A stretch of 64,000 bases of DNA from the NCBI GenBank assembly GCA_005884115.1, contig VAXW01000005.1, positions 806,001 through 870,000 of the forward strand, written 5' to 3'. The translations under genes were made by a program, and so were the position numbers. This DNA comes from Actinomycetota bacterium (GTDB lineage: Bacteria; Actinomycetota; Thermoleophilia; Solirubrobacterales; Solirubrobacteraceae). The notes beneath the pieces are model-generated. The model ran no database searches and had not been told where the DNA came from. It worked only from the letters and a program-made list of their open reading frames with translations. Below are positions 1-64,000 of this stretch, in pieces (positions within the stretch are counted from its first letter, which is position 1; every line of letters starts with the position of its first letter).

Positions 1-479
1 GATTCCTGAGTTGTGTAGGAGCCCCGCGCGGGGCCGATTTCAAGCGCGCAGCGCTCGAGCGCTCGCGCAGCGCTCGCAGCGCTCACGCGGCTCAACGCCG
101 AGCAGCTCAGCGGGCCCGATTCGCCGGTCCCGCGCTGGTCGAAGACGAGCAGATCACGCGTGCGCAGCGCCGGCGCGAGCGCGTGAGCGATGAATTCGCC
201 CAGCGGCAGCGCCGCCTGCCCGGGGCCGCCGGCCAGCGCCAGCACGGCGGCCGGGCTCTGCGCCGAGCCGGCAAGCTTCGCCTCGGCCCTCAGTTCGACC
301 GCCCCCGGAACGCGCCCGCTGCGGTCGAGCGGGACCGAAAGCGTCGCGCAGCGGAAGTTGCCCGGGCTTTCCGGGCAGCGGCCGAAGCTCAGCGCCGAGG
401 CCGCGGGTGCGCCCTCGCAGACGATCGCGATGCCGACGAGTGAGAAGGCGAGTGCAAGGGTCGGCAAGCGCCTGTGCAT
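1..479 (-). CDS. alpha/beta hydrolase, TAP-like, secreted (3' end outside window)
   Basis: This frame reads leftward from an ATG at 479 and is still open at base 1, so only about 159 N-terminal residues are seen. It starts MHRRLPTLALAFSLVGIAIV, a signal peptide ending near an Ala-rich site. Then come a cysteine-containing CPESPGNFRCATLSVPLDRS stretch, LALAGGPGQA (oxyanion-loop type GGPG) and LLVFDQRGTGESGPLSC. The DQRGTG strand-loop is a hallmark of the tripeptidyl-aminopeptidase/proline iminopeptidase branch of alpha/beta hydrolases. The nucleophile elbow and the Asp/His of the triad lie beyond the edge. An extracellular peptidase or esterase is likely; the substrate is unknown. A TAACGT hexamer 8 bases upstream of the ATG and no ribosome site suggest leaderless expression, divergent from the RidA gene. 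Confidence 0.8.
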   Translation of the reverse strand, partial: MHRRLPTLALAFSLVGIAIVCEGAPAASALSFGRCPESPGNFRCATLSVPLDRSGRVPGAVELRAEAKLAGSAQSPAAVLALAGGPGQAALPLGEFIAHALAPALRTRDLLVFDQRGTGESGPLSCSALSRVSAASAARALERCALEIGPARGSYTTQE

Positions 480-512
480 CTGCCGACACGTTAGCGCCAG
501 CGCCGCCTCGCC

Positions 513-619
513 ACCTGTGCCCGGAACGGCTACCTGTGCCCGGAAGGTACCTGTGCCCGGAACGGCTACCGCTGCCGAACGGCTACCGCTGCCGAACGGC
601 TACCTGGGCCTGGACGGGT
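513..619. repeat. short tandem repeat, five to six units of 17-19 bp
   Basis: Units begin with ACC: 513-531, 532-548, 549-567, 568-584, 585-601 and a diverged 602-619. Units 1 and 3 are identical (ACCTGTGCCCGGAACGGCT) and units 4 and 5 are identical (ACCGCTGCCGAACGGCT). The array fills most of the intergenic space between the divergent hydrolase and RidA genes and ends about 30 bases before the RidA start. There are no spacers, so this is not a CRISPR. It could be an expanded regulator-binding site or simple slippage. Confidence 0.85.
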
Positions 620-650
620 ACGAATGCCCGGCGCGCTACGCTCGCTCGCG

Positions 651-1037
651 ATGAGCGCCGATCGCGTGATCGTCCACAGCCCCGATGCGCCAGCGGCGAT
701 CGGTCCCTACAGCCAGGCCGTGCGCGCGGGCGAGCTTCTGTACTGCTCCGGGCAGATCCCGCTCGATCCGCAGACGGGCGAGATCGTCGGCGCCTCCGCC
801 GCCGAGCAGGCGCGCCGCTGCCTCGAGAACCTCCAGGCCGTGTGCGCGGCGGCGGGCTCCTCGCTGCAGCGCGCGCTGCGTGTGACCGTCTATCTGACCG
901 ACCTCGGCCAGTGGGCGGCGGTCAACGAGGTGTATGAGTCGTTCTTCTCCGCTGAGCCGCCGGCGCGCGTGGCGATCGGCGTCGCGGCGCTGCCGCGGGG
1001 CGCCTATGTGGAGATCGACGCGGTCGTCGCGCTGTAG
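651..1037 (+). CDS. RidA family (YjgF/YER057c) protein
   Basis: About 128 residues, the usual RidA size. The N-terminal motif APAAIGPYSQAV, then LLYCSGQIPLDPQTGEIVG, and the C-terminal half with VTVYLTDL, PPARVAIGVAALPRGAYVEIDAV are classic for the family. The conserved arginine (PPARVAIG) and the terminal glutamate (VEIDA) that bind the substrate carboxylate and activate water are present. Canonical members hydrolyse reactive enamine/imine intermediates released by PLP enzymes, in the cytosol as trimers. The ATG at 651 is chosen because TACGCT sits 8 bases upstream and there is no ribosome site, which fits a leaderless transcript. An in-frame start at 624 lies between the tandem repeat and this promoter-like element. 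The 3' end overlaps the convergent MarR gene by 34 bases. Confidence 0.92.
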   Translation: MSADRVIVHSPDAPAAIGPYSQAVRAGELLYCSGQIPLDPQTGEIVGASAAEQARRCLENLQAVCAAAGSSLQRALRVTVYLTDLGQWAAVNEVYESFFSAEPPARVAIGVAALPRGAYVEIDAVVAL

Positions 1038-1510
1038 GACGGCTCTTCCGCCACAGGCTGCTCCCCGACGGTCTCCTCTGCGAGCGGCTCCATGCTGCGC
1101 AGCGCTCTGGCGAGCAGCTCGCGAAGCGTGCGGCGCTCGTCTGCCTCGAGCGCCTGCAGGACCTCGTCCTCGATCGCGCCCTGCGCGCGCTCGCTGCGCG
1201 CAAGCGCGCTGCGGCCCGCGCCGGTTAGCTGGACGAGGTGGCGGCGGCGGTCGTGGGGGTCGCGCAGCCGCGTCGCGTAGCCCAGGTGCTCAAGCTCGTT
1301 GAGCAGCAGCACGACGTTGTTCGCGTCCATGCAGAAGGCGTCGGCGAGGTCCTGCTGGGGACAGCCGTCGTGGTCGCGGACGTACGCCAGGGCGATCAGA
1401 TGGCGCAGGTGCATGCCCAGCTGCGTCTCGTCGCTGCGCCGGTAGAACTGCTTGGCGAGCCTCGACATCAGCACCATCGAGCCTGGCGCGCAGCCGCTCC
1501 CCTTGCCCAT
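1004..1510 (-). CDS. MarR family transcriptional regulator
   Basis: About 168 residues with the MarR winged helix: a dimerisation helix (LAKQFYRRSDETQLGMHLRHL), a helix-turn-helix around QQDLADAFCMDANNVVLLLN, then the wing RLRDPHDRRRHLVQLT. The DPxDRR motif is the family's wing signature. Read divergently from the EmrB/QacA-type transporter that starts at 1642, it probably controls that pump and itself in response to a small hydrophobic ligand. The ATG at 1510 is preferred over upstream in-frame ATGs at 1564, 1546 and 1531 because a promoter with ATGACA, a 17-base spacer and TACACT ends 7 bases before it. Starting at 1564 would add 18 residues coded by AT-rich DNA that looks regulatory. Confidence 0.88.
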   Translation of the reverse strand: MGKGSGCAPGSMVLMSRLAKQFYRRSDETQLGMHLRHLIALAYVRDHDGCPQQDLADAFCMDANNVVLLLNELEHLGYATRLRDPHDRRRHLVQLTGAGRSALARSERAQGAIEDEVLQALEADERRTLRELLARALRSMEPLAEETVGEQPVAEEPSYSATTASIST

Positions 1511-1517
1511 GGTGTCG

Positions 1518-1546
1518 AGTGTACCTGTCATTGCAACATCTGTCAT
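1518..1546 (-). promoter_or_regulatory. promoter of the MarR gene
   Basis: On the minus strand, ATGACA (1546-1541) is followed by 17 bases and TACACT (1523-1518), then 7 bases and the ATG at 1510. Five of six bases match TTGACA. The layout predicts transcription starting at or next to the start codon. Confidence 0.55.
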
Positions 1547-1584
1547 CAGGATACCAGCGATCATAAAAATTTGGTCGATTATCT

Positions 1585-1612
1585 TTGTAGCAGGGATGAT
1601 CCATGATATGGT
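1585..1612 (+). promoter_or_regulatory. possible promoter of the MFS transporter
   Basis: TTGTAG (1585-1590), 16 bases, TATGGT (1607-1612), in an AT-rich island (about 1555-1612) that stands out against the GC-rich surroundings. A GGAT-G-ATCC inverted repeat (1594-1602) lies in the spacer and could be part of a MarR operator. This is pattern matching only. Confidence 0.4.
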
Positions 1613-1641
1613 GCTCCTACAGCGTAACCGGAAGGAGCCAC

Positions 1642-3477
1642 ATGAGCCTCGCCAACACCTCCAGCAGCTTCCGCAGAGTGGGTGGATTCGCCCGCCGCGA
1701 GCAGCACGCGTCTGTTCCCGCGCGCGGCGTCCAGCGCCCGCACGGCACCGCGGCCGCGCACGTCTCCGAGCGCGCGCACCCCGCAGAGCAGGCCTACGCG
1801 GCGGAGCTCGCGCACGCCGAGCGTGTCCACGCCAGAGGCGAGAAGCTCGCGGGTGAGGCGCCGCTGGGGATGGCCCGCGCGGCGCGCGCCGTGCGGGCCC
1901 GCGCGCGGCGCGGCTTCGCTGCCGCTGCTGGTGCTGGCACTGGTGCGCCAGCGCAGGCGGAGGCGCAGCCCAGCGGCGCCGCCGCAGGCGACCCCGGGCC
2001 TTCTTCTGCGCGCGCCGAGCGCCGGCGCTGGATCGCCCTGGCGGTGCTGTGCCTCGGCCAGCTGATGATGGTGCTGGACGCGACGATCGTCAACGTCGCG
2101 CTGCCCTCGATCCAGCGTGAGCTTCACTTCACGCAGCAGAGCCTCACGTGGGTGATGAACGGCTACCTGATCACGTTCGGGGGCTTTCTGCTGCTCGCCG
2201 GCCGCATGGGCGATCTCGTGGGGCGCAAGAAGGTGTTCCTGGCGGGGCTCGTGCTGTTCACCGCCGCCTCCATCCTGTGCGGCGCGGCGTCGGATCAGAC
2301 GATGTTGATCGTCGCCCGCTTCCTGCAGGGGATCGGCGGGGCGGTCGCCTCGAGCGTGATCCTCGCGATCATCGTCACCGAGTTCCCCGGCGCCTCCGAG
2401 CAGGCGCGCGCGATGGGCGTGTTCGCGTTCGTCTCCGCCGGCGGAGGCTCGATCGGGCTGCTGGCGGGCGGCGCCCTGACGCAGTCGCTCGACTGGCACT
2501 GGATCTTCTTCGTCAACGTGCCCATCGGTGCGCTCGCTTTCCTGCTCGGCTGGGTGCTGATCGAGGAGAACGACGGCATCGGTCTGGCCGGAGGAGTCGA
2601 CATCCTGGGCTCGATCCTGATGACGCTCGCCGCGATGCTGGGGGCGTTCGCGATCGTCAAGTCGACCGACTACGGCCTGCTCTCGGCGCGCACGCTGGGC
2701 ATCGGCGGGGCATCGCTTGCGCTGCTCGCGGCCTTCCTCGTGCTCGAGTCGCGGCTCGCGAACCCGATCATGCCGCTGCGCATCCTCAGGCTGCGCCTGC
2801 TGATGGGCTCGAGCGTCGTGCGCGGGCTGCTAGTGACGGGGATGTTCTCCGCCTTCTTCCTCGGCTCGCTGTACCTCGAGCGCGTGCTCTCCTACAACGC
2901 GATCGAAACCGGTCTCGCGTTCCTGCCGCTGACCGTAGCGATCGGCGCGCTCTCGATCGGGCTCTCGGCGCGCGCGATGGCGCGCTTCGGTCCGGTGCGG
3001 CTGCTCGTCGGCGGCCTCGCCCTGATCATCGCCGGGCTCTTGACGCTCGCCGGGCAAGGGGCGCACGCGAGCTACTTCCCCGGCCTGTCCATCGCCTTCC
3101 TGCTACTGGGCCTGGGCGCGGGCGCGTCCTTCTTGCCGCTGCTGACGGTCGGCATGTCGGACGCGCCACGCCGCGATGCGGGGCTAGCGTCGGGCATCGT
3201 CAACGTCTCGATCCAGCTGTTCGGCGCCATTGGCCTGGCCACGCTGGGGACGATCGCCACCGACCACACGAAGGCCCTGAGCGCGGCCGGCCACTCGCTG
3301 CCGGCGGCGCTGATCGGTGGCTACCACCTCTCATATCTGGTCGCCGCCGCGTGCGTGGCCGTCGGGGTCCTCGCGACGCTGCTGCTGCTCGGCCCGCCGA
3401 CTAGCGCGAACCGGCAGCAGAGCGAGGAGGCGAGCGAGGCGGTGCGGGCGGGTGAGCCCGCAGCTCAGCCCGCTTGA
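1642..3477 (+). CDS. MFS multidrug transporter, EmrB/QacA (DHA2, 14-TM) family
   Basis: About 611 residues. Motif LDATIVNVALPSI (helix 1) is the DHA2 signature and GRMGDLVGRKKVF is motif A between helices 2 and 3. Hydrophobic segments continue to near residue 590, consistent with 14 helices and drug:proton antiport in the inner membrane. The start at 1642 has a good ribosome site (GGAAGGAG, 1630-1637); an in-frame ATG at 1603 lacks one. Unusually, roughly 125 residues rich in Ala, Arg and His precede the first helix (which begins at RRRWIALAVLCLG), a much longer cytoplasmic leader than normal. Either this is a lineage-specific extension or the true start is further in. Divergent from the MarR gene, which probably regulates it. 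Confidence 0.88.
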   Translation: MSLANTSSSFRRVGGFARREQHASVPARGVQRPHGTAAAHVSERAHPAEQAYAAELAHAERVHARGEKLAGEAPLGMARAARAVRARARRGFAAAAGAGTGAPAQAEAQPSGAAAGDPGPSSARAERRRWIALAVLCLGQLMMVLDATIVNVALPSIQRELHFTQQSLTWVMNGYLITFGGFLLLAGRMGDLVGRKKVFLAGLVLFTAASILCGAASDQTMLIVARFLQGIGGAVASSVILAIIVTEFPGASEQARAMGVFAFVSAGGGSIGLLAGGALTQSLDWHWIFFVNVPIGALAFLLGWVLIEENDGIGLAGGVDILGSILMTLAAMLGAFAIVKSTDYGLLSARTLGIGGASLALLAAFLVLESRLANPIMPLRILRLRLLMGSSVVRGLLVTGMFSAFFLGSLYLERVLSYNAIETGLAFLPLTVAIGALSIGLSARAMARFGPVRLLVGGLALIIAGLLTLAGQGAHASYFPGLSIAFLLLGLGAGASFLPLLTVGMSDAPRRDAGLASGIVNVSIQLFGAIGLATLGTIATDHTKALSAAGHSLPAALIGGYHLSYLVAAACVAVGVLATLLLLGPPTSANRQQSEEASEAVRAGEPAAQPA

Positions 3478-4921
3478 TCTTGCCGCTCGAGGTCTTCGGG
3501 AGCTCGTCCGCGAAGTCGATGATGCGCGGGTACTTGTAGGGCGCGGTCATGCGCTTGACGTGATCCTGCAGCTCGCGCACGAGCCCTGGCGCCGCGCCGG
3601 CCCCGTCGGCGAGCACGACGACCGCGCGCACCACCGCACCGCGCTCCTCGTCTGGGGCGGCGACCGCCGCCGCCTCGGCGACGGCTGGATGGCTGAGCAG
3701 CGCTGACTCGACCTCGAAGGGCCCGATGCGGTAGCCGGCCGAGACGATCACGTCGTCGTTGCGGCCCTCGAAGTGAAGCCAGCCGTCCTCATCCTCGCGC
3801 ACCAGGTCGCCCGTGCGCCAGCGCCCGCCCGCCTGCCGATCCTCGATTGTCCAGGTGCCGTCGGCCTCGCGCCGCACCTGCTCGCCGAGGTAGCCGAGGA
3901 AGAAGGTCGGCACGCTCGCCGGGTCGACCGTGAGCTCGTGGCGCTCGAGCGCGAGCTCGACGCCGGGTAGCGCGGGTCCCATCGAGCCGGGCCGCGCCCG
4001 CTCCCCCGCAGGCGCGCCGGTGAGCTGGCCGGTCTCGGTCTGGCCGTAGCCGTCGCGGATCTCCAGGCCCATCGCCTCGCGCCAAGTGTGCAGGACCTCG
4101 GGGTTCAGCGCCTCGCCGGCCGCCACCATCGTGCGCAGGCTCTCGCTCCCGCGCAGCGTCGCGCGCTTGGCGATCACGCGGTACTCGGTCGGCGCCATGC
4201 ACAGCACGCTCACGCGCTCGCGCGCGATCAGCGCCAGGCGCTCGGCGGGGTCGAAGCGCGCGTCGTGCAGCATCGCCGCCGCGCCGCTGAGCCAGGGGGC
4301 GATGAACACGTTGCGCGCCGACTTCGACCAGCCGCTAGCAGCCGTGCACCACACCAGCTCGCCCGCGCGCGCCCCGAGCCAGCGCCTCGCCTGAAGCCGC
4401 TGGCCGGCCAGGTAACGCTGTCCGTGCACCACCGCCTTCGGCTCGCCGGCGGTGCCGCTGGTAAACGTGATCAGGCAGGGATCGCCCGCGCCCAGCTCGA
4501 CGATGGGCGCCGGTTCGGCCGCGAACAGCGCCTCGTCGGGGATCAGGACCACCGGGCACCCGGGGCCGGCCCGCTCGAGCTCTGAGCGGTCGCGCTCGTC
4601 CGCGACGATCAGGCTCGGCCTCGCGAGATCGAGGCGCAGGCGCAGGTCGCGCGCGCGCAGCTGCTCGTTGCAGGGGAGCACGACGGCGCCCACGCGAAAG
4701 CAGGCGAGCATCGCGAACACCCACTCGGCGCGGTTCCCGACCAGGGTCATGACGACGTCTCCGCGACCAATCCCGCGAGCGGCGAGCGCGCCAGCGAGCC
4801 GCGAGCTCCTCTCCGAGACCTCGCCGTAGGACCACTCCCGGCGGGAGCCGTCGCGTCCGAGCTCGAGCAGGGCCAGCGAGCTCGGCGGATGTCTGTCGAC
4901 GACGTCGCCGGCGAAGTTCAT
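3401..4921 (-). CDS. acyl-CoA synthetase (AMP-forming, ANL superfamily)
   Basis: About 506 residues. Adenylation motifs are all visible: FTSGTAGEPKAVVHG (phosphate loop), RDGYGQTETGQL (A5), GRWRTGD (A7), FEGRNDDVI and, near the C-terminus, ELPKTSSGKIKR with the A10 catalytic lysine. The mix resembles the medium-chain/acetyl-type acyl-CoA synthetases (ACSM-like), which activate a carboxylate via acyl-AMP to acyl-CoA. The ATG at 4921 has AGGGAG about 9 bases upstream. It faces away from the acyl-CoA dehydrogenase at 4972 with a 50-base shared promoter region, suggesting joint use in fatty or aromatic acid catabolism. Its 3' end overlaps the convergent MFS gene by 77 bases, so both C-terminal tails are low-complexity. 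Confidence 0.88.
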   Translation of the reverse strand: MNFAGDVVDRHPPSSLALLELGRDGSRREWSYGEVSERSSRLAGALAARGIGRGDVVMTLVGNRAEWVFAMLACFRVGAVVLPCNEQLRARDLRLRLDLARPSLIVADERDRSELERAGPGCPVVLIPDEALFAAEPAPIVELGAGDPCLITFTSGTAGEPKAVVHGQRYLAGQRLQARRWLGARAGELVWCTAASGWSKSARNVFIAPWLSGAAAMLHDARFDPAERLALIARERVSVLCMAPTEYRVIAKRATLRGSESLRTMVAAGEALNPEVLHTWREAMGLEIRDGYGQTETGQLTGAPAGERARPGSMGPALPGVELALERHELTVDPASVPTFFLGYLGEQVRREADGTWTIEDRQAGGRWRTGDLVREDEDGWLHFEGRNDDVIVSAGYRIGPFEVESALLSHPAVAEAAAVAAPDEERGAVVRAVVVLADGAGAAPGLVRELQDHVKRMTAPYKYPRIIDFADELPKTSSGKIKRAELRAHPPAPPRSPPRSAAGSR

Positions 4922-4971
4922 GACGGTATTCTCCCTGCACCCGCGCAAATCGAGGAGGAACGAAGACGAGC

Positions 4972-6186
4972 ATGGCCGTAGCTGCCTCTCCGCACATCGA
5001 GAAGACCGACGAGCAGAAGGCGATCACCGAGATGGTGCGGCAGTTCGCCGACGAGCAGATCCTGCCGAACGCCGAGCACTACGACCACGAGGACTCCTTC
5101 CCCGAGCCGATCGTCGAGCAGATGAAGGAGCTCGGCCTCTTCGGGGTGACGATCCCCGAGGAGTACGGCGGCATGGGGCTCGACCTGACGACGTACGCGA
5201 TGATCGTCGAGGAGCTCTCGCGCGGCTGGATATCGATATCGGGGGTAATCAACACCCACTTCATCGGGTCGTATCTGCTGATGAAGTTCGGCACCGTCGA
5301 GCAGCGCGAGAAGTACCTGCCGCGCATGGCCACCGGAGAGATCCGCGCCGCCTTCTCGCTGTCCGAGCCCGAGCTCGGCTCCGACGTGCAGGCGATCAAA
5401 ACGCTCGCCAAGAAGGTCGGCGGGGACAGCTACGAGATCAACGGCCAGAAGATGTGGGTCACCAACGGGCTGCTCTCCGCGCTGGTGTTCGTGCTCGTCA
5501 AGACCGACCCCGAGGCCGAGCCGCGGCACAAGGGCATGACCTGCTTCATCGCCGAGAAAGAGCCCGGCGCGAGCGAGAACACGGGCGAGTACGCCGGCCT
5601 GAACGTGCCGCCCAAGATCAAGAAGCTCGGCTACAAGGGTGTCGAGTCCACCGAACTGGTCTTCGACGGCTACCGCTGTCCGGCCGCCAACATCCTCGGT
5701 GGCGAGGACGCGGGCCTGAACGCGGGCTTCGCGCAGATGATGGACGCGCTCGAGGTCGGTCGCGTCAACGTGGCGGCGCGCGGCGTCGGCATCGCCCAGC
5801 GCGCGCTCGAGCTCGCGCTTCGCTACTCGCAGGAGCGCAAGGCGTTCGGCAAGCCGATCGCCGAGCACCAGGCGATCCAGTTCAAGCTCGCCGATATGGG
5901 CACGCAGGTCGAGGCCGCCCGCCTGCTGACCCTGCGCGCTGCCCGCCTGAAGGACGCCGGCGAGCGCTCCGACCTCGAGGCCGGGATGGCCAAGCTGTTC
6001 GCGTCCGAGGCAGGTCGCTTCTGCGTGGAGGAGTCGCTGCGCATCCATGGCGGCTACGGCTACTCGAAGGAGTTCGAGATCGAGCGCCTGTACCGCGACG
6101 CGCCGCTTCTCTTGATCGGCGAGGGCACCTCCGAGATCCAGCGCATGGTGATCGGGCGCAAGCTCCTGCAGCGGCACAAGATCTGA
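4972..6186 (+). CDS. acyl-CoA dehydrogenase
   Basis: 404 residues, normal length. FAD/substrate signatures are present: FSLSEPELGSD (family signature 1), RKAFGKPIAEHQAIQFKLADM, and IHGGYGYSKEFEIERLYRDA followed by GEGTSEIQRMVIGRKLL, where the Glu of GEGT is the catalytic base position. It oxidises an acyl-CoA to the 2,3-enoyl-CoA, passing electrons to ETF. GAGGAGG lies about 13 bases before the ATG at 4972. Its divergent partner is an acyl-CoA synthetase. Because the window encodes the ethylmalonyl-CoA pathway, a (2S)-methylsuccinyl-CoA dehydrogenase role is possible, but the length lacks the N-terminal extension I associate with that enzyme, so an ordinary short- or medium-chain enzyme is likelier. 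Confidence 0.92.
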   Translation: MAVAASPHIEKTDEQKAITEMVRQFADEQILPNAEHYDHEDSFPEPIVEQMKELGLFGVTIPEEYGGMGLDLTTYAMIVEELSRGWISISGVINTHFIGSYLLMKFGTVEQREKYLPRMATGEIRAAFSLSEPELGSDVQAIKTLAKKVGGDSYEINGQKMWVTNGLLSALVFVLVKTDPEAEPRHKGMTCFIAEKEPGASENTGEYAGLNVPPKIKKLGYKGVESTELVFDGYRCPAANILGGEDAGLNAGFAQMMDALEVGRVNVAARGVGIAQRALELALRYSQERKAFGKPIAEHQAIQFKLADMGTQVEAARLLTLRAARLKDAGERSDLEAGMAKLFASEAGRFCVEESLRIHGGYGYSKEFEIERLYRDAPLLLIGEGTSEIQRMVIGRKLLQRHKI

Positions 6187-6251
6187 GCCCGCGCGCATCG
6201 TGAGCGCCCCAACCTCGCCGCCCTCGAGCCCCGCGCGCAAGGACGCAGCCC

Positions 6252-6626
6252 TTGGCTGAGGACGCCAAAAGCCTGATCGAGCTCGCGACCAAGCGCTTCA
6301 TCGACGAAGTCCCAGCGCTCGCGCCGATCAAGCTCGTCGTCGGCGTCGAGCTGCGGGGCAGGGGAGACGTGCAGCACTTTCGCCTCGAGATGCCCAGCGT
6401 GAGCGTGACCAAGGGCCCCGCCCACGACGCGCGCATGCGCGTCGACATGCGCCGCGAGTTCTTCAACGTGATGGCGCGCGAAGCCAAAGTGCCCGACTGG
6501 GTCGAGGCGTTCACCTACGGGCAGGCCAAGGCAAGCGGTCCCGAGCAGTTCCTGCGGCTGATCACCAACGTCGTCGAACGCCAGCAGGAGCGCCAGCGCA
6601 CGCGCAAGGCGCGGCGGGGCGCCTGA
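6252..6626 (+). CDS. SCP2-like sterol/lipid-binding domain protein
   Basis: About 124 residues starting at a TTG. The pattern VQHFRLEMPSVSVTKGPAHDARMRVDM followed by REFFNVMAREAKVPDWVEAFTYGQAKASGPEQFLRLI resembles the SCP2 fold, in which a beta-sheet lines a hydrophobic cavity and a helix pair ends with a G-D/G-P step. Such proteins bind acyl-CoAs or lipids. It lies 65 bases downstream of the acyl-CoA dehydrogenase on the same strand and may be co-transcribed with it. No SD-like sequence is evident, and the start is uncertain by a few codons. Confidence 0.6.
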   Translation: MAEDAKSLIELATKRFIDEVPALAPIKLVVGVELRGRGDVQHFRLEMPSVSVTKGPAHDARMRVDMRREFFNVMAREAKVPDWVEAFTYGQAKASGPEQFLRLITNVVERQQERQRTRKARRGA

Positions 6627-6780
6627 GCCCGGTAGCGCGGCGGCGCGGCGAGGTCGATGGCGGTCGTCCGCTCGCTGCGAAGCCGGCCGCGGATGGGCGG
6701 CGGACCCGCGCGTACGTCGGCTTGCCGTCGTCGTCCGCACGGCGCTCGGGACGGTCCCTGAGCGGTCCTCGGCGAAGCGA

Positions 6781-6840
6781 GGCTGAATCGCGAGCGCACG
6801 GACGCCGCGAAGCAGCCGCGGGCGATTCGCGATTGCAGCC
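6781..6840. other. bulged inverted repeat downstream of a tiny ORF
   Basis: GGCTGAATCGCGA (6781-6793) pairs with TCGCGATTGCAGCC (6827-6840), 13 bp with one bulged base and a loop of 33. It begins just past the stop of the minus-strand 29-codon ORF at 6844 and could end its transcript. There is no T-tract. The rest of 6627-6843 shows nothing convincing. Confidence 0.35.
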
Positions 6841-6843
6841 GAG

Positions 6844-6933
6844 CTAGTGGTAGGAGGTGAGCTGCTGGGCCAAGAAGGCGAGCGAGCCGAGCAGGAACAG
6901 GCACATCACGATCAGCGAGAAGTTTTCGTTCAT
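6844..6933 (-). CDS. possible 29-residue single-pass membrane miniprotein
   Basis: An ATG at 6933 opens a frame of 29 codons ending TAG at 6844-6846. The product begins MNENFS, continues LIVMCLFLLGSLAFLA (one hydrophobic helix of about 16-18 residues) and ends QQLTSYH. An uncharged, perfectly membrane-spanning product in a GC-rich genome, where chance frames are usually Arg/Ala/Pro-rich, is unlikely to be random. No strong ribosome site is visible. It sits alone between the SCP2-like gene and a minus-strand VOC gene, downstream of the latter. Function unknown; I do not recognise a family. Confidence 0.45.
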   Translation of the reverse strand: MNENFSLIVMCLFLLGSLAFLAQQLTSYH

Positions 6934-7019
6934 GACTCGCGCGTAACTCGCTTGCGTACTGCCTCAGACACGGCCCCGACTCTCATCGGGCTCGGACTCA
7001 GCATACATCCTGAGCAGCG

Positions 7020-7412
7020 TCAGCTCTCGCTCGAGCGGGGCGCGTAGCGGTGGTGCAGCATCAGCGCGTTGCCATCGGGATCGGCGAAGAACGCCATGTG
7101 GCAGACGCCCGTGTCGAGCGTCTCGCCGGCGAACTGCACGCCGCGCTCTTCCAGCGCCGCCCGCGCCTGCGCGACGTCGTCGACGTGCAGCGCGAGTGCG
7201 TTGGGGTTGAGCCTGTGCTCCAGACCGAACGTCTCCGCGTCGAACACGCTCAGCGTGAGGTTGCCCGTCTCGAACTCCGAGTAGTTGCGCTCCGGGATGT
7301 AGACCGACCGCGGCAGGCCCAACGTCGAGCCATAGAACTCCGTCGCCGCTTCGAGGTCGCGGGTGGGCACGCCGACGAAATCCGTACCGGTCACTAGCTG
7401 CGCATCGCTCAT
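7020..7412 (-). CDS. VOC family (glyoxalase/bleomycin-resistance fold) protein
   Basis: 130 residues: one full VOC domain with paired beta-alpha-beta-beta-beta units. FVGVPTRDLEAATEFYGSTLGLPRS opens the first module. ALALHVDDVAQARAALEERGVQF and CHMAFFADPDGNALMLHHRY form the second. His/Glu-type metal ligands are plausible at HVDD and the terminal strand. The start at 7412 is fixed by a perfect AGGAGG seven bases upstream, so the long in-frame extension further upstream is not coding. Substrate unknown; VOC proteins include dioxygenases, isomerases and antibiotic-sequestering proteins. Confidence 0.88.
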   Translation of the reverse strand: MSDAQLVTGTDFVGVPTRDLEAATEFYGSTLGLPRSVYIPERNYSEFETGNLTLSVFDAETFGLEHRLNPNALALHVDDVAQARAALEERGVQFAGETLDTGVCHMAFFADPDGNALMLHHRYAPRSSES

Positions 7413-7567
7413 GGCGCCTCCTGGGTCGATCGGGCTGCGGGCCCGGGAGATCGTAGCGAGGGCCGCGCTGTCGTAAGGAGGCGTCACGCGGGCCTGCCGT
7501 CGAGCTTGAAGCTGGCGTAGAGTGTTGCCCGAGGGTTTGAAGTGCTTGCGAGCGAGGTGAGGCTGAG

Positions 7568-8149
7568 GTGAGCGAGGCCATGAAAGCGGCGGACCCGCAG
7601 CCAGCCGGGACGGTGCGTAGCGAGAGCGTGCGCGCCGCTGCACAGGAGCATGCCTCGAAACACCGGCGGCTGATCCGCTCGACACGCGATGGCAAGTGGC
7701 TGAGTGCCGCGATGCTGCCGTTCTTCCTCCTGCGACCTCCATCCGGATTCGGCGTGATCGAGACCACCGGGCGCAAGACCGGCAAGGTGCGGCGCAAATG
7801 CGTGCGCGTGATCCGCAGGGGCGAAGTGGCCTACATCGTCCAGCTGCGCCCGCCTCAGGTCGCGCTGCGCAACCCGGCCGCGCTTTCTGGCTGGCTCCTG
7901 AACATCCGCGCCAACCCCAACGTGAGGCTCAGGATGCGCGGCGGCAGGTTCTCGGGAGTGGCGCGCGAGCTGAGCGACCCCGCCGAGCTCGCCGAGGCGC
8001 GTGAGGCCTTCTGCGAGACGGTTCACCTGTTCGACTACGGCGAGTGCGACGCGCACCTGCGCGGGCTTCCCACCCGCGCGAAGGTCAAGGACCTGCACCG
8101 CTACTGGTTCGACACGGGAGTGCCGCTGGTCGTCGAGCTGGGGGGTTAG
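7568..8149 (+). CDS. Ddn-type deazaflavin (F420)-dependent nitroreductase family protein
   Basis: 193 residues. The core GFGVIETTGRKTGKVRR is the hallmark of the Ddn/DUF385 split-barrel family, where this TTGRKSG-like strand-loop binds the F420 phosphate. It is followed by VAYIVQLRPPQVALRNPAALSGWLLNIRANPNVRLRMRG, including the typical W-L-N-I-RANP segment. Members use F420H2 to reduce quinones or nitro compounds, often at the membrane. The same window encodes most of F420 biosynthesis (40.8-48.3 kb), so the cofactor should be available. Starts: GTG at 7568 or ATG at 7580; neither has a clear ribosome site. Confidence 0.8.
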   Translation: MSEAMKAADPQPAGTVRSESVRAAAQEHASKHRRLIRSTRDGKWLSAAMLPFFLLRPPSGFGVIETTGRKTGKVRRKCVRVIRRGEVAYIVQLRPPQVALRNPAALSGWLLNIRANPNVRLRMRGGRFSGVARELSDPAELAEAREAFCETVHLFDYGECDAHLRGLPTRAKVKDLHRYWFDTGVPLVVELGG

Positions 8150-8241
8150 GTCCTGCCCAACGCGCAGGGGTCTCGCCGAGCGGTCATATGATCCGGCGCC
8201 ATGTCCGGAGGAATGCAGGTCAGCGGCCCTGAAGGCCGTGC

Positions 8242-8266
8242 GAGCGCCGCCTGAGGAGCGGCGCTC
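8242..8266 (+). promoter_or_regulatory. hairpin overlapping the mntP translation start region
   Basis: GAGCGCCGC (8242-8250) and GCGGCGCTC (8258-8266) form a perfect 9-bp stem with loop CTGAGGA. The loop holds the only SD-like sequence (GAGG) before the TTG at 8270. Such a structure could modulate translation. I see no yybP-ykoY manganese riboswitch consensus in 8150-8241. Confidence 0.4.
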
Positions 8267-8269
8267 CCC

Positions 8270-8836
8270 TTGCCCGGCTCCGCGCTCAAGATCGCTGCGC
8301 TCGTGGTCCCCCTGGGCCTCGACACGCTGGCCGTCGCCATCGTGCTGGGGATCGCGGGCTTCCCGACGCACCAACGCCTGCGCTTGTCACTCTTCTTCGC
8401 CGGCTTCGAGACGGCGATGCCGCTGATCGGGGTCGCACTTGGGGCTCCGCTCGGGGAGGCGATCGGGGGGGTCGCCAACTACTGCGCCGCGGCAGTGATC
8501 GGCGCGCTCGGCCTGTACATGCTGTTGCAGCGCAGCGAGGAGGCCGAAGGCGAGCGCTTGCTGGCGATGACCAAAAGGGGGCTGTGGAGCGCTACGGCCC
8601 TGGGCGCGAGCATCAGCCTCGATGGCCTGGCGATCGGTTTCAGCGCCGGGCTTCTCGACCTGCCGATCGTGCCGATGGCGGTTGCGATCGGACTGCAGGC
8701 CTTCGTGGTGACCCATATCGGCGTGCGAGTGGGAGTCAGAGTGGGGGAGCGCACGCGCGAGGCCGCCGAGAGGCTCGCCGGGGCGGCTCTGATCGCGCTC
8801 GGCATCGGGCTGGCGGCGACGCACCTGACGTCGTGA
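8270..8836 (+). CDS. mntP: MntP-family manganese efflux pump
   Basis: 188 residues, normal for MntP. The two-repeat architecture is clear: VPLGLDTLAVAIVLGIAG with SLFFAGFETAMPLIGVALG in the first half and GASISLDGLAIGFSAGLLDLP in the second. The conserved D of LDTLA/LDGLA and the glutamate of FE are the usual membrane-embedded metal ligands. Six hydrophobic segments fit the inner-membrane Mn(II) exporter. The TTG at 8270 is the first possible start after an in-frame TGA at 8252. A hairpin upstream may influence initiation. Confidence 0.85.
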   Translation: MPGSALKIAALVVPLGLDTLAVAIVLGIAGFPTHQRLRLSLFFAGFETAMPLIGVALGAPLGEAIGGVANYCAAAVIGALGLYMLLQRSEEAEGERLLAMTKRGLWSATALGASISLDGLAIGFSAGLLDLPIVPMAVAIGLQAFVVTHIGVRVGVRVGERTREAAERLAGAALIALGIGLAATHLTS

Positions 8837-8885
8837 CACCAGCCCCGCTGCCACTCGGCGAGGTTCACCTAGGAGCGATGGCGGC

Positions 8886-9524
8886 CTAGCGCCAGCGCGG
8901 GTCGACGCCTTCGAGCGCCCAGTGGCGGACCACTGCGGGGCGCCACTTGCCGTCCTCCTCGCGGGAGAGGATGAAACGGGTGATGGTCAGCTGGCCGCCC
9001 TCGTGGTCTCCATAGACCAGATCGACGGCCAGGACGTCGCCCGCGTCGTACGCCTCGTCGAGGTCCTCGCGGAAGGGATCGTCGGGCTCGCGTATGGCTC
9101 CCTGCCAGAAGCCGGTGTCGCCGGCTGGGACGTACAGGTCGCGCAGCTGCGGCCGGTGCTCGTCGAGCGGCGCGTGCGGGGTGTCGGGTTCGGGGCGGCG
9201 CGCCACGAACCGCCACGCCTGCAGGACGGCGAGGCCGCTGCCGACGTTGCGCAGCGGAATCACCAAGTAATAGTTGCCAGCGTCGCGTTCCACGGCGGCC
9301 ATGCCGCCCTCGACGGCCACCATGCGCCCCTCACCGAAGCGCACCACCTCGGGCGGGTCCGTCACCCGCGCGGGAGCGAGTACCGGCCGCAGCCCCAGCA
9401 GGAGCGCCCGCTCGGCGATGCGCGTCGAGCGCTGGCCGAAGCGGATCGAGGAGAACGTCGCGCCGGCGAGCACGAGCGTGCCGCCCGCCGTTGCCAGCGA
9501 GGCGATCGTCGGCCAGTCGGCCAT
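8886..9524 (-). CDS. uncharacterised N-terminally membrane-anchored protein
   Basis: 212 residues. An N-terminal hydrophobic helix (ATAGGTLVLAGATF) is followed by an Arg/Glu-rich linker and a soluble, beta-rich domain with YYLVIPLRNVGSGLAVL and a C-terminal AVDLVYGDHEGGQLTITRFIL. The same order of elements appears in the island-borne gene at 60902-61612 (VAGGTLALAWFTYDL, LLPVKNVGPGAALNG, EGTLEYDD, TRFVIEE), so the two seem to be distant homologues. The NVGxGxA motif recalls a domain found in many bacterial membrane proteins of unknown function. No catalytic residues are obvious. Convergent with mntP and divergent from the VOC gene at 9654. Confidence 0.7.
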   Translation of the reverse strand: MADWPTIASLATAGGTLVLAGATFSSIRFGQRSTRIAERALLLGLRPVLAPARVTDPPEVVRFGEGRMVAVEGGMAAVERDAGNYYLVIPLRNVGSGLAVLQAWRFVARRPEPDTPHAPLDEHRPQLRDLYVPAGDTGFWQGAIREPDDPFREDLDEAYDAGDVLAVDLVYGDHEGGQLTITRFILSREEDGKWRPAVVRHWALEGVDPRWR

Positions 9525-9653
9525 TCAGCTGCGCAGTTTGCTCGACACGTCTTCGCCCGTGGCCAGCACCGTAGCCCATGGACGCGCACGCGATTAGTTT
9601 CAACGGGTAAGGCGGTCTATAGAGGCGTGACCCCAAACCCCCAGGAGGATGTC

Positions 9654-10040
9654 GTGACCAGCACGAAGACTCGCGTCAACAAGATCAACACCGTCGTCAT
9701 CCCCGTGTCCGACCAGGACGCGGCGATCGCGTTCTACGTCGAGACACTCGGCTTCCAGAAGCGAACCGACATTCCGTTCGGCAACGGCTACCGCTGGGTC
9801 GAGGTGGCTCCCGGCGACGCCGAAACCACGATCGCGCTCGCCCCGCCGCCCGAGGGCAGGCCGACCGGCAACCGCGAGACCGGCATCGGCCTGCAGACCG
9901 ACGACATCGACGCCTACCACGCCGAGCTGAAAGCCGCCGGCGTGGACGTCGACGCCGAGGTCAGCCGCGTGGGAGACCCCGTGCCGCCGCTGTTCTGGCT
10001 GCGCGACCCCGAGGGCAACAGCCTGATGGTCGTCGGCTGA
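9654..10040 (+). CDS. VOC family protein (glyoxalase-like)
   Basis: 128 residues, one VOC domain: INTVVIPVSDQDAAIAFYVETLGFQKR, WVEVAPGDAETTIALAPPPE, then GIGLQTDDIDAYHAELKAAGVDVD and PPLFWLRDPEGNSLMVVG. The GTG at 9654 has AGGAGG five bases upstream; an in-frame GTG at 9627 lacks one, and the open frame further upstream is antisense to the neighbour. A TTAGTT/TATAGA pair at 9594-9623 could be its promoter. Enzymatic activity cannot be assigned. Confidence 0.9.
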   Translation: MTSTKTRVNKINTVVIPVSDQDAAIAFYVETLGFQKRTDIPFGNGYRWVEVAPGDAETTIALAPPPEGRPTGNRETGIGLQTDDIDAYHAELKAAGVDVDAEVSRVGDPVPPLFWLRDPEGNSLMVVG

Positions 10041-10313
10041 GCCGCCGCTCAACCGGCCTCGGGCTTCGGCGCCACGCGCCCGAGCCCGAGCGCCGCGGCG
10101 GCGTATCTCGCAAGCGCACGCGCTGCTCGGTGTCGTCCCAGCCCCGATACCGTGACCGCGATGGGTCCCGATCCCGCGCTCCGCGGAGCCGGGAATCCTG
10201 GGCCCGGGAGTTGCCGATAGCTGTCTCAGCAGGCGCAGCTCACGGCCCGCGGCGCTATCTTGGCAGTTCGGGGACTCGACCGACGCCGCGGGCGATAGCG
10301 GAGCAGGAAGCAC

Positions 10314-11651
10314 GTGATCGGGACGGCTACGCGCGCGGTCGCTGACCGGAAAAGGCCGATGCCTCCGTTTACGCCGATCCTGATCCTTGGCTCTATCGAG
10401 CTCTTGCTGCACCATGGAACGCTCGGGATCGCGCGCAGCGCCGGGAAGCTGGGCGTGCCCGTGTTCAGCGGGCATCCGGGGCGCAGAACCCGCGGGTGCC
10501 TTTCGCGCTATTGCCGGGCGCAGGTGCGGCTGCCCGCGGACGTGAGCGGCGAGGAGACGCTCGCATGCCTACGCGCGTTCGCCGACAGGCACGGACCCAG
10601 CGTGCTCGTGCCCATCGACGACGCAAGCGCCATATTCATCGCCGACCATGCGGACGCGCTCGCGGGCGCTTCCTTCCTGTTTCCTCGCCAGCACACGGGA
10701 CTCGTGCGCACGCTGGCCAGCAAGCGCGAGATGTACGAGCTCTGCCGCGAGCACGGCATCCCGACCCCGCTATCGCTGTTCCCGAGCGATGCGGAGGAGG
10801 TGCTCGCGAGCGCTGGAAAGATGAGGTTCCCGGTGGTCGCGAAGCGGATCGACGGCTCGCAGTCCACACGAACGCAGTCCCGCGCCGACGCGGCAGCCGT
10901 CGCCGGCAGGCAACCGCCGAGCGTGCTGATCGCCGGCGACCGCGATGAGCTGCTCGCGGCCTACGAGGCGATGGAGTCGCCGCTCCAGCCAAACGTGATG
11001 TTGCAGGAATACGTGCCCGGCGGACGGGACTGGATGTTCAACGGATATTTCGACGCAAACTGCGAGTGCCGAGTCGGCTTCACGGGCCGCAAGTACCGCC
11101 AGTCGCCCCCGTACACCGGGGCGACGACACTCGGGGTATGCGCCTCGAATGCCACGGTCGAGCAGCACACGGTGCGCCTCGCGAAGGCGGTGGGGTATCG
11201 GGGTGCCGTCGACGTCGATTGCCGATATGACGTGCGCGACGGGCAGTACAAGCTGCTCGACTTCAACCCCCGGATCGGAAGCACGTTTCGCCTGTTCGTC
11301 GGCGGGAACGGGGTCGACGTGCTACGCGCGATGTACCTCGATCTGACCGGTCAGCCCGTGCCGGCGGTCGAGGCGCCGGAGGGCCGGCGGTGGCTGACCG
11401 CGCCGCTGGATGTGCGTTCAGTGTTGATCTACCTGCGCAACGGCGATATCACGCTGAGTGAGTGGGCGCGCTCCTTGCGTGACGTTCAAGAGACCGCATG
11501 GTTCTCGTGGGACGACCCCCGCCCGGCCGCGGCGATGCTCACGATGCTGCTCGTGGACCGCGCGCGACGCGTGATGAGGCGCGGCCATGCGGCACCAGTC
11601 GGAGCGAACGCGTGGGCCGTGGGCGCCGCCGGTCACCAATCACCAGCATGA
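10314..11651 (+). CDS. ATP-grasp superfamily carboxylate-amine ligase-like protein
   Basis: 445 residues. The N-terminal Rossmann-like part (ILILGSIELLLHHGTLGIARSAGKLGVPVF) gives way to an ATP-grasp fold: SKREMYELCREHGIPTPLSLF, FPVVAKRIDGS (nucleotide-binding lysine), VMLQEYVPGGRDWMFNGYF and YKLLDFNPRIGSTFRLF, whose D-x-N-P-R supplies metal ligands. It resembles the carbamoyl-phosphate-synthase-L/D-aspartate-ligase type enzymes that join a carboxylate to an amine or thiol. AGGAAG precedes the GTG at 10314; an ATG at 10359 is an alternative. It converges on the CelD-like acyltransferase at 11706, a pairing seen in envelope or capsule gene sets. Confidence 0.75.
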   Translation: MIGTATRAVADRKRPMPPFTPILILGSIELLLHHGTLGIARSAGKLGVPVFSGHPGRRTRGCLSRYCRAQVRLPADVSGEETLACLRAFADRHGPSVLVPIDDASAIFIADHADALAGASFLFPRQHTGLVRTLASKREMYELCREHGIPTPLSLFPSDAEEVLASAGKMRFPVVAKRIDGSQSTRTQSRADAAAVAGRQPPSVLIAGDRDELLAAYEAMESPLQPNVMLQEYVPGGRDWMFNGYFDANCECRVGFTGRKYRQSPPYTGATTLGVCASNATVEQHTVRLAKAVGYRGAVDVDCRYDVRDGQYKLLDFNPRIGSTFRLFVGGNGVDVLRAMYLDLTGQPVPAVEAPEGRRWLTAPLDVRSVLIYLRNGDITLSEWARSLRDVQETAWFSWDDPRPAAAMLTMLLVDRARRVMRRGHAAPVGANAWAVGAAGHQSPA

Positions 11652-11705
11652 GCGTACGGCAGGCTCTGCCCCGAGCAACCGCCGAGCCGTTGATCGTGAC
11701 GATGT

Positions 11706-12791
11706 TCACAGGTGCCGGCCGAAGAACGGAATCCGAATGCTGGCGGGCACCAGGGCGTGTCGCAGGTGCGAGAGACCGACCGTCGCGCGCGATCTAAGCC
11801 GCGGGTTGCCGACGGTGGCCGCCAGCACCGCCCGGTCGCGTGGGCCGTAGTGGTACTTGTACGGCTCGTCGCCGAGCATGAAGTCGAAGTAACGGCGCCT
11901 CGTCTCGATGCTCCAGCGAATGCCGGCCGCGATCAGAGCGTGACCAGGCCGCAGGCGCTCGACGCGGAAGTCGAACCCCGCTAGCCAGTAGTAGAAGGTG
12001 CTGCTGTCAATGAAGTTGATGGCTACCCCCACGACCTCATCGCGATGGGTGACCTCCCAGACAGCGGCATGCCCGGTCGCCGCCATCGTCGTGACCGCTT
12101 CGCGCGCGAAGGCCAGGAATCGCTCGCTCCCATGCTCGGGGTCCATCTTGCGCCCGCGCCGCGACCACCAGTCGGCTCGCAGTGACTGCCAGCACTCCAC
12201 CGCACGCCATAGCTCGTCTGCGTCGGTCACCGTGCGCACCGTAAGCTCGCCTTCGTCGATCGCTCGCAGGTAGCGACGCAGCCTCCAGCGCCGGTTGCTC
12301 GACAACCCCGCGAGGTAGTCCTCGAAGCTCTCGGGGAGCTCGATCCGCGGCGACGGCATCCGCCTCTCGCGGTCGAGGCGCAGTCCCGCGGCGCGTAGCG
12401 CCGCCCTGGTCTCCGACTCTTCGGGCAGCTTGTCCATGAAGAAGGCGTCCCACTCGGCACTCCGACGTCGGAGCTCCGCGGCGAGCTCCGCCGCGACCCG
12501 CTGGCGATGCTCTGCCCTGGCGATGATGTCCCAATAGTTTCCGACCCCCACCCCCAGTCCGGTGATGAACCGGAATCCACCGCGGCGGCTCATCATCAGC
12601 GGGGCCAGGCCCACCAGACGCTCGCCGTCGTAGACCGTCAGGATCCACGGGGTGCCGCCGGACCCCCAGTGCCGGCACCAGGTCGACAGCCACTCAAACG
12701 ATGCGAACGGAGTCGCCGCGGGGTCATTCGCAAACAGAGACGACCACTCTCCCCGGAGAGCCGTCATGTCTTCGACCAGCATCACGCGCAT
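11706..12791 (-). CDS. GNAT acyltransferase, CelD/BcsL (FemAB-like) family
   Basis: 361 residues from the ATG at 12791 (GAGGTGG about 9 bases upstream). The family's N-terminal block TPFASFEWLSTWCRHWG, the PLMMSRRGG motif, the basic helix LSSNRRWRLRRYLRAIDEGEL and the C-terminal GNAT half (AVWEVTHRDEVVGVAINFID, YYWLAGFDFRVERLRPGHALIAAGIRWSIE, YFDFMLGDEPYKYHYG) are diagnostic. These proteins transfer acyl or aminoacyl groups to polysaccharides or lipids; the acceptor here is unknown. Convergent with the ATP-grasp gene and divergent from the cyclase. Confidence 0.82.
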   Translation of the reverse strand: MRVMLVEDMTALRGEWSSLFANDPAATPFASFEWLSTWCRHWGSGGTPWILTVYDGERLVGLAPLMMSRRGGFRFITGLGVGVGNYWDIIARAEHRQRVAAELAAELRRRSAEWDAFFMDKLPEESETRAALRAAGLRLDRERRMPSPRIELPESFEDYLAGLSSNRRWRLRRYLRAIDEGELTVRTVTDADELWRAVECWQSLRADWWSRRGRKMDPEHGSERFLAFAREAVTTMAATGHAAVWEVTHRDEVVGVAINFIDSSTFYYWLAGFDFRVERLRPGHALIAAGIRWSIETRRRYFDFMLGDEPYKYHYGPRDRAVLAATVGNPRLRSRATVGLSHLRHALVPASIRIPFFGRHL

Positions 12792-13026
12792 CGGACCACC
12801 ACCTCGCGGCCGCTGCGTCCGTGCAGCTTCTGACGCGACAACGATAGCCACCCGCCGGCTTTGCTTCCGCGGCCGCCGCTGAGCGAGGCCTCTCTCGCGC
12901 CGCGGCCGACGAAGCGCTGGCGGAGTGCAGGCGGCTTGTGGAGCAGGCGAGGCGCAAGCGCCGGATACGCAGCAGCTCGGGAGCTGCGGATCCCACGCTC
13001 CAAAGCCCCGCGCGTACCATGGGCCG

Positions 13027-13887
13027 ATGGGAGAGCCGGAGCGCACGAAGCTGACGATGTGGCAGCGCGCGGGGATGAGGCAGCTTCGCCGTAAGGCAGG
13101 CAGAAGAGAGGGTGAGCCGCTCAAGCCCGAGGACTGGGAGGTCATCTGGCGGCTCCACGAATACGGGTTCAATCGGGTGGTCAACTGGATCTTCTTTGCG
13201 CTGCCACGAAGCCCACGTTGTGGCGTATGCGGTGCTCCGTTCGCCGGACTCGGTCGCTGGGTGGCCGGACCGCTCGGCTACAAGCCCTCCCGAAAGAACC
13301 CCACCGTGTGCGCGACGTGCGTTGAGCTCGCGCCACCCGGTGGCATGAAGATGCCGGCCGGCATCCTCTTCGCCGACCTGCGCGGATTCACGGCGCGCTT
13401 CGAGGATGCTGATCCGCAGGAGGCCTCGGCGGTCCTGCGTCGCTTCTACCGATGCGCCGAGGATGTGCTCTTCCCCAAGGCGATTATCGACAAGCTGATC
13501 GGGGACGAGGTGATGGCGCTGTACCTGCCGATCCTAAAGAGGGACTTCAGTCGCGAGGAGGTTCCGGCGGTGATGCTCGAGCATGCCCGTAGTCTGCTTC
13601 GGGCTGTCGGCTACGGCTCTGGCGCGCGGCCCTTTGTCGAGATGGGGATCGGACTTGACTTCGGCGAAGCCTTCGTGGGCAACATTGGACAGCGCGCGCT
13701 CTACGACTTCACGGCAATCGGCGACGTGGTCAACGTCGCGTCACGCCTCCAAGGACAAGCAGCGGGAGGCGAGATCATGCTTTCCGAGCGGGTGGCGAGC
13801 GGCCTGCCCAGCCCAGTCGGCACGCGCCTTCAGCTGTCGCTCAAGGGCAAGAGTGAGCCACAGACCGCCTATCGCGTGAGCCTCTGA
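13027..13887 (+). CDS. class III adenylate/guanylate cyclase with Cys-pair N-terminus
   Basis: 286 residues. The catalytic domain occupies about 112-285. Metal aspartates are D117 (ILFADLRGFT) and D160 (LIGDEVMA), the substrate-specifying lysine is K156, and transition-state N236 and R240 are in DFTAIGDVVNVASRLQ. All catalytic positions look intact, so it should be active, making cAMP or cGMP as a homodimer. Upstream, C65-C68 and C95-C98 form two CxxC pairs, a zinc-ribbon or redox-sensing module. TACCAT lies 6 bases before the ATG at 13027 and no ribosome site is seen, consistent with a leaderless mRNA. There are no membrane helices. A sensor cyclase for metal or redox state is a reasonable guess. 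Confidence 0.87.
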   Translation: MGEPERTKLTMWQRAGMRQLRRKAGRREGEPLKPEDWEVIWRLHEYGFNRVVNWIFFALPRSPRCGVCGAPFAGLGRWVAGPLGYKPSRKNPTVCATCVELAPPGGMKMPAGILFADLRGFTARFEDADPQEASAVLRRFYRCAEDVLFPKAIIDKLIGDEVMALYLPILKRDFSREEVPAVMLEHARSLLRAVGYGSGARPFVEMGIGLDFGEAFVGNIGQRALYDFTAIGDVVNVASRLQGQAAGGEIMLSERVASGLPSPVGTRLQLSLKGKSEPQTAYRVSL

Positions 13888-14033
13888 TCCAGTGCCTGGC
13901 TGGCTGCGGCGACCCTGCGCCGCAACGCACATCTCGGCACTTGCGGGTCCTGCCGCTCCTGGGCAAAGCGACTAGTTGTTGTGAATTAGCCGGAGCTGCT
14001 GATGCCTCGTCGAGGCTCAGTCCGAGCCGGCCA

Positions 14034-14066
14034 CGCACGCCTCGGGCGCGAGGCCCGAGGCGTGCG
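14034..14066. terminator. perfect 14-bp hairpin between convergent genes
   Basis: CGCACGCCTCGGGC (14034-14047) and its exact complement (14053-14066) enclose a 5-base loop. It lies between the stops of the cyclase (13887) and the SnoaL-like gene (14084), so it probably ends transcription from both sides. There is no T-tract, as is common for actinobacterial hairpin terminators. The rest of 13888-14033 holds nothing recognisable. Confidence 0.65.
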
Positions 14067-14083
14067 GCAGCCCCGCGACTCGC

Positions 14084-14488
14084 CTACGCCGGCAGGCCTG
14101 CCGCTGCGTGGGCGTCGCCGGGCTCGCTGAACATCTGCACGCGCACCGCCCGGCCTTCACGCATCGTGAAGACGAAGTAGCGGCGCTGATCGACGCTCGC
14201 GCCACTCTCGGCGCCAGTTGCCCACTCGTGGATCCCGGCGAAGACCGCCTCCCCGCCTCCGTCGCACACCTCCTCGACGTCGAAATGCCATCCCTGCCAG
14301 GAGTCCGCCCAGGCACGGAGGAACTCTGTGACTTCGGGTCCCCTGTACACCTGTTTCTCAGGCCAACCGATCACGCCCGACATGTCCCACTCGATCGACG
14401 GGTCCCAAAACCCCAGTCCGGCCAGGGGGTCACCGCTCGCGCTGGCCAAGAGCCCCTCGCGCACGCGCTGCACATCCTCCTGCGACAT
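14084..14488 (-). CDS. SnoaL-like/NTF2-fold protein
   Basis: 134 residues with the cone-shaped NTF2 fold pattern: an N-terminal helix (SQEDVQRVREGLLASASGD), WDPSIEWDMSG, YRGPEVTEFLRAWADSWQGWHFDVEEV and C-terminal strands VFAGIHEWATGAESGASVDQRRYFVFTMREGRAVRVQMF. Many members are annotated as SnoaL-like polyketide cyclases or ketosteroid isomerases, but most are of unknown function. TACTTT occurs 7 bases upstream of the ATG at 14488 without a ribosome site (leaderless pattern). Confidence 0.78.
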   Translation of the reverse strand: MSQEDVQRVREGLLASASGDPLAGLGFWDPSIEWDMSGVIGWPEKQVYRGPEVTEFLRAWADSWQGWHFDVEEVCDGGGEAVFAGIHEWATGAESGASVDQRRYFVFTMREGRAVRVQMFSEPGDAHAAAGLPA

Positions 14489-14654
14489 CGCAGGCAAAGT
14501 ATCGCCCAGGCGCGAGCCAGGACCGCACCACGGTGGTCTTGGTGACCTGCCATCGGCGGCGGGTGCGCGGCCGTTGGTGGGGAGGGACCGGTTTACGCCC
14601 GGCCCCTCCCGATGCGCCACGCGCACAGCAGAGCGACGCTCGGCGCGTCTCGGT

Positions 14655-15197
14655 TCAATTCGACGAGTTGAAGTGCACGATCGCTGACCCGCAGCCGACC
14701 CCCTGGATCCAGACGTTCTGGACGCCTGGAATGTCCGGGGCGATGTCGTCCTGGGAGACAATCAGCTGCGCAGTGAAGGACTCGTCGATGCCATCTCCAG
14801 CTCGGTAGAAGTCGGACAGGAGCACGGCGGTGTTCTCGCCGGTCGCCGCCGCCTTCGCCGCCTCGCTCGCCTGGCCCGTGCACTTGAACGTCGTTCCGGC
14901 CAGGAGCTCGGCCGTGTCCCAGCGCACGCCCTGCCCGGCCTGGCAGCCGGCGAGGGGGCCCTGCGCTACAGCTGCGGTGCAGCGGAAGCCGCCGGCCGCG
15001 TGGACGAAGCCGGTTTCGGGGTTGTAGGCGCCGCCGCCGGTTAGAAAGGCGGCACCGGTGGGAAAGCCGCTGATCTCGCTGCCGTTGAAGCCGAAACCGG
15101 CCTGGCCGCCGCTTGCTGCCAGTGCCCATGGGGCGAGCGCGAGGGCGGCCCCAGCGAGGGCGAGTAGCGTCCACACTTGCTTGCTGATCGTACGCAT
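14655..15197 (-). CDS. secreted protein of unknown function
   Basis: 180 residues. The signal peptide MRTISKQVWTLLALAGAALA continues to a cleavage site near WALAASG. The mature part is Gly/Ala-rich with four cysteines (RCTA, AGCQ, KCTG, VGCG) likely to pair as disulfides. The ATG at 15197 is set by AAGGAGGAA with 7-base spacing. A GC-rich inverted repeat (15227-15235 with 15252-15261) lies in its leader. I recognise no family; similar small exported proteins are common in this lineage. It is the first of two consecutive minus-strand secreted genes, each with its own leader. Confidence 0.75.
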   Translation of the reverse strand: MRTISKQVWTLLALAGAALALAPWALAASGGQAGFGFNGSEISGFPTGAAFLTGGGAYNPETGFVHAAGGFRCTAAVAQGPLAGCQAGQGVRWDTAELLAGTTFKCTGQASEAAKAAATGENTAVLLSDFYRAGDGIDESFTAQLIVSQDDIAPDIPGVQNVWIQGVGCGSAIVHFNSSN

Positions 15198-15703
15198 CAC
15201 ATTTCCTCCTTGATCGGGGTCCTTCCCGCCGGGAGATGCGAGTGCCTTCCCTCCCCCGGCGTCTCATTGCTTGGTGCAGGTTTACTGCTAAACGCGCATT
15301 TTGCGCACGTTAGTGCCGAAAAGTTCCGCTATGTGCGGGATTTGTGGGCGACGCGGAGAAGCGGTCGCCCAGGCATGGTCTCGTCCGTCGCGTCGGCTTC
15401 GAGGCCGGGCCGCCCTGGGCGTGGTCGACCATTTGATCAATTTTCCGGAGCTGCGGGTACCACGCTAATGCCGACCATCGCGCGAGTGCTCGGGCCACGC
15501 GAAAGCAGAAATCCGGGAGCGGAGTGCCGGGCTCCTGGTCCTCGTCCGGTGCAGGAGCGTAAGCGCCGTCCGGCGATGCGCCTGTATCCACGCGGAAGCG
15601 GGGATCTTCGCTCGACCCGCCCCGTCGAATCCAACCATGCGAAGGGACTGGACGACGCGCGTCGTCCCGTCCCTTCGCAGATGCGCTGCTAGTGGTCGGG
15701 CCC
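15198..15703. other. intergenic region with a 20-bp hairpin
   Basis: About 500 bases without a convincing gene on either strand. 15639-15658 and 15659-15678 form a 20-bp stem with a single mismatch and almost no loop, 26 bases past the stop of the secreted protein gene at 15704, so it is a probable terminator for that gene. A smaller stem (15346-15352 with 15364-15370) lies in the leader of the 15197 gene. No riboswitch consensus was recognised. Confidence 0.6.
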
Positions 15704-16336
15704 CTAGCTCGAGAGGCTGACCGCGCCGCTGATCGCGGCGCTTGTGGCTCCGGTCGAGGTGTTGCAGGCGGTCGGTTCGGGTGGCTGGAAGAGAAGCAGC
15801 CCGCCGGCCGAATCGCCGGCAAACCGGTTGGTCGCGATCGTGAACGTCGTCGGGTCGCCTTCCTGTGCATTCACAGCCGTGAGCGTCAGACTCGGCGCGA
15901 CGCTCCCCGACAGGTTCACTGCAGCGAGCGCACCGGTCGTCGAGTACGACACGACCGTGTGCGTTCCGTCGGCCCAGGTGACGAGCGCGCTTCCGCTCGT
16001 CGTGCTGCTACCGCAGCTCCCGCTGCCAGTGGGGATCGGCTCCTGGTAGGTCACCGTGTCGGTGGCCCCAGTTTTGGAGTTTTTGACCTGCTCGACGAGG
16101 GTCTTTCCGGCTTCCACCGTTCCGCTTGTCGGCACGCCCGCTTCGCTCGACTGACAGCTGCTGAGGTTGCCGCTGAAGTTATACGAGAACAGCTGCGTGC
16201 TTGAGTTCAGTCCCGGCGAGAAGTTCGCCGTGCCCTGCAACTGGCAACCGCCGACCGATGACGCGAACGCCGAAGGTGCGATTGCGAACAGGGTCAGCGC
16301 GAGACATCCAAGACTCACCGTTATCAACTTGCGCAA
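15704..16336 (-). CDS. secreted Ser/Thr/Gly-rich protein of unknown function
   Basis: 210 residues starting at a TTG (16336) with GAGGAGGAG four bases upstream. The signal peptide MRKLITVSLGCLALTLFAIA ends near SAFAS. The mature protein starts with a cysteine-bearing GGCQLQGTANFSPGL block, has SYNFSGNLSSCQS and GSGSCGSS, and ends with ATNRFAGDSAGGLLLFQPPEPTAC. The four cysteines and alternating polar/aliphatic strands suggest a beta-sandwich stabilised by disulfides. In-frame codons upstream of 16336 are not supported by any ribosome site. Family and function not recognised. Confidence 0.72.
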   Translation of the reverse strand: MRKLITVSLGCLALTLFAIAPSAFASSVGGCQLQGTANFSPGLNSSTQLFSYNFSGNLSSCQSSEAGVPTSGTVEAGKTLVEQVKNSKTGATDTVTYQEPIPTGSGSCGSSTTSGSALVTWADGTHTVVSYSTTGALAAVNLSGSVAPSLTLTAVNAQEGDPTTFTIATNRFAGDSAGGLLLFQPPEPTACNTSTGATSAAISGAVSLSS

Positions 16337-16688
16337 GGCGCTCCTCCTCAAAATCAGGGGGTTTGCGTGATCTGGCTGGGTCGACTCCTTTCGCGGCTCG
16401 TCAGCTACTAGCTCGGCCTTAATAGCGCGCACACACGCGGGGTGCGCGTCCAAGGACCCAACCCATCAGGCGACCAACCGCCTGCCGGCCTCCATTACCC
16501 CGAGCTCGGCGCGCGAAACCGAAACTTGGCGCTGCTACGGGATCGAGCAGGCCGACCGGCACGCTCAGACGATGAGCACCGAGACCGTCCGGTGCGCGCG
16601 CCAAACCTGTACTCCAGAGAGCGTTCGCGCTCGCTTGAGCGTGCGCCCTGGCTTCCGGATTGGACGACGAGCAGGACATCACAGGCCT
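16337..16688. other. intergenic region upstream of a secreted protein gene
   Basis: About 350 bases with no supported gene. It contains the leader of the 16336 gene and the downstream side of the ferredoxin-like gene. Small inverted repeats are present (for example GGCG-ACCAAC-CGCC near 16470), but no known riboswitch or terminator could be assigned. Confidence 0.5.
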
Positions 16689-16937
16689 TCAGACGAGCAC
16701 GGCCCCCTCGTCATACAGCTTGATCACCCGCACGGCTCCCTCCGGGGCCGCGTCGAGGCACAGCCTGCAGAGCACGCACTCGTCGAGGTTCTGCTGCACG
16801 ATCTCGAGCGCGCCGCCGTCGCTCGTCTGGGCGAAGATATCGACGGGGCAGGCTTCGGCGAGCGTGGCCGCCAGCGCTGCGTCGTCGGCGACCTGGTCGT
16901 CGACCTCGACGGCGATGAAGAGGCCGTCGGACCTCAT
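16689..16937 (-). CDS. small ferredoxin-like protein (FixX-like cysteine pattern)
   Basis: 82 residues with exactly four cysteines: C30 followed by Pro (EACPVDIF), and C54, C57 and C60 in ECVLCRLC. This can hold one [4Fe-4S] cluster. The C-P first, CxxCxxC later order is that of the FixX-like ferredoxins that work with ETF:quinone oxidoreductases. Its ATG (16937) overlaps the stop of the CoA-ligase alpha subunit by four bases, so the two are translationally coupled and it is the last gene of the lyase-ligase operon. An electron-transfer role tied to the acyl-CoA pathway is inferred; no partner FixC is in the window. Confidence 0.7.
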   Translation of the reverse strand: MRSDGLFIAVEVDDQVADDAALAATLAEACPVDIFAQTSDGGALEIVQQNLDECVLCRLCLDAAPEGAVRVIKLYDEGAVLV

Positions 16938-17881
16938 CGAACGCCCGCTCCGGCGGAGGTCGAAGACGCGCGCTCGGCGATCCTGGCGCGGATCATCTCG
17001 GGGATCTCCTCGATGCGCTCGGCCACGGCGATGCCGGCGGACGTGAGGCGCGCGATCTTCTCGGAGGCTGTGTCCTCCTTGCCTTCGACGATCGTGCCGG
17101 CGTGCCCGAAGCTCATTCCGGGCATCTCGTCCATGAAGCGACCGGCCATGAAGGCGACGACAGGCAGCCGTGATTGGTTTGCCAGCACCCACTGCGAGAG
17201 CTCGGCCTCCATGCGCCCGCCGGGCTCGGTATAGATCACGATTCCCTGTGTCTGCTGGTCGGCCTCGAACAGAGGCATGAGCTCGGCGTAGGTCGAGCCG
17301 ATGATGGCGTCGCCGCCGATCGACACGGCCGTCGACTGGCCCAGGCCGGCTGCGCTGAGCGTCGAGGACATCTCCGTGGTCATGCCGCCCGAGCGCGAGA
17401 TCACTCCGATCGGCCCAGGCGTGTACGCCTGCGAGGCGTTCTTGGCCGGGCCCCCGATCCCGCCCATCTTGACGACGTCGGGGACGATGATGCCGAGGCA
17501 GTTGGGCCCGATGATGCGCGCGCGGCGCATCCCCGCGAGGTCGACCATCTGGGCGACGTCGCGGCGGGGGATGCGCTCGGTGACGACCACGATCAGCTTG
17601 ATCTGGTTCTCGATCGCCTCGAACACGGCGTCCTTGGTGAAGGCGGGGGGGACGGTGACGACGGAGCCGTCGATCGGCCCGCCGTGGTGCTCCACGGCCT
17701 GGGCGACAGTGTCGAACACGGGCACGCCGTGCACCTCGCGCCCGAGCCGTCCAGGCGTGACGCCGCCGACGATCTTCGCGCCGGCGCCGTAGTCGAGGCA
17801 CTCGCGTACAAGATTAACGGCCTCGCGGCCGGTGATCCCCTGCACGATGAAGGTGGTGTCGGCGTCGATCAATATGGACAT
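16934..17881 (-). CDS. CoA ligase alpha subunit (SucD/malate-CoA ligase MtkB family)
   Basis: 315 residues. The CoA-binding Rossmann domain starts at once (ILIDADTTFIVQGITGREA), followed by the ligase domain with the phosphohistidine loop GMSFGHAGTIVEG, H260 being the phosphorylated residue. The GGAGGGA site 7 bases before the ATG at 17881 fixes the start. It pairs with the beta subunit gene just upstream. SucCD makes succinyl-CoA; the related MtkAB makes malyl-CoA. Because a malyl-CoA lyase heads this operon, malate-CoA ligase activity is attractive, but sequence alone does not separate the two. Confidence 0.85.
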   Translation of the reverse strand: MSILIDADTTFIVQGITGREAVNLVRECLDYGAGAKIVGGVTPGRLGREVHGVPVFDTVAQAVEHHGGPIDGSVVTVPPAFTKDAVFEAIENQIKLIVVVTERIPRRDVAQMVDLAGMRRARIIGPNCLGIIVPDVVKMGGIGGPAKNASQAYTPGPIGVISRSGGMTTEMSSTLSAAGLGQSTAVSIGGDAIIGSTYAELMPLFEADQQTQGIVIYTEPGGRMEAELSQWVLANQSRLPVVAFMAGRFMDEMPGMSFGHAGTIVEGKEDTASEKIARLTSAGIAVAERIEEIPEMIRARIAERASSTSAGAGVR

Positions 17882-17957
17882 GTCCGTCCCTCCGTCCGGC
17901 CGGCACCGTTGATCGCGACGCTCGCCATCTTCGCCCGCGTGAGCGCCCCTTCGGCGC

Positions 17958-19172
17958 TCATCGGGCCGCGACCCCTTCGATCTTCTCGACGGCTCGGCGC
18001 GCGGCCTTGTTGAGTGAGACGCTGCGGTCGGCGTACTCGACGCCGTAGCGCTCGAGGATCTTGAAGCCCTCCTCCTCCCACGCGCCGGGGATGCGGAAGA
18101 TGGCGATCTTCTCGGCGGGGTCGTGGCCGAGCTCGAGGCAGGCTTTGATGACACCGCGCGCGACGATGTCGACGCGCGTGTTGGAGACGATCGACATCAT
18201 CACCGCGATGCGCTCGACGCCGGGCTTGGAGAGCACCAGCTTGGCAAGGCCGCAGGCCTTGGCGACCGAGGGGTTGCCTCCGATCTCGCAGTAGTTGGCG
18301 GGTCGGCCGCCGTGGGCGCGGACGGCATCGAACAGCGTCAGCGAGCCGCCTCCGGCGCCGATCACGAGCCCGAGGTTCCCGTCGAACTCGGTCACGTTGC
18401 CGGCCACGCCGCGGTGGTCTGAGGCGTCGATCTGCTCGCCGGCGATCTCGAAGGGCGTCGGCTCGCGCGCCTGGCGCGTCTCCTGCTCGCCCACGCCGAG
18501 CTCGGCGAGCAGTCGCTTGTGCCGGCCGCGGGCCTCGTTCTCGATCTCCATGTGCGCGTCTAACGCGATGAAGGACCCGTCGGCTAGGCGCCCGAGCGGG
18601 TTGATCTCGGCGAGCGTCATGTCGTTCTCAACGAACAGCTTCGCCAGGCGCGTGAGGATCGGCGTCAGGCGCGTCAGCGCCGAGCCCGAGACGCCGGTCG
18701 CGGCGATCGCCTCCTTGGCCTGGAAGTCGGAGAAGGGGAGGATGTTCGAGAAGTGCCGGCGGGAGACCTTCTCGGGCTGCTCCTCGGCCACCTGCTCGAT
18801 GTCGATCCCGCCGACCGGCGAGAAGATCATCACGGGTTGCTTTCGCGTTCCGTCCCAGACGACGCCCGCGTAGTACTCCTGCTCGACATCGGCGCGCGGG
18901 TCGACGAGCACGCCGCGCGGCTCCTGCCCGCCGATCTCGAGCGCAAGGATCTCCCGCGCGTGCGCTTCGGCCTGCTGGGGGTCATCGGCGAACTTGACTC
19001 CACCCGCCTTCATGCGTCCGCCGGAGAGGACCTGCGACTTGATGACGGTGGGCCCGCCGATGCGCTGCGCGATCTCGCGCGCCTGCGCGGGGTTGGTGGT
19101 GAAGCCGTAGTCGGTGACGGGGATGCCGGCGCGCTTTACGATCTCGCGCGCCTCGTACTCGAAGAAGCGCAT
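17958..19172 (-). CDS. CoA ligase beta subunit (SucC/malate-CoA ligase MtkA family, ATP-grasp)
   Basis: 404 residues. The N-terminal ATP-grasp domain opens MRFFEYEAREIVKRAGIPVT, with VIKSQVLSGGRMKAGGVKFA for nucleotide binding and LAEINPLGRLADGSFIALDAH for the magnesium site. The CoA-ligase domain contains NVTEFDGNLGLVIGAGGGSLTLFDAVRAHGGRPANYCEIGGNPS, the C-terminal signature. It forms a heterodimer or heterotetramer with the downstream alpha subunit (76 bases away). It lies about 60 bases after the malyl-CoA lyase-like gene in the same direction. Somewhat longer than textbook SucC (about 390). Confidence 0.85.
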   Translation of the reverse strand: MRFFEYEAREIVKRAGIPVTDYGFTTNPAQAREIAQRIGGPTVIKSQVLSGGRMKAGGVKFADDPQQAEAHAREILALEIGGQEPRGVLVDPRADVEQEYYAGVVWDGTRKQPVMIFSPVGGIDIEQVAEEQPEKVSRRHFSNILPFSDFQAKEAIAATGVSGSALTRLTPILTRLAKLFVENDMTLAEINPLGRLADGSFIALDAHMEIENEARGRHKRLLAELGVGEQETRQAREPTPFEIAGEQIDASDHRGVAGNVTEFDGNLGLVIGAGGGSLTLFDAVRAHGGRPANYCEIGGNPSVAKACGLAKLVLSKPGVERIAVMMSIVSNTRVDIVARGVIKACLELGHDPAEKIAIFRIPGAWEEEGFKILERYGVEYADRSVSLNKAARRAVEKIEGVAAR

Positions 19173-19232
19173 GCGGGCGGGAAGCCTATAAGGCCGGGCG
19201 CGTCGTTTCGGCTCGTGGCTGCTGGCCGACGC

Positions 19233-20321
19233 CTACACGGCCGCGGGCGCCGGCTCGTCGGCGCGCGCGGGCGCCAGCCCGTACGCCTCCGCCAGCTCTG
19301 GGTCCTTGCGCGCGAGCATTTCGGCGAGGTTGACCATCACCTTGCACTGCTTCCAAGTGGCATCGTCCTGCATCTTGCCGTCGATCATGTGCACCCCGCG
19401 CCCGTCAGGGATCGCCTCGATTACCTTTTTCGCGAACGCGACCTCCGCGGGTTCGGGTGAGTAGACGCGCTTTGCGATCGGAATCTGCGCCGGGTGTAGA
19501 GACCAGGCCCCGACGCAGCCGAGCAGGAAGGAGGCGCGGAACTGCGTCTCGCAGCCGACCTCATCGCCGATGTCGCCGTAGGGACCGTAGAAGGGGAGCG
19601 CTCCCACCGAAGTGCACGCGTCGACCATGCGCGCGATCGAGTAGTGCCACGGATCCTGCTGGTAGCTGGGGCGCGGAGCGTCGGGCTCGTCGGGGTCGGG
19701 GTCGGCGATCGTGCGGTAGCCAGGGTGGCCGCCGCCGACGCGCGTGGTCTTCATGCGCCGCGACGCGGCCAGGTCAGCGGGCCCGAAGCTCATGCCCTGC
19801 ATGCGCGGGCTCGCGCAGGCAATCTCCTCGAGGTTGGCCACCCCCTGCGCGGTCTCGAGCACGGCGTGCACGAGGAGCGGCCGCTCGAGCCGGGCCTTGG
19901 CCTCGAGCTGGGCGAGCAGGCGATCGACGTAGTGGATGTCCCACGGGCCCTCGACCTTGGGGATCATCACGACCTCGAGCTTGTGGCCGATCTGTGTCAC
20001 CAGTTCGGTGAGGTCGTCGAGGACCCAGGGCGAGGCGAGCTCATTGACTCGCGTCCACAGGGCGGTTTCGCCGAGGTCCATCTCCTGCCCGACGCGGATC
20101 AGCCCCGCGCGGGCGGCCTCCTTGTTGTCCACCGAGACGGCGTCCTCGAGGTTGCCGAGCAGGATGTCGACCTTGGGCGCTAGCTCGGGCGCCTTGGCGA
20201 CCATTTTCTCGTTTGAGAAGTCCATGAAGTGGATCATCCGCGAGGGCTTGAAGGGAATCTCCCGCGAGGGCTCAGGCGCGTCGATGGCTAGGGGCTTGTA
20301 GAAGTCGCGGGGGCTGCGCAT
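19233..20321 (-). CDS. malyl-CoA/beta-methylmalyl-CoA lyase-type aldolase (HpcH/HpaI, CitE-like)
   Basis: About 362 residues, longer than CitE (about 280) and near Mcl1 enzymes. It shows [91 protein letters not shown] and [17 protein letters not shown]. The ED and E...D residues coordinate Mg(II) and the R of TRVN binds the CoA thioester. In the ethylmalonyl-CoA pathway Mcl1 cleaves beta-methylmalyl-CoA to glyoxylate and propionyl-CoA and handles malyl-CoA. It heads an operon with a two-subunit CoA ligase and a ferredoxin. The start is 20321 (ATG) or 20327 (GTG); no ribosome site is seen. Confidence 0.8.
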
Positions 20322-20482
20322 GCACACGATGCTATTGACTTTTTTGGGGAGGCAACTGCGCGCGAGCCCGCCCGGCGCTCCGCCTCGCCGGCCTCAGCGC
20401 GCGCTCGCCGGGACGCCGCGAGTGTCCGCCGACGGCTGCTTTGCGCTTGTGCGCAAGGGATCAAGGTGCTAGGAAAGAGAGC

Positions 20483-21433
20483 ATGAGCGGGCGGGGTGTG
20501 CTGCCCATGGTCAGGATGATCGCTCTGACGGGGCTCGCCGCGTGCGCGCTGCTGGCTGCGGCAACGGCCGCCGCGCACACTGGCTCGCTGCGGGCCTGGA
20601 AGCAGAACGTGAGCGCGCCCGCGCAGTTCGATCTCACGCTGGCGGAGGTGCGCTTCAGACGGGCGGGGCATGCAGTCCGTGGGGGCGCGAGTCGGGCGCG
20701 GCTCGCGCGCTCGATCCACGTGGCTTTGGCGGGACCCACGGGGCTCGACTACGTTGCGGCGGCGGCCACCCGCTTCGGCGTCCGCACGCGACCACGCTTG
20801 CTCGTGCTCGTGATCAACAGGCGCCCGCGTGGCTCTCTTGCGCCGGATCTCGCTCGCATCGGCCTCACTGTTACCGCGCCGCGGAGCCTCGGCGCGCCGC
20901 GGCTCTCGCAGGTCAGCGACCCGTTCACGCGCCCACCCCCGAGCGGGGCGGTCGCGGTGCTCTGCGATCTGCGGGTTCCCGGCCCATCGCTCTCGGCGGC
21001 CGCGCTGCGCCCCCTGCTCAGGCGAGGCGCTGCCCTCGCAGGCTTCAGCGCGCAGGCTGCGATCGCCCAGGCCTACAACGCGGTCTGCGGCAAGCCGTAT
21101 GAGGACGCCTTTCGCCGGGCGGTCACCCGCGGCTCGCTGCCCACATGCGAAGCCGGGGCGCCGAAGTCGCTGCTGTGCTGCCCGCCCAACGCGATCTGCG
21201 CGCCGCCGCCCTGCGCGACCTGTCCCTGCCAGGCCTGCGACTGCTCCCCTTGCGCGTACGCGACCTGTCCCTGCCAGGCCTGCGCCTGCACATGCGGGTG
21301 CCCGCCCTGCGGCTGCACGGCGTGCGCGTGCGCAAACCCGCCGTGTCTCGCCGGCGGGCAGAGCGGAGCCGGAGCGGCGAAGGCCTCGATCGCGTGTCCG
21401 CTTCAGGCGACGCCCATCGTCTGCCCGCTCTGA
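20483..21433 (+). CDS. secreted protein with an extremely cysteine-rich C-terminal tail
   Basis: 316 residues. A signal peptide (VRMIALTGLAACALLAAATA) leads into about 200 residues of unremarkable soluble domain. The last 95 residues (222-316) contain 23 cysteines, 20 of them within 57 residues (232-288), mostly as CxC, CC and CxxC separated by Pro, Ala and Gly. The octapeptide ATCPCQAC occurs twice, encoded by an identical 24-base repeat (21215-21238 and 21260-21283). The ATG at 20483 follows AGGAAAGAG. Metal binding (metallothionein-like), a heavily cross-linked wall or coat tail, or a redox buffer are possible. I know no family with this layout. Confidence 0.72.
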   Translation: MSGRGVLPMVRMIALTGLAACALLAAATAAAHTGSLRAWKQNVSAPAQFDLTLAEVRFRRAGHAVRGGASRARLARSIHVALAGPTGLDYVAAAATRFGVRTRPRLLVLVINRRPRGSLAPDLARIGLTVTAPRSLGAPRLSQVSDPFTRPPPSGAVAVLCDLRVPGPSLSAAALRPLLRRGAALAGFSAQAAIAQAYNAVCGKPYEDAFRRAVTRGSLPTCEAGAPKSLLCCPPNAICAPPPCATCPCQACDCSPCAYATCPCQACACTCGCPPCGCTACACANPPCLAGGQSGAGAAKASIACPLQATPIVCPL

Positions 21434-21516
21434 GGCGGCGGCCGGAGGGGCTGGCGGCAAGCGCAGGCACTAGAGTGCTGCTCGGCGATCAGAGCCCGCA
21501 GGAGGCTGCTACAGCG

Positions 21517-22101
21517 ATGAGCGACACCACCGTCGAGACAGATCAGGCCGCGCGCGAGGCCAGCGGCGCGCACCCTTATGGGCGCTACCTGGAGGAGTTC
21601 GAGGTCGGCGCGGTGTACAAGCACTGGCCCGCCAAGACGGTGACGGAGGCCGACGACCACCTCTTTTGCCTGATCACGATGAACCACCATCCGCTGCACA
21701 TCAACGACGTCTACGCGGCCGCCTCTCAGCAGGGACGCAACGTGGTCGTCGGTCCGCTGGTGTACTCGCTGGCGCTGGGCATGTCGGTGAGCGACGTGAG
21801 CGGCAAGGCGATCGCCAACCTCGCCACCGAAGAGCTCAAGCACCCGGCGCCGGTCTTCCACGGGGACACGCTGTTCTGCGAGTCGGAGGTGCTGGAGAAG
21901 AAGGAGTCTCAGTCAAAGCCCGATCGCGGCACCGTGAAGGTGCACACGCGCGTCCTCAACCAGGACGGCGTGCTGGTCGCGGAGTTCAAGCGCCTGGTGC
22001 TAGTGCCGCGCAAGAATCCCGGCCCACAGGCGGCCGAGCAGGGGGAGCTGGCGAGCTCGGAGGCTGTCGGCGCAAAGGCCGAGGGCTCGGTCGTCGAGTA
22101 G
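21517..22101 (+). CDS. MaoC-family (hot-dog fold) acyl-CoA hydratase
   Basis: 194 residues, one hot-dog domain: [30 protein letters not shown] at the front, [39 protein letters not shown] containing the hydratase-2 style H-P-L-H-x-N/D motif, and [18 protein letters not shown]...[28 protein letters not shown] lies 11 bases before the ATG at 21517. Such enzymes hydrate enoyl-CoAs. With a malyl-CoA lyase-type gene divergently oriented about 1.2 kb away and Ccr/Ecm in the window, hydration of mesaconyl-CoA to beta-methylmalyl-CoA is a good candidate reaction. The known mesaconyl-CoA hydratases are larger, so this remains open. Confidence 0.78.
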
Positions 22102-22166
22102 GGCAAAAGTCCCGCAAACGGCCAGGATCCTCGTCGCCTGGCAGGCGTGCGATAGGCTCTGCGCAC

Positions 22167-22185
22167 CGCCCGAGAGGGCGTTTTT
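22167..22185 (+). terminator. short intrinsic terminator-like hairpin
   Basis: CGCCC-GAGA-GGGCG (22167-22180) followed at once by TTTTT (22181-22185). It lies 66 bases after the MaoC gene stop and 86 bases before pckG, so it either ends the MaoC transcript or acts as an attenuator in the pckG leader. T-runs are rare in this GC-rich sequence, which supports function. Confidence 0.6.
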
Positions 22186-22270
22186 CCGTTCCCAGCCGGA
22201 TGGCCCCGGAACGGAGCGCCGCGACGGCGCGCACAGGAAAGAAGCCACACGAGGGAGCCGCTGCCGAGCC

Positions 22271-24073
22271 ATGAGCACCACCGCATCCGCACCGACCACC
22301 AACGAGCGCCTGCTGGCATGGGTCCACGAGGTCGCGGCGCTCACGCAGCCGGATGCGGTGCACTGGTGCGACGGCTCGGCCGAGGAGTACGACCAGCTGT
22401 GCGCGGAGCTGGTGGAGGCGGGGACGTTCACGCGGCTCTCGCAGGCCAAGCGCCCAAACTCCTATCTGGCCCTGTCTGACCCGGGCGACGTGGCGCGGGT
22501 GGAGGATCGAACGTTCATCTGCTCGGCCAGCGAGCAGGAGGCGGGTCCGACGAACAACTGGCGCGACCCCGAGGAGATGCGCGAGGTGCTCAGGGAGCTG
22601 TTCGAAGGCTCGATGAGGGGACGCACGATGTACGTGGTGCCGTTCTCGATGGGGCCGCTTGGCTCTGACAAGAGCCATGTGGGGGTGCAGCTGACCGATT
22701 CGGCGTATGTGGCGGTGAGCATGCGGATCATGACGCGCATGGGCCAGGGCGCGCTGGATGCACTCGGCGGAGGGGAGTTCGTGCCGTGCTTGCACTCGGT
22801 GGGCATGCCGCTGGCGGACGCGGCCGAAGATGTTCCCTGGCCGTGCAACGCGGAGAACAAGTACATCGTGCACTTCCCCGAAACGCGCGAGATCTGGTCC
22901 TACGGTTCGGGCTACGGCGGCAACGCGCTGCTCGGCAAGAAGTGCTTCGCGCTGCGCATCGCCTCGGTGATGGCGCGCGACGAGGGCTGGATGGCCGAGC
23001 ACATGCTGATCCTCAAGCTGACCTCGCCGGAGGGGGAGGTCAAGTACATCACCGGCGCGTTCCCGAGCGCCTGCGGCAAGACCAACCTCGCGATGCTGAT
23101 TCCGACGCTCGAGGGGTGGACGGTGGAGACGATCGGCGATGACATCGCCTGGATGAAGTTCGGCGAGGACGGTCGCCTGTACGCGATCAACCCGGAGGCC
23201 GGCTTCTTCGGCGTCGCCCCCGGAACCGGAGAGCACACGAACCCCAACGCGATCAGGACGATCGCGCGCAACTCGATCTTCACCAACTGCGCCCGCACTG
23301 ACGACGGCGACATCTGGTGGGAGGGCCTGACGGTGGAGCCGCCCGCGCACCTGACCGACTGGCGCGGTGAGGACTGGACGCCCGCGGCCGAGGCGTCGGC
23401 GGCGCACCCCAACGCGCGCTTCACCGCGCCCGCCGCGCAGGACCCCGCGATCGCGCCCGAGTGGGAGGATCCCAAAGGGGTGCCGATCGATGCGATGCTC
23501 TTCGGCGGCCGGCGCTCGACGGTGGTTCCGCTCGTGACCGAGGCGCTCGACTGGGAGCACGGGGTGTTCTTGGGCTCGATCATGAGCTCCGAGAAGACGG
23601 CTGCCGCGGCCGGCAAGGTCGGCGAGCTGCGCTTCGATCCCTTCGCGATGCTGCCGTTCTGCGGCTACAACATGGCCGACTACTTCGCGCATTGGCTCGA
23701 TGTGGGGCGCCGCGAGGGTGCGAAGCTGCCGAAGATCTTCTACGTCAACTGGTTCCGCAAGGACGCAAGCGGGCGCTTTCTGTGGCCCGGCTTCGGCGAG
23801 AACTCGCGCGTGCTTGCGTGGGTGTTCGCGCGCTGTGCGGGCCATGGCGCGGCCCGCGAGACGGCCATCGGGCGCGTGCCTCCGGTCGGCCGCGAGGGCA
23901 TCGACACGCGCGGGCTCGACGTCTCGGACGAGGACATGGCCGAGCTCCTGCGCGTCGAGGTGCACGAGTGGCAGCAGCAGCTGCCCCATTTCCGCGAGCA
24001 CTTGGCGAAATTCGAGCGCCTGCCGGCGGAGCTGCACGAGCAGCTCGAGGCGCTCGAGCAGCGCTTGAGCTGA
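22271..24073 (+). CDS. pckG: phosphoenolpyruvate carboxykinase (GTP)
   Basis: 600 residues, the GTP-class length. The kinase-1a P-loop [13 protein letters not shown] (about 264-276) holds the reactive cysteine characteristic of [18 protein letters not shown] is kinase-2, and [11 protein letters not shown]-like and [25 protein letters not shown] segments bind substrate, metal and guanine. It converts oxaloacetate and GTP to PEP, CO2 and GDP in the cytosol, the entry to gluconeogenesis from C4 acids. GAGGGAG is about 13 bases before the ATG. Placement beside malyl-CoA lyase and MaoC genes fits growth on acetyl-CoA-yielding substrates. Confidence 0.97.
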
Positions 24074-24091
24074 GCGGCTGAGCGCGCCTAT

Positions 24092-24673
24092 CTAGTCGTG
24101 GCCGTGCGTCTCGCCTTCCGCGGCGGGCGGGCGTGACTCCTCGGCCAGCGATGTGATCGCCAGCGCGCCGCGCGCGGCGGACTCGAGCACCTCCGTCGCC
24201 TCCTCCAGCGAGCGCGCATACAGCTCGACCAGCAGGTGAACGATGATGCGTGAGTCGTCCTCGTGCTTGTGAAAGCGCACGTGGGTGAAGAACTCGCGTA
24301 CCCCGTGATCGCCGAAGGCCGCGTAGGAGAGCGCGTCTCCCGCCTCCGGGCCCGAGCAGGTCTCGACCTCCTCGGCGTCGACCGTCACCGTGCACGAGGC
24401 GACCCAAGGTGTGCCGGCGATCATGCGTTCCCAGCGGTCCTCGATCGGTTCCACGCGGCTGTTGTTGAAGCCGAGATGGGGCTGGTCGTGCATGCAGTCC
24501 AGGCACTGAACGACGGCCTCCTGGAGCTCGTCGATGACTTCCGCCCGCTCGCCGGTCTGAGGATCGATCTTGTGGATGCCCTCGTAGTGGACCTGGACCT
24601 CCAGGTCCTGCGACCAGCAGCGATAGCAGCGAAGCCAGCTGCGCGCGCCGGTCTCCGGGGTCGGACCCTCCAT
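24092..24673 (-). CDS. uncharacterised protein with two CxxC pairs
   Basis: 193 residues. CYRCW near residue 16 and CLDCM near residue 58 could form a zinc ribbon. The middle contains DRWERMIAGTPWVASCTVTVDAEEVETCSG and a segment REFFTHVRFHKHEDDSRIIVHLLVELYARS with several His residues. No known domain was recognised. TACAAT ends 6 bases before the ATG at 24673 with no ribosome site, a clear leaderless arrangement; a GTG at 24697 would place the hexamer inside the gene. Convergent with pckG, 18 bases apart. Confidence 0.72.
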   Translation of the reverse strand: MEGPTPETGARSWLRCYRCWSQDLEVQVHYEGIHKIDPQTGERAEVIDELQEAVVQCLDCMHDQPHLGFNNSRVEPIEDRWERMIAGTPWVASCTVTVDAEEVETCSGPEAGDALSYAAFGDHGVREFFTHVRFHKHEDDSRIIVHLLVELYARSLEEATEVLESAARGALAITSLAEESRPPAAEGETHGHD

Positions 24674-24902
24674 GCGGTCATTGTATGCCGCGTGCACGGG
24701 GCCGCTCGCGTTCGCAGCCGCCAGGAGCGCGTCCGCTGCGCCTCCTGGCCGTGGCGCGCATCGCGCTCACGGTCTGCCCGTAATTTCCTCCCATTTTCGT
24801 CCGGCCGAGACTGTTCCGGCTGCGCCTGCCTGTAGCTTGTGCCTCGTCGTCAGAACTCTGGGGAGGGTGCCGGGGCACGCTCCATACGCACGAGGAGGAT
24901 GT

Positions 24903-25898
24903 ATGCGCCGTTTCGCGCTTGTGGGGGTGTCGCTGCTCGCCCTGTTCATCACCGGCTCGGCGCCGTCGAGCGCGGGCGCGGCGTTCACCCAATGTCCGGC
25001 GGTGGGCTCGGACACGAGCTGTCAGTTCTTGATCACGATCACCGACACCGGCCCGTCGGTTGCGCAGGACAGCACGCAGGGGCCCTACGAGGCGTCCGAC
25101 GACTCGCTCATCGGCGTGCAGAACAGCTCCTCCAAGTCGATCGCCGCGCTGCCGCTGTCCTCGCCGGGGACCTCGCTGTTCGGCTTCGAGTTCGACGGGA
25201 TCTGCGACCCTGGCACGGGGCCGCTTCCGCCGGGCTGTGTTCCGGTGCCCGGCTCGCCGGCCGGCACGACATGCGGCGCCCAAAGCGTTGCATGCTCGTT
25301 CCCACCGCCCGCTGGGGAGCCGGCCAACTACACCGAGGCGGGCTCGACCGGGGCCCTGCCATGGCCCAACGGCGACCGACAGAACGGCTATGAGGGCCCA
25401 ACGTCGTGGTTCTCGGGCATCTCGGCGGATAGCAGCGGCGGCACCGTGAACTTCTCGCCCGCGATCCCGCCCGGCGGGTCGACCTACTTCTCGCTCGAGG
25501 CACCGCCGAGTGCGGCGGCGATCAGGGTCGGCACTCCGGTCACGACAACGCCCGCGACGAGGCCGAAAGTGCCTCCGGCGTTCGGCCGCAACGGCGTGAT
25601 CAAGGGCCTCCCCTCCACGCACGTCTGCCTCTCAAAACGTCACTTCATCATCCACATCCGCCGCTATAAGGGCATCTCCTACGCGGAGGCGCTCGTGTTC
25701 CTCAACCGGCGCAAAGTCGGCGTCGTCAGAAGCCGCGCGGGTCAGTTCTCCAGTCCGATTAACCTGCGCAATCTGCCGGCGGGAACCGTTCGGGTGAAGA
25801 TCACCGTGATCACGACGACCGGCTCGATCATCTCTGGCACGCGCACCTACCACACGTGCCACAAGCGGCTCCCGTTCCTCGGCCCGCCGCGTCTCTGA
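24903..25898 (+). CDS. secreted protein of unknown function, C-terminal basic beta domain
   Basis: 331 residues from the ATG at 24903 (GAGGAGG just upstream). The signal peptide MRRFALVGVSLLALFITGSA ends near SAGAA. The N-terminal half has cysteines in QCPAVGSDTSCQF and is rich in Ser, Pro and Gly (PSVAQDSTQGPYEASDDSLIGVQNSSSKSI). A linker VTTTPATRPK leads to a basic C-terminal domain of about 110 residues with two cysteines (THVCLSKRHFIIHIRR, TYHTCHKR) that looks like an Ig-type or carbohydrate-binding sandwich. Probably cell-surface. No family recognised. Confidence 0.72.
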   Translation: MRRFALVGVSLLALFITGSAPSSAGAAFTQCPAVGSDTSCQFLITITDTGPSVAQDSTQGPYEASDDSLIGVQNSSSKSIAALPLSSPGTSLFGFEFDGICDPGTGPLPPGCVPVPGSPAGTTCGAQSVACSFPPPAGEPANYTEAGSTGALPWPNGDRQNGYEGPTSWFSGISADSSGGTVNFSPAIPPGGSTYFSLEAPPSAAAIRVGTPVTTTPATRPKVPPAFGRNGVIKGLPSTHVCLSKRHFIIHIRRYKGISYAEALVFLNRRKVGVVRSRAGQFSSPINLRNLPAGTVRVKITVITTTGSIISGTRTYHTCHKRLPFLGPPRL

Positions 25899-25926
25899 TC
25901 CCGCGGCGCGGAGCGCGTCCGGTGAG

Positions 25927-27510
25927 CTATCGCTTTGCGACCTTGAGCGTGGCGGTATCGGTCGTCCGCTGGCCGTCGGGGCTTCGCAGCGTGAGCATCA
26001 GCTTGTAGGTGGCGCCGCGAGTGAGCCCCGTCAGGGTGATGCTGGCGCGCCCAGCCGCGAGCGCGCGGGTGACTGAGATCGTGCGGCGCGGCGCCCGCCT
26101 GTGGTCGTGCGCGGCTGCGTGTCGATGGGCGTGCGCGCCATGACCGCAGAGGCGGGAGCCGGGCCTCGCCCGGCGCGTCGCGGTCAGCGTGGCGGTCGCA
26201 GGCGCGCTCGAGAACACTGGCACGCGCGCCCGCGTTCCCGAGCTGCGAAGGCGCGCGAGCGCGATGCCACCGACGAGCCTCGTGGCCGGTTGGGCGGGGC
26301 CTGTGCCCGGGAGCGCGCTGATGCTCACCGCGGCGCTGGTGGCCACGCCTTCATCGACGCTGTCGCGGGCGCTCACGACGCACGTCAGCTGTTCGCCGGC
26401 GGCTTCGCTCGGCGGAACGAACCACCTTCCGGTCGCGCCTTCGACCGTGCCCGATCCCGCGAGCTCCCACTGGTAGGAGAGCGAGATCGGCCCGGTGCCG
26501 CTCCATTCTCCGGGGTTGCACCGAAGCGGCGCGCCCACCTGCGCGCTGCCTTCGATGGAAGGCGGCGAGGTGACCACCGGGTGGGGACTGACCGTATCCA
26601 CGGCGAGCCCCTCGGGGGTGTCTGAGCCCGTGCTGAAGAGCGTCTGCGCTTCGCTGCCGTCGAGGTTCGAGGTGGCGATGCGGCGTGCGGCGGCTTCGCC
26701 CCAGTAGAGCCGGCCGGCCTGGGGGTCGACCACGAGGCCGCCTTCGAAGGCCCCGATCGCTTCTTCTCCGCCTCCGCGTTCGATGAGCGGTTGCGCTTCG
26801 CTGCCGTCGAGCTTTGCGCTGGAGATCAGGTTCCTTTCTTTTTTGCCGCCTTTGACGTCGAGGGTCATCCAGTACAGCCGGCCGTGCACGGGGTCGACGG
26901 CCACGCCGAAGGGCGAGACCTGATTGATGATCAGTTCGCTGACAAGCGGTTCGACCGCCATCGCCGCGCTCCTGATCGTCCCGGTGGGCAGATCGGCCCA
27001 GTACATCTGCGCGGCTGCGGGATCGAGCGCGATGAAGCCGCGCGCCTGGCCTTTGACGAGCAGTTCCACTTCGGTGCCGTCGAGCGAGGCTCGCTTGATG
27101 CCGGCCCGGTCGGTCCAGTAGAGCCTGCCCGCCGCGAGGTCGAGCGCGATGCCAAGCGGTTCGCCGGAGGGATCGATCAGCAGAGGGTGCGCTTCGCTTC
27201 CGTTCAGGTTCGAGCTCCAGATGGTGCTGGCGTCGGTGTCCGTCCAGTACATGCGGCCAGAGGCGACGTCCAACGCGAGGCCGTCCTCGAACCCGATGGG
27301 CTGGAACTGCAGCGTCTGCAGCGCGCTGCCGTCGAAGGCGGCGCGGTCGATTCCCGTTCCTCCTTCCCCGAGAAAGGCGGTGAAGTAGACCTTCCCCTGC
27401 GCCGCAGCCGGGGCGAGCGCGAGCGCGGCGAGAAGTGCGGGCAGTACGGCGAGCGCCACGCGCGCGCGCGCGTGCCGGCGGCCTGTCCTCGCAGCTTGCG
27501 AACGGGGCAT
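25927..27510 (-). CDS. secreted YWTD-repeat beta-propeller protein with Ig-like domain
   Basis: 527 residues. The signal peptide (RARVALAVLPALLAALALA) is followed by LDL-receptor class-B type repeats: GRMYWTDTDAS, GRLYWTDRAG, AQMYWADLPTG, GRLYWMTLD and GRLYWGEAA, each about 45 residues apart with LDGSEAQ/LNGSEAH linkers, building a propeller (about 40-310). Residues about 315-400 (PPSIEGSAQVGAPLRCNPGEWSG...QWELAGSG...LTCVVSARDS) form an Ig-like domain, and a basic linker with an HGAHAHRHAAAHDH cluster precedes a final beta domain. The His cluster may bind metal. Probably a surface binding protein. Located 74 bases downstream of the DipZ gene on the same strand. Confidence 0.82.
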   Translation of the reverse strand: MPRSQAARTGRRHARARVALAVLPALLAALALAPAAAQGKVYFTAFLGEGGTGIDRAAFDGSALQTLQFQPIGFEDGLALDVASGRMYWTDTDASTIWSSNLNGSEAHPLLIDPSGEPLGIALDLAAGRLYWTDRAGIKRASLDGTEVELLVKGQARGFIALDPAAAQMYWADLPTGTIRSAAMAVEPLVSELIINQVSPFGVAVDPVHGRLYWMTLDVKGGKKERNLISSAKLDGSEAQPLIERGGGEEAIGAFEGGLVVDPQAGRLYWGEAAARRIATSNLDGSEAQTLFSTGSDTPEGLAVDTVSPHPVVTSPPSIEGSAQVGAPLRCNPGEWSGTGPISLSYQWELAGSGTVEGATGRWFVPPSEAAGEQLTCVVSARDSVDEGVATSAAVSISALPGTGPAQPATRLVGGIALARLRSSGTRARVPVFSSAPATATLTATRRARPGSRLCGHGAHAHRHAAAHDHRRAPRRTISVTRALAAGRASITLTGLTRGATYKLMLTLRSPDGQRTTDTATLKVAKR

Positions 27511-27584
27511 CGTTCTCAGCCTTAGTGTCGGGTCGCCTGAGGTGCGGCGCGTGCTCGCGCGCGTGCGACGGACGCGTGTACGAA

Positions 27585-29372
27585 CTAGCCGAAGGTGAAC
27601 GCGTATGCCGAGATATCTGCAGCGAAGCGCAGGCTCAGACGGTGGCGGCCCTCGCGCGGCAGCGACACCAGCGAGTACAGCCGCTGGCGGCGCACCGTCA
27701 CCTGTCCGCCGCGCACATCGCCGCCGGCCGCCGGGGAGCGGATCGGCCTGCCGTCGAGCAGCACCTGTACCGCGAGCGGGCGTTCGTGCGGCGAGCTCAT
27801 GACCAGGTACACGTCCTTGGCCAGGAACTCGACGTCGATGCCCGCTCCCGCGCTGGCGGTGGCGGGCTGTGCTGCGACGTTCCAGCTGCCGCTGTAGGCG
27901 AACTCGTTGAGCGCGAGGCGGCCGCTGGCGGGAGGGCCGTAGTCGTGCCTCCCGGACCGTGGCGCGCTTAGCCAGCCCTGCGCTCGCGCGGTGCCCAGGT
28001 AGGTCTCGGGCGTTGCCAGTTCAGACGGCGTGATGACTCCTTGAGGACGTCCGCGCCCGCCGAGGCGAGATCCCGCTTCGGCCAGCAGCGCGCGGATCGC
28101 GGTCTCGGTCTTCGCGTAGTCGCCCTCCCCGAAGGCCGTGTAGCGAACGCGTCCGCTGGCATCGATCAGGTAGTCGGCGGGCCAGTACTGGTTTCCGTAT
28201 GCGTTCCACGTGCCCATGTTGTTGTCCTGGACGACCGGGTAGCGCAGGCCGAACTGGTGGATCGCTCCCCTGACGTTGCCGGCGTCGCGCTCGAAGGAGA
28301 ACTCCGGCGTCTCGACGCCGACGATCGTGAGACCGTCGCGACGGTAGGTCGCGTCCCAAGCCTTCAGGTATGGGAGCGTGCGGATGCAGTTGATGCACGT
28401 ATATGTCCAGAAGTCGATCAGGACGACCCGCCCGCGCAGCGCGCGCAGCGAGAGCGCGCGCCCCGCGGGGGTGTTGAACCAGTCCTGGGTGTCGGCGAAT
28501 TCGGGCGCGCTGCCGAGGTCGGGGAGCGTGCTGGCGGTCGCGAGCAGGCTCGCCCGGCTCGCCCCGCGCGCGAGCGCGCGCACGCTGCTCGCGCCGCCGT
28601 GGCACGCGGAGGACCCGTTGGCGGGGGCGAAGCGTGGACGGTGGCCCGTGAGCTCGTGCAGGCGTCCGGTGACCGCGCTCGAGCACTCGAGCGAGGCCGT
28701 GAGATTCACGTCGGGGATGCTTTCGGCGACGAACTGGTCGAAGTTGACGTCGAGGTTGGTCACTATGGCCACGGCCGTGGCGAGCATGATCGCGCCAAGC
28801 GTGCGCTGCAGCGCGAGGCCACGGCCGGCTCGGCGAGCGCGGTCGAGCAGGCGCCGCCCACCGAGGCACAGGGCGAGCAGCACGAGCGCGGAGCCCGCTG
28901 CGTAGGCGATCGCGATGACGATCGTCCTCCCGGACGCCGCGCTCACAGAGATGACAGCCGCGAGGACCGGGCTCGCGCACGGGGTGTAGACGAAGCCCAG
29001 CGCGCCTCCGACGAGCAGTCCGGAGGCGAAGCCCTCGCCGCGCGATCGCGGGCCGAAGCGCGCGAGTCGCGAGAGCGGCGCCTCCAGGCGTGCGGCAATT
29101 CCGGGGAGCAGCAGCGCCAGCCCGAACGCGAGCAGGACCGCGACGGCGAGGTCGCGCAGGGGATCGCTTCCCAGCCCGACCCCGTCGACCACGCTCGCGA
29201 GGCCGACGATCGTGATCGTGAACGTGATCGAGAGCCCGAGCACGATGCCCAGCGGCCGGCGCCGGCCGCCCACTCCGCCGGCCGATAGCAGCGCCGGCAG
29301 CACGGGCAGCACGCACGGCGACAGCGCGGTCCCGGCCCCCGCCAGCAGCGCGAACCCCACGAGCACGATCAT
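27585..29372 (-). CDS. dipZ: DipZ-type fusion: CcdA transporter, thioredoxin domain, C-terminal beta domain
   Basis: 595 residues. Residues 1-205 are a CcdA/DsbD-type membrane domain with the two cysteines C20 (ALSPCVLPVLPAL) and C132 (VYTPCASPVL) that carry electrons across the membrane. A TlpA-like thioredoxin domain (about 290-440) has the motif WTYTCINCIRTLPYL, the same TCINC-type active site as mycobacterial DipZ. Residues about 460-595 form a beta-sandwich with a lectin-like look. It moves reductant to extracytoplasmic thiol proteins. TACGCT ends 7 bases before the ATG at 29372. The cysteine-rich exported protein at 20.5 kb would be an obvious type of client. Confidence 0.88.
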   Translation of the reverse strand: MIVLVGFALLAGAGTALSPCVLPVLPALLSAGGVGGRRRPLGIVLGLSITFTITIVGLASVVDGVGLGSDPLRDLAVAVLLAFGLALLLPGIAARLEAPLSRLARFGPRSRGEGFASGLLVGGALGFVYTPCASPVLAAVISVSAASGRTIVIAIAYAAGSALVLLALCLGGRRLLDRARRAGRGLALQRTLGAIMLATAVAIVTNLDVNFDQFVAESIPDVNLTASLECSSAVTGRLHELTGHRPRFAPANGSSACHGGASSVRALARGASRASLLATASTLPDLGSAPEFADTQDWFNTPAGRALSLRALRGRVVLIDFWTYTCINCIRTLPYLKAWDATYRRDGLTIVGVETPEFSFERDAGNVRGAIHQFGLRYPVVQDNNMGTWNAYGNQYWPADYLIDASGRVRYTAFGEGDYAKTETAIRALLAEAGSRLGGRGRPQGVITPSELATPETYLGTARAQGWLSAPRSGRHDYGPPASGRLALNEFAYSGSWNVAAQPATASAGAGIDVEFLAKDVYLVMSSPHERPLAVQVLLDGRPIRSPAAGGDVRGGQVTVRRQRLYSLVSLPREGRHRLSLRFAADISAYAFTFG

Positions 29373-29495
29373 GCGTCAAAGCGTAGGCGCGAGTCAGGCT
29401 GCGGGCGCCGATATTTCAGCTGATGTTCAGAACTCATCAGGCGCGGGCGCCGAACGGCACGGAGGCGCACCGACGCGGACGCCGCAGCAGCCGAC

Positions 29496-29654
29496 TCAGG
29501 GCCGCCTGAGCATCACGTAGATGACGCTCAAGGCGATCGCGATCTGGCCGAACGCGAGCGCCGTGCCGAGGTTGGCGGCGCCGAGCGCCCCTGCGAGCGC
29601 GCTTCCCAGCACGAAGGCGCCGAGCGCTATGGCGAGCTCGCGCACAGTCTTCAC
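29496..29654 (-). CDS. 52-residue two-helix membrane protein coupled to meaB
   Basis: A GTG at 29654 overlaps the meaB stop as GTGA, and the frame runs 52 codons to TGA at 29496. The product starts MKTVRELAIALGAFVLGSAL, continues through a Gly/Ala turn (AGALGAANLGTALAF) and ends GQIAIALSVIYVMLRRP. This is two hydrophobic helices in a hairpin with basic ends. The exact four-base overlap, absence of frame breaks and hydrophobic content argue strongly for a real gene co-translated with meaB and the mutase. I recognise no family. A role linked to mutase chaperoning or cobalamin supply is only a guess. Confidence 0.7.
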   Translation of the reverse strand: MKTVRELAIALGAFVLGSALAGALGAANLGTALAFGQIAIALSVIYVMLRRP

Positions 29655-30607
29655 AAGCCCGCGGCCTCCTCCAGCGCGGCGAGCAGCGCGGCGCTGTCGA
29701 GCCCGGGGTCGCGCGCTTCGAGCAGCCGCTCGGCTGCCCGTCGTCCGCCCAGCGCTCGCAGCCCCCGCGCGCCGTGCTCGTGCGCGTAGTCGGAGATCGC
29801 GCTCGCGCGCCGCGCGCGCAGGCGCCGCTCGGCTACGCGGCCTGGAGCGCCGAGCTCCGCGAGCGCCGCCGCGAGCTCCTCGATCCCCTGCTGCGGCGCC
29901 ACCGCGGAGACGGCGAACACGCCCACCGATGGGCGCCCGAGCGCTCGCAGCGCAGCGCTCAGCTCGCGCGCCGTCTGCGCAGCGATCTGGCCGAGGTCGG
30001 CCTTTGAGACCACGAGCAGGTCGGGGATCTCCATCACGCCGGCCTTTAGGAACTGCAGCGCGTCGCCGCCCCCCGGCTGCACGACGAGCAGCACCGTGTC
30101 AGCTGCGTCCGCCACGTCGGTCTCCGCCTGGCCGACTCCGACGGTCTCGATCACGACGATCTCAAACGCGGCCGCGAGCGCATGCGCGGCGGCGCGCGTG
30201 GCCCACGAGAGGCCGCCCAGGCGCTCGCCGGCGGCGCTCGAGCGAATGAAGATCCCGCGGTCGCCGGCGTCGAAGTCGATGCGCGCGCGATCTCCCAGCA
30301 GCGCCCCGCCCGAGCGCCGCGAGCTGGGGTCGATCGCGAGCACCGCCACGCTCTGATCGCGGGCGCGCCACTGCTTCAGGAGCGCCGATAACAATGTCGA
30401 CTTGCCCGCTCCCGGCGGGCCGGTGACGCCGATCACGTGGCCCGCGGCCTCGCCTCCAAGGGCGGCGGGGGAGACCTCTCTGAGCAGGGCGGTGGCCTGC
30501 CGGCGGTCGCTGGCGGACGCGCTCTCCAGCAGGTTGAGGGCCGCCGGCGCAGCGCTGAGGTCGCGTTCGCGCAGCCGCGCGCCGAGGCCCGCTCCGTCGG
30601 CGCTCAC
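29651..30607 (-). CDS. meaB: methylmalonyl-CoA mutase-associated GTPase MeaB (ArgK family)
   Basis: 318 residues, standard size. The P-loop VTGPPGAGKSTLL is at 61-73, followed by LAIDPSSRRSGGALLGDRARI (switch region typical of MeaB), IETVGVGQAETDVADAADTVLLVVQPGGGDALQFLKAG and the guanine motif VSKAD. MeaB protects and reloads the adenosylcobalamin-dependent acyl-CoA mutase. Its GTG overlaps the mutase stop by four bases (GTGA), so they are coupled. The gene order mutase, meaB, 52-residue protein is tight. Confidence 0.95.
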   Translation of the reverse strand: MSADGAGLGARLRERDLSAAPAALNLLESASASDRRQATALLREVSPAALGGEAAGHVIGVTGPPGAGKSTLLSALLKQWRARDQSVAVLAIDPSSRRSGGALLGDRARIDFDAGDRGIFIRSSAAGERLGGLSWATRAAAHALAAAFEIVVIETVGVGQAETDVADAADTVLLVVQPGGGDALQFLKAGVMEIPDLLVVSKADLGQIAAQTARELSAALRALGRPSVGVFAVSAVAPQQGIEELAAALAELGAPGRVAERRLRARRASAISDYAHEHGARGLRALGGRRAAERLLEARDPGLDSAALLAALEEAAGL

Positions 30608-32676
30608 GCCGAGCCGTTTGCGCTCGAGCCGTTGGAAGATGATCCGTTGGCGCGAACGAGCTCGACGATGTCGCGCATGATGCGCGTGATGTCGAAGTCC
30701 TTCGGCGTGTATACGGCCGCCACGCCCGCCTGACGCAGCGGCGCGACGTCCTGCTCGGGGATGATCCCGCCGACGACCACCGGTGCCGTGACGCCGGCCT
30801 CGCGCAGCGCGTCTATCACAGCGGGGATCAGCTGCCGGTGCGAGCCGGAGAGGATCGAGAGCCCGATCACGTGCACGCCCTCCTGCAACGCCGAGGCGGC
30901 GATCTGCGCGGGCGTCAGACGGATGCCCTCGTACACGACGTCCATGCCCGAGTCGCGCGCGCGCACGGCGATCTGCTCGGCGCCGTTGGAGTGGCCGTCG
31001 AGGCCCGGCTTGCCGACGAGGATCTTGGGCCGGCGCCCGAGCTGCTCCTGCAGGCGCGTGACCTGCTCGCGCAGCTCATCGACCTCTTCAGCGCCGCCCA
31101 GCGCCGCCGCCTCACCCACGCCGGTGGGCGCGCGATAGCTGCCGAAGACCTCGCGCAGCGTCCCTGCCCACTCGCCGGTCGTCGCGCCCGCGCGTGCCGC
31201 CGCGATCGTCGCGACCATCAGGTTCTCGCCCGAGCGCTCCTCGCGCGCGACGGCGGCCAGCTCGCGCAGCGCCGCATCGACGGCCTGCTGCTGGCGCTCG
31301 GCGCGCCAGCGGCGAACGGCCTCGATCTGCTCGGCTTCCACGGCAGGGTCGACCACCAGGATCCCGCCCTGGGCATCGTCGGTCAGCGGCGAGGCCTCCG
31401 ACTCGGTGAAGCGGTTCTGCCCCACGACCACCTGCTCTCCGGACTCGATGCGACGGATGCGCTCGCGATGCGAGTCGACGAGCGCGCTCTTCATGTAGGC
31501 GACGGCCTCGACCGCGCCGCCGTGCTCGGCGACGACGGCCATCTCGGCGCGCGCGCCCTCGAGCAGCTCCGCGACGAGCCCCTCCATCACGCGCGAGCCC
31601 TCAAAGATGTCTGGGTACTCGAGGACGTCGGTCTCGTACGCGAGCACCTGCTGGATGCGCAGCGACCACTGCTGATCCCAGGGACGCGGGAGCCCGAGCG
31701 CCTCGTTCCACGCGGGCAGCTGGATCGCACGTGCGCGCGCGTCGCGCCCGAGCGTGACGGCGAGAGCCTCGAGCACGATGCGCTGCACGTTGTTCTCGGG
31801 CTGGGCCTCGGTGAGGCCGAGAGAGTTGACCTGCACGCCGTAGCGGAAGCGAAGCAGACGCTCATCAGAGATGCCGTAGCGCTCGCGCCCGAGCTCCTCC
31901 CACAGGACCGACATCGCGCGCAGCTTGGCGTGCTCTTCGATGAAGCGCACGCCCGCGTTGACGAAGAAGGAGATGCGCCCGAAGACCTGCTCCATGCGCT
32001 TCTGCACTTCGGCCTGGGCCGAATCCGTTGAGCCGTCCTTGGCGGCGATGTCGGCAGCGACCCGCTCCTGCACCGCGTCGAGCACCGCGATCGCGTTGCT
32101 CATCGAGTAGGCGATCTCCTGTATGGGCGTCGCTCCGGCCTCCTGCAGGCGGTAGGAGCAGATGTTGATCGGGTTCCACTTCGGCACGTGCTCGACGGTG
32201 TAGGCGATCATGTCGGCGATCAGCCGCATCGAGGCGGCTGGCGGGAAGGCGTAGGTGCCGCGCGCGAGGAACTCCTTGATGATGTCGTTCTGCGTCGTCC
32301 CCTGCAGCTCCTCCTGCGCCACGCCCTGGTCCTGGGCGGTGACGATGTAGAGCGCGAGCAGCCAAGCGGCCGTAGCGTTGATCGTCATCGAGGTGTTCAT
32401 CTCGGCGAGCGGTATGCCTTCCATCAGCGCGGCCATGTCGCCGCGGTGCGCGATCGGCACGCCGACCTTGCCCACCTCGCCGCGGGCGAGCTCCTCGTCG
32501 GGGTCATAGCCGGTCTGCGTTGGCAGGTCGAAGGCGATCGAGAGGCCCGTCTGCCCCTTCTGCAGGTTGCGCCGGTAGAGCTCGTTGGAGGCGCGCGCGG
32601 TGGAGTGGCCGGCGTACGTGCGCATCATCCAAGGCCGGTCGCGTTCGGGCAGGCGCGGAGTGCTATCGCCGCTCAT
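30604..32676 (-). CDS. ecm: ethylmalonyl-CoA mutase (MeaA/Ecm type), B12-dependent
   Basis: 690 residues: a TIM-barrel acyl-CoA mutase (1-520) fused to a cobalamin-binding domain (about 547-680) with D560-x-H562-x-x-G (GLDGHSNG) as the lower axial His motif. The substrate region reads RTYAGHSTARASNELYRRNLQKGQTGLSIAFDLPTQTGYD. The PTQTGYD sequence is what I know from MeaA/ethylmalonyl-CoA mutases, whereas methylmalonyl-CoA mutases usually have ATHRGYD there. It isomerises (2R)-ethylmalonyl-CoA to (2S)-methylsuccinyl-CoA in the ethylmalonyl-CoA pathway. A low-complexity NGSS tail ends the protein. TACAAT lies 8 bases before the ATG at 32676. Confidence 0.87.
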   Translation of the reverse strand: MSGDSTPRLPERDRPWMMRTYAGHSTARASNELYRRNLQKGQTGLSIAFDLPTQTGYDPDEELARGEVGKVGVPIAHRGDMAALMEGIPLAEMNTSMTINATAAWLLALYIVTAQDQGVAQEELQGTTQNDIIKEFLARGTYAFPPAASMRLIADMIAYTVEHVPKWNPINICSYRLQEAGATPIQEIAYSMSNAIAVLDAVQERVAADIAAKDGSTDSAQAEVQKRMEQVFGRISFFVNAGVRFIEEHAKLRAMSVLWEELGRERYGISDERLLRFRYGVQVNSLGLTEAQPENNVQRIVLEALAVTLGRDARARAIQLPAWNEALGLPRPWDQQWSLRIQQVLAYETDVLEYPDIFEGSRVMEGLVAELLEGARAEMAVVAEHGGAVEAVAYMKSALVDSHRERIRRIESGEQVVVGQNRFTESEASPLTDDAQGGILVVDPAVEAEQIEAVRRWRAERQQQAVDAALRELAAVAREERSGENLMVATIAAARAGATTGEWAGTLREVFGSYRAPTGVGEAAALGGAEEVDELREQVTRLQEQLGRRPKILVGKPGLDGHSNGAEQIAVRARDSGMDVVYEGIRLTPAQIAASALQEGVHVIGLSILSGSHRQLIPAVIDALREAGVTAPVVVGGIIPEQDVAPLRQAGVAAVYTPKDFDITRIMRDIVELVRANGSSSNGSSANGSA

Positions 32677-32684
32677 GCGAGCAA

Positions 32685-32713
32685 TTGTACGGCCGCCCGG
32701 TCCTCATTATCCT
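32685..32713 (+). promoter_or_regulatory. promoter of clpS, overlapping the mutase promoter
   Basis: TTGTAC (32685-32690), 17 bases, TATCCT (32708-32713), then 6 bases to the GTG at 32720. On the opposite strand the first hexamer reads TACAAT (32690-32685) and is the -10-like element of the mutase gene. The same six bases may thus serve two divergent promoters. Confidence 0.55.
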
Positions 32714-32719
32714 TGCCTT

Positions 32720-33007
32720 GTGAGCCAGACCGTCGAGCTGCCACGCATCGATGGGCCCGGAACGGGGCTCGGGGGCTCGTGGCGCGTGATCGTGCGCAAC
32801 GACAACCACAACACCTTCGATCACGTCGCGCACACGCTCGCGCGCTTCATCCCCGGCATCACACTCGTCCGCGGGCACGAGATCGCAAACGTGATCCACG
32901 GCTCGGGGCAAGCGATCGTCTATACGGGCGAGAAGGAGCCCGCGGAGCTCTACTGGGAACAGCTCAACTCCGCCGGTCTGACGATGGCGCCGCTCGAGCA
33001 GGGCTGA
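32720..33007 (+). CDS. clpS: ATP-dependent Clp protease adaptor ClpS
   Basis: 95 residues. The core WRVIVRNDNHNTFDHVAHTLARFIPGI matches the ClpS signature (NDxxxTFxxV), then ANVIHGSGQAIVYTGEKEPAELYWEQLNSAGLTM. The N-end-rule pocket (N-D) is present; the binding-helix Met/His positions are plausible. ClpS delivers N-degron substrates to ClpA or ClpC. The N-terminal extension is about 25 residues. The GTG at 32720 is preferred because a TTGTAC/TATCCT promoter ends 6 bases before it; the longer in-frame extension would run into the mutase gene. Confidence 0.88.
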   Translation: MSQTVELPRIDGPGTGLGGSWRVIVRNDNHNTFDHVAHTLARFIPGITLVRGHEIANVIHGSGQAIVYTGEKEPAELYWEQLNSAGLTMAPLEQG

Positions 33008-33023
33008 GGGCCCTGCCGAGAGC

Positions 33024-33392
33024 TCAGGAGGTCTCGCCCTCGACCACCCCGGCGCCGTCGCCCGCGCGCCCGTTGCCGGCGCCCCGCTCCTCGAGCAGCG
33101 AGCCCGACGCGGTGAGGTCCCACCAGCCGTAGACGATCGGGACCTGGTACCAGCCCGAGTGCACCACCCGGAAGCGGGTCATCTCCGGGCCGGCCCAGTA
33201 GCGCTCCCAGTCGAGGTGCTCGTCGAAGCACGCGAACTGCTGGAAGCGGTAGCGGTCATCGCGCGCCCGGTAGACCGCGTAGGAGCTCGCGCCATAGCGC
33301 ATCGCGTGCGCGGCGAGCTCGTTCAGCGCCTCGGCGAAGCCGTCGGCGCGGAAGCCGGTCGCATACCAGGGGATGACGACGGTGCCCGACAC
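33024..33392 (-). CDS. uncharacterised protein downstream of ccr (possible dimeric alpha-beta barrel)
   Basis: 122 residues. The GTG start at 33392 shares its first base with the last base of the ccr stop (TAGTG), so it is co-translated. The sequence TVVIPWYATGFRADGFAEALNELAAHAMRYGASSYAVYRARDDRYRFQQFACFDEHLDWERYWAGPEM has the beta-alpha-beta-beta pattern and closing W-x-x-Y-W of antibiotic-biosynthesis-monooxygenase-like ferredoxin folds. The C-terminal 25 residues are low-complexity Gly/Glu. The biochemical role is unknown; the link to Ccr is from gene order. Confidence 0.65.
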   Translation of the reverse strand: MSGTVVIPWYATGFRADGFAEALNELAAHAMRYGASSYAVYRARDDRYRFQQFACFDEHLDWERYWAGPEMTRFRVVHSGWYQVPIVYGWWDLTASGSLLEERGAGNGRAGDGAGVVEGETS

Positions 33393-34648
33393 TAGGCTCC
33401 GACCTCCGCGCGGATCGCGCCGGGGCCTTCGGCGGTGGCGCCGAGGCCCTCGCGCTCAGCTCCCACGAGGATCGAGATCTTTCCCAGATGCTTGTTTTCG
33501 AGCATCAGCTGGTGCGCTTCGGCGACCCCGTCGAAGCCGAGCGTGCGCCACAGAACGGGCCGGATCTGGCCGCTCTCGATCAGCTCGTTGGCCTTCGTGC
33601 ACTCGTATGCGTTGGCGAAGTGCGACCCGAGTATCTCCTTCTGGCGCATCCATAGATAGGCGACGTTGAAATCGAGGTCGATGCCGGTCGTGCCCGCGCA
33701 GATGACGATTTTTCCGAACGTCTTGGCCGTGAACACGGACGTCGGGAAGGTGGCTTTGCCGACGTGCTCGAAGACGATGTCGGGGGCGTCGCCGAGGATC
33801 TCCTTGACGCGCTTGGCGAACTCACGCGAGACGCCGAAGCGCGCCTTCTCGTCCTCGGCCGTCTCCTTGCCGGTTCGCATCATGCCGTCGAACTCGTTGC
33901 GGTCGATGTAGTCGACTGCGCCGAGGCGCTTGACCAGCTCGCCCTTCTCCTGCGAGGAGACGACGCCGACGCAACGGGCGCCCGTCAGCGCGCACAGCTG
34001 CGTCGCGAAAACCCCGAGTCCGCCGGCCGCGCCCCAGATCATGACCCGATGCCCCGCCTGCAGCTTGCAGCGCGTGATCAGCATGCGGTAAGCGGTGAAG
34101 TAGACGAGCCCGTAGGAGGCCGCCTGCTCCCAGCTCAGCGCCGCCGGCTTTGGCAACAGCTGCTGCGCTTGGACTTTCGTGAACTGGGCGAAGGAGCCCC
34201 ACGTGGTCTCATAGCCCCAGATCATCTGCGAGGGAGCCGCCAAGGGGTCCAGCCCGTGCACCTCGGGGTCCTCGTAGGAGGCCTGGTTGCAGTGGACCAC
34301 GACCTCGTCGCCGGGCTTCCAGCGGGTCACGCCGGGACCGACCTTCCACACGATCCCCGAGGCGTCGGAGCCACCGATGTGGTGCCCGAACTGAGGATGG
34401 TCGCCGTAGCGCATCACGGACACGGGCTTGCCCAGGGCGGCCCACACGTTGTTGTAGTTGACCCCAGCGGCCATCACGCGCACGATCACCTCGAAGGCGC
34501 CCGGCTCGGGCACCTCGATCTCCTCGATCTGGAAGGCGTCCTTCGGCTCGCCGAAGCGCTCCTCGCGAATCACCCAGGCGGCCATCGTCTTGGGCAGCTC
34601 GCCCGGTTCGGTGCTGACGTCGGAAACTTGTTGCAGATCGATCGCCAC
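33392..34648 (-). CDS. ccr: crotonyl-CoA carboxylase/reductase
   Basis: 418 residues of the medium-chain reductase fold with Ccr-specific blocks: GVNYNNVWAALGKPVSVMRYGDHPQFGHHIGGSDASGIVWKVGPGV, IWGYETTWGSFAQFTKVQ, IWGAAGGLGVFATQLCALTGA (NADPH site), IVFEHVGKATFPTSVF and CAGTTGIDLDFNVAYLWMRQKEILGSHFAN. The Asn, aromatic-Glu (Y146-E147) and Glu-His positions reported to hold CO2 in Ccr enzymes are conserved; the aromatic is Tyr. It reduces crotonyl-CoA while adding CO2, giving (2S)-ethylmalonyl-CoA, the committed step of the ethylmalonyl-CoA pathway. It leads a two-gene operon. Confidence 0.95.
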   Translation of the reverse strand: MAIDLQQVSDVSTEPGELPKTMAAWVIREERFGEPKDAFQIEEIEVPEPGAFEVIVRVMAAGVNYNNVWAALGKPVSVMRYGDHPQFGHHIGGSDASGIVWKVGPGVTRWKPGDEVVVHCNQASYEDPEVHGLDPLAAPSQMIWGYETTWGSFAQFTKVQAQQLLPKPAALSWEQAASYGLVYFTAYRMLITRCKLQAGHRVMIWGAAGGLGVFATQLCALTGARCVGVVSSQEKGELVKRLGAVDYIDRNEFDGMMRTGKETAEDEKARFGVSREFAKRVKEILGDAPDIVFEHVGKATFPTSVFTAKTFGKIVICAGTTGIDLDFNVAYLWMRQKEILGSHFANAYECTKANELIESGQIRPVLWRTLGFDGVAEAHQLMLENKHLGKISILVGAEREGLGATAEGPGAIRAEVGA

Positions 34649-34714
34649 GGCTGGGACCTCTCCTGTCGGGGACGGCTTGACGAGAGAGATCCTACCCGCG
34701 GCTCCGCGCCAGCG

Positions 34715-36307
34715 TCAGGCGTGGGCGCGCTCCGCGGCCCTCTCGGCTGGGCGCTCGAGCGGGCGCACCGGCTCGGCTCCCGGGGAGGTGGCGCTCGCCG
34801 GCGTGCGCGCGGGGCGACCCATGAGCACCCACGCCAGCAGCGCGCCGAGCAGGGCCAGGCTGCCAACCGCGTAGAGGCCCTTGGAGAGCGCGTACACGTA
34901 GGTTTCGTTCAGCGCCCCCTGGACGCCGCCCGGCAGGTGGCTGGTGCTCGCGCCGGATCCGAGCAGGTCGACGAGCTTGCCGCGCTGTCCGGCGCCGACG
35001 TGCGGCAGCCGCGTCGCGAGCTGGTCACGGCCCACGGTGGCGATGATCGCCCCGAGCGCAGCGACGCCGAACGTGCTGCCGACCATGCGCGTCATGGACA
35101 GGATCCCCGACGCCACGCCCGCCTTCGTCCTGTCGACAGCGTTCATCGCGGCCGTGCTCATCGGCGACATCACGAAGCCGATGCCGAGCCCTTGCAGGAT
35201 GAAGGCCACGACGAGAAAGCCATAGCTGGAGTGCGTCGTGATGCCGGTCATCCAGAACATCGAGGCCGACACGCCGATCAGGCCGGCCGTCATGAGCAGG
35301 CGCGAGCCGATCCGGTCGGCGAGGCGGCCGGCGATCGGGCCCGAGACCATCACGCACAGGGTCGTGGGTAGGAATCGCACGCCCGTCTGCAGTGGCGTGA
35401 AGTGAAGGATGTCCTGCATGTAGAGGGCAAGCGAGAAGAACGTCGCGAACATGGCGAAGGAGACGATGAAGGCGACGACGTTGGCGCTGAAGAAGGCGCG
35501 CGAGCGGAAGAAGCCAAACTCGACCATCGGCGCGATGCGGCGCGGCTCGATGGCCACGAAGGCGGCGAGCGCGAGGAGCGCCACGCCGAACAGGACCAGC
35601 ACACGCGCGGAGCCCCAGCCCCACGCGTTGCTCTTGACGAGCGCGAGCACCAGCGCTGCGAGCCCGACGGTTAACGTGGCGACGCCGGGGACGTCCACCT
35701 CGCGAGTGGCGGTCTCATCGCGCGACTCCTGCACGGCGAACAAGGTCACGACGATCGCGAGCGCCGCAACGGGCACGTTGAGCAGGAAGATCGACTGCCA
35801 GCTGACTTCCTGGACCAGGAAGCCGCCGAGCACGGGCCCGATCGCTAGCGCCATCGCTGAGACCCCTGCCCAGGTGCCGATCGCGCGCCCGCGTTCGTGC
35901 GCGGGGAACGCATTGGTGATGATCGACAGGGTCCCGGGCATCATGAAGCCCGAGCCCGCACCCTGAAGGGCCCGGAACGCGATCAGCCAGCTGTCGCTTT
36001 GCGAGAGCGCGATCATGAAGCTCGAGAAGGCGAACACGCTCACGCCGAAGAGGAACATGCGCCGGCGCCCGAACAGGTCGCCCAGGCGCCCGCCGGTCAC
36101 GAGCAGCACGGCAAACGTCAACGTGTAGGCGTTGACGGTCCACTCCAGCGAGGAGGTGGTCGCGTGCAGGCTGCGCTGGATCGAGGGCAGCGCCACGTTC
36201 ACGACCGTGTTGTCGAGCATGATCATGAACAGCGCGAAGCACATCGCGCCGAGCGCCCACCAGCGACGGTTGCCGTCGTTCATCTTCGCGCGGATGCGCT
36301 CGGTCAT
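34715..36307 (-). CDS. MFS multidrug transporter, EmrB/QacA (DHA2) family
   Basis: 530 residues, typical DHA2 size. Helix 1 motif IMLDNTVVNVALPSIQRSL, motif A GGRLGDLFGRRRMFLFG and motif C-like GTWAGVSAMALAIGPVLGGFLVQ are all present; about 14 hydrophobic segments follow. A drug or metabolite:proton antiporter is expected. Its ATG overlaps the stop of the MarR gene (ATGA), so regulator and pump are one transcription unit, unlike the divergent MarR/MFS pair at 1-3.5 kb. Confidence 0.9.
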   Translation of the reverse strand: MTERIRAKMNDGNRRWWALGAMCFALFMIMLDNTVVNVALPSIQRSLHATTSSLEWTVNAYTLTFAVLLVTGGRLGDLFGRRRMFLFGVSVFAFSSFMIALSQSDSWLIAFRALQGAGSGFMMPGTLSIITNAFPAHERGRAIGTWAGVSAMALAIGPVLGGFLVQEVSWQSIFLLNVPVAALAIVVTLFAVQESRDETATREVDVPGVATLTVGLAALVLALVKSNAWGWGSARVLVLFGVALLALAAFVAIEPRRIAPMVEFGFFRSRAFFSANVVAFIVSFAMFATFFSLALYMQDILHFTPLQTGVRFLPTTLCVMVSGPIAGRLADRIGSRLLMTAGLIGVSASMFWMTGITTHSSYGFLVVAFILQGLGIGFVMSPMSTAAMNAVDRTKAGVASGILSMTRMVGSTFGVAALGAIIATVGRDQLATRLPHVGAGQRGKLVDLLGSGASTSHLPGGVQGALNETYVYALSKGLYAVGSLALLGALLAWVLMGRPARTPASATSPGAEPVRPLERPAERAAERAHA

Positions 36308-36810
36308 CGCTTGCCTGCTTTCGCCCCCGGCCTGTACGCCGCGATCTCCGGACGGCGCTCGAGCATCAGTGCGAGGGCCTTCTGCAGCGAGTCCGCCTCC
36401 TCAGCGTCGAGCGAGCCGATGAGCTCGTGCAGCGCAGACATGCGCGCCTCGTTCAGCGCGAGCGGCACCGAGCGACCGGACTGGGTCAGGCGCACGCGCT
36501 TCATGCGCCGGTCGATGGGGTCCTCCTCGCGCTGCACGAAGCCGCGCTCGAACAGCCCGTCGACCGCACGGCTCATGGCGGGCAGCGACACCGACAGCAA
36601 GTCGGCCAGCGCCTTCACCGAGCGGTCCTGACCGTCCATCTCCAGCGCGCACAGCACCTTGATCTGTGTGAAGGAGAGGTCGAGCTCGGCGATTGTGTTG
36701 AACGTGCCCACGTTGGCCGCGCGCATCAGGTAGCTCACCAGCGCGTACATGTCGCGCGCGAGCTGCTTCCCGGCGCTCGCAGGCGCGGTCACCGAGGTCG
36801 AGGAGGGCAT
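36304..36810 (-). CDS. MarR family regulator, first gene of an MFS operon
   Basis: 168 residues from the ATG at 36810. The winged helix is clear: LDLSFTQIKVLCALEMDGQDRSVKALADLLSVSLPAMSRAVDGLFERGFVQREEDPIDRRMKRVRLT, including recognition helix and wing DPxDRR. The dimer helices surround it. Stop and MFS start overlap by four bases. The promoter region carries two palindromes (36825-36857), so autoregulation with ligand-released repression of the pump is likely. Confidence 0.9.
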   Translation of the reverse strand: MPSSTSVTAPASAGKQLARDMYALVSYLMRAANVGTFNTIAELDLSFTQIKVLCALEMDGQDRSVKALADLLSVSLPAMSRAVDGLFERGFVQREEDPIDRRMKRVRLTQSGRSVPLALNEARMSALHELIGSLDAEEADSLQKALALMLERRPEIAAYRPGAKAGKR

Positions 36811-36824
36811 GGGCGAAGAAGTTG

Positions 36825-36857
36825 CTTGCACGCGTGCAAGTATATTGTGCGCGCAAT
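36825..36857 (-). promoter_or_regulatory. MarR promoter with two palindromic operator candidates
   Basis: CTTGCACGCGTGCAAG (36825-36840) is a perfect 16-bp palindrome. ATTGTGCGCGCAAT (36844-36857) is a near-perfect one with two mismatches. Between and overlapping them, on the minus strand, is TATACT (36844-36839), a good -10. The palindromes lie 14-47 bases upstream of the MarR start, the expected place for an autorepressor. Confidence 0.7.
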
Positions 36858-37024
36858 GATTGCCTGTGTGACGTCGATCACACATGCAAGTCTCTGAAGA
36901 GGCCGAACCCCCCAAAGAGTCCCGGTTTCGGAATCCTCGGCGGACCTGTCGATTTGGGCGAGGAGCATTCGTCTTACGCTGAGAGGTGGGGAGCTCTCCT
37001 CGCCCGCGAACCAGGAGGTCCACC

Positions 37025-37387
37025 ATGCCCCACTACTTGCTGTCCGCCCACTCCGTCGAGGGCGAGGCTCGCCAGCCGATGACCGACGAGGAGATGAAGG
37101 AGATCTCCATGCGGGTCGGCGCCCTTGAGGATGAGATGAAGTCGGCGGGCGCCTTTGTCTTCGGCGGCCGCCTGCACCAGCCGGACGCCGCCACCGTCGT
37201 GCGCGTCTCCGACGGTCAGGTGCTGACCACGGACGGACCCTTCGCGGAGACGAAGGAGCACCTCGGCGGCTTCTACATCATCGAGGCCGATGATTTCGAC
37301 GCTGCACTCTCATGGGCGTCGAAGACGGCCGACTGCGTGCACACTGCGATCGAGGTCCGGGCGTTCTGGGATCAGCGTGAGGGCTGA
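37025..37387 (+). CDS. YCII-related (DGPF domain) protein
   Basis: 120 residues. The YCII/DGPF core is plain: MPHYLLSAHSVEGE, then VVRVSDGQVLTTDGPFAETKEHLGGFYIIEADDFDAALSWASKTADC. TTDGPFAETKE is the diagnostic segment. AGGAGG precedes the ATG at 37025. These proteins often sit beside ECF sigma factors; none is here. Function is unproven; a dimeric ferredoxin-like fold is known for the family. Confidence 0.88.
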   Translation: MPHYLLSAHSVEGEARQPMTDEEMKEISMRVGALEDEMKSAGAFVFGGRLHQPDAATVVRVSDGQVLTTDGPFAETKEHLGGFYIIEADDFDAALSWASKTADCVHTAIEVRAFWDQREG

Positions 37388-37451
37388 CGGCGCTGCGGGG
37401 ACCCGCCCCGGACTGCGTCGCTAACGCAACCCACGCAAATAGCGGAAACCC

Positions 37452-38471
37452 TCAACCACTCCGCGCGTCCACGAACGGCAGCTCGACGACCTCTGCCCCG
37501 ATCGCCGCCTCGCCAACGCTGACCTGCGCACCCGGCGCGGCCTCGCGGCGCAAGAGGGCGAGGGCGATGGGGCCGAGACCGGGCGAGCTCGCAACCGAGC
37601 CGACGCGGCCGACGACCCGCTCGCCGGAGTGGATCTCCATGCCCCGAAGGGCTGGCGCTGATAGGAGCAGGCCGCGCAGATGGCGGTTGGGCTTGCCCCT
37701 GTAGTGGAGGCGCGCGACCGTCTCCTGGCCCACGTAGCAGCCCTTCGTGAAGCTCACGGCACGCTCGTTCAGCCCAGCCTCCTGCGGGATCGTGCTCTCG
37801 TCGATGTCGATCCCGAAACGCGGGCGCCCGGATTCGATGCGCACGCACTCGGCCGCTTCCGTGGAGACCGCGGCCGCCCCGCGCTCGAGCAGCACTTCCT
37901 TGAGGCGCTCGCTGTCCTCTGCCTCGCAGATGAGATCCACGCCGGCGTCCGTGCGTACGGCCAGGCAGCCAACCCCCTCGAGCTCGACCGCCACGTTGTC
38001 GTGCTCGGCCCGCCCGAGGCGTGCCGCGCCCGCGACCGACGCCGACTCGGGTCCGATCAGCGACAGCAGCCCGCGCTGCAGCGTGCGCTTGTGCAGCTGC
38101 ACCTCGTAGCCGACCTTGAAGCGGTTGATCATGTCGAACAGCGCCTGAAGCGCGATGCGCTCTGTGTCGAGCAGCAGTTCCTGCGGCGCCGCGCCGCTCT
38201 CGCCAACGGCCAGGATGCGGAGGTCTCCGAGCATCTTGCCCTTGTTGGTCAGGAACGCCGCGTAGCGGCCCTCACCGGCGCGCAGGTCCGCCAGCTCGTT
38301 GGTCACCTGCCCGTTGAGGAACTCGATCGCACCAGCGCCGCTGAGCGCGAGCTTGCCCCGCTCGGAGCGGTCGATCAGGCCACAGCCCTCCCGCAGGGCG
38401 CGGTGCTCGGCGCTCGGGACTGCGCTCAGCGCGGCGCCTTCTGGCGCGCCGGACAGCGGTGTGGTGCTCAC
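37452..38471 (-). CDS. ygfZ: folate-binding protein YgfZ/GcvT-like
   Basis: 339 residues. The YgfZ signature KGCYVGQETVARLHYRGKPNRHLRG is intact, including the invariant cysteine. N-terminal GcvT-like features LIDRSERGKLALSGAGAIEFLNGQVTNELADLRAGEGRYAAFLTNKGKM are present. YgfZ helps make or repair Fe-S clusters in a folate-dependent way. Divergent from the 38574 gene. Confidence 0.93.
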   Translation of the reverse strand: MSTTPLSGAPEGAALSAVPSAEHRALREGCGLIDRSERGKLALSGAGAIEFLNGQVTNELADLRAGEGRYAAFLTNKGKMLGDLRILAVGESGAAPQELLLDTERIALQALFDMINRFKVGYEVQLHKRTLQRGLLSLIGPESASVAGAARLGRAEHDNVAVELEGVGCLAVRTDAGVDLICEAEDSERLKEVLLERGAAAVSTEAAECVRIESGRPRFGIDIDESTIPQEAGLNERAVSFTKGCYVGQETVARLHYRGKPNRHLRGLLLSAPALRGMEIHSGERVVGRVGSVASSPGLGPIALALLRREAAPGAQVSVGEAAIGAEVVELPFVDARSG

Positions 38472-38573
38472 GAGCTGACGTTACCGCGCTCGTCGTCAGA
38501 GCTCCAACGCCACGGCGCGTGTTCACCGTCGACGATAGGGTTGCTAGCCGGCGAGCGGCTAGTCTGGCTGGCG

Positions 38574-38936
38574 ATGGCGCTTGCGGACACCTTCAAGGAG
38601 ACAGTCGCTGAGCTGCCGGACGACTGGACCGATCTCGAGCTCGACCTGCGGCTGCGCGACGAGTCGCGCTACGTGGAAGCCGCGCTGTACCTGGTGCTGT
38701 GCAACGCGCAGCCCTACTCGCACCACGACTGGCACTGGCGCATCCTCGTCGCCCATCGCTTCGGGCACGCCGCCGCCGCGCCGACCGTCGAAGGGGCCTT
38801 GCGCCTGCTCGATGAGGCCGGCATCGAGGGCGAGCTCGCCGTGCGCGAGACGCGCAGCGGTCGCGTCGAGGTCGTTCCCGAGTGGGGGCGCCCGGAGTCA
38901 GCGCGCGAGGAGTTCCGCCGCCTGCGCGCCCAGTAG
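38574..38936 (+). CDS. uncharacterised small protein
   Basis: 120 residues, acidic N-terminus (MALADTFKETVAELPDDWTD), then LELDLRLRDESRYVEAALYLVLCNAQPYSHHDWHWRILVAHRFGHAAAAPTVEGALRLLDEAGIEGELAVRETRSGRVEVVPEW. The HHDWHWR segment with clustered His/Trp is distinctive and may be a functional site. TAGTCT ends 8 bases before the ATG and there is no ribosome site. It is followed two bases after its stop by a receiver-like gene, suggesting joint function. No family recognised. Confidence 0.75.
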   Translation: MALADTFKETVAELPDDWTDLELDLRLRDESRYVEAALYLVLCNAQPYSHHDWHWRILVAHRFGHAAAAPTVEGALRLLDEAGIEGELAVRETRSGRVEVVPEWGRPESAREEFRRLRAQ

Positions 38937-38938
38937 CG

Positions 38939-39340
38939 ATGGCGCGCGTCGTGACGTTCACCGCAGATCTTCTGTTCGGCTCGCGCGTGCAGGGGTCGCT
39001 GGCGGCCGCCGGTGAGGACGTCGAGCTCGTGTCCGATCGCGAGTCGCTGCGCGCGGCCGTCGAGGAGGCCGGGGGCGGCGCGCCCGAGGTCCTCGTCGTC
39101 GATCTCACCGATGCCGCCCTGCAGGGCGCGGAGCAGGTCCGCGCGCTGCGCGACGCCGGTGCCCTGTCGCGTACGCGGACGCTGGGGTTCTACTCGCATG
39201 TCGAGGCCGACGTCCGCGAGCGCGCGCAGCGCGCGGGCTTCGACCTCATCGTGCCGCGCTCCAGGATGGCGCGCGAGGGTGCAGCGCTCGTGGCGCGCCT
39301 GGCCTCAGGCGGCCCCGCAGTAGAGCCGCATAAGGGCTAG
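38939..39340 (+). CDS. receiver-like (CheY-fold) protein
   Basis: 133 residues: VVTFTADLLFGSRVQGSLAAAGEDVELVSD, PEVLVVDLTDAALQGAEQVRALRD, TLGFYSHVEADVRERAQRAGFDLIVPRSRMA. The alternating strand-helix pattern and the D of VVDLTD (phospho-acceptor position) match a response-regulator receiver, but the N-terminal acidic pair is missing (TADLLFG) and the lysine is replaced (PRSRM), so phosphorylation is doubtful. It starts two bases after the previous gene stops, so the two are co-transcribed. Confidence 0.68.
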   Translation: MARVVTFTADLLFGSRVQGSLAAAGEDVELVSDRESLRAAVEEAGGGAPEVLVVDLTDAALQGAEQVRALRDAGALSRTRTLGFYSHVEADVRERAQRAGFDLIVPRSRMAREGAALVARLASGGPAVEPHKG

Positions 39341-39348
39341 GCGGCTCG

Positions 39349-39945
39349 TCAGCTCGGCGGCGTCGCTGCCCCGCCGCCCAAATCGCTGCGGCGCGCGGCG
39401 CCCGGCTCGAGCGGCACGAGCGCCCCGTTGGGCACGCGCTCGGCGTGGGGCTCCCAGTGGCCGGCGCGGCTGGACAGCGCCGCCCGGATCACCATCCCGT
39501 GGCATACGACGAGCGCCGGCAGCGGGCCCGTTTCGATCTCCGACAGGGCCGCCGCGACGCGCTCCTCCTGATGCGCGAACGACTCTCCCCCCGGGAACGC
39601 GAAGGTCGCGTCGCCCGCCACGAAGGCCGCGAACGCGTCCGGCGCTTCCGCCTGCACCTCCGAGAACAGGCGGTCCGTCCACTTGCCCGCGTCCGTCTCC
39701 ATCAGCCGCGCGTCCTCGCGGGGCTCAAGGCCCAGCCGCGCCGCGACGACCTCAGCCGTTTCGCGCGCGCGCAGCAGTGGGCTGCACCACAGGGCCGCGA
39801 AGCCGTGCTCGGCGGCGCGCTGCGCGAGCTCCGCTGCCTGCCCGCGGCCGGTCTCGTCGAGCGGGACCGGCTGCTGTCCCTGGAAGCGCCGTTCGAGGTT
39901 GTACGCGGTCTGGCCGTGGCGCGCGAGGAAGACCCGCGCCGCCAC
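39349..39945 (-). CDS. histidine phosphatase (phosphoglycerate mutase-like) family protein
   Basis: 198 residues. The catalytic RHG motif FLARHGQTAYNLERRFQG is near the N-terminus, with the second Arg and the acid in CSPLLRARETAEVVAARLG and the late His in VVCHGMVIRAAL. These enzymes dephosphorylate small molecules or nucleotides; the exact substrate cannot be read off. The GTG at 39945 gives a normal N-terminus (MAARVFLARHG); no strong ribosome site. It lies 25 bases downstream of the aquaporin stop on the same strand. Confidence 0.85.
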   Translation of the reverse strand: MAARVFLARHGQTAYNLERRFQGQQPVPLDETGRGQAAELAQRAAEHGFAALWCSPLLRARETAEVVAARLGLEPREDARLMETDAGKWTDRLFSEVQAEAPDAFAAFVAGDATFAFPGGESFAHQEERVAAALSEIETGPLPALVVCHGMVIRAALSSRAGHWEPHAERVPNGALVPLEPGAARRSDLGGGAATPPS

Positions 39946-39970
39946 TAGATGGCGGATCCGACGGACGTCA

Positions 39971-40711
39971 TCAGGCCGCCTCGCCGGCGCGCGGCTCGAG
40001 CCCGCCGCTGTCAGACGGACCGACCGGCGTGGGCTTCGCGGGCAGGTAGAGCAGCCGGTACAGGAGCGCCGCGACCGCGGCTCCGGCAACCGGTCCCGCG
40101 TACCACACCCACCCGTTGTCCCAGTGGTTGCCGACCAGCTGCGGGCCGAAGGCGCGCGACGGGTTCATGGCAGCGCCCGTGAGCGGTCCGGCGAAGAGGA
40201 TGTCCATCGTGATCGTCAAGCCGATCGCAAGACCCGCGATCGACTTGAAGCTTCCGCGCTTGTCGACCGCGCTCGCGAACACGACCCACACGAGGAAGAA
40301 CGTGAGGATCGCCTCCAGCCCGAAGGCAGCGCCCGAGTCGACGCCATGGCCAAGCGCCGGCACGCCGATGTGCACTGCCGCGGTGCTCGCGCGCGGCAGC
40401 AGGTCCTTGACCAGCAGCGCCGCCAGCGCCGCGCCGCCAAACTGCACCAGCCAGTACAGCAGGCCCATCGCCACCTTGATGCGGCGCGTGATCAAGAACC
40501 CGAACGTGATCGCGGGGTTGAAGTGCCCCCCGGAGATGTGTCCCACCGCCGAGACCATCACCCCTATCGCGAGGCCGTGCGCCAGCGCGATTCCGATCAG
40601 CGACGGGTCGTGGATCTCGTTGGCGACCACGATCGAACCCGCGCCGATGAAGGTCAGCGTGAAGGCGCCCACGAACTCGGCCACACCGCAGCGCAGGGCG
40701 CTCTCGGACAT
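39971..40711 (-). CDS. aquaporin/MIP family channel
   Basis: 246 residues with six helices and two pore half-helices. The first NPA box is HFNPAITFGF (65-67); the second is AMNPSRAFGP, NPS instead of NPA (183-185), a tolerated variant. The selectivity Arg follows as usual. Water or small neutral solutes are likely cargo. The ATG at 40711 has TAGCTT 7 bases upstream (leaderless pattern). Divergent from fbiC. Confidence 0.92.
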   Translation of the reverse strand: MSESALRCGVAEFVGAFTLTFIGAGSIVVANEIHDPSLIGIALAHGLAIGVMVSAVGHISGGHFNPAITFGFLITRRIKVAMGLLYWLVQFGGAALAALLVKDLLPRASTAAVHIGVPALGHGVDSGAAFGLEAILTFFLVWVVFASAVDKRGSFKSIAGLAIGLTITMDILFAGPLTGAAMNPSRAFGPQLVGNHWDNGWVWYAGPVAGAAVAALLYRLLYLPAKPTPVGPSDSGGLEPRAGEAA

Positions 40712-40770
40712 GGCGCCAAAGCTATGCCGGGGGTCGGACGGACCGCGCACGCAGCGCCTACACTGCGGCT

Positions 40771-43017
40771 GTGCGCCGCAGGGTCACGTTCAGCCGCAAC
40801 CTGACGCTGTCGCTATCGCGCACCTGCCGCTGCTATTGCAAGTACTGCGCCTTCGCGACCCACAAGGCGCACCTGTACGCGCCCGAGGAGGTCCTCGCGG
40901 TCCTCGACGGCGCCGCTCGCCGGCGGGTGAAGGAGCTGCTGGTCCTCACCGGCGAGCGCCCCGAGGTCAACGCAGAGGTGCGCGAGCGGCTGCGCTCCTA
41001 CGGGCACGCCGATTTCACCTCATATGTCGCTTGGGCTTGCGAGCGGGCGCTCGAGCGCGGTCTTCTGCCGCACACCAACCTCGGCGTGCTCTCGCGCGAG
41101 GAGCTCGTGCGGCTGCGCGAGGTGAGCGCCTCGCAGGGGCTCATGCTCGAGTCGGTATCCGAGCGCCTCATGAGCACCGTGCACGCGGGATCGCCCACCA
41201 AGCACCCCGCACGGCGCCTGCGGATGATCGAAGCCGCCGGCGAGCTCAAGATCCCGTTCACCAGCGGCGTCCTCGTCGGGATCGGCGAGAGCGAGCAGGA
41301 GCGTGTCGCCTCGCTCGAGGCGCTTGCAGAGGTGCACGCGCGCCACGGCCACATCCAGGAGCTGATCCTGCAGAACTTCGTCCCGCACCAGAGCTACTAC
41401 GGACGCGAGCCCGCGCAGATCGCCGACGATGCCGCCCGTCGATACTGGCGCACCGGGGTCGCCGATCAGCGCCCGAGCGAGCCGCTCCCGCCGTGGGCCA
41501 CACCCGTGAGCGTCGAGGACATGCGCCGTCTGATCGCCGAGGCGCGCCGCCTGATGCCCGACGTCGCGATCCAGATCCCGCCCAACCTCGCCGACTGGTG
41601 GGTCGAGCTCATCGCCGCCGGCGCGAGCGACCTCGGCGGGCTCAGCGCCAACGGCGACCACATCTCCCCCGAGCACCCATTCCCCTCGCCGCACCAGGTG
41701 CGCCGCCGGCTCCAGAGCGAGGGCTACGCGCTCACCGAGCGGCTGTGCGTGTACCCCCGCTACATCGACAGCCAGTGGATCGCGCCCGCGGTGCTCGACA
41801 CGATCAAGCGCAGCTACTGGAGCTTCATCCCGCGGCGCGGGTCGGGCCGCACCGACCCGCCGTCCCCGATCCGCACCGAGCTCGTCGCGCGCGCGATTCA
41901 GAAGGGCCGCGACGGGCGCGCGCTGAGCGCGCAGGAGCTCACGGCCATGTTCGCCGAGACGCGCCCCGAGGCGATCGAGGACATGCGCCAGGCGGCCGAC
42001 GAGCTGCGCGCCGAGCTCGCCGGTGAGCAGGTCACGTTCGTCATCAACCGCAACCTCAACGTCTCCAACGTGTGCATCGTCGGCTGCGCGTTCTGCGGCT
42101 TCGGCCAGGCCAAGCGCTCGCCCGACGCCTATGAACACTCGCGCGAGGAGTTCGTGCACCGCATCGGCGAGGCAGTGCGCTACGGCGTCACCGAGCTGTG
42201 CATCCAGTCCGGCATCCACCCCGACTGGACGCTCGAGGACTACCTCGGCTGGCTCGCCCTCGCGAAGGCGACGGCGCCAGAGCTGCACCTGCACGCATAC
42301 AGCCCCATGGAGATCGCGCACATGTGCGACATCTCGGGCCATCCGCCGCGCGAGGTCTTCGCTCGTCTGAAGCGCGCCGGCCTCGGCTCCACGCCGGGGA
42401 CCGCCGCCGAGGTTCTCCACGACGGCGTGCGCGAGCGCATCTCGCCCAACAAGCTCCCCGTCGCGCGCTGGGTCCAGATCATCGAGGCCTCGCACGCCAG
42501 CGGGCTACGCTCGAGCGCGACCGTCATGTTCGGCCACATCGAGGAGCCGTGGGAGCTGGCCGAGCACATGCGCGTGGTGCGCGAGCTGCAGGAACGCACC
42601 GGCGGCATCACCGAGTTCGTACCGCTCTCGTTCATCCCCTTCCAGACGCTGCTCGGCCGCACGCATGGGGTCGAGGAGATCTCGCGCGAGGAGAACCTCA
42701 AGCACACATCCGTCTTCCGTCTCGCGCTGGGGCGCACGGTGTCGAGCCTGCAGGCCTCGTGGGTGAAGATGGGCCTCGACGCCGCCACCGAGTCATTGCG
42801 CTGGGGGGTGAACGACCTCGGCGGCACGCTCATGGAGGAGTCCATCTCGAGGCTCGCCGGCTCATACCACGGCACGCGGCTCGAGCCAGAGCAGCTGGTC
42901 GCGGCGGCCCACCGCGCTGGGCGCCCCGCCGCCGAGCGCACGACGCTGTACGAGATACGGCGGCGCTTCCCGCTGCCAAGCGCCGGCGCGAACGCAGCTG
43001 CCGCCGTGGCGGCCTGA
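40771..43017 (+). CDS. fbiC: FO synthase, CofG-CofH fusion (FbiC)
   Basis: 748 residues with two radical-SAM halves. CofG: C19-x3-C23-x2-C26 (CRCYCKYCAF). CofH: C435-x3-C439-x2-C442 (CIVGCAFCGFGQ). Each half is followed by its SAM-binding and barrel segments. Together they make the deazaflavin FO from tyrosine and 5-amino-6-ribitylamino-uracil, the first step of F420 biosynthesis. The fusion is the actinobacterial form, here about 100 residues shorter than the mycobacterial one. TACACT ends 6 bases before the GTG at 40771, with no ribosome site. Other F420 genes follow within 7.5 kb. Confidence 0.96.
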   Translation: MRRRVTFSRNLTLSLSRTCRCYCKYCAFATHKAHLYAPEEVLAVLDGAARRRVKELLVLTGERPEVNAEVRERLRSYGHADFTSYVAWACERALERGLLPHTNLGVLSREELVRLREVSASQGLMLESVSERLMSTVHAGSPTKHPARRLRMIEAAGELKIPFTSGVLVGIGESEQERVASLEALAEVHARHGHIQELILQNFVPHQSYYGREPAQIADDAARRYWRTGVADQRPSEPLPPWATPVSVEDMRRLIAEARRLMPDVAIQIPPNLADWWVELIAAGASDLGGLSANGDHISPEHPFPSPHQVRRRLQSEGYALTERLCVYPRYIDSQWIAPAVLDTIKRSYWSFIPRRGSGRTDPPSPIRTELVARAIQKGRDGRALSAQELTAMFAETRPEAIEDMRQAADELRAELAGEQVTFVINRNLNVSNVCIVGCAFCGFGQAKRSPDAYEHSREEFVHRIGEAVRYGVTELCIQSGIHPDWTLEDYLGWLALAKATAPELHLHAYSPMEIAHMCDISGHPPREVFARLKRAGLGSTPGTAAEVLHDGVRERISPNKLPVARWVQIIEASHASGLRSSATVMFGHIEEPWELAEHMRVVRELQERTGGITEFVPLSFIPFQTLLGRTHGVEEISREENLKHTSVFRLALGRTVSSLQASWVKMGLDAATESLRWGVNDLGGTLMEESISRLAGSYHGTRLEPEQLVAAAHRAGRPAAERTTLYEIRRRFPLPSAGANAAAAVAA

Positions 43018-43070
43018 GCGATCGGGCGCCTGCCCGAGCGCTTGGCGGCCGCTCCCTGAGGAGCGTGCGC

Positions 43071-43841
43071 TCAGCGGAAGAGGTCCTCCTCGGGTGCGCG
43101 GCGAATGGCGGCCGCGCCCGGGCCGTCCTCGGCGGTCGTGAAGCGCTCGAGCCCCTCCACGAGCACGACCGGCTCGCGCGAGTCCTTCGCCCGCGCCAGG
43201 TCAGCGCAGGCGGCGGCCGCGTCCGCGATCGCGAGCCAAGTCGCGCGCAGCTTCAGGCCGTGGGGGTCGCTGCGCCCCCGCCAGTCGTCGAGCGGCTGCA
43301 TCCCCGCCAGGCCGATGGCGACGTCGAGCTGACCGTGGCGCCACGTGCGTCCGAAGCTGTCGGTGATCATCACCGCCGGGGCCGTACCCAGCCGCTCGCG
43401 CAGACCGCGGCGAATCCGCCGCGCCGAAGCGTCGGGATCCTTGGGCAGGAGCACGAGCTCCTCATCACCGGGAACGTTCGACGCGTCGACGCCAGCGTTC
43501 GCGCACACCCAGCCGTGATGCGTGCGGCAGATCAGCACGCCCCGCTCCGCGCGCAAGAGCTCGGCCGACTGCTCGAGCACGACCTCGATCTCGCGCGCGT
43601 CTTTCTCCGCTCCGCTGCCCGCCATCCGCGCCGCCAGCTCGCGCGCGCGCCGAGAAGGCCGAACATCGGCCAGCGACACGACCGCCCCCTCCGACTTCGA
43701 GACCGCCTTGTGCGCCACCGCGACCAGCGTCCCGTCGCCGATCGGCCGCTCGCCCGCCGCCGCCACGATCAGTTCCGCGAGGTCATCCCCCGCCCGCACC
43801 TCGGGCAGGCCCTCGAGGCCGTGCGCGCAAAGGCTCGCCAC
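43071..43841 (-). CDS. cofE: coenzyme F420-0:L-glutamate ligase
   Basis: 256 residues, CofE length without the C-terminal FMN domain found in mycobacterial FbiB. Signatures: GDGTLVAVAHKAVSKSEGAVV, VLICRTHHGWVCANAGVDASNVPGDEELVLLP, VMITDSFGRTWRHGQLDVAIGLAGMQPLDDWRG. It adds gamma-linked glutamates to F420-0 using GTP. The GTG at 43841 lies 7 bases after the cofC stop. The absent FMN-binding domain, needed to reduce dehydro-F420 in mycobacteria, must be supplied elsewhere. Confidence 0.94.
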   Translation of the reverse strand: MASLCAHGLEGLPEVRAGDDLAELIVAAAGERPIGDGTLVAVAHKAVSKSEGAVVSLADVRPSRRARELAARMAGSGAEKDAREIEVVLEQSAELLRAERGVLICRTHHGWVCANAGVDASNVPGDEELVLLPKDPDASARRIRRGLRERLGTAPAVMITDSFGRTWRHGQLDVAIGLAGMQPLDDWRGRSDPHGLKLRATWLAIADAAAACADLARAKDSREPVVLVEGLERFTTAEDGPGAAAIRRAPEEDLFR

Positions 43842-43848
43842 CGCCGAC

Positions 43849-44604
43849 CTAGCGGGCGGCTGCCTGGCTTGCCGCGGTGCGCGCCGGCACTCCGCTGCCG
43901 GTCGCGCGCGAGAGCAGAACGCGCGTGTGCTCCGCGCGGCCGCCGATCGCGCGCGCACGGCCGCCGCCGAGCCCCGCAGCCGGGCCCCCGAGAGAGGCCT
44001 CGAGCGCCGCGACCAGCGCCTCCAGGTCGGAGGCCGTGTCGATGTCGAGCTGCAACGAGGGCACGCGCACGAGGCGGTGGCGCACCCCGGCACGATGCGC
44101 AAGCTCGATGTGACGCTGGCAACTTCCGGGCCCGAATGAGGGCGCGATCGCGCGCGGGGGACAGAGCAGCAATCCGTTCGTACCAGTGCCGTGGCGATCG
44201 GGCACGATCACCACCTCGGCCTCGCCGCTCTCCCCGTCGCCTGTGCGCGTTAGCAGCGCGTCGAGCTCGGCCGCGTCGAGAGCGGGGCAGTCGCCCGGTA
44301 TGCACAGCACCCGCTGGGCACCTTGGGCGAGCGCGTGCTCGATCCCCGCCGCGACGGCCGCCGACTGTCCGAGTTCGTCCTTGTCCTCGAGCACCGCAGC
44401 GCCGCCCAGCTGCGCCCGCGGCAGCGAGCGCTCGCCGCTCACGACGATCGTGCGCTCGATCGCCTCGCAGCCCGCCAGCGCGAGGAGCACGTCGCTGACC
44501 ATCGCGCGCGCGAGCTCGCCGCGCAGCCGGTCCGGCAGCCCGGGAGCCAGGCGTGCCTTTGCGCGCTCGAAGCGCTTGACCGGGAGGATGGCCGCGGTGC
44601 GCAT
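43849..44604 (-). CDS. cofC: 2-phospholactate/PEP guanylyltransferase (CofC/FbiD)
   Basis: 251 residues. AAILPVKRFERAKARLAPGLP at the N-terminus and VVIVPDRHGTGTNGLLLCPP plus FGPGSCQRH later are characteristic. It activates phosphoenolpyruvate (actinobacteria) or 2-phospholactate with GTP, the donor for CofD. A Gly/Ala/Arg-rich 40-residue tail is unusual. First gene of a cofC-cofE pair. Confidence 0.92.
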   Translation of the reverse strand: MRTAAILPVKRFERAKARLAPGLPDRLRGELARAMVSDVLLALAGCEAIERTIVVSGERSLPRAQLGGAAVLEDKDELGQSAAVAAGIEHALAQGAQRVLCIPGDCPALDAAELDALLTRTGDGESGEAEVVIVPDRHGTGTNGLLLCPPRAIAPSFGPGSCQRHIELAHRAGVRHRLVRVPSLQLDIDTASDLEALVAALEASLGGPAAGLGGGRARAIGGRAEHTRVLLSRATGSGVPARTAASQAAAR

Positions 44605-44720
44605 CTGCTCGGCAGACGATAGTCGGCGCTTGGGGCTTGCGGCTGAAGGAGACAGGGGATTTGTGTTGCGCGCGCCGTCGGCGCGGCGACCAGCGGGCCC
44701 GCTTCAGCAAACGGCCTGCT

Positions 44721-45794
44721 TCACCACAGCAGGAGCATCATGCCCACGCCCACTCCCGGGCCGATCGTCACCATCAGCCCGCGCTCGCCCGGCTGCGGAC
44801 GGCGCCTTTTGATCGTCTCGTCGAGCACGTACAGGATCGCCGGCGTGCCGACGTTGCCGTGCTCGGCAAGCGTGCGCCAGCTGCACTCGACGTCGCCGTC
44901 AGAGAGTTCGAGCGCGCTCGCGACGTTCGTGATGATGCGGCGTCCCCCCGGATGCACGATCCAATGGTCGATGTCTGCGCGGCGCAGGCCGTTGTCGTTC
45001 AGGAACGAGTCCGCGACCGCCGGCACGCCCGCGCCGGCCAGGTCGGGCAGCTCGCGGTCGAGATGCAGGTAGCTGTCCTCCGGCGCCCACTTCAAGCTCA
45101 CCGCTCCCAGCGAGCTGCCGCCGAGCTGGTGGACTCGAGAGGCGAGGATCCTTGGGCCGCCGGCCCGTTGATCGTCGGACAGCAGCGCCGCAGCGCAGCC
45201 ATCGCCGAAGATCGCCGAGGCCACGATCTTGGCCCTCGAGTCGGCGGGCCTGGCGCGCGTGATCGTGCCGCTCATGCTCTCCGCGGCAACCACCAGAGCC
45301 TGGCGGCCGGGGTGCTCGGCCATCGCCTGCGCCGTCAGCCGCATCAGGGGCACGCCGCTCGCGCAGCCGACGCCCGTGACGTGGTACTTGTCGGTGGCTG
45401 GATCCATCCCGTAGTGCTCGACGAGACGGTGGGCCAGCGTTGGGCAGCCGAGCGAGTAGAGGCTCGAGGTGATCACCGTGCCGACGCTGTCAGGATCGAG
45501 CTCGAGCGCGTCGATCGCCTTGACCGACTGTCGCAGGAGCTCGTCCTCGATCCGCGTCGCGCGTCCCTCCAGGCTGCTGTTCATGAAGCTCTCGCTGAGG
45601 TCCAGGCCGCGGCGCTCCACCCCGGAGCGTTCGAAGATCCCTTCAGCGAAGGCATTGCCGGCGAGGCCCAGACGCTCGAGCACCTCCTGCTGGCTGAAGG
45701 TGGTCTCCCAACCACAGGCGGAGAGCGCCGCGATGCGAGGACGCGGGCGTCCCGCGCGCCCGCGCGCACGCGCAGTTCGTTCCGCGTGCAGCAT
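44721..45794 (-). CDS. type III polyketide synthase (chalcone/stilbene synthase family)
   Basis: 357 residues. The catalytic triad is in place: C144 (VTGVGCASGVPLMRL), H281 (DHWIVHPGGRRII) and N314 (LAEHGNVGTPAILYVL). The GPGVGVGMMLLLW C-terminus is the family's standard ending. It condenses malonyl-CoA units on an acyl-CoA starter to alkylpyrones, alkylresorcinols or similar. It sits inside the F420 gene region, divergent from the sulfotransferase-like gene, so a tailored lipid-polyketide is possible. The N-terminus before RIAALSACG is Arg-rich and the start may be slightly further in. Confidence 0.92.
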   Translation of the reverse strand: MLHAERTARARGRAGRPRPRIAALSACGWETTFSQQEVLERLGLAGNAFAEGIFERSGVERRGLDLSESFMNSSLEGRATRIEDELLRQSVKAIDALELDPDSVGTVITSSLYSLGCPTLAHRLVEHYGMDPATDKYHVTGVGCASGVPLMRLTAQAMAEHPGRQALVVAAESMSGTITRARPADSRAKIVASAIFGDGCAAALLSDDQRAGGPRILASRVHQLGGSSLGAVSLKWAPEDSYLHLDRELPDLAGAGVPAVADSFLNDNGLRRADIDHWIVHPGGRRIITNVASALELSDGDVECSWRTLAEHGNVGTPAILYVLDETIKRRRPQPGERGLMVTIGPGVGVGMMLLLW

Positions 45795-45829
45795 CGCACC
45801 CGAGCTCTCGCGTGGACTGGGTCTGACCG

Positions 45830-46639
45830 TTGCCGGCCCTGGAGTGCGAGTCGGCCTTCGCGGCAGCCGCTCCAGCTGAGGGTCTGACGAGATGGCAATG
45901 TAGGTTATCGCTCATAGCGGGCGCGACCCCCATAACGCTTATCGGTGCAGGGCTGCCACGGACCGGCACGCTGACCCAGAAATTCGCTCTCGAGGAGCTC
46001 GGGCTCGGCCCCTGCTACCACTGGGTCAACGTGATCGCCGACCTCGACCAGGTCGAGCTGTGGTGGCGCTCGCTCGACGGCGAGGACGCCTGGCGCGAGG
46101 CCTTCGAGGGCTTCACCTGCACCGTCGACTGGCCGGGCGGCTACTTCTACCGCGAGCTCGTCGAGGCCTACCCGGAGGCCAAGGTGCTGCTCAGCGTGCG
46201 CGACCCAGAGCCGTGGGAGCGCAGCTTCCGAGAGACGATCTGGGAGATGGGCTTCGGCCAGTCGCTGATGCCCCTGCTCGCGCGCGCGCGGGCAGAGGTC
46301 GATCCGAAGTGGCGGCGCTACCTGGCGCTCGTCGAGCGCATGTTCTGGGGGCCGCAGGGCACCTTCGCCGAAGGTCACCAGAGGCCCGAGCAGCTGATAG
46401 AGCAGATGCAGCGCCACAACCAGCAGGTCATACAGCTCGTCCCTGCCGAGCGGTTGCTCGTGTGGGAGGTGGGCGAAGGCTGGGAGCCGCTGTGCGACTT
46501 CCTCGGCGTCGCGGTCCCGAACAGCCCGCTGCCGCACGCAAACGATCGCGAGACTTTCCTCGAACGCGTCATCGACGGCGCTCTCGCCACGCTCAGCGCG
46601 TGGCGTGAGGCGCAGCCTCAGCCCCAGGCCGCGAGCTAG
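45830..46639 (+). CDS. sulfotransferase-family protein
   Basis: About 269 residues as drawn from a TTG, but similarity to the family starts near residue 34 (ITLIGAGLPRTGTLTQKFALEELG). PRTGT is the 5'-phosphosulfate loop. YHWVNVIAD, YFYRELVEAYPEAKVLLSVRDPEPWERSF (3'-phosphate site R and S) and a C-terminal EGWEPLCDFLGVAVP follow, the usual sulfotransferase tail. No ATG, GTG or TTG lies between 45830 and the conserved part; a TAGGTT hexamer at 45901 is 7 bases before an in-frame ATA, so a non-standard leaderless start is conceivable. A partner of the type III PKS by divergent placement. Confidence 0.75.
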   Translation: MPALECESAFAAAAPAEGLTRWQCRLSLIAGATPITLIGAGLPRTGTLTQKFALEELGLGPCYHWVNVIADLDQVELWWRSLDGEDAWREAFEGFTCTVDWPGGYFYRELVEAYPEAKVLLSVRDPEPWERSFRETIWEMGFGQSLMPLLARARAEVDPKWRRYLALVERMFWGPQGTFAEGHQRPEQLIEQMQRHNQQVIQLVPAERLLVWEVGEGWEPLCDFLGVAVPNSPLPHANDRETFLERVIDGALATLSAWREAQPQPQAAS

Positions 46640-47574
46640 CGCTTTCCCTTTCGCGCTGCCAGCTCGCGCGCGAACGCGAGCGTCTGGGCGGCGACGCGCG
46701 CGCGGCTTGGAGCGTCGTCCATACGCGTGTCGATCTGAAGCGCCGGCAGGTGGGGATCGGGCAGGGCTTCGTCGGCGACCATGCCGTCGAGCAGGCCCTC
46801 GTAGAAGCGCGCCACCCCGCCCGCGTCGCAGGGCAGCCGCGCGTACTTCATGAACGCGGCCGTGGGGCCCTTCAGCACCTCGCCGCCGACGATCGGGCTG
46901 ACGGCCACGACCGGCGCGTCGCAGCGCGCGAGCGCTTCGCGCAGCGCGGGCACCCCGAGCATGGGTCCTATCGAGGCCAGCGGGTTGGAGGGGCCGATGA
47001 AGACCACGCGCGCGGCCGCGATCGCCTCGAGCACCTCGCGGGTCGGCCGCGCCTGCTCGGCGCCGCGAAACTCGAGTCCTTCGACCGCCGGCTCTGCCTG
47101 CTCGCGGATCATGAACTCCTGGAACGAGTGCCAGCCGGAGCTCGTGCGCACGAACGTGCGCAGCCGCTCGTCGCACGCCGGCAGCACCCGTGCCCGAACC
47201 CCGATGGCGGCGTTCAGCCGCGCGAGCGCCGCCGTGGCTGTGGCGCCCTCAGCGACCAGCCGGGCGCGCTCCAGGCACCACGCGAGGTCGCGGTCGCCGA
47301 GGTTGAACCAAACCTCCACGCCGAGCGCGCGCAGGGCGTCCATGACGGCGAACGTGTCGCCCGCCAGGCCCCAGCCGCGAGGGTCGATGAGGTCGGCAAG
47401 CCAGAAGGAGACGAGGTCGGGGTCGGGCGAGACGTGCGCGCCGTAGATCTCGATGTCATCGCCCGGGTTGGCGATCGCCGCGAGCCGCTCGGGCTCGACG
47501 ACGTCTGCCATCCCCCGGACGAGCTTGGCGCCGCCGGTGCCGCCGGCGAGCACGACGACGTCCTCGCCGCTCAC
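46636..47574 (-). CDS. cofD: 2-phospho-L-lactate transferase-type enzyme (CofD/FbiA)
   Basis: 312 residues. VVVLAGGTGGAKLVRGMADVV opens the protein; NPGDDIEIYGAHVSPDPDLVSFWLADL, GWGLAGDTFAVMDALRALG, WFNLGDRDLAWCLERARLV and VVFIGPSNPLASIGPMLGVPALREAL are CofD signatures. It transfers the phosphoenolpyruvyl or phospholactyl group to FO. The GTG at 47574 overlaps the reductase stop (GTGA). The last codons overlap the 3' end of the sulfotransferase-like gene on the other strand. Confidence 0.95.
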   Translation of the reverse strand: MSGEDVVVLAGGTGGAKLVRGMADVVEPERLAAIANPGDDIEIYGAHVSPDPDLVSFWLADLIDPRGWGLAGDTFAVMDALRALGVEVWFNLGDRDLAWCLERARLVAEGATATAALARLNAAIGVRARVLPACDERLRTFVRTSSGWHSFQEFMIREQAEPAVEGLEFRGAEQARPTREVLEAIAAARVVFIGPSNPLASIGPMLGVPALREALARCDAPVVAVSPIVGGEVLKGPTAAFMKYARLPCDAGGVARFYEGLLDGMVADEALPDPHLPALQIDTRMDDAPSRARVAAQTLAFARELAARKGKR

Positions 47575-48266
47575 TCCCAGATGCCGTCGCGCAGGTCCGT
47601 GAGGCGGATCCCCGCGTGGATCTTGTAGCGGCCGTTGACCGCGATCAGCAGCGCCGTCAATGACTCGGTGATTCGCGCCATCTCCAGGCGCCCGCAGTCC
47701 ACGCAGCGAAGGCCCTCGATGCGCTGGATGAGCAGCGCCGCCTCGCGCTTGTCCTCGCGCGAGTCGCCGCACAGCAGCACGTCCTGCGCCAGCGGGTGCT
47801 CGAGGTCGGTCAGCGAGGCCGCGCTGACGGTGTGCAGGCCGGCCACCACGCGCACTCCGTCGGGCACCATCTCCTTGGCCTGCTCCGCGGCCGAGCCCTG
47901 CCAGACGCCGAGCATGCGCGTCGCCTTCCCGTTGACCGCCGCCGCAAGCGGCACGCTCGCGTCGATCAGCAGCTTCCCAGGCTCGAGCGCGTCCGCCAGG
48001 TCGGTGAGCGTCTCGCTCTGGTTGCGAAAGGGAACGCTCAAGATCACCGTCTCCGCGGCGCGCGCCGCGCCGGCGTTGTCGTGCGCCGAGAAGGAGCCCT
48101 CGGGCACCGCTTCCAGCGCGCGCTCGACGACCGCCTGCGCGCGCGAAAGAACGCGCGAGCCGATCGCGACCGGCACCCCCGCCAGCCCGAGCCGCAGGGC
48201 CACTCCGAAGCCGAGGGAGCCCGACGCGCCGATCACGGCCACGGGCGTGGTGGACGAGGATCGCAC
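47571..48266 (-). CDS. npdG: F420-dependent NADP reductase (Fno/NpdG)
   Basis: 231 residues. VAVIGASGSLGFGVALRLGLAGVPVAIGSR binds NADP, HDNAGAARAAETVILSVPF follows, and VPDGVRVVAGLHTVSAASLTDLEHPLAQDVLLCGD lies in the middle of the family's pattern. It moves hydride between F420 and NADP. A TATACT element lies about 9 bases before the GTG at 48266 in a very short divergent promoter shared with the SDR gene. Translationally coupled to cofD. Confidence 0.92.
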   Translation of the reverse strand: MRSSSTTPVAVIGASGSLGFGVALRLGLAGVPVAIGSRVLSRAQAVVERALEAVPEGSFSAHDNAGAARAAETVILSVPFRNQSETLTDLADALEPGKLLIDASVPLAAAVNGKATRMLGVWQGSAAEQAKEMVPDGVRVVAGLHTVSAASLTDLEHPLAQDVLLCGDSREDKREAALLIQRIEGLRCVDCGRLEMARITESLTALLIAVNGRYKIHAGIRLTDLRDGIWE

Positions 48267-48292
48267 GCCGGGGCGAGTATAGGCTTCGACGC

Positions 48293-49042
48293 GTGCGCCT
48301 CGACGGAAAGACAGCGCTCGTGACCGGCGGCGCGTCGGGCATCGGCGCCGCCACGGCCCGGCGCCTGGCCGCCGAGGGTGCGCGCGTCGCCGTCGCCGAC
48401 CTCAACGAGCCGGGCGCGCGCGAGGTGGCGGGCGAGCTCGATGGCTTCGCCTGCGCGATGGACGTCGCGGACCCCAGCTCGGTGCGCGAGGGCGTGCGCG
48501 CGGCGGCCGCGGAGCTGGGCGCGATCGACGTGCTCGTCAACAACGCCGGCAGCGACCGCTTCTCATACTTCGTCAACAGCGACGAGTCGCTGTGGGAGTT
48601 CGTCCTCGGCGTCAACCTGCGCGGCGTGCTCGCCGTGACCCACGCCGTCCTGCCCAGCATGCAGGAGCGCCGCACGGGCTCGATCGTCAACGTCGCCAGC
48701 GAGGCGGGCCGCGTGGGCTCGCAGGGCTCCGCCGTGTACTCGGCGGCGAAGGCCGGCGTGATCGGCTTCACGAAGGCGATCGCGCGCGAGAGCGCGCGCT
48801 ACCGCGTGCGCTGCAACGCCGTCGCACCAGGGCCGATCGAGACGCCGCTGCTCAACGCCGCGCCGGCGATGCTCGGCGAGCTGGGCGAGCGCCTGAAGGC
48901 GGCGATGGTCAACTCCACCGCGCTGGGCCGCTCGGGAGAGCCCGAGGAGGTCGCCGCCGCGATCGCCTTCCTCGCCGGCGAGGATGCCTCGTATGTCACC
49001 GGCCAGACGCTGAACGTCAGCGGCGGTCTCTCGATGTGGTGA
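48293..49042 (+). CDS. short-chain dehydrogenase/reductase
   Basis: 249 residues, classical SDR. VTGGASGIGAATARRLA (cofactor glycines), DVLVNNAG, SIVNVASEAG (catalytic Ser region), YSAAKAGVIGFTKAIA (YxxxK) and ASYVTGQTLNVSGGLSMW at the end. The D in VAVADLN suggests NAD preference. The GTG at 48293 has TAGGCT 7 bases upstream. Co-transcribed with the HMG-CoA-lyase-family gene (GTGA overlap), pointing to acyl-CoA metabolism (for example 3-hydroxyacyl-CoA oxidation). Confidence 0.93.
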   Translation: MRLDGKTALVTGGASGIGAATARRLAAEGARVAVADLNEPGAREVAGELDGFACAMDVADPSSVREGVRAAAAELGAIDVLVNNAGSDRFSYFVNSDESLWEFVLGVNLRGVLAVTHAVLPSMQERRTGSIVNVASEAGRVGSQGSAVYSAAKAGVIGFTKAIARESARYRVRCNAVAPGPIETPLLNAAPAMLGELGERLKAAMVNSTALGRSGEPEEVAAAIAFLAGEDASYVTGQTLNVSGGLSMW

Positions 49043-49995
49043 GCGTGAGCGGCATGTCTGCGCAGCCGCCCGCCGATCGCGCCGCGCTGCCCAAGAGCGT
49101 GCGAATTAGAGAGGTCGGGCCGCGCGACGGCTTTCAAAACGAGCCCGAGATCATCCCCACCGAGCGCAAGGTCGAGCTCATAAACGCGCTCGCGCGCACC
49201 GGCCTGCGTCGCATCGAGGTCACGAGCTTCGTGCGCGCCGACGTGATACCCCAGCTCGCAGACGCCGCCGAGGTGCTCGCGCGCATCGACGTGCCCGAGC
49301 ACGTCTCCGTGAGCGTTCTCATTCCCAACGAGCGCGGCCTCGAGGCCGCGCTCGAGCAGCGCGCGAAGATCGACGAGGTCAACGTCTTCCTGTCGGCATC
49401 CGAGACGCACAACAAGAAGAACGTCAACCGCACCATCGCCCAGTCGCTCGCCGCGCTCGAGCGGGTGCTGGCGCGAGCGCGCGAAGAGGGGCTGCGCTGC
49501 GAGGGCGTGATCTCGACCTCCTTCGGCTGCCCCTACGAGGGCCACGTCCCGTCCGAGAGGGTGCTCGAGATCGCCGCGCGGCTTTCCGCCGCGGGCGCCG
49601 AGGAGGTGGGCTTCGGCGACACCACCGGGATGGCCAACCCGCGGGGGGTGCGCACCTTCTTCGAGCAGGCCCGCTCGACCCTGCCGCGAGAGCTCGAGCT
49701 GACGGCGCACTTTCACAACACGCGTGGAGCCGGCCTCGCGAACGTGCTCGCCGCGCTCGAGGCCGGCATCGAGAGCTTCGAGTCGAGCTTCGGAGAGCTC
49801 GGCGGCTGCCCCGTGCCGCCGGGAGCGACCGGCAACATCGCCACCGAGGACCTCGTCTCGATGCTGCACGAGATGGGCATCGACACAGGAATCGACCTGC
49901 CCGCGCTGCTCGCGTGTGCGCGCGCGGTGCAAGAAGCGCTGGGGCGGCCGCTCGGCAGCCACACGCTCGTCGCCGGCCCCGTCAGCTGGGACTGA
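49039..49995 (+). CDS. hydroxymethylglutaryl-CoA lyase family protein
   Basis: About 318 residues. The DRE-TIM barrel is evident: SVRIREVGPRDGFQNEPEIIPTERKVELINALARTGLRRIEVTSFV (R and D of GPRDG are catalytic), VSVLIPNERGLEAAL, ASETHNKKNVNRT, GVISTSFGCPYEGHVP, EEVGFGDTTGMANP, ELTAHFHNTRG (metal His pair) and ESSFGELGGCPVPPGATGNIATEDLVSML with the flexible-loop Cys. It cleaves HMG-CoA or a related 3-hydroxyacyl-CoA. The GTG at 49039 overlaps the SDR stop; an ATG at 49054 is an alternative. Confidence 0.92.
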   Translation: MSVSGMSAQPPADRAALPKSVRIREVGPRDGFQNEPEIIPTERKVELINALARTGLRRIEVTSFVRADVIPQLADAAEVLARIDVPEHVSVSVLIPNERGLEAALEQRAKIDEVNVFLSASETHNKKNVNRTIAQSLAALERVLARAREEGLRCEGVISTSFGCPYEGHVPSERVLEIAARLSAAGAEEVGFGDTTGMANPRGVRTFFEQARSTLPRELELTAHFHNTRGAGLANVLAALEAGIESFESSFGELGGCPVPPGATGNIATEDLVSMLHEMGIDTGIDLPALLACARAVQEALGRPLGSHTLVAGPVSWD

Positions 49996-50033
49996 GCTCC
50001 TCAACTCTGAGCCGGTCAGCTGAGGCGAGCGCT

Positions 50034-50846
50034 TCAGCTCCTGCTGAGCGCCACCTCACCGGCCTCGCCCGCAGGCTGCTCGCCTGCAGGCTGCGCGCCC
50101 GCCGCCTGCTCGCGCGCGGCCTGCTCGCGCGCGGCGGCCACGCAGTACTCCTGCACGGCGATCTCCATCTCGAGCGTCTGCGACAGCGCGGGGCGAGCGG
50201 AGGCGTCCATCACGTGCTTGGCGCGGCCGACGGCGATGGGCGAGTTCGCGAGCAGCTCCTCGACGAGCGCTTCGGTCGCGCTCTCGAGCTCCTCGGGCGC
50301 GACGGCGCGGTTGACCAGCCCGATGCGCGCGGCCTCGGCCCCGTCGATCATGCGCCCGGTCATGATCAGCTCCTTGGCGCGGCCGAGACCGACGAGGGCT
50401 GGAAGCCGCGAGGAGCCGCCGACGTCAGGGATCAGCCCGAGCTTGACCTCGGGCAGTCCGAGCTGCGCATCGCTCGAGGCGACGCGCAGGTCGCACCCCA
50501 GCGCGACCTCGAGCGCGCCGCCGATGCACGCGCGCTGGATCTGGCAGACGACGGGCTTGGGCATCGCCTCGCAGCGGTTGGCGCACTCGAGAAACACCTC
50601 GCGGAACGGGCGCAACACCCCGGGCCGGCCGGCGTGCTGCGCGAGCTCGGCGAGGTCGACGCCTGCCGAGAAGACGGGTCCGGAGCCGCGCAGAACGACG
50701 CAGCGCACCGCATCCTGGGCTGCCGCCTGGCCGAGCGCGGCGGCCAGCTCCTGCAGGAGCTGCTGGTTCATCGCGTTGCGCTTCTCGGGACGGTTGAGGA
50801 CCACGTGGCGGACCGCTCCGCGGTCTTCGCTGATGACCATGCTCAT
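50034..50846 (-). CDS. enoyl-CoA hydratase/isomerase family protein
   Basis: 270 residues. Crotonase motifs: VVLNRPEKRNAMNQQLLQEL, GSGPVFSAGVDLAEL (first oxyanion NH), QRACIGGALEVALGCDLRVASSDAQLGLPEVKLGLIPDVGGSSRLPALVG. The general acid/base Glu in LPEVKLGL is present; the other usual Glu position reads IGGALEVALG. AGGAG precedes the ATG at 50846. The C-terminal 30 residues are an Ala/Gln/Glu/Gly repeat encoded by short direct repeats (about 50060-50135). Confidence 0.9.
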   Translation of the reverse strand: MSMVISEDRGAVRHVVLNRPEKRNAMNQQLLQELAAALGQAAAQDAVRCVVLRGSGPVFSAGVDLAELAQHAGRPGVLRPFREVFLECANRCEAMPKPVVCQIQRACIGGALEVALGCDLRVASSDAQLGLPEVKLGLIPDVGGSSRLPALVGLGRAKELIMTGRMIDGAEAARIGLVNRAVAPEELESATEALVEELLANSPIAVGRAKHVMDASARPALSQTLEMEIAVQEYCVAAAREQAAREQAAGAQPAGEQPAGEAGEVALSRS

Positions 50847-50984
50847 CGCTGCTGCTCCTGACGGTCGGTTGGCGGCTGCCGGCGCTCGTGCGCCCGGGTC
50901 TTCAGAGGCTACTGCGGCCGCGTGCGCGCTGCGGTCGCGCCGTAATAGGCTCCCTCGCCAACGGAGAATCGAAGCGGAGGTCTC

Positions 50985-51872
50985 ATGGCGCAGCAGATCA
51001 AGAAGGTGGGAGTCGTGGGAGCGGGGCTCATGGGCCACGGCATCACCCAGGTGACCGCACAGTCGGGCTACGAGGTCGTGGTGCGCGAGGTCGACGAGGC
51101 GACGCTGCAGCAGGGCTTGGGCAAGATCGAGAAGCAGCTCGCGCGGGCGGTCGAGAAAGGCAAGTCCACGCAAGAGGACGCCGACGGCGTGCGCGCCCGC
51201 ATCCACGGCACGATCGACTACGGCGAGCTCGCCGGCTGCGACCTGGTGATCGAGGCCATCACCGAGGATCTCGAGCTGAAGCTCGCGATGTGGAAGGAGG
51301 TCGACGCGCGCGCGAAGGACGGCGCTGTGTTCGCCACCAACACCTCCTCGCTGCCGGTCGTCGACCAGGCGGCGGTGACGAAGCGCCCCGAGAGCTTCGT
51401 CGGGCTTCACTACTTCAACCCCGCGCAGGTGATGAAGCTCGTGGAGGTGGTGCGCTGCGTGACGAGCAGCGAGGACGCCTTTCAAACGGCGCTGCAGTTC
51501 GCGCAGTCGCAGGGCAAGCTCGCGATCCCCACGCGAGACCGCGCGGGGTTCATCGTCAACCGCCTGCTGGTTCCGTACATGCTCGACGCGATCCGCGCGC
51601 TCGAAGAGGGCGTTGGCTCGGCGCAGGAGATCGACGAGGCGATGAAGGCGGGCGCCGCCCATCCCATGGGCCCGCTCACGCTCGCCGACTTCGTCGGCCT
51701 GGACACGCTGGGCTCGATCTGCGACGTGATGTTCGACGAGTTCCGCGAACGCCGCTTTGCCAGGCCGCCGGGCCTGCGCAAGATGCTCGCCGCGGGCTGG
51801 TATGGGCGAAAGTCGGGGATCGGCTTCTACGACTACTCGGGCGAGACGCCGCTCGAAAACCCGGGGATCTGA
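50985..51872 (+). CDS. 3-hydroxybutyryl-CoA dehydrogenase-type 3-hydroxyacyl-CoA dehydrogenase
   Basis: 295 residues. The N-terminal NAD fold VGVVGAGLMGHGITQVTAQSGYEVVVREVD and C-terminal helical domain are complete: VIEAITEDLELKLAMWKEVDARA, FATNTSSLPV, VGLHYFNPAQVMKLVEVV (catalytic His), FIVNRLLVPYMLDAIRALEEG, MKAGAAHPMGPLTLADFVGLD. It interconverts acetoacetyl-CoA and 3-hydroxybutyryl-CoA, the steps before crotonyl-CoA that feed Ccr. AGCGGAGG precedes the ATG. Divergent from the enoyl-CoA hydratase. Confidence 0.95.
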   Translation: MAQQIKKVGVVGAGLMGHGITQVTAQSGYEVVVREVDEATLQQGLGKIEKQLARAVEKGKSTQEDADGVRARIHGTIDYGELAGCDLVIEAITEDLELKLAMWKEVDARAKDGAVFATNTSSLPVVDQAAVTKRPESFVGLHYFNPAQVMKLVEVVRCVTSSEDAFQTALQFAQSQGKLAIPTRDRAGFIVNRLLVPYMLDAIRALEEGVGSAQEIDEAMKAGAAHPMGPLTLADFVGLDTLGSICDVMFDEFRERRFARPPGLRKMLAAGWYGRKSGIGFYDYSGETPLENPGI

Positions 51873-51917
51873 GCGGGCTTGCAGGCGACTGCGCCGGCGC
51901 CAGCTAGATTGCGCCCC

Positions 51918-52460
51918 ATGGTGAGCGACGCCGGCGACATCCGTGCTGCGGACGTGCACCAGGGCGACATCCGCGCGTCGGACGCCGAACGCGAGCAGAC
52001 GGCCGAGTCGCTGCGCGAGGACTACGCGGCTGGGCGGCTGAGCGGCGATGAGCTCGACGAGCGGCTCGAGGCCTCCTATCGGGCAAAGACGGTGGCCGAG
52101 CTGCGCTCCCTGCGCGACGATCTGCCCGAGCTTCCGCTTGCACCGGCGGCGCTCAGAGCTGACATGGTGCGCCGCCGCGCCGAGCTGCGCCGCAGGCTGC
52201 TGCAGCACGCGGGCGGCGCGTTCACGCCGTTTGCGATCTGCACGCTCATCTGGGCGGCCTCGGGAGCAAACGACTCCTTCTGGCCCGTGTGGGTGCTCAT
52301 CTTCCCGCTCGTCTTCGTGCTGCGCAACGCCTGGCGGCTGTACGGCCCGGCTCCCGAGCTCGATCGCGTGCAGGCCGAGCTCGAGCACCGCAGCGGCGGC
52401 TCCGGGCGACGCGCAAGGCGCCGTCACGAACACGCCCCGCGCCGGCCGGAGCTCCCGTGA
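51918..52460 (+). CDS. DUF1707 domain membrane protein
   Basis: 180 residues. DUF1707 (about 18-70): IRASDAEREQTAESLREDYAAGRLSGDELDERLEASYRAKTVAELRSLRDDLP, the SHOCT-like motif of actinobacteria. Then a basic helix and two transmembrane segments (FTPFAICTLIWAASG, FWPVWVLIFPLVFVL) and a polar tail. Probably membrane-associated. TAGATT ends 7 bases before the ATG at 51918. The stop overlaps the start of the carboxylase gene (GTGA), tying it to acyl-CoA carboxylation. Confidence 0.88.
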   Translation: MVSDAGDIRAADVHQGDIRASDAEREQTAESLREDYAAGRLSGDELDERLEASYRAKTVAELRSLRDDLPELPLAPAALRADMVRRRAELRRRLLQHAGGAFTPFAICTLIWAASGANDSFWPVWVLIFPLVFVLRNAWRLYGPAPELDRVQAELEHRSGGSGRRARRRHEHAPRRPELP

Positions 52461-54010
52461 GCGGCGAGCTGCGCACGCACGAGCAGGCGGTGGACGAGGC
52501 CACGACCCGCGCCCTCGTGGGCGGGCCTGAGCGCCACCGCGAGAAGGCGCGCGAGCAGGGCAAGCTGCCGGTGCGCGAGCGCGTGGCGCTGCTGCTCGAC
52601 GAGGGCTCCTTCTGCGAGGAGGCGCTGCTGGCCAACTGGCAGGAGGAGGGGTTGGGCGCGGACGGCGTGGTCACGGGGCTCGGGCGGATCGACTCACGGC
52701 CGGTGGCGCTGATGGCCAACGACCCCACCGTCAAGGCGGGCTCGTGGGGGCCGAAGACGGTCGAGAAGATCCTGCGCGTGCAGGAGCGCGCGCTGTCGCT
52801 GAGCGTGCCGATGATCTACCTGGTCGACTCGGCCGGCGCGCGCATCACGGAGCAGGTGCAGATGTTCCCGGGCAGGCGCGGCGCTGGGCACATCTTCCAC
52901 AACGAGGTGGCGCTGTCGGGCGTGGTGCCGCAGGTGTGCGTGCTGTTCGGCCCCAGCGCCGCCGGCGGCGCGTACATCCCGGCGTTCTGCGACTTGGTGA
53001 TCATGCGCGACGGCAACGCCTCGATGTACCTCGGCTCGCCGCGCATGGCCGAGATGGTGATCGGCGAGAAGGTGACGCTCGAGGAGATGGGCGGCGCGCG
53101 CATGCACACCTCGGTCTCCGGCTGCGGGCACCAGCTCGTCGCGAGCGACGAGGAGGGCATCGCGATGGCGCGCCGCTGGCTCTCCTATCTGCCGAGCAAC
53201 TGGCTCCGGGAGCCCCCGCGCGACCCATCCGCGCCCGCGAGTCCGCTTGCGGACGGCGGGCGCCTCTCAGATGTGATCCCCGAGGATGAGAACAAGCCCT
53301 TCGACATGATGACGCTGATCGAGGGGATCATCGACGAGGGCTCGCTGCTGGAGATCCACCCGCGCTGGGCCAAGGAGCTGATCGTCGGCTTCGCGCGGCT
53401 CGACGGCGCGAGCATCGGCGTCGTGGCCAACCAGCCCAAGCACAAGGGCGGGGTGCTCTTCTGCGACTCGGCGGACAAGGCTGCGCGCTTCATCTGGACG
53501 TGCAACGCGTTCAACGTGCCGCTTCTGTTTCTCGCCGACGTGCCCGGCTTCATGATCGGCACGGCGGTCGAGCGCGAAGGCATCATCCGCCACGGCGCCA
53601 AGATGATCAGCGCGGTCAGCGAGGCGACGGTGCCGAAGATCTCGGTGATCGTGCGCAAGGCTTACGGCGCTGGGCTGTACGCGATGGCGGGACCCGCCTA
53701 CGAGCCCGATTGCTGCCTTGCCCTGCCGACCGCGTCGATCGCGGTGATGGGCCCCCAGGCGGCGATCAACGCGGTGTACTACAACCAGCTGCAGGCGATC
53801 GAGGACGATCAGGAGCGCGCCCAGCGCACCGAGGAGCTGCGAGCGGCCTACGCCGAGGACGTCGACATCCTGCACCTCGCCTCAGAGCTCGTCGTCGACG
53901 CAGTCGTGCAGCCCGACGAGCTGCGCGAGGAGCTCATCCGGCGCTTCGCGCTCGCCTCGAGCAAGCGGCGCGAGCGCCCGCCCAGGCGCAACCCCGTCAC
54001 GCCCGTCTGA
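52457..54010 (+). CDS. acyl-CoA carboxylase beta (carboxyltransferase) subunit
   Basis: 517 residues, AccD/PccB/MccB family. HREKAREQGKLPVRERVALLLDEGSF at the N-terminus, then MIYLVDSAGARITEQVQMFPGRRGAGHIFHNEVALSGVVPQVCVLFGPSAAGGAYIPAFCDLVIM (oxyanion loop GPSAAGGAY), MHTSVSGCGHQLVASDEE and GFMIGTAVEREGIIRHGAKMISAVSEATVPKISVIVRKAYGAGLYAMAGP. This pattern with GRRGAGHIF resembles methylcrotonyl/geranyl-CoA type subunits, but it could also be propionyl- or acetyl-CoA carboxylase. No biotin carboxylase gene is adjacent. Confidence 0.92.
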   Translation: MSGELRTHEQAVDEATTRALVGGPERHREKAREQGKLPVRERVALLLDEGSFCEEALLANWQEEGLGADGVVTGLGRIDSRPVALMANDPTVKAGSWGPKTVEKILRVQERALSLSVPMIYLVDSAGARITEQVQMFPGRRGAGHIFHNEVALSGVVPQVCVLFGPSAAGGAYIPAFCDLVIMRDGNASMYLGSPRMAEMVIGEKVTLEEMGGARMHTSVSGCGHQLVASDEEGIAMARRWLSYLPSNWLREPPRDPSAPASPLADGGRLSDVIPEDENKPFDMMTLIEGIIDEGSLLEIHPRWAKELIVGFARLDGASIGVVANQPKHKGGVLFCDSADKAARFIWTCNAFNVPLLFLADVPGFMIGTAVEREGIIRHGAKMISAVSEATVPKISVIVRKAYGAGLYAMAGPAYEPDCCLALPTASIAVMGPQAAINAVYYNQLQAIEDDQERAQRTEELRAAYAEDVDILHLASELVVDAVVQPDELREELIRRFALASSKRRERPPRRNPVTPV

Positions 54011-54064
54011 GCGGGAGATGGCTTTCGAGGATGAGTAGAACGGACGGCCGTGCGGCCGCGCGTT

Positions 54065-54697
54065 TCAGGCAGTCGGCGGGGGAGGTGCCGCTGCCGTGAC
54101 CGGTGACGCCGGGCCCGCGCCGGCGGGCGGGGGCTCCTGGAAGGGCGGGTAGGTCTCGGTGAGCAGGAACAGGTAAGCGTCGCTGCGCGCTGTGTAGGAG
54201 CTCGCGAGCACCATCACGTCAAAGAGCCCGCGCGGGAGCTTGCCGATCGCGAGGATCACAAACCACGCTCCCACCGCGCACACCTCGAGCAGCAGGCCGA
54301 GCACGTAGCGCAGCACCGCGATCGGGATCGCGAGGATGATGCGGAAGAGCGTGCGCGCGCGGCTATAACGCTCGAGGGGCCCGTCGAAGCGCATGCGCAC
54401 CGGGTAGGAGTCGTCGGGGCTCCCGCCGAGCGGCGGGTAGGGGTCGCAGAGGAGCAGCGCGTAGCTGGTGACGCGCACGAGACAGCGCGTGTAGCCGGCC
54501 ACGAAGTTGTACAGGCCGGCCGGGTAGCGGCCGGTGATGACGATCGCGAACCACGCGATCACGATCACGATGCCGGCGACGATCGCGTACAGATAGAGGA
54601 GCAGGGCCGCCGGGATGACGAGGATCAGCCTCAGCAGCGTCGTCAGGCGGCTGCGCCGCTCAACGTAGTCGGCCTCGAAGCGCACCGGGTAGGACAT
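54065..54697 (-). CDS. DUF4389 membrane protein (two repeats)
   Basis: 210 residues in two similar halves: YPVRFEADYVERRSRLTTLLRLILVIPAALLLYLYAIVAGIVIVIAWFAIVITGRYPAGLYNFVAGYTR and YPVRMRFDGPLERYSRARTLFRIILAIPIAVLRYVLGLLLEVCAVGAWFVILAIGKLPRGLFDVMVLASSY, each two helices, with WFxIxIxGxxPxGLxxF conserved. DUF4389 membrane proteins are common in actinobacteria; function unknown. Pro-rich C-terminus. A TACTCT hexamer is 10 bases before the ATG at 54697. Confidence 0.87.
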   Translation of the reverse strand: MSYPVRFEADYVERRSRLTTLLRLILVIPAALLLYLYAIVAGIVIVIAWFAIVITGRYPAGLYNFVAGYTRCLVRVTSYALLLCDPYPPLGGSPDDSYPVRMRFDGPLERYSRARTLFRIILAIPIAVLRYVLGLLLEVCAVGAWFVILAIGKLPRGLFDVMVLASSYTARSDAYLFLLTETYPPFQEPPPAGAGPASPVTAAAPPPPTA

Positions 54698-54796
54698 GAA
54701 CAAGCAAAGAGTAGGCCGCCGTGCGGCGGACCGGCGGTGGGGCGGGCGATTACCGGCGTCGGCGCGGGCGCCGTTTTGACATAGATTTGCGCGGCG

Positions 54797-56212
54797 ATGG
54801 ATCCGTCCGAGCTCGCGTACGCAGGGATCGCCCGCCAGGCGGAGCTGATCGCCGCGCGCGAGGTCTCTGCGCGGGAGCTGCTCGACCTCTACCTCGCGCG
54901 CATCGAGCGCTTTGACCCGCTCCTGAACGCGTTCCGGGTCGTGTTCACGGAGCGCGCCCGCCTGGAGGCCGATCAGGCCGACGCGAGGCGGGGGGCGGGG
55001 GAGGCGCGGCCGCTGCTCGGCGTGCCGATAGCGGTCAAGGACGACCTCGACGTCGCGGGCGAGGTCACGGCCTGGGGCACGAACGCGCACGGCCCGCCGG
55101 CGCAAGCAGACGCGGAGGTCGTGCGCCGCCTGCGCGACGCTGGCGCGGTGATCATCGGCAAGACCAACGTGCCCGAGCTCACCATCTTCCCGTTCACCGA
55201 GTCGGCGACGTTCGGCGTGACGCGCAACCCGTGGGACCTGCAGCGCGCCCCGGGCGGCTCGAGCGGCGGCAGCGCGGCGGCGGTGGCAGCCGGGCTGGTC
55301 GGCGCAGCGCTCGGCTCGGATGGCGCGGGCTCGATCCGCATACCGTCGGCGTGGTGCGGGCTGTTCGGTCTCAAGCCTCAACGCGGGCGCGTGTCGCTCG
55401 CGCCGCGTCCGAGGGCCTGGCACGGGCTGTCGGTCAACGGCGTGCTGACCCGCCGGGTTGCCGATACCGCTCTCTTCCACGACGTGGCCTCGGGCACCAC
55501 GGACATCGACCGCGACAGCGCGCCGTCGCCGGCGCAGCCGTTCTCGACGTCGGCAGCGACGCCGCCGCGACGGCTTCGCATCGCCTACTCGACCCGCTTC
55601 CCGCCGGGCGTGATCGCGCGCCTCGACGGCGACGCGGCGCGCGCGCTGACCGAGACGGTCGAGCTGCTGCGCTCGCTCGGCCATGAGCTCACAGAGCACG
55701 ATCCCGACTACGGGCTCGCCGCGATCCCGCAGGTGCTGGTGCGCTACCTGCGCGGCATCCACGACGACGCCGCCGGCATGGCGCACCCGCGGCGCCTCGA
55801 ACGGCGCACGCGCGGCATGGGCCGCATGGGCGCTGTGATTCCCGAGGCGCTGCTCGAGCGATCGCTGGCGGGCGAGGAGCAGTTCACACGCCGGCTGAAC
55901 TCGGTGCTCGAGCAGCACGACGTGCTCATCACCCCCACCACGGCGACGCCGCCTCCGCGCATCGGACAGTTCCAAGGGCGAGGGGCGCTTTGGACGCTCA
56001 ACATGGTGGCGGGGATGGTCCCCTACAACGGCGTCTGGAACGTGACCGGCCAGCCCGCGGCCTCGGTGCCTGCGGGCTTCGGCGCGGACGGCCTGCCGCG
56101 CGGGGTGCAGCTCGTGGGCAGGCCGGGCGACGAGGCGGCGCTGCTGGCGCTCGCCGGCCAGATCGAGGCTGAGCGCCAGTGGCCTGCGGAGCGCCCGCCC
56201 GAGTTCGCGTGA
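54797..56212 (+). CDS. amidase signature family amidase
   Basis: 471 residues. The Ser-Ser-Lys triad is present: K81 (GVPIAVKDDLD), cis-Ser in APGGSSGGSAAAVAAGLVG (about 155-156) and nucleophile S179 in LGSDGAGSIRIPSAWCGLFGLKP. It hydrolyses a carboxamide; it is not clearly the GatA subunit, since gatB/gatC are not near. Overlaps the next gene (GTGA). A TAGATT hexamer is 9 bases before the ATG at 54797. Confidence 0.93.
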   Translation: MDPSELAYAGIARQAELIAAREVSARELLDLYLARIERFDPLLNAFRVVFTERARLEADQADARRGAGEARPLLGVPIAVKDDLDVAGEVTAWGTNAHGPPAQADAEVVRRLRDAGAVIIGKTNVPELTIFPFTESATFGVTRNPWDLQRAPGGSSGGSAAAVAAGLVGAALGSDGAGSIRIPSAWCGLFGLKPQRGRVSLAPRPRAWHGLSVNGVLTRRVADTALFHDVASGTTDIDRDSAPSPAQPFSTSAATPPRRLRIAYSTRFPPGVIARLDGDAARALTETVELLRSLGHELTEHDPDYGLAAIPQVLVRYLRGIHDDAAGMAHPRRLERRTRGMGRMGAVIPEALLERSLAGEEQFTRRLNSVLEQHDVLITPTTATPPPRIGQFQGRGALWTLNMVAGMVPYNGVWNVTGQPAASVPAGFGADGLPRGVQLVGRPGDEAALLALAGQIEAERQWPAERPPEFA

Positions 56213-57018
56213 GCCAAGCCGAGGAGCTGCTGCCCCTGGCGGTGGAGGCCGCGCGCATGGCAGGCGGCCTTCTGTCGGCGCGCGCGGGGCGCGGCGCGGA
56301 GCGCGACGTGCGCGCCAAGAGCACGCCCACGGATCTCGTCAGCGAGGCGGACCACTCCTCCGAGCGCGCGATCCGCGAGCTGCTCGCCAGGCGCAGGCCC
56401 CGCGACGGGTTCGTGGGCGAGGAGCAGGGCGGCGCCGAGGCGGGTGACAGCGGGCTGCAGTGGGTGGTGGACCCGCTCGATGGCACCGTCAACTACCTCT
56501 TTGGAATCCCCCAGTGGTGCGTCAGCGTGGCGGTGCGCGATGGAGAGCGCACGCTCGCGGGGGCCGTCTATGACCCCAACCGCGACGAGCTCTTCACCGC
56601 CACCTGCGAGTCCGCGCCGATGCTCGCGCGCGGCGAGAGCGCTGAGCGGCTCGATCGCTCGGACGCGCCGAGCGAGTGCGTGGAGCTCTCGAAGGCGATG
56701 CTCGCCACCGGCTTCGCCTACGACGCGCGCGTGCGCGCCGCGCAGGCTCAGGTGCTCGCGCGGGCGGCACCGCGCGTGCGCGACATCAGGCGCTTCGGCA
56801 GCGCGGCGCTCGATCTCGCATGGACGGCCGCGGGGCGCTTCGACGCCTACTTCGAGCGCTCGGTCAAGCAATGGGACATCGCCGCCGGCGCGCTGCTCTG
56901 CGAGCGCGCGGGGCTGTCAGTGCTCGAGCTGCCCGTGCACCCCAACCTCCCATGGGGCATCCTCGTCGCGCCGCCGGCGTTGGCCGAGCCTCTGATGGAG
57001 CTCGTCGGAGGGCCGTAG
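56209..57018 (+). CDS. inositol monophosphatase family protein
   Basis: 269 residues. Metal-binding motifs: FVGEEQGG (E71), VDPLDGTVNYLFGIPQWCVSVAV (D88, D91) and VKQWDIAAGALLCERAG (late Asp). Lithium-sensitive phosphatase fold acting on inositol-1-phosphate, histidinol phosphate or similar sugar phosphates. Coupled to the amidase by the GTGA overlap, though no shared pathway is apparent. Confidence 0.93.
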   Translation: MSQAEELLPLAVEAARMAGGLLSARAGRGAERDVRAKSTPTDLVSEADHSSERAIRELLARRRPRDGFVGEEQGGAEAGDSGLQWVVDPLDGTVNYLFGIPQWCVSVAVRDGERTLAGAVYDPNRDELFTATCESAPMLARGESAERLDRSDAPSECVELSKAMLATGFAYDARVRAAQAQVLARAAPRVRDIRRFGSAALDLAWTAAGRFDAYFERSVKQWDIAAGALLCERAGLSVLELPVHPNLPWGILVAPPALAEPLMELVGGP

Positions 57019-57105
57019 ACCCTCGATCGCGACGCGGGTGCCGAGCCGGCGCGCTGTCCGGCAAGCAGCGTTCCGTCCCGGTGCTCAAATTAGACTGAAC
57101 CGTGC

Positions 57106-57188
57106 GCGGCGGTGGAGGAACGGCAGACTCGATGCGCTCAAAACGCATTGTCCGAAAGGACGTGTGGGTTCGAATCCCACCCGCCGCA
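57106..57188 (+). tRNA. tRNA-Leu, anticodon CAA
   Basis: 83 bases. The acceptor GCGGCGG (57106-57112) pairs with CCGCCGC (57181-57187). The anticodon stem ATGCG/CGCAT holds loop CTCAAAA with CAA at 34-36, reading UUG. A long variable arm (TTGTCCGAAAGGACG) marks a class II tRNA. T-loop GGTTCGAATCC. CCA is not encoded. TAGACT lies 9 bases upstream. Confidence 0.96.
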
Positions 57189-57262
57189 CTCCTGTGATGT
57201 GTCATCCATGAAGGAGCGGGCCCTGTCAAGGTTCGGGTCACGGTGCTCGGGCGGTCGTCGGC

Positions 57263-57802
57263 TCAGGCCGGGTGAGGCGGCGCGTCGCCGTAGAGGCGCG
57301 CGGCGGGGTCCGCTTCGTAGCGCTCGACCTCGACGTTCCAGCCCTGCGAGAACCCGCGCATCGCAAACGCGACCAGCAGCATCTGCACGGGCACGATCAG
57401 CAGCGTGAGCGTCCCGAGCAGGCCGGCGCTCAGCGACGGTTCTTCAAAGCCGGTCTTGTCGCGGGCGAACCAGCTCGGCCCGGCGACGAGAGCGAAGATG
57501 CCGAGCAGCACCGCGAGCACCGCGGCGACGGGCAGCACGCCGCGGTTCCAGCGCGCGGCGAAGAACGCGAGCGTGATGTAGATCGCGATGTAGGCGATCT
57601 CGACGGGCTTGGCGGACTGCAGCACGGTCCATCCACCCGCTGTCACGATCAACACGAGCCCGGCGCTGGCGAGCAGCAGCAGCACGACGGTCGCACGCGT
57701 CGCCTGCACTACCGGCTTGCTGCGGTTGGGGTGTGTGATCACCACGCGCGCCGACGGTTGACCGGGCGCGGGCTCGCGCTGTGGCTCGCTGGACACTGTC
57801 AC
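57263..57802 (-). CDS. uncharacterised four-helix membrane protein
   Basis: 179 residues. An N-terminal cytoplasmic stretch rich in Pro and Arg leads to four hydrophobic segments: ATVVLLLLASAGLVLIVTAGG, PVEIAYIAIYITLAFFAARW, VLPVAAVLAVLLGIFALVAGP and LLGTLTLLIVPVQMLLVAFAMRGF, then a charged tail with VEVERYEADP. No domain recognised. It lies between two tRNA-Leu genes on the opposite strand. Confidence 0.78.
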   Translation of the reverse strand: MTVSSEPQREPAPGQPSARVVITHPNRSKPVVQATRATVVLLLLASAGLVLIVTAGGWTVLQSAKPVEIAYIAIYITLAFFAARWNRGVLPVAAVLAVLLGIFALVAGPSWFARDKTGFEEPSLSAGLLGTLTLLIVPVQMLLVAFAMRGFSQGWNVEVERYEADPAARLYGDAPPHPA

Positions 57803-57872
57803 ACGAAGATACCGCCTCGCGCTTGTGCGTGGGCGCCGCTCGAGCGGCGGCGGCTAGGCTCTGGATGGCTGA

Positions 57873-57956
57873 GCGGGTGTGGTGGAACTGGCAGACACGC
57901 CGGCCTTAGGAGCCGGTGGGCGAAAGCCCTTGGAGGTTCGAGTCCTCTCGCCCGCA
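57873..57956 (+). tRNA. tRNA-Leu, anticodon TAG; integration target
   Basis: 84 bases. The acceptor GCGGGTG (57873-57879) pairs with CGCCCGC (57949-57955). The anticodon stem CCGGC/GCCGG has loop CTTAGGA with TAG at 34-36, reading CUA. The long variable arm TGGGCGAAAGCCC marks class II. T-loop GGTTCGAGTCC. The integrase gene begins 168 bases downstream, so the 3' half of this tRNA is the likely attachment site. CCA is not encoded. Confidence 0.96.
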
Positions 57957-57958
57957 TC

Positions 57959-57995
57959 AAAGAATAAGGCCCGGAAATCAGGGTCTTATTCTTTT
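57959..57995 (+). terminator. intrinsic terminator after tRNA-Leu(TAG)
   Basis: AAGAATAAGGCCC (57960-57972) pairs with GGGTCTTATTCTT (57981-57993), 13 bp with one G-T, loop of eight, followed by TT (57994-57995) to complete a CTTTT end. It immediately follows the tRNA and is AT-rich for this genome. It may also overlap the attachment site. Confidence 0.75.
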
Positions 57996-58031
57996 CCCAG
58001 GCTTCGAGCGCGCCTTGCGCAGCCTGCCAGT

Positions 58032-58052
58032 GGGTAACACCATCGGGTAACA
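58032..58052 (+). repeat. GGGTAACA direct repeat upstream of the integrase
   Basis: GGGTAACA occurs at 58032-58039 and 58045-58052, 13 bases apart, between the tRNA and the integrase gene. Such pairs can be arm-type binding sites for integrase or excisionase. Confidence 0.4.
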
Positions 58053-58124
58053 TAAGGGCGCAAACGAGAAGGGCGCCCCGCGGTTGCAGCGCTGGGCGCG
58101 TGGACACCGCCGACCGGACCGACG

Positions 58125-59336
58125 ATGACAGCGATGAAGCTACCCACCTACTCACTGCAGCTCCGCGGGGCGCGCTTCTACGACGTGTACTTCCGCGTCA
58201 ACGGCCGGCAGGTCAAGCGCCGCGTGGGGCGAGCGTGGGTCAAGGACGGCAAGCCCCGCCGCGGGCGTCCGCAGGAGGGCTTTCTCGACGTGGCGGCCGC
58301 ACACGACCGCGCTCGCGAGATCGTCGCCGAGCACGTCGCCACCGTCGCCGAGCCGCGGTCGGTCGGGCCGACGTTCCGGAACGTTGCGCGCGAGTACATG
58401 ACCTGGCTCGCGAAGGTCAGGGGCGCAAAGCCCTCGACTCTCGCCGACCACGGCTACGCGCTCGCCGAGCCGAACGGCACGACGAACGGCTCAGTCATGC
58501 GCGCGCTTGGCGACCGACCGGCCGCGGAGGTCACGGCGGCAGAGATCGAGGCGCTGCTGGACACGCTCGCCGAGTCGGGCGCGAGGGCGCGCACGATCAA
58601 CAAGCGGCGAGCGCTGCTGCTCGCGGTGTTCAATTACGGGATGCGCCGCTGTGGCTTGCCCGGCAATCCCGTGCGCGGTACCGACACGCGGCGCGAACCG
58701 CAGCGCCCCGCACTCGAGACGTACACGGTGGCCGAGGTCGAGCAACTCGCCGCGGCGCTCGCTGACGGACGGCACCGCGGACGAGGCGCGGCCATCAACG
58801 ACGCCGAGCGGGCGGAGGACTGCCAGGACGCGGAGCTGGTTCGCGTCGCCGCGTACACCGGGCTTCGCCAGGGCGAGCTGCGAGCACTCCGGTGGCGCGA
58901 CGTGGGCACGGACGTGCTGACGGTCTCGCGCGCACTCTCGGCCGGCGTCGAGTCCGGCACAAAGGGGGGCCGCGTTCGACACGTGCCGCTGGTGCCGCAG
59001 GCGAGCGCGGCGCTCGAGCGACTTCACGCCCGCGGCGACTTCGCTGCGCGCGAGGAGCTCGTGTTCTGCAATTGGCGCGGACGCGCGCTCGATCCGAGCG
59101 CGCTCGTCGCGAGGTTCAAGCGCGCGCGCGACGCCGCCGGCTTGCGCGCGCTCCGGTTTCACGATCTGCGTCACACCTACGGCAGCTTGCTCGCGGCTGC
59201 CGGCGTCCCCGTGACCGACATTCAGTCGGCGATGGGCCACGCCGACTTGCAGACCACGGCGCGCTATCTGCACGCACGCCAGGCGAGCGAGCAGGTCGAT
59301 CGCTTCGCGCGGGCCTTTGCCGGGGTCGAGGACTGA
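58125..59336 (+). CDS. int: tyrosine-type site-specific integrase
   Basis: 403 residues. N-terminal arm-binding region (1-60), SAM-like core-binding domain around FRNVAREYMTWLAKVRGAKPSTLADH...RTINKRRALLLAVFNYGMRRCGLPGNPV, and catalytic domain with R248 (TGLRQGELRALRW), H346-x-x-R349 (HDLRHTYGSLL), H/G in MGHADLQTTARYLHA and nucleophile Y381. All catalytic residues are intact, so it may be active. Adjacent to tRNA-Leu(TAG). ATG at 58125 chosen; another in-frame ATG follows at 58134. Confidence 0.94.
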   Translation: MTAMKLPTYSLQLRGARFYDVYFRVNGRQVKRRVGRAWVKDGKPRRGRPQEGFLDVAAAHDRAREIVAEHVATVAEPRSVGPTFRNVAREYMTWLAKVRGAKPSTLADHGYALAEPNGTTNGSVMRALGDRPAAEVTAAEIEALLDTLAESGARARTINKRRALLLAVFNYGMRRCGLPGNPVRGTDTRREPQRPALETYTVAEVEQLAAALADGRHRGRGAAINDAERAEDCQDAELVRVAAYTGLRQGELRALRWRDVGTDVLTVSRALSAGVESGTKGGRVRHVPLVPQASAALERLHARGDFAAREELVFCNWRGRALDPSALVARFKRARDAAGLRALRFHDLRHTYGSLLAAAGVPVTDIQSAMGHADLQTTARYLHARQASEQVDRFARAFAGVED

Positions 59337-59338
59337 CA

Positions 59339-59542
59339 TCATCGCCGTTCGACGACCGCCTGGACGGCAACACGGCTGAACCGGCGGTGGCGGCCGATTC
59401 GGACGGAGGGCAGCTCGCCGCGGGCGGCGTACTCATGCACCGAGCGCACTGGGATCTGCAGATACGCGGCGACCTCGGCCGCGGTCATCACGTCACGTGC
59501 TCGCGCTGGTGCGGGCTTCGTTGTTGTTGTCGGCGCGCTCAC
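59339..59542 (-). CDS. excisionase-like helix-turn-helix protein
   Basis: About 67 residues from a GTG. The C-terminal 49 residues, MTAAEVAAYLQIPVRSVHEY then AARGELPSVRIGRHRRFSRVAVQAVVERR, are the winged excisionase/MerR-like DNA-binding domain typical of Xis (helix-turn-helix then a wing with RIGRHRRF). It ends two bases after the convergent integrase stop, an unusual tail-to-tail layout for int/xis. A shorter start at the internal ATG is possible. Confidence 0.75.
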   Translation of the reverse strand: MSAPTTTTKPAPARARDVMTAAEVAAYLQIPVRSVHEYAARGELPSVRIGRHRRFSRVAVQAVVERR

Positions 59543-59796
59543 GCGACGCTCGCACAGGGACGAGGACCGTCGATGACGGCTCGACCTTCGCAACCCAGCT
59601 TGCGGACGACGCGTTCGGCGGCGACGACCACGCGCTCGGTTCCGCAAGGCTCAGCGTGGCTGCGAGGAGCGTCAAGCACGACAGCGGTAGGCATCACTCG
59701 CAAAGCCGAGCAGGCTGAGGGCTGCGCAAGCCGATTGCGCGCAAGGCGGCTGGCACGCGATCAGCGCAGGGTGTCGGCGCGCGTCATCCGGCGCGC
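59543..59796. other. intergenic stretch in the island
   Basis: About 250 bases between the excisionase-like gene and the broken DUF4238 gene. I see no supported gene, repeat or RNA. It probably contains the promoter of the excisionase-like gene. Confidence 0.5.
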
Positions 59797-60889
59797 TCAG
59801 CCAGACCCGTTCTCCGGCATCGCCGCGACGCGCGCCGCAATCGCCAGCCTCGTGCTATTTGGTCGCCGGACCCACTCGGCGATCAACACTTGGCGCCGCC
59901 GCTGCTTGGGCTCGGCGTCGAGCAACTTCTCGAGCAGCTCCCCGAGGTGGTGGCGTCTACGCGATTCGTCGGCGCTGTAGCCGCCGAACAGCTCTAGAGC
60001 AATAGGAAGAGAGGGCCCGTCACCGTAAGCAGCGGCGACACCGGGCACATGGAGCCACTGCGACTCCGCCTGTGAGATGACCAGCGTGTTGTGATTGCGG
60101 ATCTGCTCGGGGCTTGCGGACGCGGGGTACCTGTCGCTCGATTTCGTCTCGCCACGTCGCAACGAGGAGATGGCGGGGCGAAAGGGCGACGCGAACCTCG
60201 CTCGTGTTCCACATGCCGGCGGCAGGTATCGGGGTTGTTTGGACCGAGGCATCGCCGAGTGGCAGCGACACGATCGGGTGGTCGCTCGTTGCAAGCAGCG
60301 GCTCGTCGCACGTCAGTAGGGTCCAGTGCATATTCGCCAGCATCGTCGCGAGCAAGAACACCTGCTCCGTCATGCGGGTATGCCGCTCGCGGTCCGTGAG
60401 CAGCGCCCGTTGGACCGCGGCGATCACCGCGGCAGGGACGCGCGACCAGCGGGGCGGGAGATTGCCTGCAGCGTTGCCGACGGCAACGGCGTGGAATGCG
60501 CGCCACCCAGGGCCACGGACGGCCTGAAGCGCCATGAACTCTGCGACTCGACCGCGCGTGATCGTATCTGGCGGCCAGCCTGCTGCGGCGTTCTGGACGG
60601 CCGGCAGCAGCACGCTCTCGACTCGGGCAAGTCGCTTCTCGAATGCGTCGCTAGCCTCGCCGTCGGCCGAACGCTCCATGTAGAAGCCGACGCGCACGGC
60701 CGCGTCGCGCGGGCTGATATCGGGGGCGTCCGAGGATCCAACGAGCCGCATGGCGATCCTTCCCTCGTATGCCCACGCGCGCAGGTAGCCGATCGGAACG
60801 ACGTGATGCGCTTGCTCAGCCCCATCGGACCCATCGTATGGACACGCCAGACCGCGCCCACCAGCCAGATCCGTCGGACACCCGCGCAA
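59797..60889 (-). pseudogene. DUF4238 domain gene with a single frameshift
   Basis: The N-terminal part (HHVVPIGYLRAWAYEGRIAM, RGRVAEFMALQAVRGPGWRAF, LTCDEPLLATSDHPIVSLPLG, WNTSEVRVALSPRHLLVATWRDEIERQ) is a recognisable DUF4238 protein. Reading then fails, while the next frame supplies a fitting C-terminus: PASASPEQIRNHNTLVISQA, ESQWLHVPGVAAAYGDG. On the minus strand the break falls in a CCCC run (plus-strand G run 60124-60127); removing one C restores a continuous frame of about 360 codons. Either a recent mutation or an assembly error. Start uncertain (TTG at 60889, or GTG at 60952 overlapping the next gene). Confidence 0.72.
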
Positions 60890-60901
60890 GACTCGTGGCT
60901 C

Positions 60902-61612
60902 ATGAATGAACCCAGAGACGTTGCAAGCGCTCGCGCGTCTGCGCCGCTGCACCGCAGACGCTACGTGATCGCCTTTGCCGCCCCGATCGTCGCCGTCGGC
61001 GGGGTCGCTCTGGCGGCGGGATGGGTCACGATCAGCGCTGGGACGACGGTCGGCGAGCTGCTTGTCGCCGGCGGCACACTTGCGCTTGCGTGGTTCACGT
61101 ATGACCTCGGTAGGGCAGCGCGTGCCGAGGGGGACGCGGTGGGCTCGCAGGTCGAGCTTGAGCGCGAACGGCGCGAGCAGGAAGCGCAGCCATGGGTCGT
61201 GCCAGCACCTGGCCCGTCATGGACGTGGAAGAGCGGCGAAGGCCAATACACCACAGACGCGTGGAGGAAGCTGTTGCCGGTCAAGAACGTCGGCCCAGGC
61301 GCCGCGTTGAACGGCGCCGGCGCGCTCAACTGGGGGTCGCCGAGCGGCGTCAGAGCCGAGATGCTGCCGACTAGCATCGGGCCGGGCGACCGCGAGGATC
61401 TCCGCGTTAGCTGGGCGTCGGCGCCGCAGGAGGATTGGCGCCGTGTCGAGGGCACGCTCGAGTACGACGACGTGATCCGTAGACGCTGGCAGACGCGTTT
61501 CGTGATCGAAGAGAGGGAGAGCGTGCGCTGTGTGCAAGTCGAGCAAGTCGTCGACATCTCCAAACCGTGGCGTGCGGTCGCAGGTCCGGACGCGACCGCA
61601 ACGCGGCGGTGA
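60902..61612 (+). CDS. uncharacterised membrane protein, homologous to the 8886-9524 gene
   Basis: 236 residues. A short basic N-terminus, two hydrophobic helices (YVIAFAAPIVAVGGVALAAG and GELLVAGGTLALAWFTYDLG), a coiled Glu/Arg linker (QVELERERREQEAQP) and a soluble beta domain with LLPVKNVGPGAALNG, DREDLRVSWAS and EGTLEYDDVIRRRWQTRFVIEE. The topology and motifs mirror the chromosomal protein at 8886-9524. Divergent from the DUF4238 gene with almost no gap, so the two may form a cargo pair. Confidence 0.75.
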   Translation: MNEPRDVASARASAPLHRRRYVIAFAAPIVAVGGVALAAGWVTISAGTTVGELLVAGGTLALAWFTYDLGRAARAEGDAVGSQVELERERREQEAQPWVVPAPGPSWTWKSGEGQYTTDAWRKLLPVKNVGPGAALNGAGALNWGSPSGVRAEMLPTSIGPGDREDLRVSWASAPQEDWRRVEGTLEYDDVIRRRWQTRFVIEERESVRCVQVEQVVDISKPWRAVAGPDATATRR

Positions 61613-61615
61613 GCA

Positions 61616-62321
61616 TCAGCTGGAAAGCCGAGCAACGTGCCGGATGCGCAACCCGACCACAAGCCCCAAGATGGCCAGAGCGCTCAACAGCGCCTGACGG
61701 GAGCGACGCTCTCCTCCACGGAGTGGATCGCCTAAACGAGCGACCCAACGGCCATGAAGGAATCGCCAGACCGGCTTGCGGGGACCCCCCTTCCTCGGGC
61801 CAGCTGCAGAGCCAAGTCTCGGGAGCGAGGGGGCAGCAGACGGTCGCTGGCTATGCGTCTCATAGACGTACACCGAGACGAACACCCTGCTAATGAAGCC
61901 CAGGAGACCCCCATCAGGGCATTGATTGGGGACGCGGCCCCGCGGTTGCATGGGCGCCCGACCTGGACACAGGTCAGCCCCGTGTGGTTCCCAGTCCCCA
62001 CGACGGTCCTCCGTCTGGGTCGGCGACCCGCAGCGGCACGAGCCTCACGCTCTCAGGGATGGCCACGCCCTCGCCCGCGTTCGACGGGTTCGCGCAGTTC
62101 CGGGCCGACCGACGTGCCGGTCTGGAAAACGCCCGCAGCCGCAAGCGCCACGGTCGTGGCTGCCAAGACCAAAGCGAGAATCGCCATGATCAATCGCCAG
62201 CGAACGAGGCCTCGCCGGAGGGCAATCGCCAAGCGTTGCGGTCGGGGGTGCGCTGGGTGCTCGTTTGCTGGCGATGCGCAGCCTCGAGGAGAGCGTTTCT
62301 CAGCTCGGGCAAATAGCTCAT
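61616..62321 (-). pseudogene. decayed gene for a membrane-anchored protein, several frameshifts
   Basis: An ATG at 62321 starts MSYLPELRNALLEAAHRQQ. After a G5 run (plus strand 62244-62248) another frame continues with a membrane helix (WRLIMAILALVLAATTVALA, then AAGVFQTGTSVGP). A third continues NAGEGVAIPESVRLVPLRVA then DPDGGPSWGLGTTRG, a fourth GLTCVQVGRP, and a last one gives CPDGGLLGFISRVF and runs to TGA at 61616. The pieces join in order like one exported protein with an N-terminal anchor. From memory it resembles a family common in Solirubrobacterales, but I cannot check that. At least three frameshifts make it a pseudogene or a badly sequenced stretch. Confidence 0.6.
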
Positions 62322-63314
62322 TGCATCCGCTCCAATCGCGCTCGAAGGCTTCTTAGGCCGCGGCTCACCCTTTGGCCGGGCGACCTCTTTCAACAGCGCA
62401 GGCTTCGCGCAAGCTCGTCGTACTCTCGCTCTAGGCCGTCGGTCCGTGAATGTGTAACGGCGCGCGGGTCTCCTGCCGTACTCTTCCGACAAACGCGGCG
62501 AATCGGCGATATGCGGTATCGTGCGCGTAGCGCCTCGCGAATCCCACTCAAATTCGGTAGGTGCTGAAGGGACCGCGGGGCGGCTGATCCCTTAAAAAGG
62601 TCGGTCGCTTCGCGCCCTCGAATCTCCGCGCGGGCATTGCGATTCGCTGAAGAAACGCGGCCGGAGTTCTTCTCGCAGCCGTATCGGCAACCACGGCATT
62701 CGCCCGGACCTGGCTGAACAGGGACCTCGAGTCTCGCGGCCACCGATGCCCTGGCCCGGCTCGAGGCGGGCGGCAATGATCAACCGGCTGGCGGACTTTG
62801 TGTTCCCAAGTCGGGCGGCGATTTACGCTCGCCGCATCGCCCTATAGCTACTCCATGCGGAGCCCGGCTAGCGAGCCGATGGTTACCAGGTCGCCAGCTC
62901 GCGCCATCCAACGCTAGCCGCTTACCTTGGCTAAGTGCGTCGCGTCTCAAGGCGGGCTCATGCTCCCATGGGTGATCGCTTTGATGTCGTAATTCAAGGT
63001 TTACGATGCAATTTGCGATAGATGCAGTCGCAGCATGATTAGCCAGCCTTGACGCCTCACGTTCACCCGTGTATTTGGTGGGGCCGAAATATTTTGTTGC
63101 CGGTACCACCGCGTTACCGGCGACGCAAAGAGGGCGAGGCAATGAACAACGGGGGATCTCGGCGTCTTGGTGTGCCGCAATGGCCGGGCGGACGCTGGCA
63201 CTGGGCAAGTTTGCTCTCCACGAAGGGCCGCTCATGATTGCTCCTCTCATCCTAGGGCCCCAGAGCGCGGGCGGCAGGACAGCTCTTGGGAACACCTCAC
63301 TGACGGGAGGCGTG
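62322..63314. other. about 1 kb without a convincing gene
   Basis: No frame on either strand shows a plausible protein; open frames here are Arg/Ser-rich shadows. Inverted repeats include AAGGGA/TCCCTT (62567-62572 with 62588-62593) and CCGGTA/TACCGG around 63100-63120. The stretch is AT-richer than the rest of the window, especially 62960-63130. It may hold remnants of the neighbouring broken gene's upstream partner and the promoter of the 63315 gene. Confidence 0.5.
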
Positions 63315-64000
63315 ATGAACACGACGCTGTGTGTCTTGCGGCGGGCTTGGCCGTTCGTGCTAGCCCTGCTCGCGAGCGCTCTCCTTGCCGGGCCGGCCGC
63401 GGCCGAACGGGGGCCGGTGCTCACCTTCGAAGGTGAAACGCTCAAATGGACTCCGTTGCCGGAAGCGCACACCTACGAAATTGAAGGATGCGAGCTGTCA
63501 CCAGACGACGAAATCCCCCGCTGCGAACTGCGGATCGAAACGGAAGACTGGTTTACGAGTGACACCTCGTTCGACACTGAAGAAGTGAGCAGCGTCTTCC
63601 CGGGCGGAGCCGAATGGACCCTCCGCTGGCGCGTGCGTGCCGAGGACATTACCACCGGCAAAGCGCTGAGCGACTGGTCCAATCCGGTGCTCATCCGATA
63701 CGAAGCCGGCTCGGCACTCGAAGAACCTACAGCAGCGTTTGGAGCCCCTGAATTTGAACCGGTACCAGCTCCAGAAATTCCACCTGTTTCACCACCAAAA
63801 CCCACAGTCATCTGTACTCCGGAAGCCGGTAATCCATCACTCGAAGGAGCATCGACCGAAACACCTCCACCTACAGGACCATACGGTGAACCGACTCCTC
63901 CAAGTACTAATCCTCCGATTTGTCCACCTGGTCAGGTACCAGTTACTCAAGGCAGGCCGATAGGAGCGCATCCACCGCACCCTTTAGGACGTGCGCCGAC
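63315..64000 (+). CDS. secreted Pro-rich protein with fibronectin-III-like domain (3' end outside window)
   Basis: At least 228 residues, still open at 64000. GGGAGG is four bases before the ATG at 63315. The signal peptide (RRAWPFVLALLASALLAGPA) ends near AAAERG. A domain of about 100 residues (LTFEGETLKWTPLPEAHTYE ... AEWTLRWRVRAED ... ALSDWSNPVLIRYE) looks like a fibronectin type III or similar sandwich. From about residue 145 the protein becomes a Pro/Glu/Thr-rich linker with spaced cysteines (VICTPEAG, PPICPPGQ). Codons there switch to CCA, CCT, GAA, ACT and GTA, unlike the GC-ending codons earlier in the same gene. Confidence 0.78.
   Translation, partial: MNTTLCVLRRAWPFVLALLASALLAGPAAAERGPVLTFEGETLKWTPLPEAHTYEIEGCELSPDDEIPRCELRIETEDWFTSDTSFDTEEVSSVFPGGAEWTLRWRVRAEDITTGKALSDWSNPVLIRYEAGSALEEPTAAFGAPEFEPVPAPEIPPVSPPKPTVICTPEAGNPSLEGASTETPPPTGPYGEPTPPSTNPPICPPGQVPVTQGRPIGAHPPHPLGRAP

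What the first reader, a model, noticed from the sequence alone, without database searches (positions are those of the whole stretch)
20483..21433. Exported protein with 23 cysteines in its last 95 residues
The tail has 20 cysteines in 57 residues as CxC/CxxC/CC with Pro, Ala and Gly between, and includes a duplicated octapeptide from an exact 24-base repeat 45 bases apart. The N-terminal 200 residues look ordinary. Outside the cell such a tail would need oxidation or metal loading; the window also encodes a DipZ-type extracytoplasmic thiol system. This could be a new metal-binding, spore/coat-like or redox-buffer protein.
Basis: seen in the sequence. Interest (0 to 1): 0.68.

Follow-up and report, generated by a model that had tools for sequence, protein, structure and literature searches.

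The report
Exported protein with cysteine-repeat tail
An uncultured actinobacterium (family Solirubrobacteraceae) encodes an exported protein of an undescribed, lineage-restricted family whose flexible tail has grown into an unusually dense run of cysteines, most likely used to form disulfide links outside the cell, although metal binding is not excluded.

Summary
The gene at 20483-21433 (+) encodes 316 aa with 26 Cys: 23 in the last 95 residues, 20 in residues 232-288. The tail is in the right frame: the nearest orthologue (58% identical) has Cys/Pro in the same frame between conserved flanks (CCPPNAIC ... IACPLQxxPIxCPL), and dN/dS is about 0.3 in domain and tail.

The protein belongs to a small family with no Pfam, NCBIfam or PDB match. 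I found it in 9 Solirubrobacteraceae genomes of three genera, always beside the same MaoC gene, and missing from that spot in most congeners. Its N-terminal domain is modelled as a beta-sandwich with two invariant cysteines. Orthologue tails are Pro-rich with 2-10 Cys. Only the window copy has a (CxCxx)n array, keeping 15 of 16 repeat cysteines while other positions differ.

Exported-like proteins of this genome favour even Cys counts (33:6, against 89:107 for cytosolic-like), and all seven complete orthologues are even. I therefore favour a disulfide-bonded or cross-linking tail. The window copy is odd (25), so metal binding stays open. An endospore-coat role is unsupported (no Spo0A in 24 genomes); the DipZ link is weak. 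No function was tested directly.

The parts
20467..20474 (+). TGCTAGGA element just before the start codon, containing the likely Shine-Dalgarno sequence (AGGA, 20471-20474)
   Evidence: Seen in sequence. The same TGCTAGGA lies before the start in five of six same-genus orthologues (the sixth, L019/L005, has a variant) and in the G197 orthologue of another genus.
20483..21433 (+). Gene for the exported cysteine-tail protein, 316 aa plus stop
   Evidence: ORF; orthologues and purifying selection.
20483..20575 (+). Signal peptide, residues 1-31, likely cleaved at ATAAA|HTG
   Evidence: Read from sequence; every complete orthologue starts with a comparable hydrophobic N-terminus. No signal-peptide predictor was available. 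The LAAC lipobox-like stretch is not kept in all orthologues.
20579..21142 (+). N-terminal domain, about residues 33-220, predicted beta-sandwich followed by two helices
   Evidence: AlphaFold2 with 7 sequences, mean pLDDT 80.9, pTM 0.83; no significant fold match.
20963..20965 (+). Cys161 codon, invariant in all nine family members
   Evidence: Alignments.
21086..21088 (+). Cys202 codon, invariant in all nine family members; likely disulfide partner of Cys161 (inferred)
   Evidence: Alignments; distance in the model could not be measured.
21146..21430 (+). C-terminal Cys/Pro/Ala tail, residues 222-316, 23 Cys, predicted disordered
   Evidence: pLDDT 30-45 over the tail.
21176..21199 (+). Conserved CCPPNAIC motif opening the tail, residues 232-239
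   Evidence: CCPPNAIC or close variants in L016/L017/L018/L020; shortened LCCPPC in G197. DNA pattern found only in family members in 232 genomes of the order.
21214..21239 (+). First copy of the exact 26-bp repeat (ATCPCQAC)
21259..21284 (+). Second copy of the exact 26-bp repeat, 45 bp (three 15-bp units) downstream
21221..21337 (+). Degenerate (C-x-C-x-x)n pentapeptide array, residues 247-285: CPCQA CDCSP CAYAT CPCQA CACT CGCPP CGCTA CACAN
   Evidence: Cys pairs spaced by 5 observed 13 against 6.2 expected in shuffles, p = 1.5e-4.
21392..21430 (+). Conserved closing motif ACPLQATPIVCPL, residues 304-316
   Evidence: ACPL..P..C in L016, L017, L018, L020 and in variant form in others.
19233..20327 (-). 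Neighbour: CitE-like HpcH/HpaI aldolase-family gene, divergent; left border of the variable site
   Evidence: Pfam PF03328, E 6e-27; synteny.
21517..22101 (+). Neighbour: MaoC-like / mesaconyl-CoA hydratase-like gene; right border of the variable site
   Evidence: Pfam PF01575 and PF19315; adjacent to the family gene in all nine genomes.
27585..29372 (-). DipZ-type protein (DsbD_TM + AhpC-TSA/Redoxin + Thioredoxin_10), about 6 kb away; possible but unproven partner
   Evidence: genus distribution.

Best explanation
The gene encodes a Sec-exported, extracytoplasmic protein of a lineage-restricted orphan family: a compact beta-sandwich domain (stabilised by an invariant Cys pair) carrying a flexible Pro/Ala/Cys C-terminal tail. 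In the family the tail cysteines work in pairs as disulfides, within the tail and possibly between molecules or to other wall or surface proteins. The tail thus acts as an oxidised, protease-resistant, uncharged stalk or cross-linking arm. In the window's lineage the tail lengthened through 15-bp-unit duplication into a (CxCxx)n array, and the cysteines were retained, giving a much more densely cross-linkable tail. Shown: exported-type N-terminus, family, synteny, frame, selection, repeat structure, even-Cys bias of exported proteins in this genome. Inferred: disulfides in this tail, inter-molecular linking, surface location, biological purpose.
For: Frame and coding: closest orthologue has C-P-rich tail in the same frame with conserved flanks, dN/dS 0.35 (domain) and 0.29 (aligned tail). 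Tail cysteines are a family trait: 10, 8, 8, 8, 6, 4, 2 in orthologues. Even parity: in a 400-kb sample of this genome exported-like proteins with Cys are 33 even to 6 odd, cytosolic-like 89 to 107 (Fisher p = 6e-6), the signature used for disulfide-bonded exported proteins (about 64% even in mycobacteria, PMC12421883). All seven complete orthologues have even mature Cys counts (12, 10, 10, 4, 10, 6, 8). VKOR, the actinobacterial disulfide-forming oxidase, is found in 21 of 24 genomes of the genus. Array units keep Cys at 15 of 16 sites while codons 2, 4 and 5 vary, so cysteines rather than spacers are constrained. The tail is Pro-rich, nearly uncharged and predicted disordered.
Against: The window copy itself has an odd mature count (25), so at least one thiol is unpaired unless linked to another molecule; the simplest cause is one TGC-to-TAC change in unit CAYAT (inferred). 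Even parity of 7/7 is unremarkable given the 85% background (0.85^7 is about 0.3), so it shows agreement, not proof, and the orthologues are not independent. VKOR was not found in the window's own assembly (87.8% complete). Short CxC and CxxC spacings also suit metal thiolates. No expression or biochemical data exist. The gene is absent at its usual site from most congeners, so it is dispensable there.
Confidence: 0.5

Rival explanations
1. Extracytoplasmic metallothionein-like tail: the (CxCxx)n array binds soft metals such as Cu(I), Zn(II) or Cd(II) as thiolate clusters, either for scavenging or for protection of the envelope.
For: Density and CxC/CxxC/CC spacing resemble metallothioneins; few aromatic residues in residues 232-288 (one Tyr); odd Cys count in the window copy. 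A bacterial metallothionein, PmtA, has been reported at the cell surface of Pseudomonas aeruginosa (PMC11237414).
Against: No metallothionein family matches, even with the tail alone at E up to 10. No His and few acidic or Lys residues in the array. Orthologues with 2-8 spread tail cysteines in a Pro-rich stretch cannot form such clusters, so this would be an innovation of one lineage. No metal-related gene was recognised among the immediate neighbours. Exported cysteines in this organism tend to be paired.
Confidence: 0.22
2. Repeat drift: the tail is a tolerant, low-complexity linker, and the cysteine array of the window copy is a by-product of slippage in a GC-rich Pro/Cys stretch with no cysteine-specific role.
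For: Exact 26-bp repeat and 15-bp periodicity point to slippage or duplication; tail length and Cys number vary widely among orthologues; the gene is lost repeatedly. Patterns of this kind elsewhere in the phylum mostly look like unused or antisense frames of repeats.
Against: Among units that share only 7-12 of 15 bases (apart from one identical pair), Cys is kept at 15 of 16 sites. Aligned tail codons are under purifying selection. Tail cysteines and closing motifs are conserved in other genera.
Confidence: 0.2
3. Reductant-dependent thiol buffer or substrate: the tail cycles between thiol and disulfide, kept reduced by the DipZ-type protein encoded 6 kb away.
For: DipZ-type gene is close by and present in all seven same-genus genomes that carry the family gene, against 9 of 17 without it (one-sided Fisher p = 0.03).
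Against: DipZ sits about 6 kb from the CitE gene in G016, which lacks the family gene, so proximity is regional synteny; draft genomes make absences unreliable. The gene is not in an operon with DipZ.
Confidence: 0.05
4. Spore-coat or exosporium-like structural protein.
For: Cys-rich self-assembling proteins are typical of such layers (for example CdeC, CotY; PMC7677010, PMC4950064).
Against: No Spo0A in 24 genomes of the genus, while the control Bacillus subtilis rings; the protein has a signal peptide, whereas endospore coat proteins are generally made inside the mother cell without one (general knowledge).
Confidence: 0.03

Closest known systems
Disulfide-bonded exported proteins of Actinobacteria (DsbA/VKOR substrates; PMC12421883)
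   Same: Exported; even Cys counts in orthologues and in the host's exported proteins; VKOR in the genus.
   Different: Known substrates have one or a few disulfides in folded domains; here 23 Cys lie in a predicted disordered repeat tail. The family is unrelated in sequence to any Pfam or PDB entry.
Bacterial metallothioneins (SmtA/BmtA, MymT, PmtA)
   Same: High Cys density with CxC and CxxC spacing.
   Different: Those are small whole proteins; this is a repeat tail on an exported domain, without His and without Pfam match.
Ena endospore appendage subunits (beta-sandwich with Cys-bearing flexible connector; PMC8619143)
   Same: General plan: beta-sandwich plus flexible arm with a CC motif that could link subunits (in Ena, Cys10 and Cys11 bond to other subunits).
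   Different: Arm is C-terminal here; no Pfam match; the fold hit to a spore appendage (9n0b) is meaningless by its scores (prob 0.12, TM 0.12, rmsd 22); no Spo0A in the genus. Analogy only.
Cys-rich spore-surface proteins (CotY, ExsY, CdeC)
   Same: Cys-rich, proposed to assemble through disulfides.
   Different: No sequence relation found, no Spo0A in the genus, and a signal peptide is present.

Membership tests
This orphan family (beta-sandwich + Cys/Pro tail, Solirubrobacteraceae) | Homologous N-terminal domain with invariant Cys161 and Cys202 | tested here: met
   Nine members; both Cys invariant in all.
This orphan family (beta-sandwich + Cys/Pro tail, Solirubrobacteraceae) | Location beside the MaoC gene, usually between CitE-like and MaoC | tested here: met
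   CitE-gene-MaoC in seven same-genus genomes and G102; beside MaoC in G197.
This orphan family (beta-sandwich + Cys/Pro tail, Solirubrobacteraceae) | Cys-bearing Pro-rich C-terminal tail | tested here: met
   Tails with 2-23 Cys; opening CCPP(NAIC) and closing ACPL motifs in most.
Metallothionein | Sequence match to a metallothionein family model | tested here: not met
   No Pfam hit for the full protein (E up to 1) or the tail alone (E up to 10).
Metallothionein | Binds metal through Cys thiolates | not testable with these tools
   Needs purified protein and metal analysis.
Disulfide-bonded exported protein (works-like class) | Export signal | tested here: met
   Signal peptide by reading of the sequence in all complete members; no dedicated predictor run.
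Disulfide-bonded exported protein (works-like class) | Even number of mature cysteines | tested here: inconclusive
   Even in 7/7 orthologues, odd (25) in the window copy.
Disulfide-bonded exported protein (works-like class) | Host has disulfide-forming machinery | tested here: inconclusive
   VKOR in 21/24 genomes of the genus and all 11 best ones, but not found in the window's own 88%-complete assembly; strong even-Cys bias in its exported-like proteins.
Endospore coat / Ena appendage | Host forms endospores (Spo0A) | tested here: not met
   0 of 24 genomes; control B. subtilis positive.
Endospore coat / Ena appendage | Sequence or fold match | tested here: not met
   No Pfam match; no Foldseek match at E <= 0.001.
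Lipoprotein | Conserved lipobox Cys at the end of the signal peptide | tested here: not met
   LAAC in the window copy is followed by further hydrophobic residues, and two orthologues (L020, L022) have no Cys in that region.

The most novel reading that the evidence does not exclude
An undescribed class of extracytoplasmic proteins in which a beta-sandwich domain displays a tunable (CxCxx)n cysteine-repeat arm, expanded by 15-bp duplication, that acts either as a covalent cross-linker of a non-spore surface layer or as a secreted soft-metal trap in a non-endospore-forming actinobacterium.
Probability: 0.25. Interest if true: 0.65.

Novelty: new variant of a known kind. Interest (0 to 1): 0.42.

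Why it matters
It documents, with close orthologues for comparison, how a plain Pro-rich linker with a few paired cysteines turned into one of the densest cysteine arrays in an exported bacterial protein. It also gives a direct test case for whether exported cysteine arrays are oxidised cross-linkers or metal binders. The family is uncharacterised and would add to what is known of the cell surface of uncultured Solirubrobacteraceae. Its practical importance is unproven.

Tried and rejected
Wrong frame or assembly artefact: rejected by orthologue frame conservation and dN/dS. Antisense ORF 20288-21460: treated as a mechanical by-product of high GC, since the plus frame is conserved. Mobile or phage origin: no match in plasmids or phages by protein search, none confirmed in viral contigs; fixed locus with vertical-looking patchy loss. 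L008 hit (G050): a chance match inside an UppP-like membrane protein. Search for other CxCxx-array proteins across 296 genomes of the phylum: 24 genomes matched, and of the 20 loci read the frames look like unused or antisense frames of repeats, none a convincing exported homologue. Fold searches with the full model (pLDDT 58) and with the better domain model (pLDDT 81): no PDB or viral match at E <= 0.001; the best viral match (A0A6G5Y0L2, prob 1.00, TM 0.56 on the target, E 3.7e-3) is an unnamed 127-aa protein and gives no function. An early script read minus-strand loci in the wrong orientation; it was redone. Literature on Cys-rich tails in this group: nothing relevant found.

Full report
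WHAT IS THERE. The gene at 20483-21433 (+) encodes 316 residues beginning with a signal peptide (MSGRGVLPMVRMIALTGLAACALLAAATAAA|HTG). It has 26 cysteines, 23 of them in the last 95 residues and 20 in residues 232-288. The next-best 57-residue stretch in any six-frame reading of the 64-kb window has 9. In 355 genes called on a 400-kb sample of the same contig the best has 9 and the next 6, with Cys at 1.07% of residues.

IT IS A REPEAT OF FIVE. The dense part reads CPCQA-CDCSP-CAYAT-CPCQA-CACT-CGCPP-CGCTA-CACAN, that is (C-x-C-x-x)n with one shortened unit, encoded in 15-bp units; the 45-bp repeat equals three units. Cysteine pairs five apart number 13 against 6.2 expected when the same residues are shuffled (p = 1.5e-4). 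Cys is present at 15 of 16 repeat Cys positions, while codons 2, 4 and 5 differ from unit to unit, and most units share only 7-12 of 15 bases. The single exception, Tyr259 (TAC), is one transition away from TGC. This pattern suggests that the cysteines, not merely the repeat, are retained.

THE FAMILY. Searching with the N-terminal part alone gave six true orthologues in the same genus (an eighth hit, L008, is a chance match in another protein). A profile of the family found two more, in other genera of the same family, G197 and G102. No more were found in 232 genomes of the order or 399 of the class, although those large scans scored only 6-10 candidates per genome, so distant members may be missed. 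The named records behind six of them are MAGs of Solirubrobacterales/Solirubrobacteraceae. No Pfam, NCBIfam or PDB sequence relative was found, nor any in plasmids, phages or viral contigs.

LOCUS. In seven same-genus genomes and G102 the gene lies between a divergent CitE-like gene and a MaoC / mesaconyl-CoA hydratase-like gene; in G197 it lies beside MaoC. In most other congeners CitE and MaoC are directly adjacent, about 0.1-0.2 kb apart. Two others have something else there. On a CitE tree presence needs at least five changes (few branches are well supported), which fits ancestral presence with repeated loss and gives no sign of a mobile element. A TGCTAGGA element just before the start, containing the likely ribosome-binding site, is kept in most members, including the G197 one.

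THE TAIL IN RELATIVES. Orthologue tails open with CCPPNAIC or a variant, continue as a Pro/Ala-rich linker and close with CxPCxPxPGxACPLxxxPxxC in most. Their tail Cys counts are 10, 8, 8, 8, 6, 4 and 2. The nearest relative (L002/L016, 58% identical) has CCPPNAMCLPPPCPPCPCGVGPC ... IACPLQSPPIACPL, matching the window copy's CCPPNAICAPPPCATCPCQAC ... IACPLQATPIVCPL in the same frame. dN/dS against it is about 0.35 in the domain and 0.29 in the aligned tail codons. Only the window's lineage shows the large array.

THE DOMAIN. With seven sequences the mature N-terminal part folds confidently in AlphaFold2 (mean pLDDT 80.9, pTM 0.83) as a beta-sandwich followed by two helices. In the full-length model the tail is disordered (pLDDT 30-45). 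Fold searches found nothing at E <= 0.001. Cys161 and Cys202 are invariant in all nine members, plausibly a disulfide (inferred).

HOW IT MOST LIKELY WORKS. To ask what happens to exported cysteines in this organism, I counted cysteines in proteins with and without a signal-like N-terminus in the 400-kb sample. Exported-like proteins with cysteine are 33 even to 6 odd; cytosolic-like ones 89 to 107 (Fisher p = 6e-6). With a different choice of cleavage site the exported count is 31 to 10. Even-number bias marks disulfide bonding in exported proteins; in mycobacteria about 64% are even and DsbA/VKOR makes the bonds (PMC12421883). The seven complete orthologues all have even mature counts (12, 10, 10, 4, 10, 6, 8), though that is what the 85% background alone would often give. 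VKOR occurs in 21 of 24 genomes of the genus, including all 11 of the best ones, but not in the window's own 88%-complete assembly. The best-supported reading is an extracytoplasmic beta-domain with a flexible, uncharged, disulfide-bonded arm that may link molecules. Steps shown: export-type N-terminus, frame, family, selection, repeat, parity bias. Steps inferred: disulfides in this tail, cross-linking, surface role.

WHAT STAYS OPEN. The window copy has 25 mature cysteines, an odd number, so one thiol is free, bonded to another molecule, or lost its partner through the Tyr259 change. CxC/CxxC spacing would also suit metal thiolates, so a metallothionein-like role is a real rival, although no metallothionein model matches even the isolated tail. 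A purely neutral repeat is less likely because the cysteines are retained, but cannot be excluded. Spore-coat function is not supported: no Spo0A in 24 genomes. The DipZ-type gene at 27585-29372 is real, but its co-occurrence is weak evidence (p = 0.03, draft genomes), and it sits near CitE in G016 without the family gene.

LIMITS. Genes and signal peptides were called by simple rules of my own, most genomes are drafts, and the repeat has not been checked against reads. No function was tested.

Noticed in passing
window 16934-24073: A cluster of SucD/SucC-like, CitE-like (HpcH/HpaI), MaoC/mesaconyl-CoA hydratase-like and GTP-dependent PEPCK genes, largely conserved in the genus. It looks like a malyl-CoA / C4-acid route (malate thiokinase + malyl-CoA lyase type) leading to PEP; worth a separate look.
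   Followed up: partly
G000 (whole assembly): VKOR (PF07884) was not found in the window's genome although 21 of 24 congeners, including all 11 high-quality ones, have it. It may lie in the missing 12% or be truly absent.
   Followed up: no
L034, reverse-complemented coordinates about 2750-3060 (G011): At the same CitE-MaoC junction G011 carries a different short gene (about 95 aa, MTVIRIVQPPNVTADVYDAVNAEIG...), so this junction seems to accept different inserts.
   Followed up: no
L043, reverse-complemented coordinates about 2730-2910 (G019): The CitE-MaoC gap of G019 holds at least three copies of a roughly 20-bp repeat (GCCTGCCTGTGGGCGCGGC), REP-like.
   Followed up: no
L054 1346-2319 (G102): The G102 orthologue's reading frame runs on past its short Cys tail into the MaoC gene in another frame, suggesting a frameshift, lost stop or gene overlap.
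   Followed up: no
window 25927-27510: Exported protein with LDL-receptor class B / SMP-30-like propeller repeats, next to the DipZ-type gene.
   Followed up: no
window 24903-25898: Second exported-looking protein without any Pfam match and with several cysteines, near the finding.
   Followed up: no
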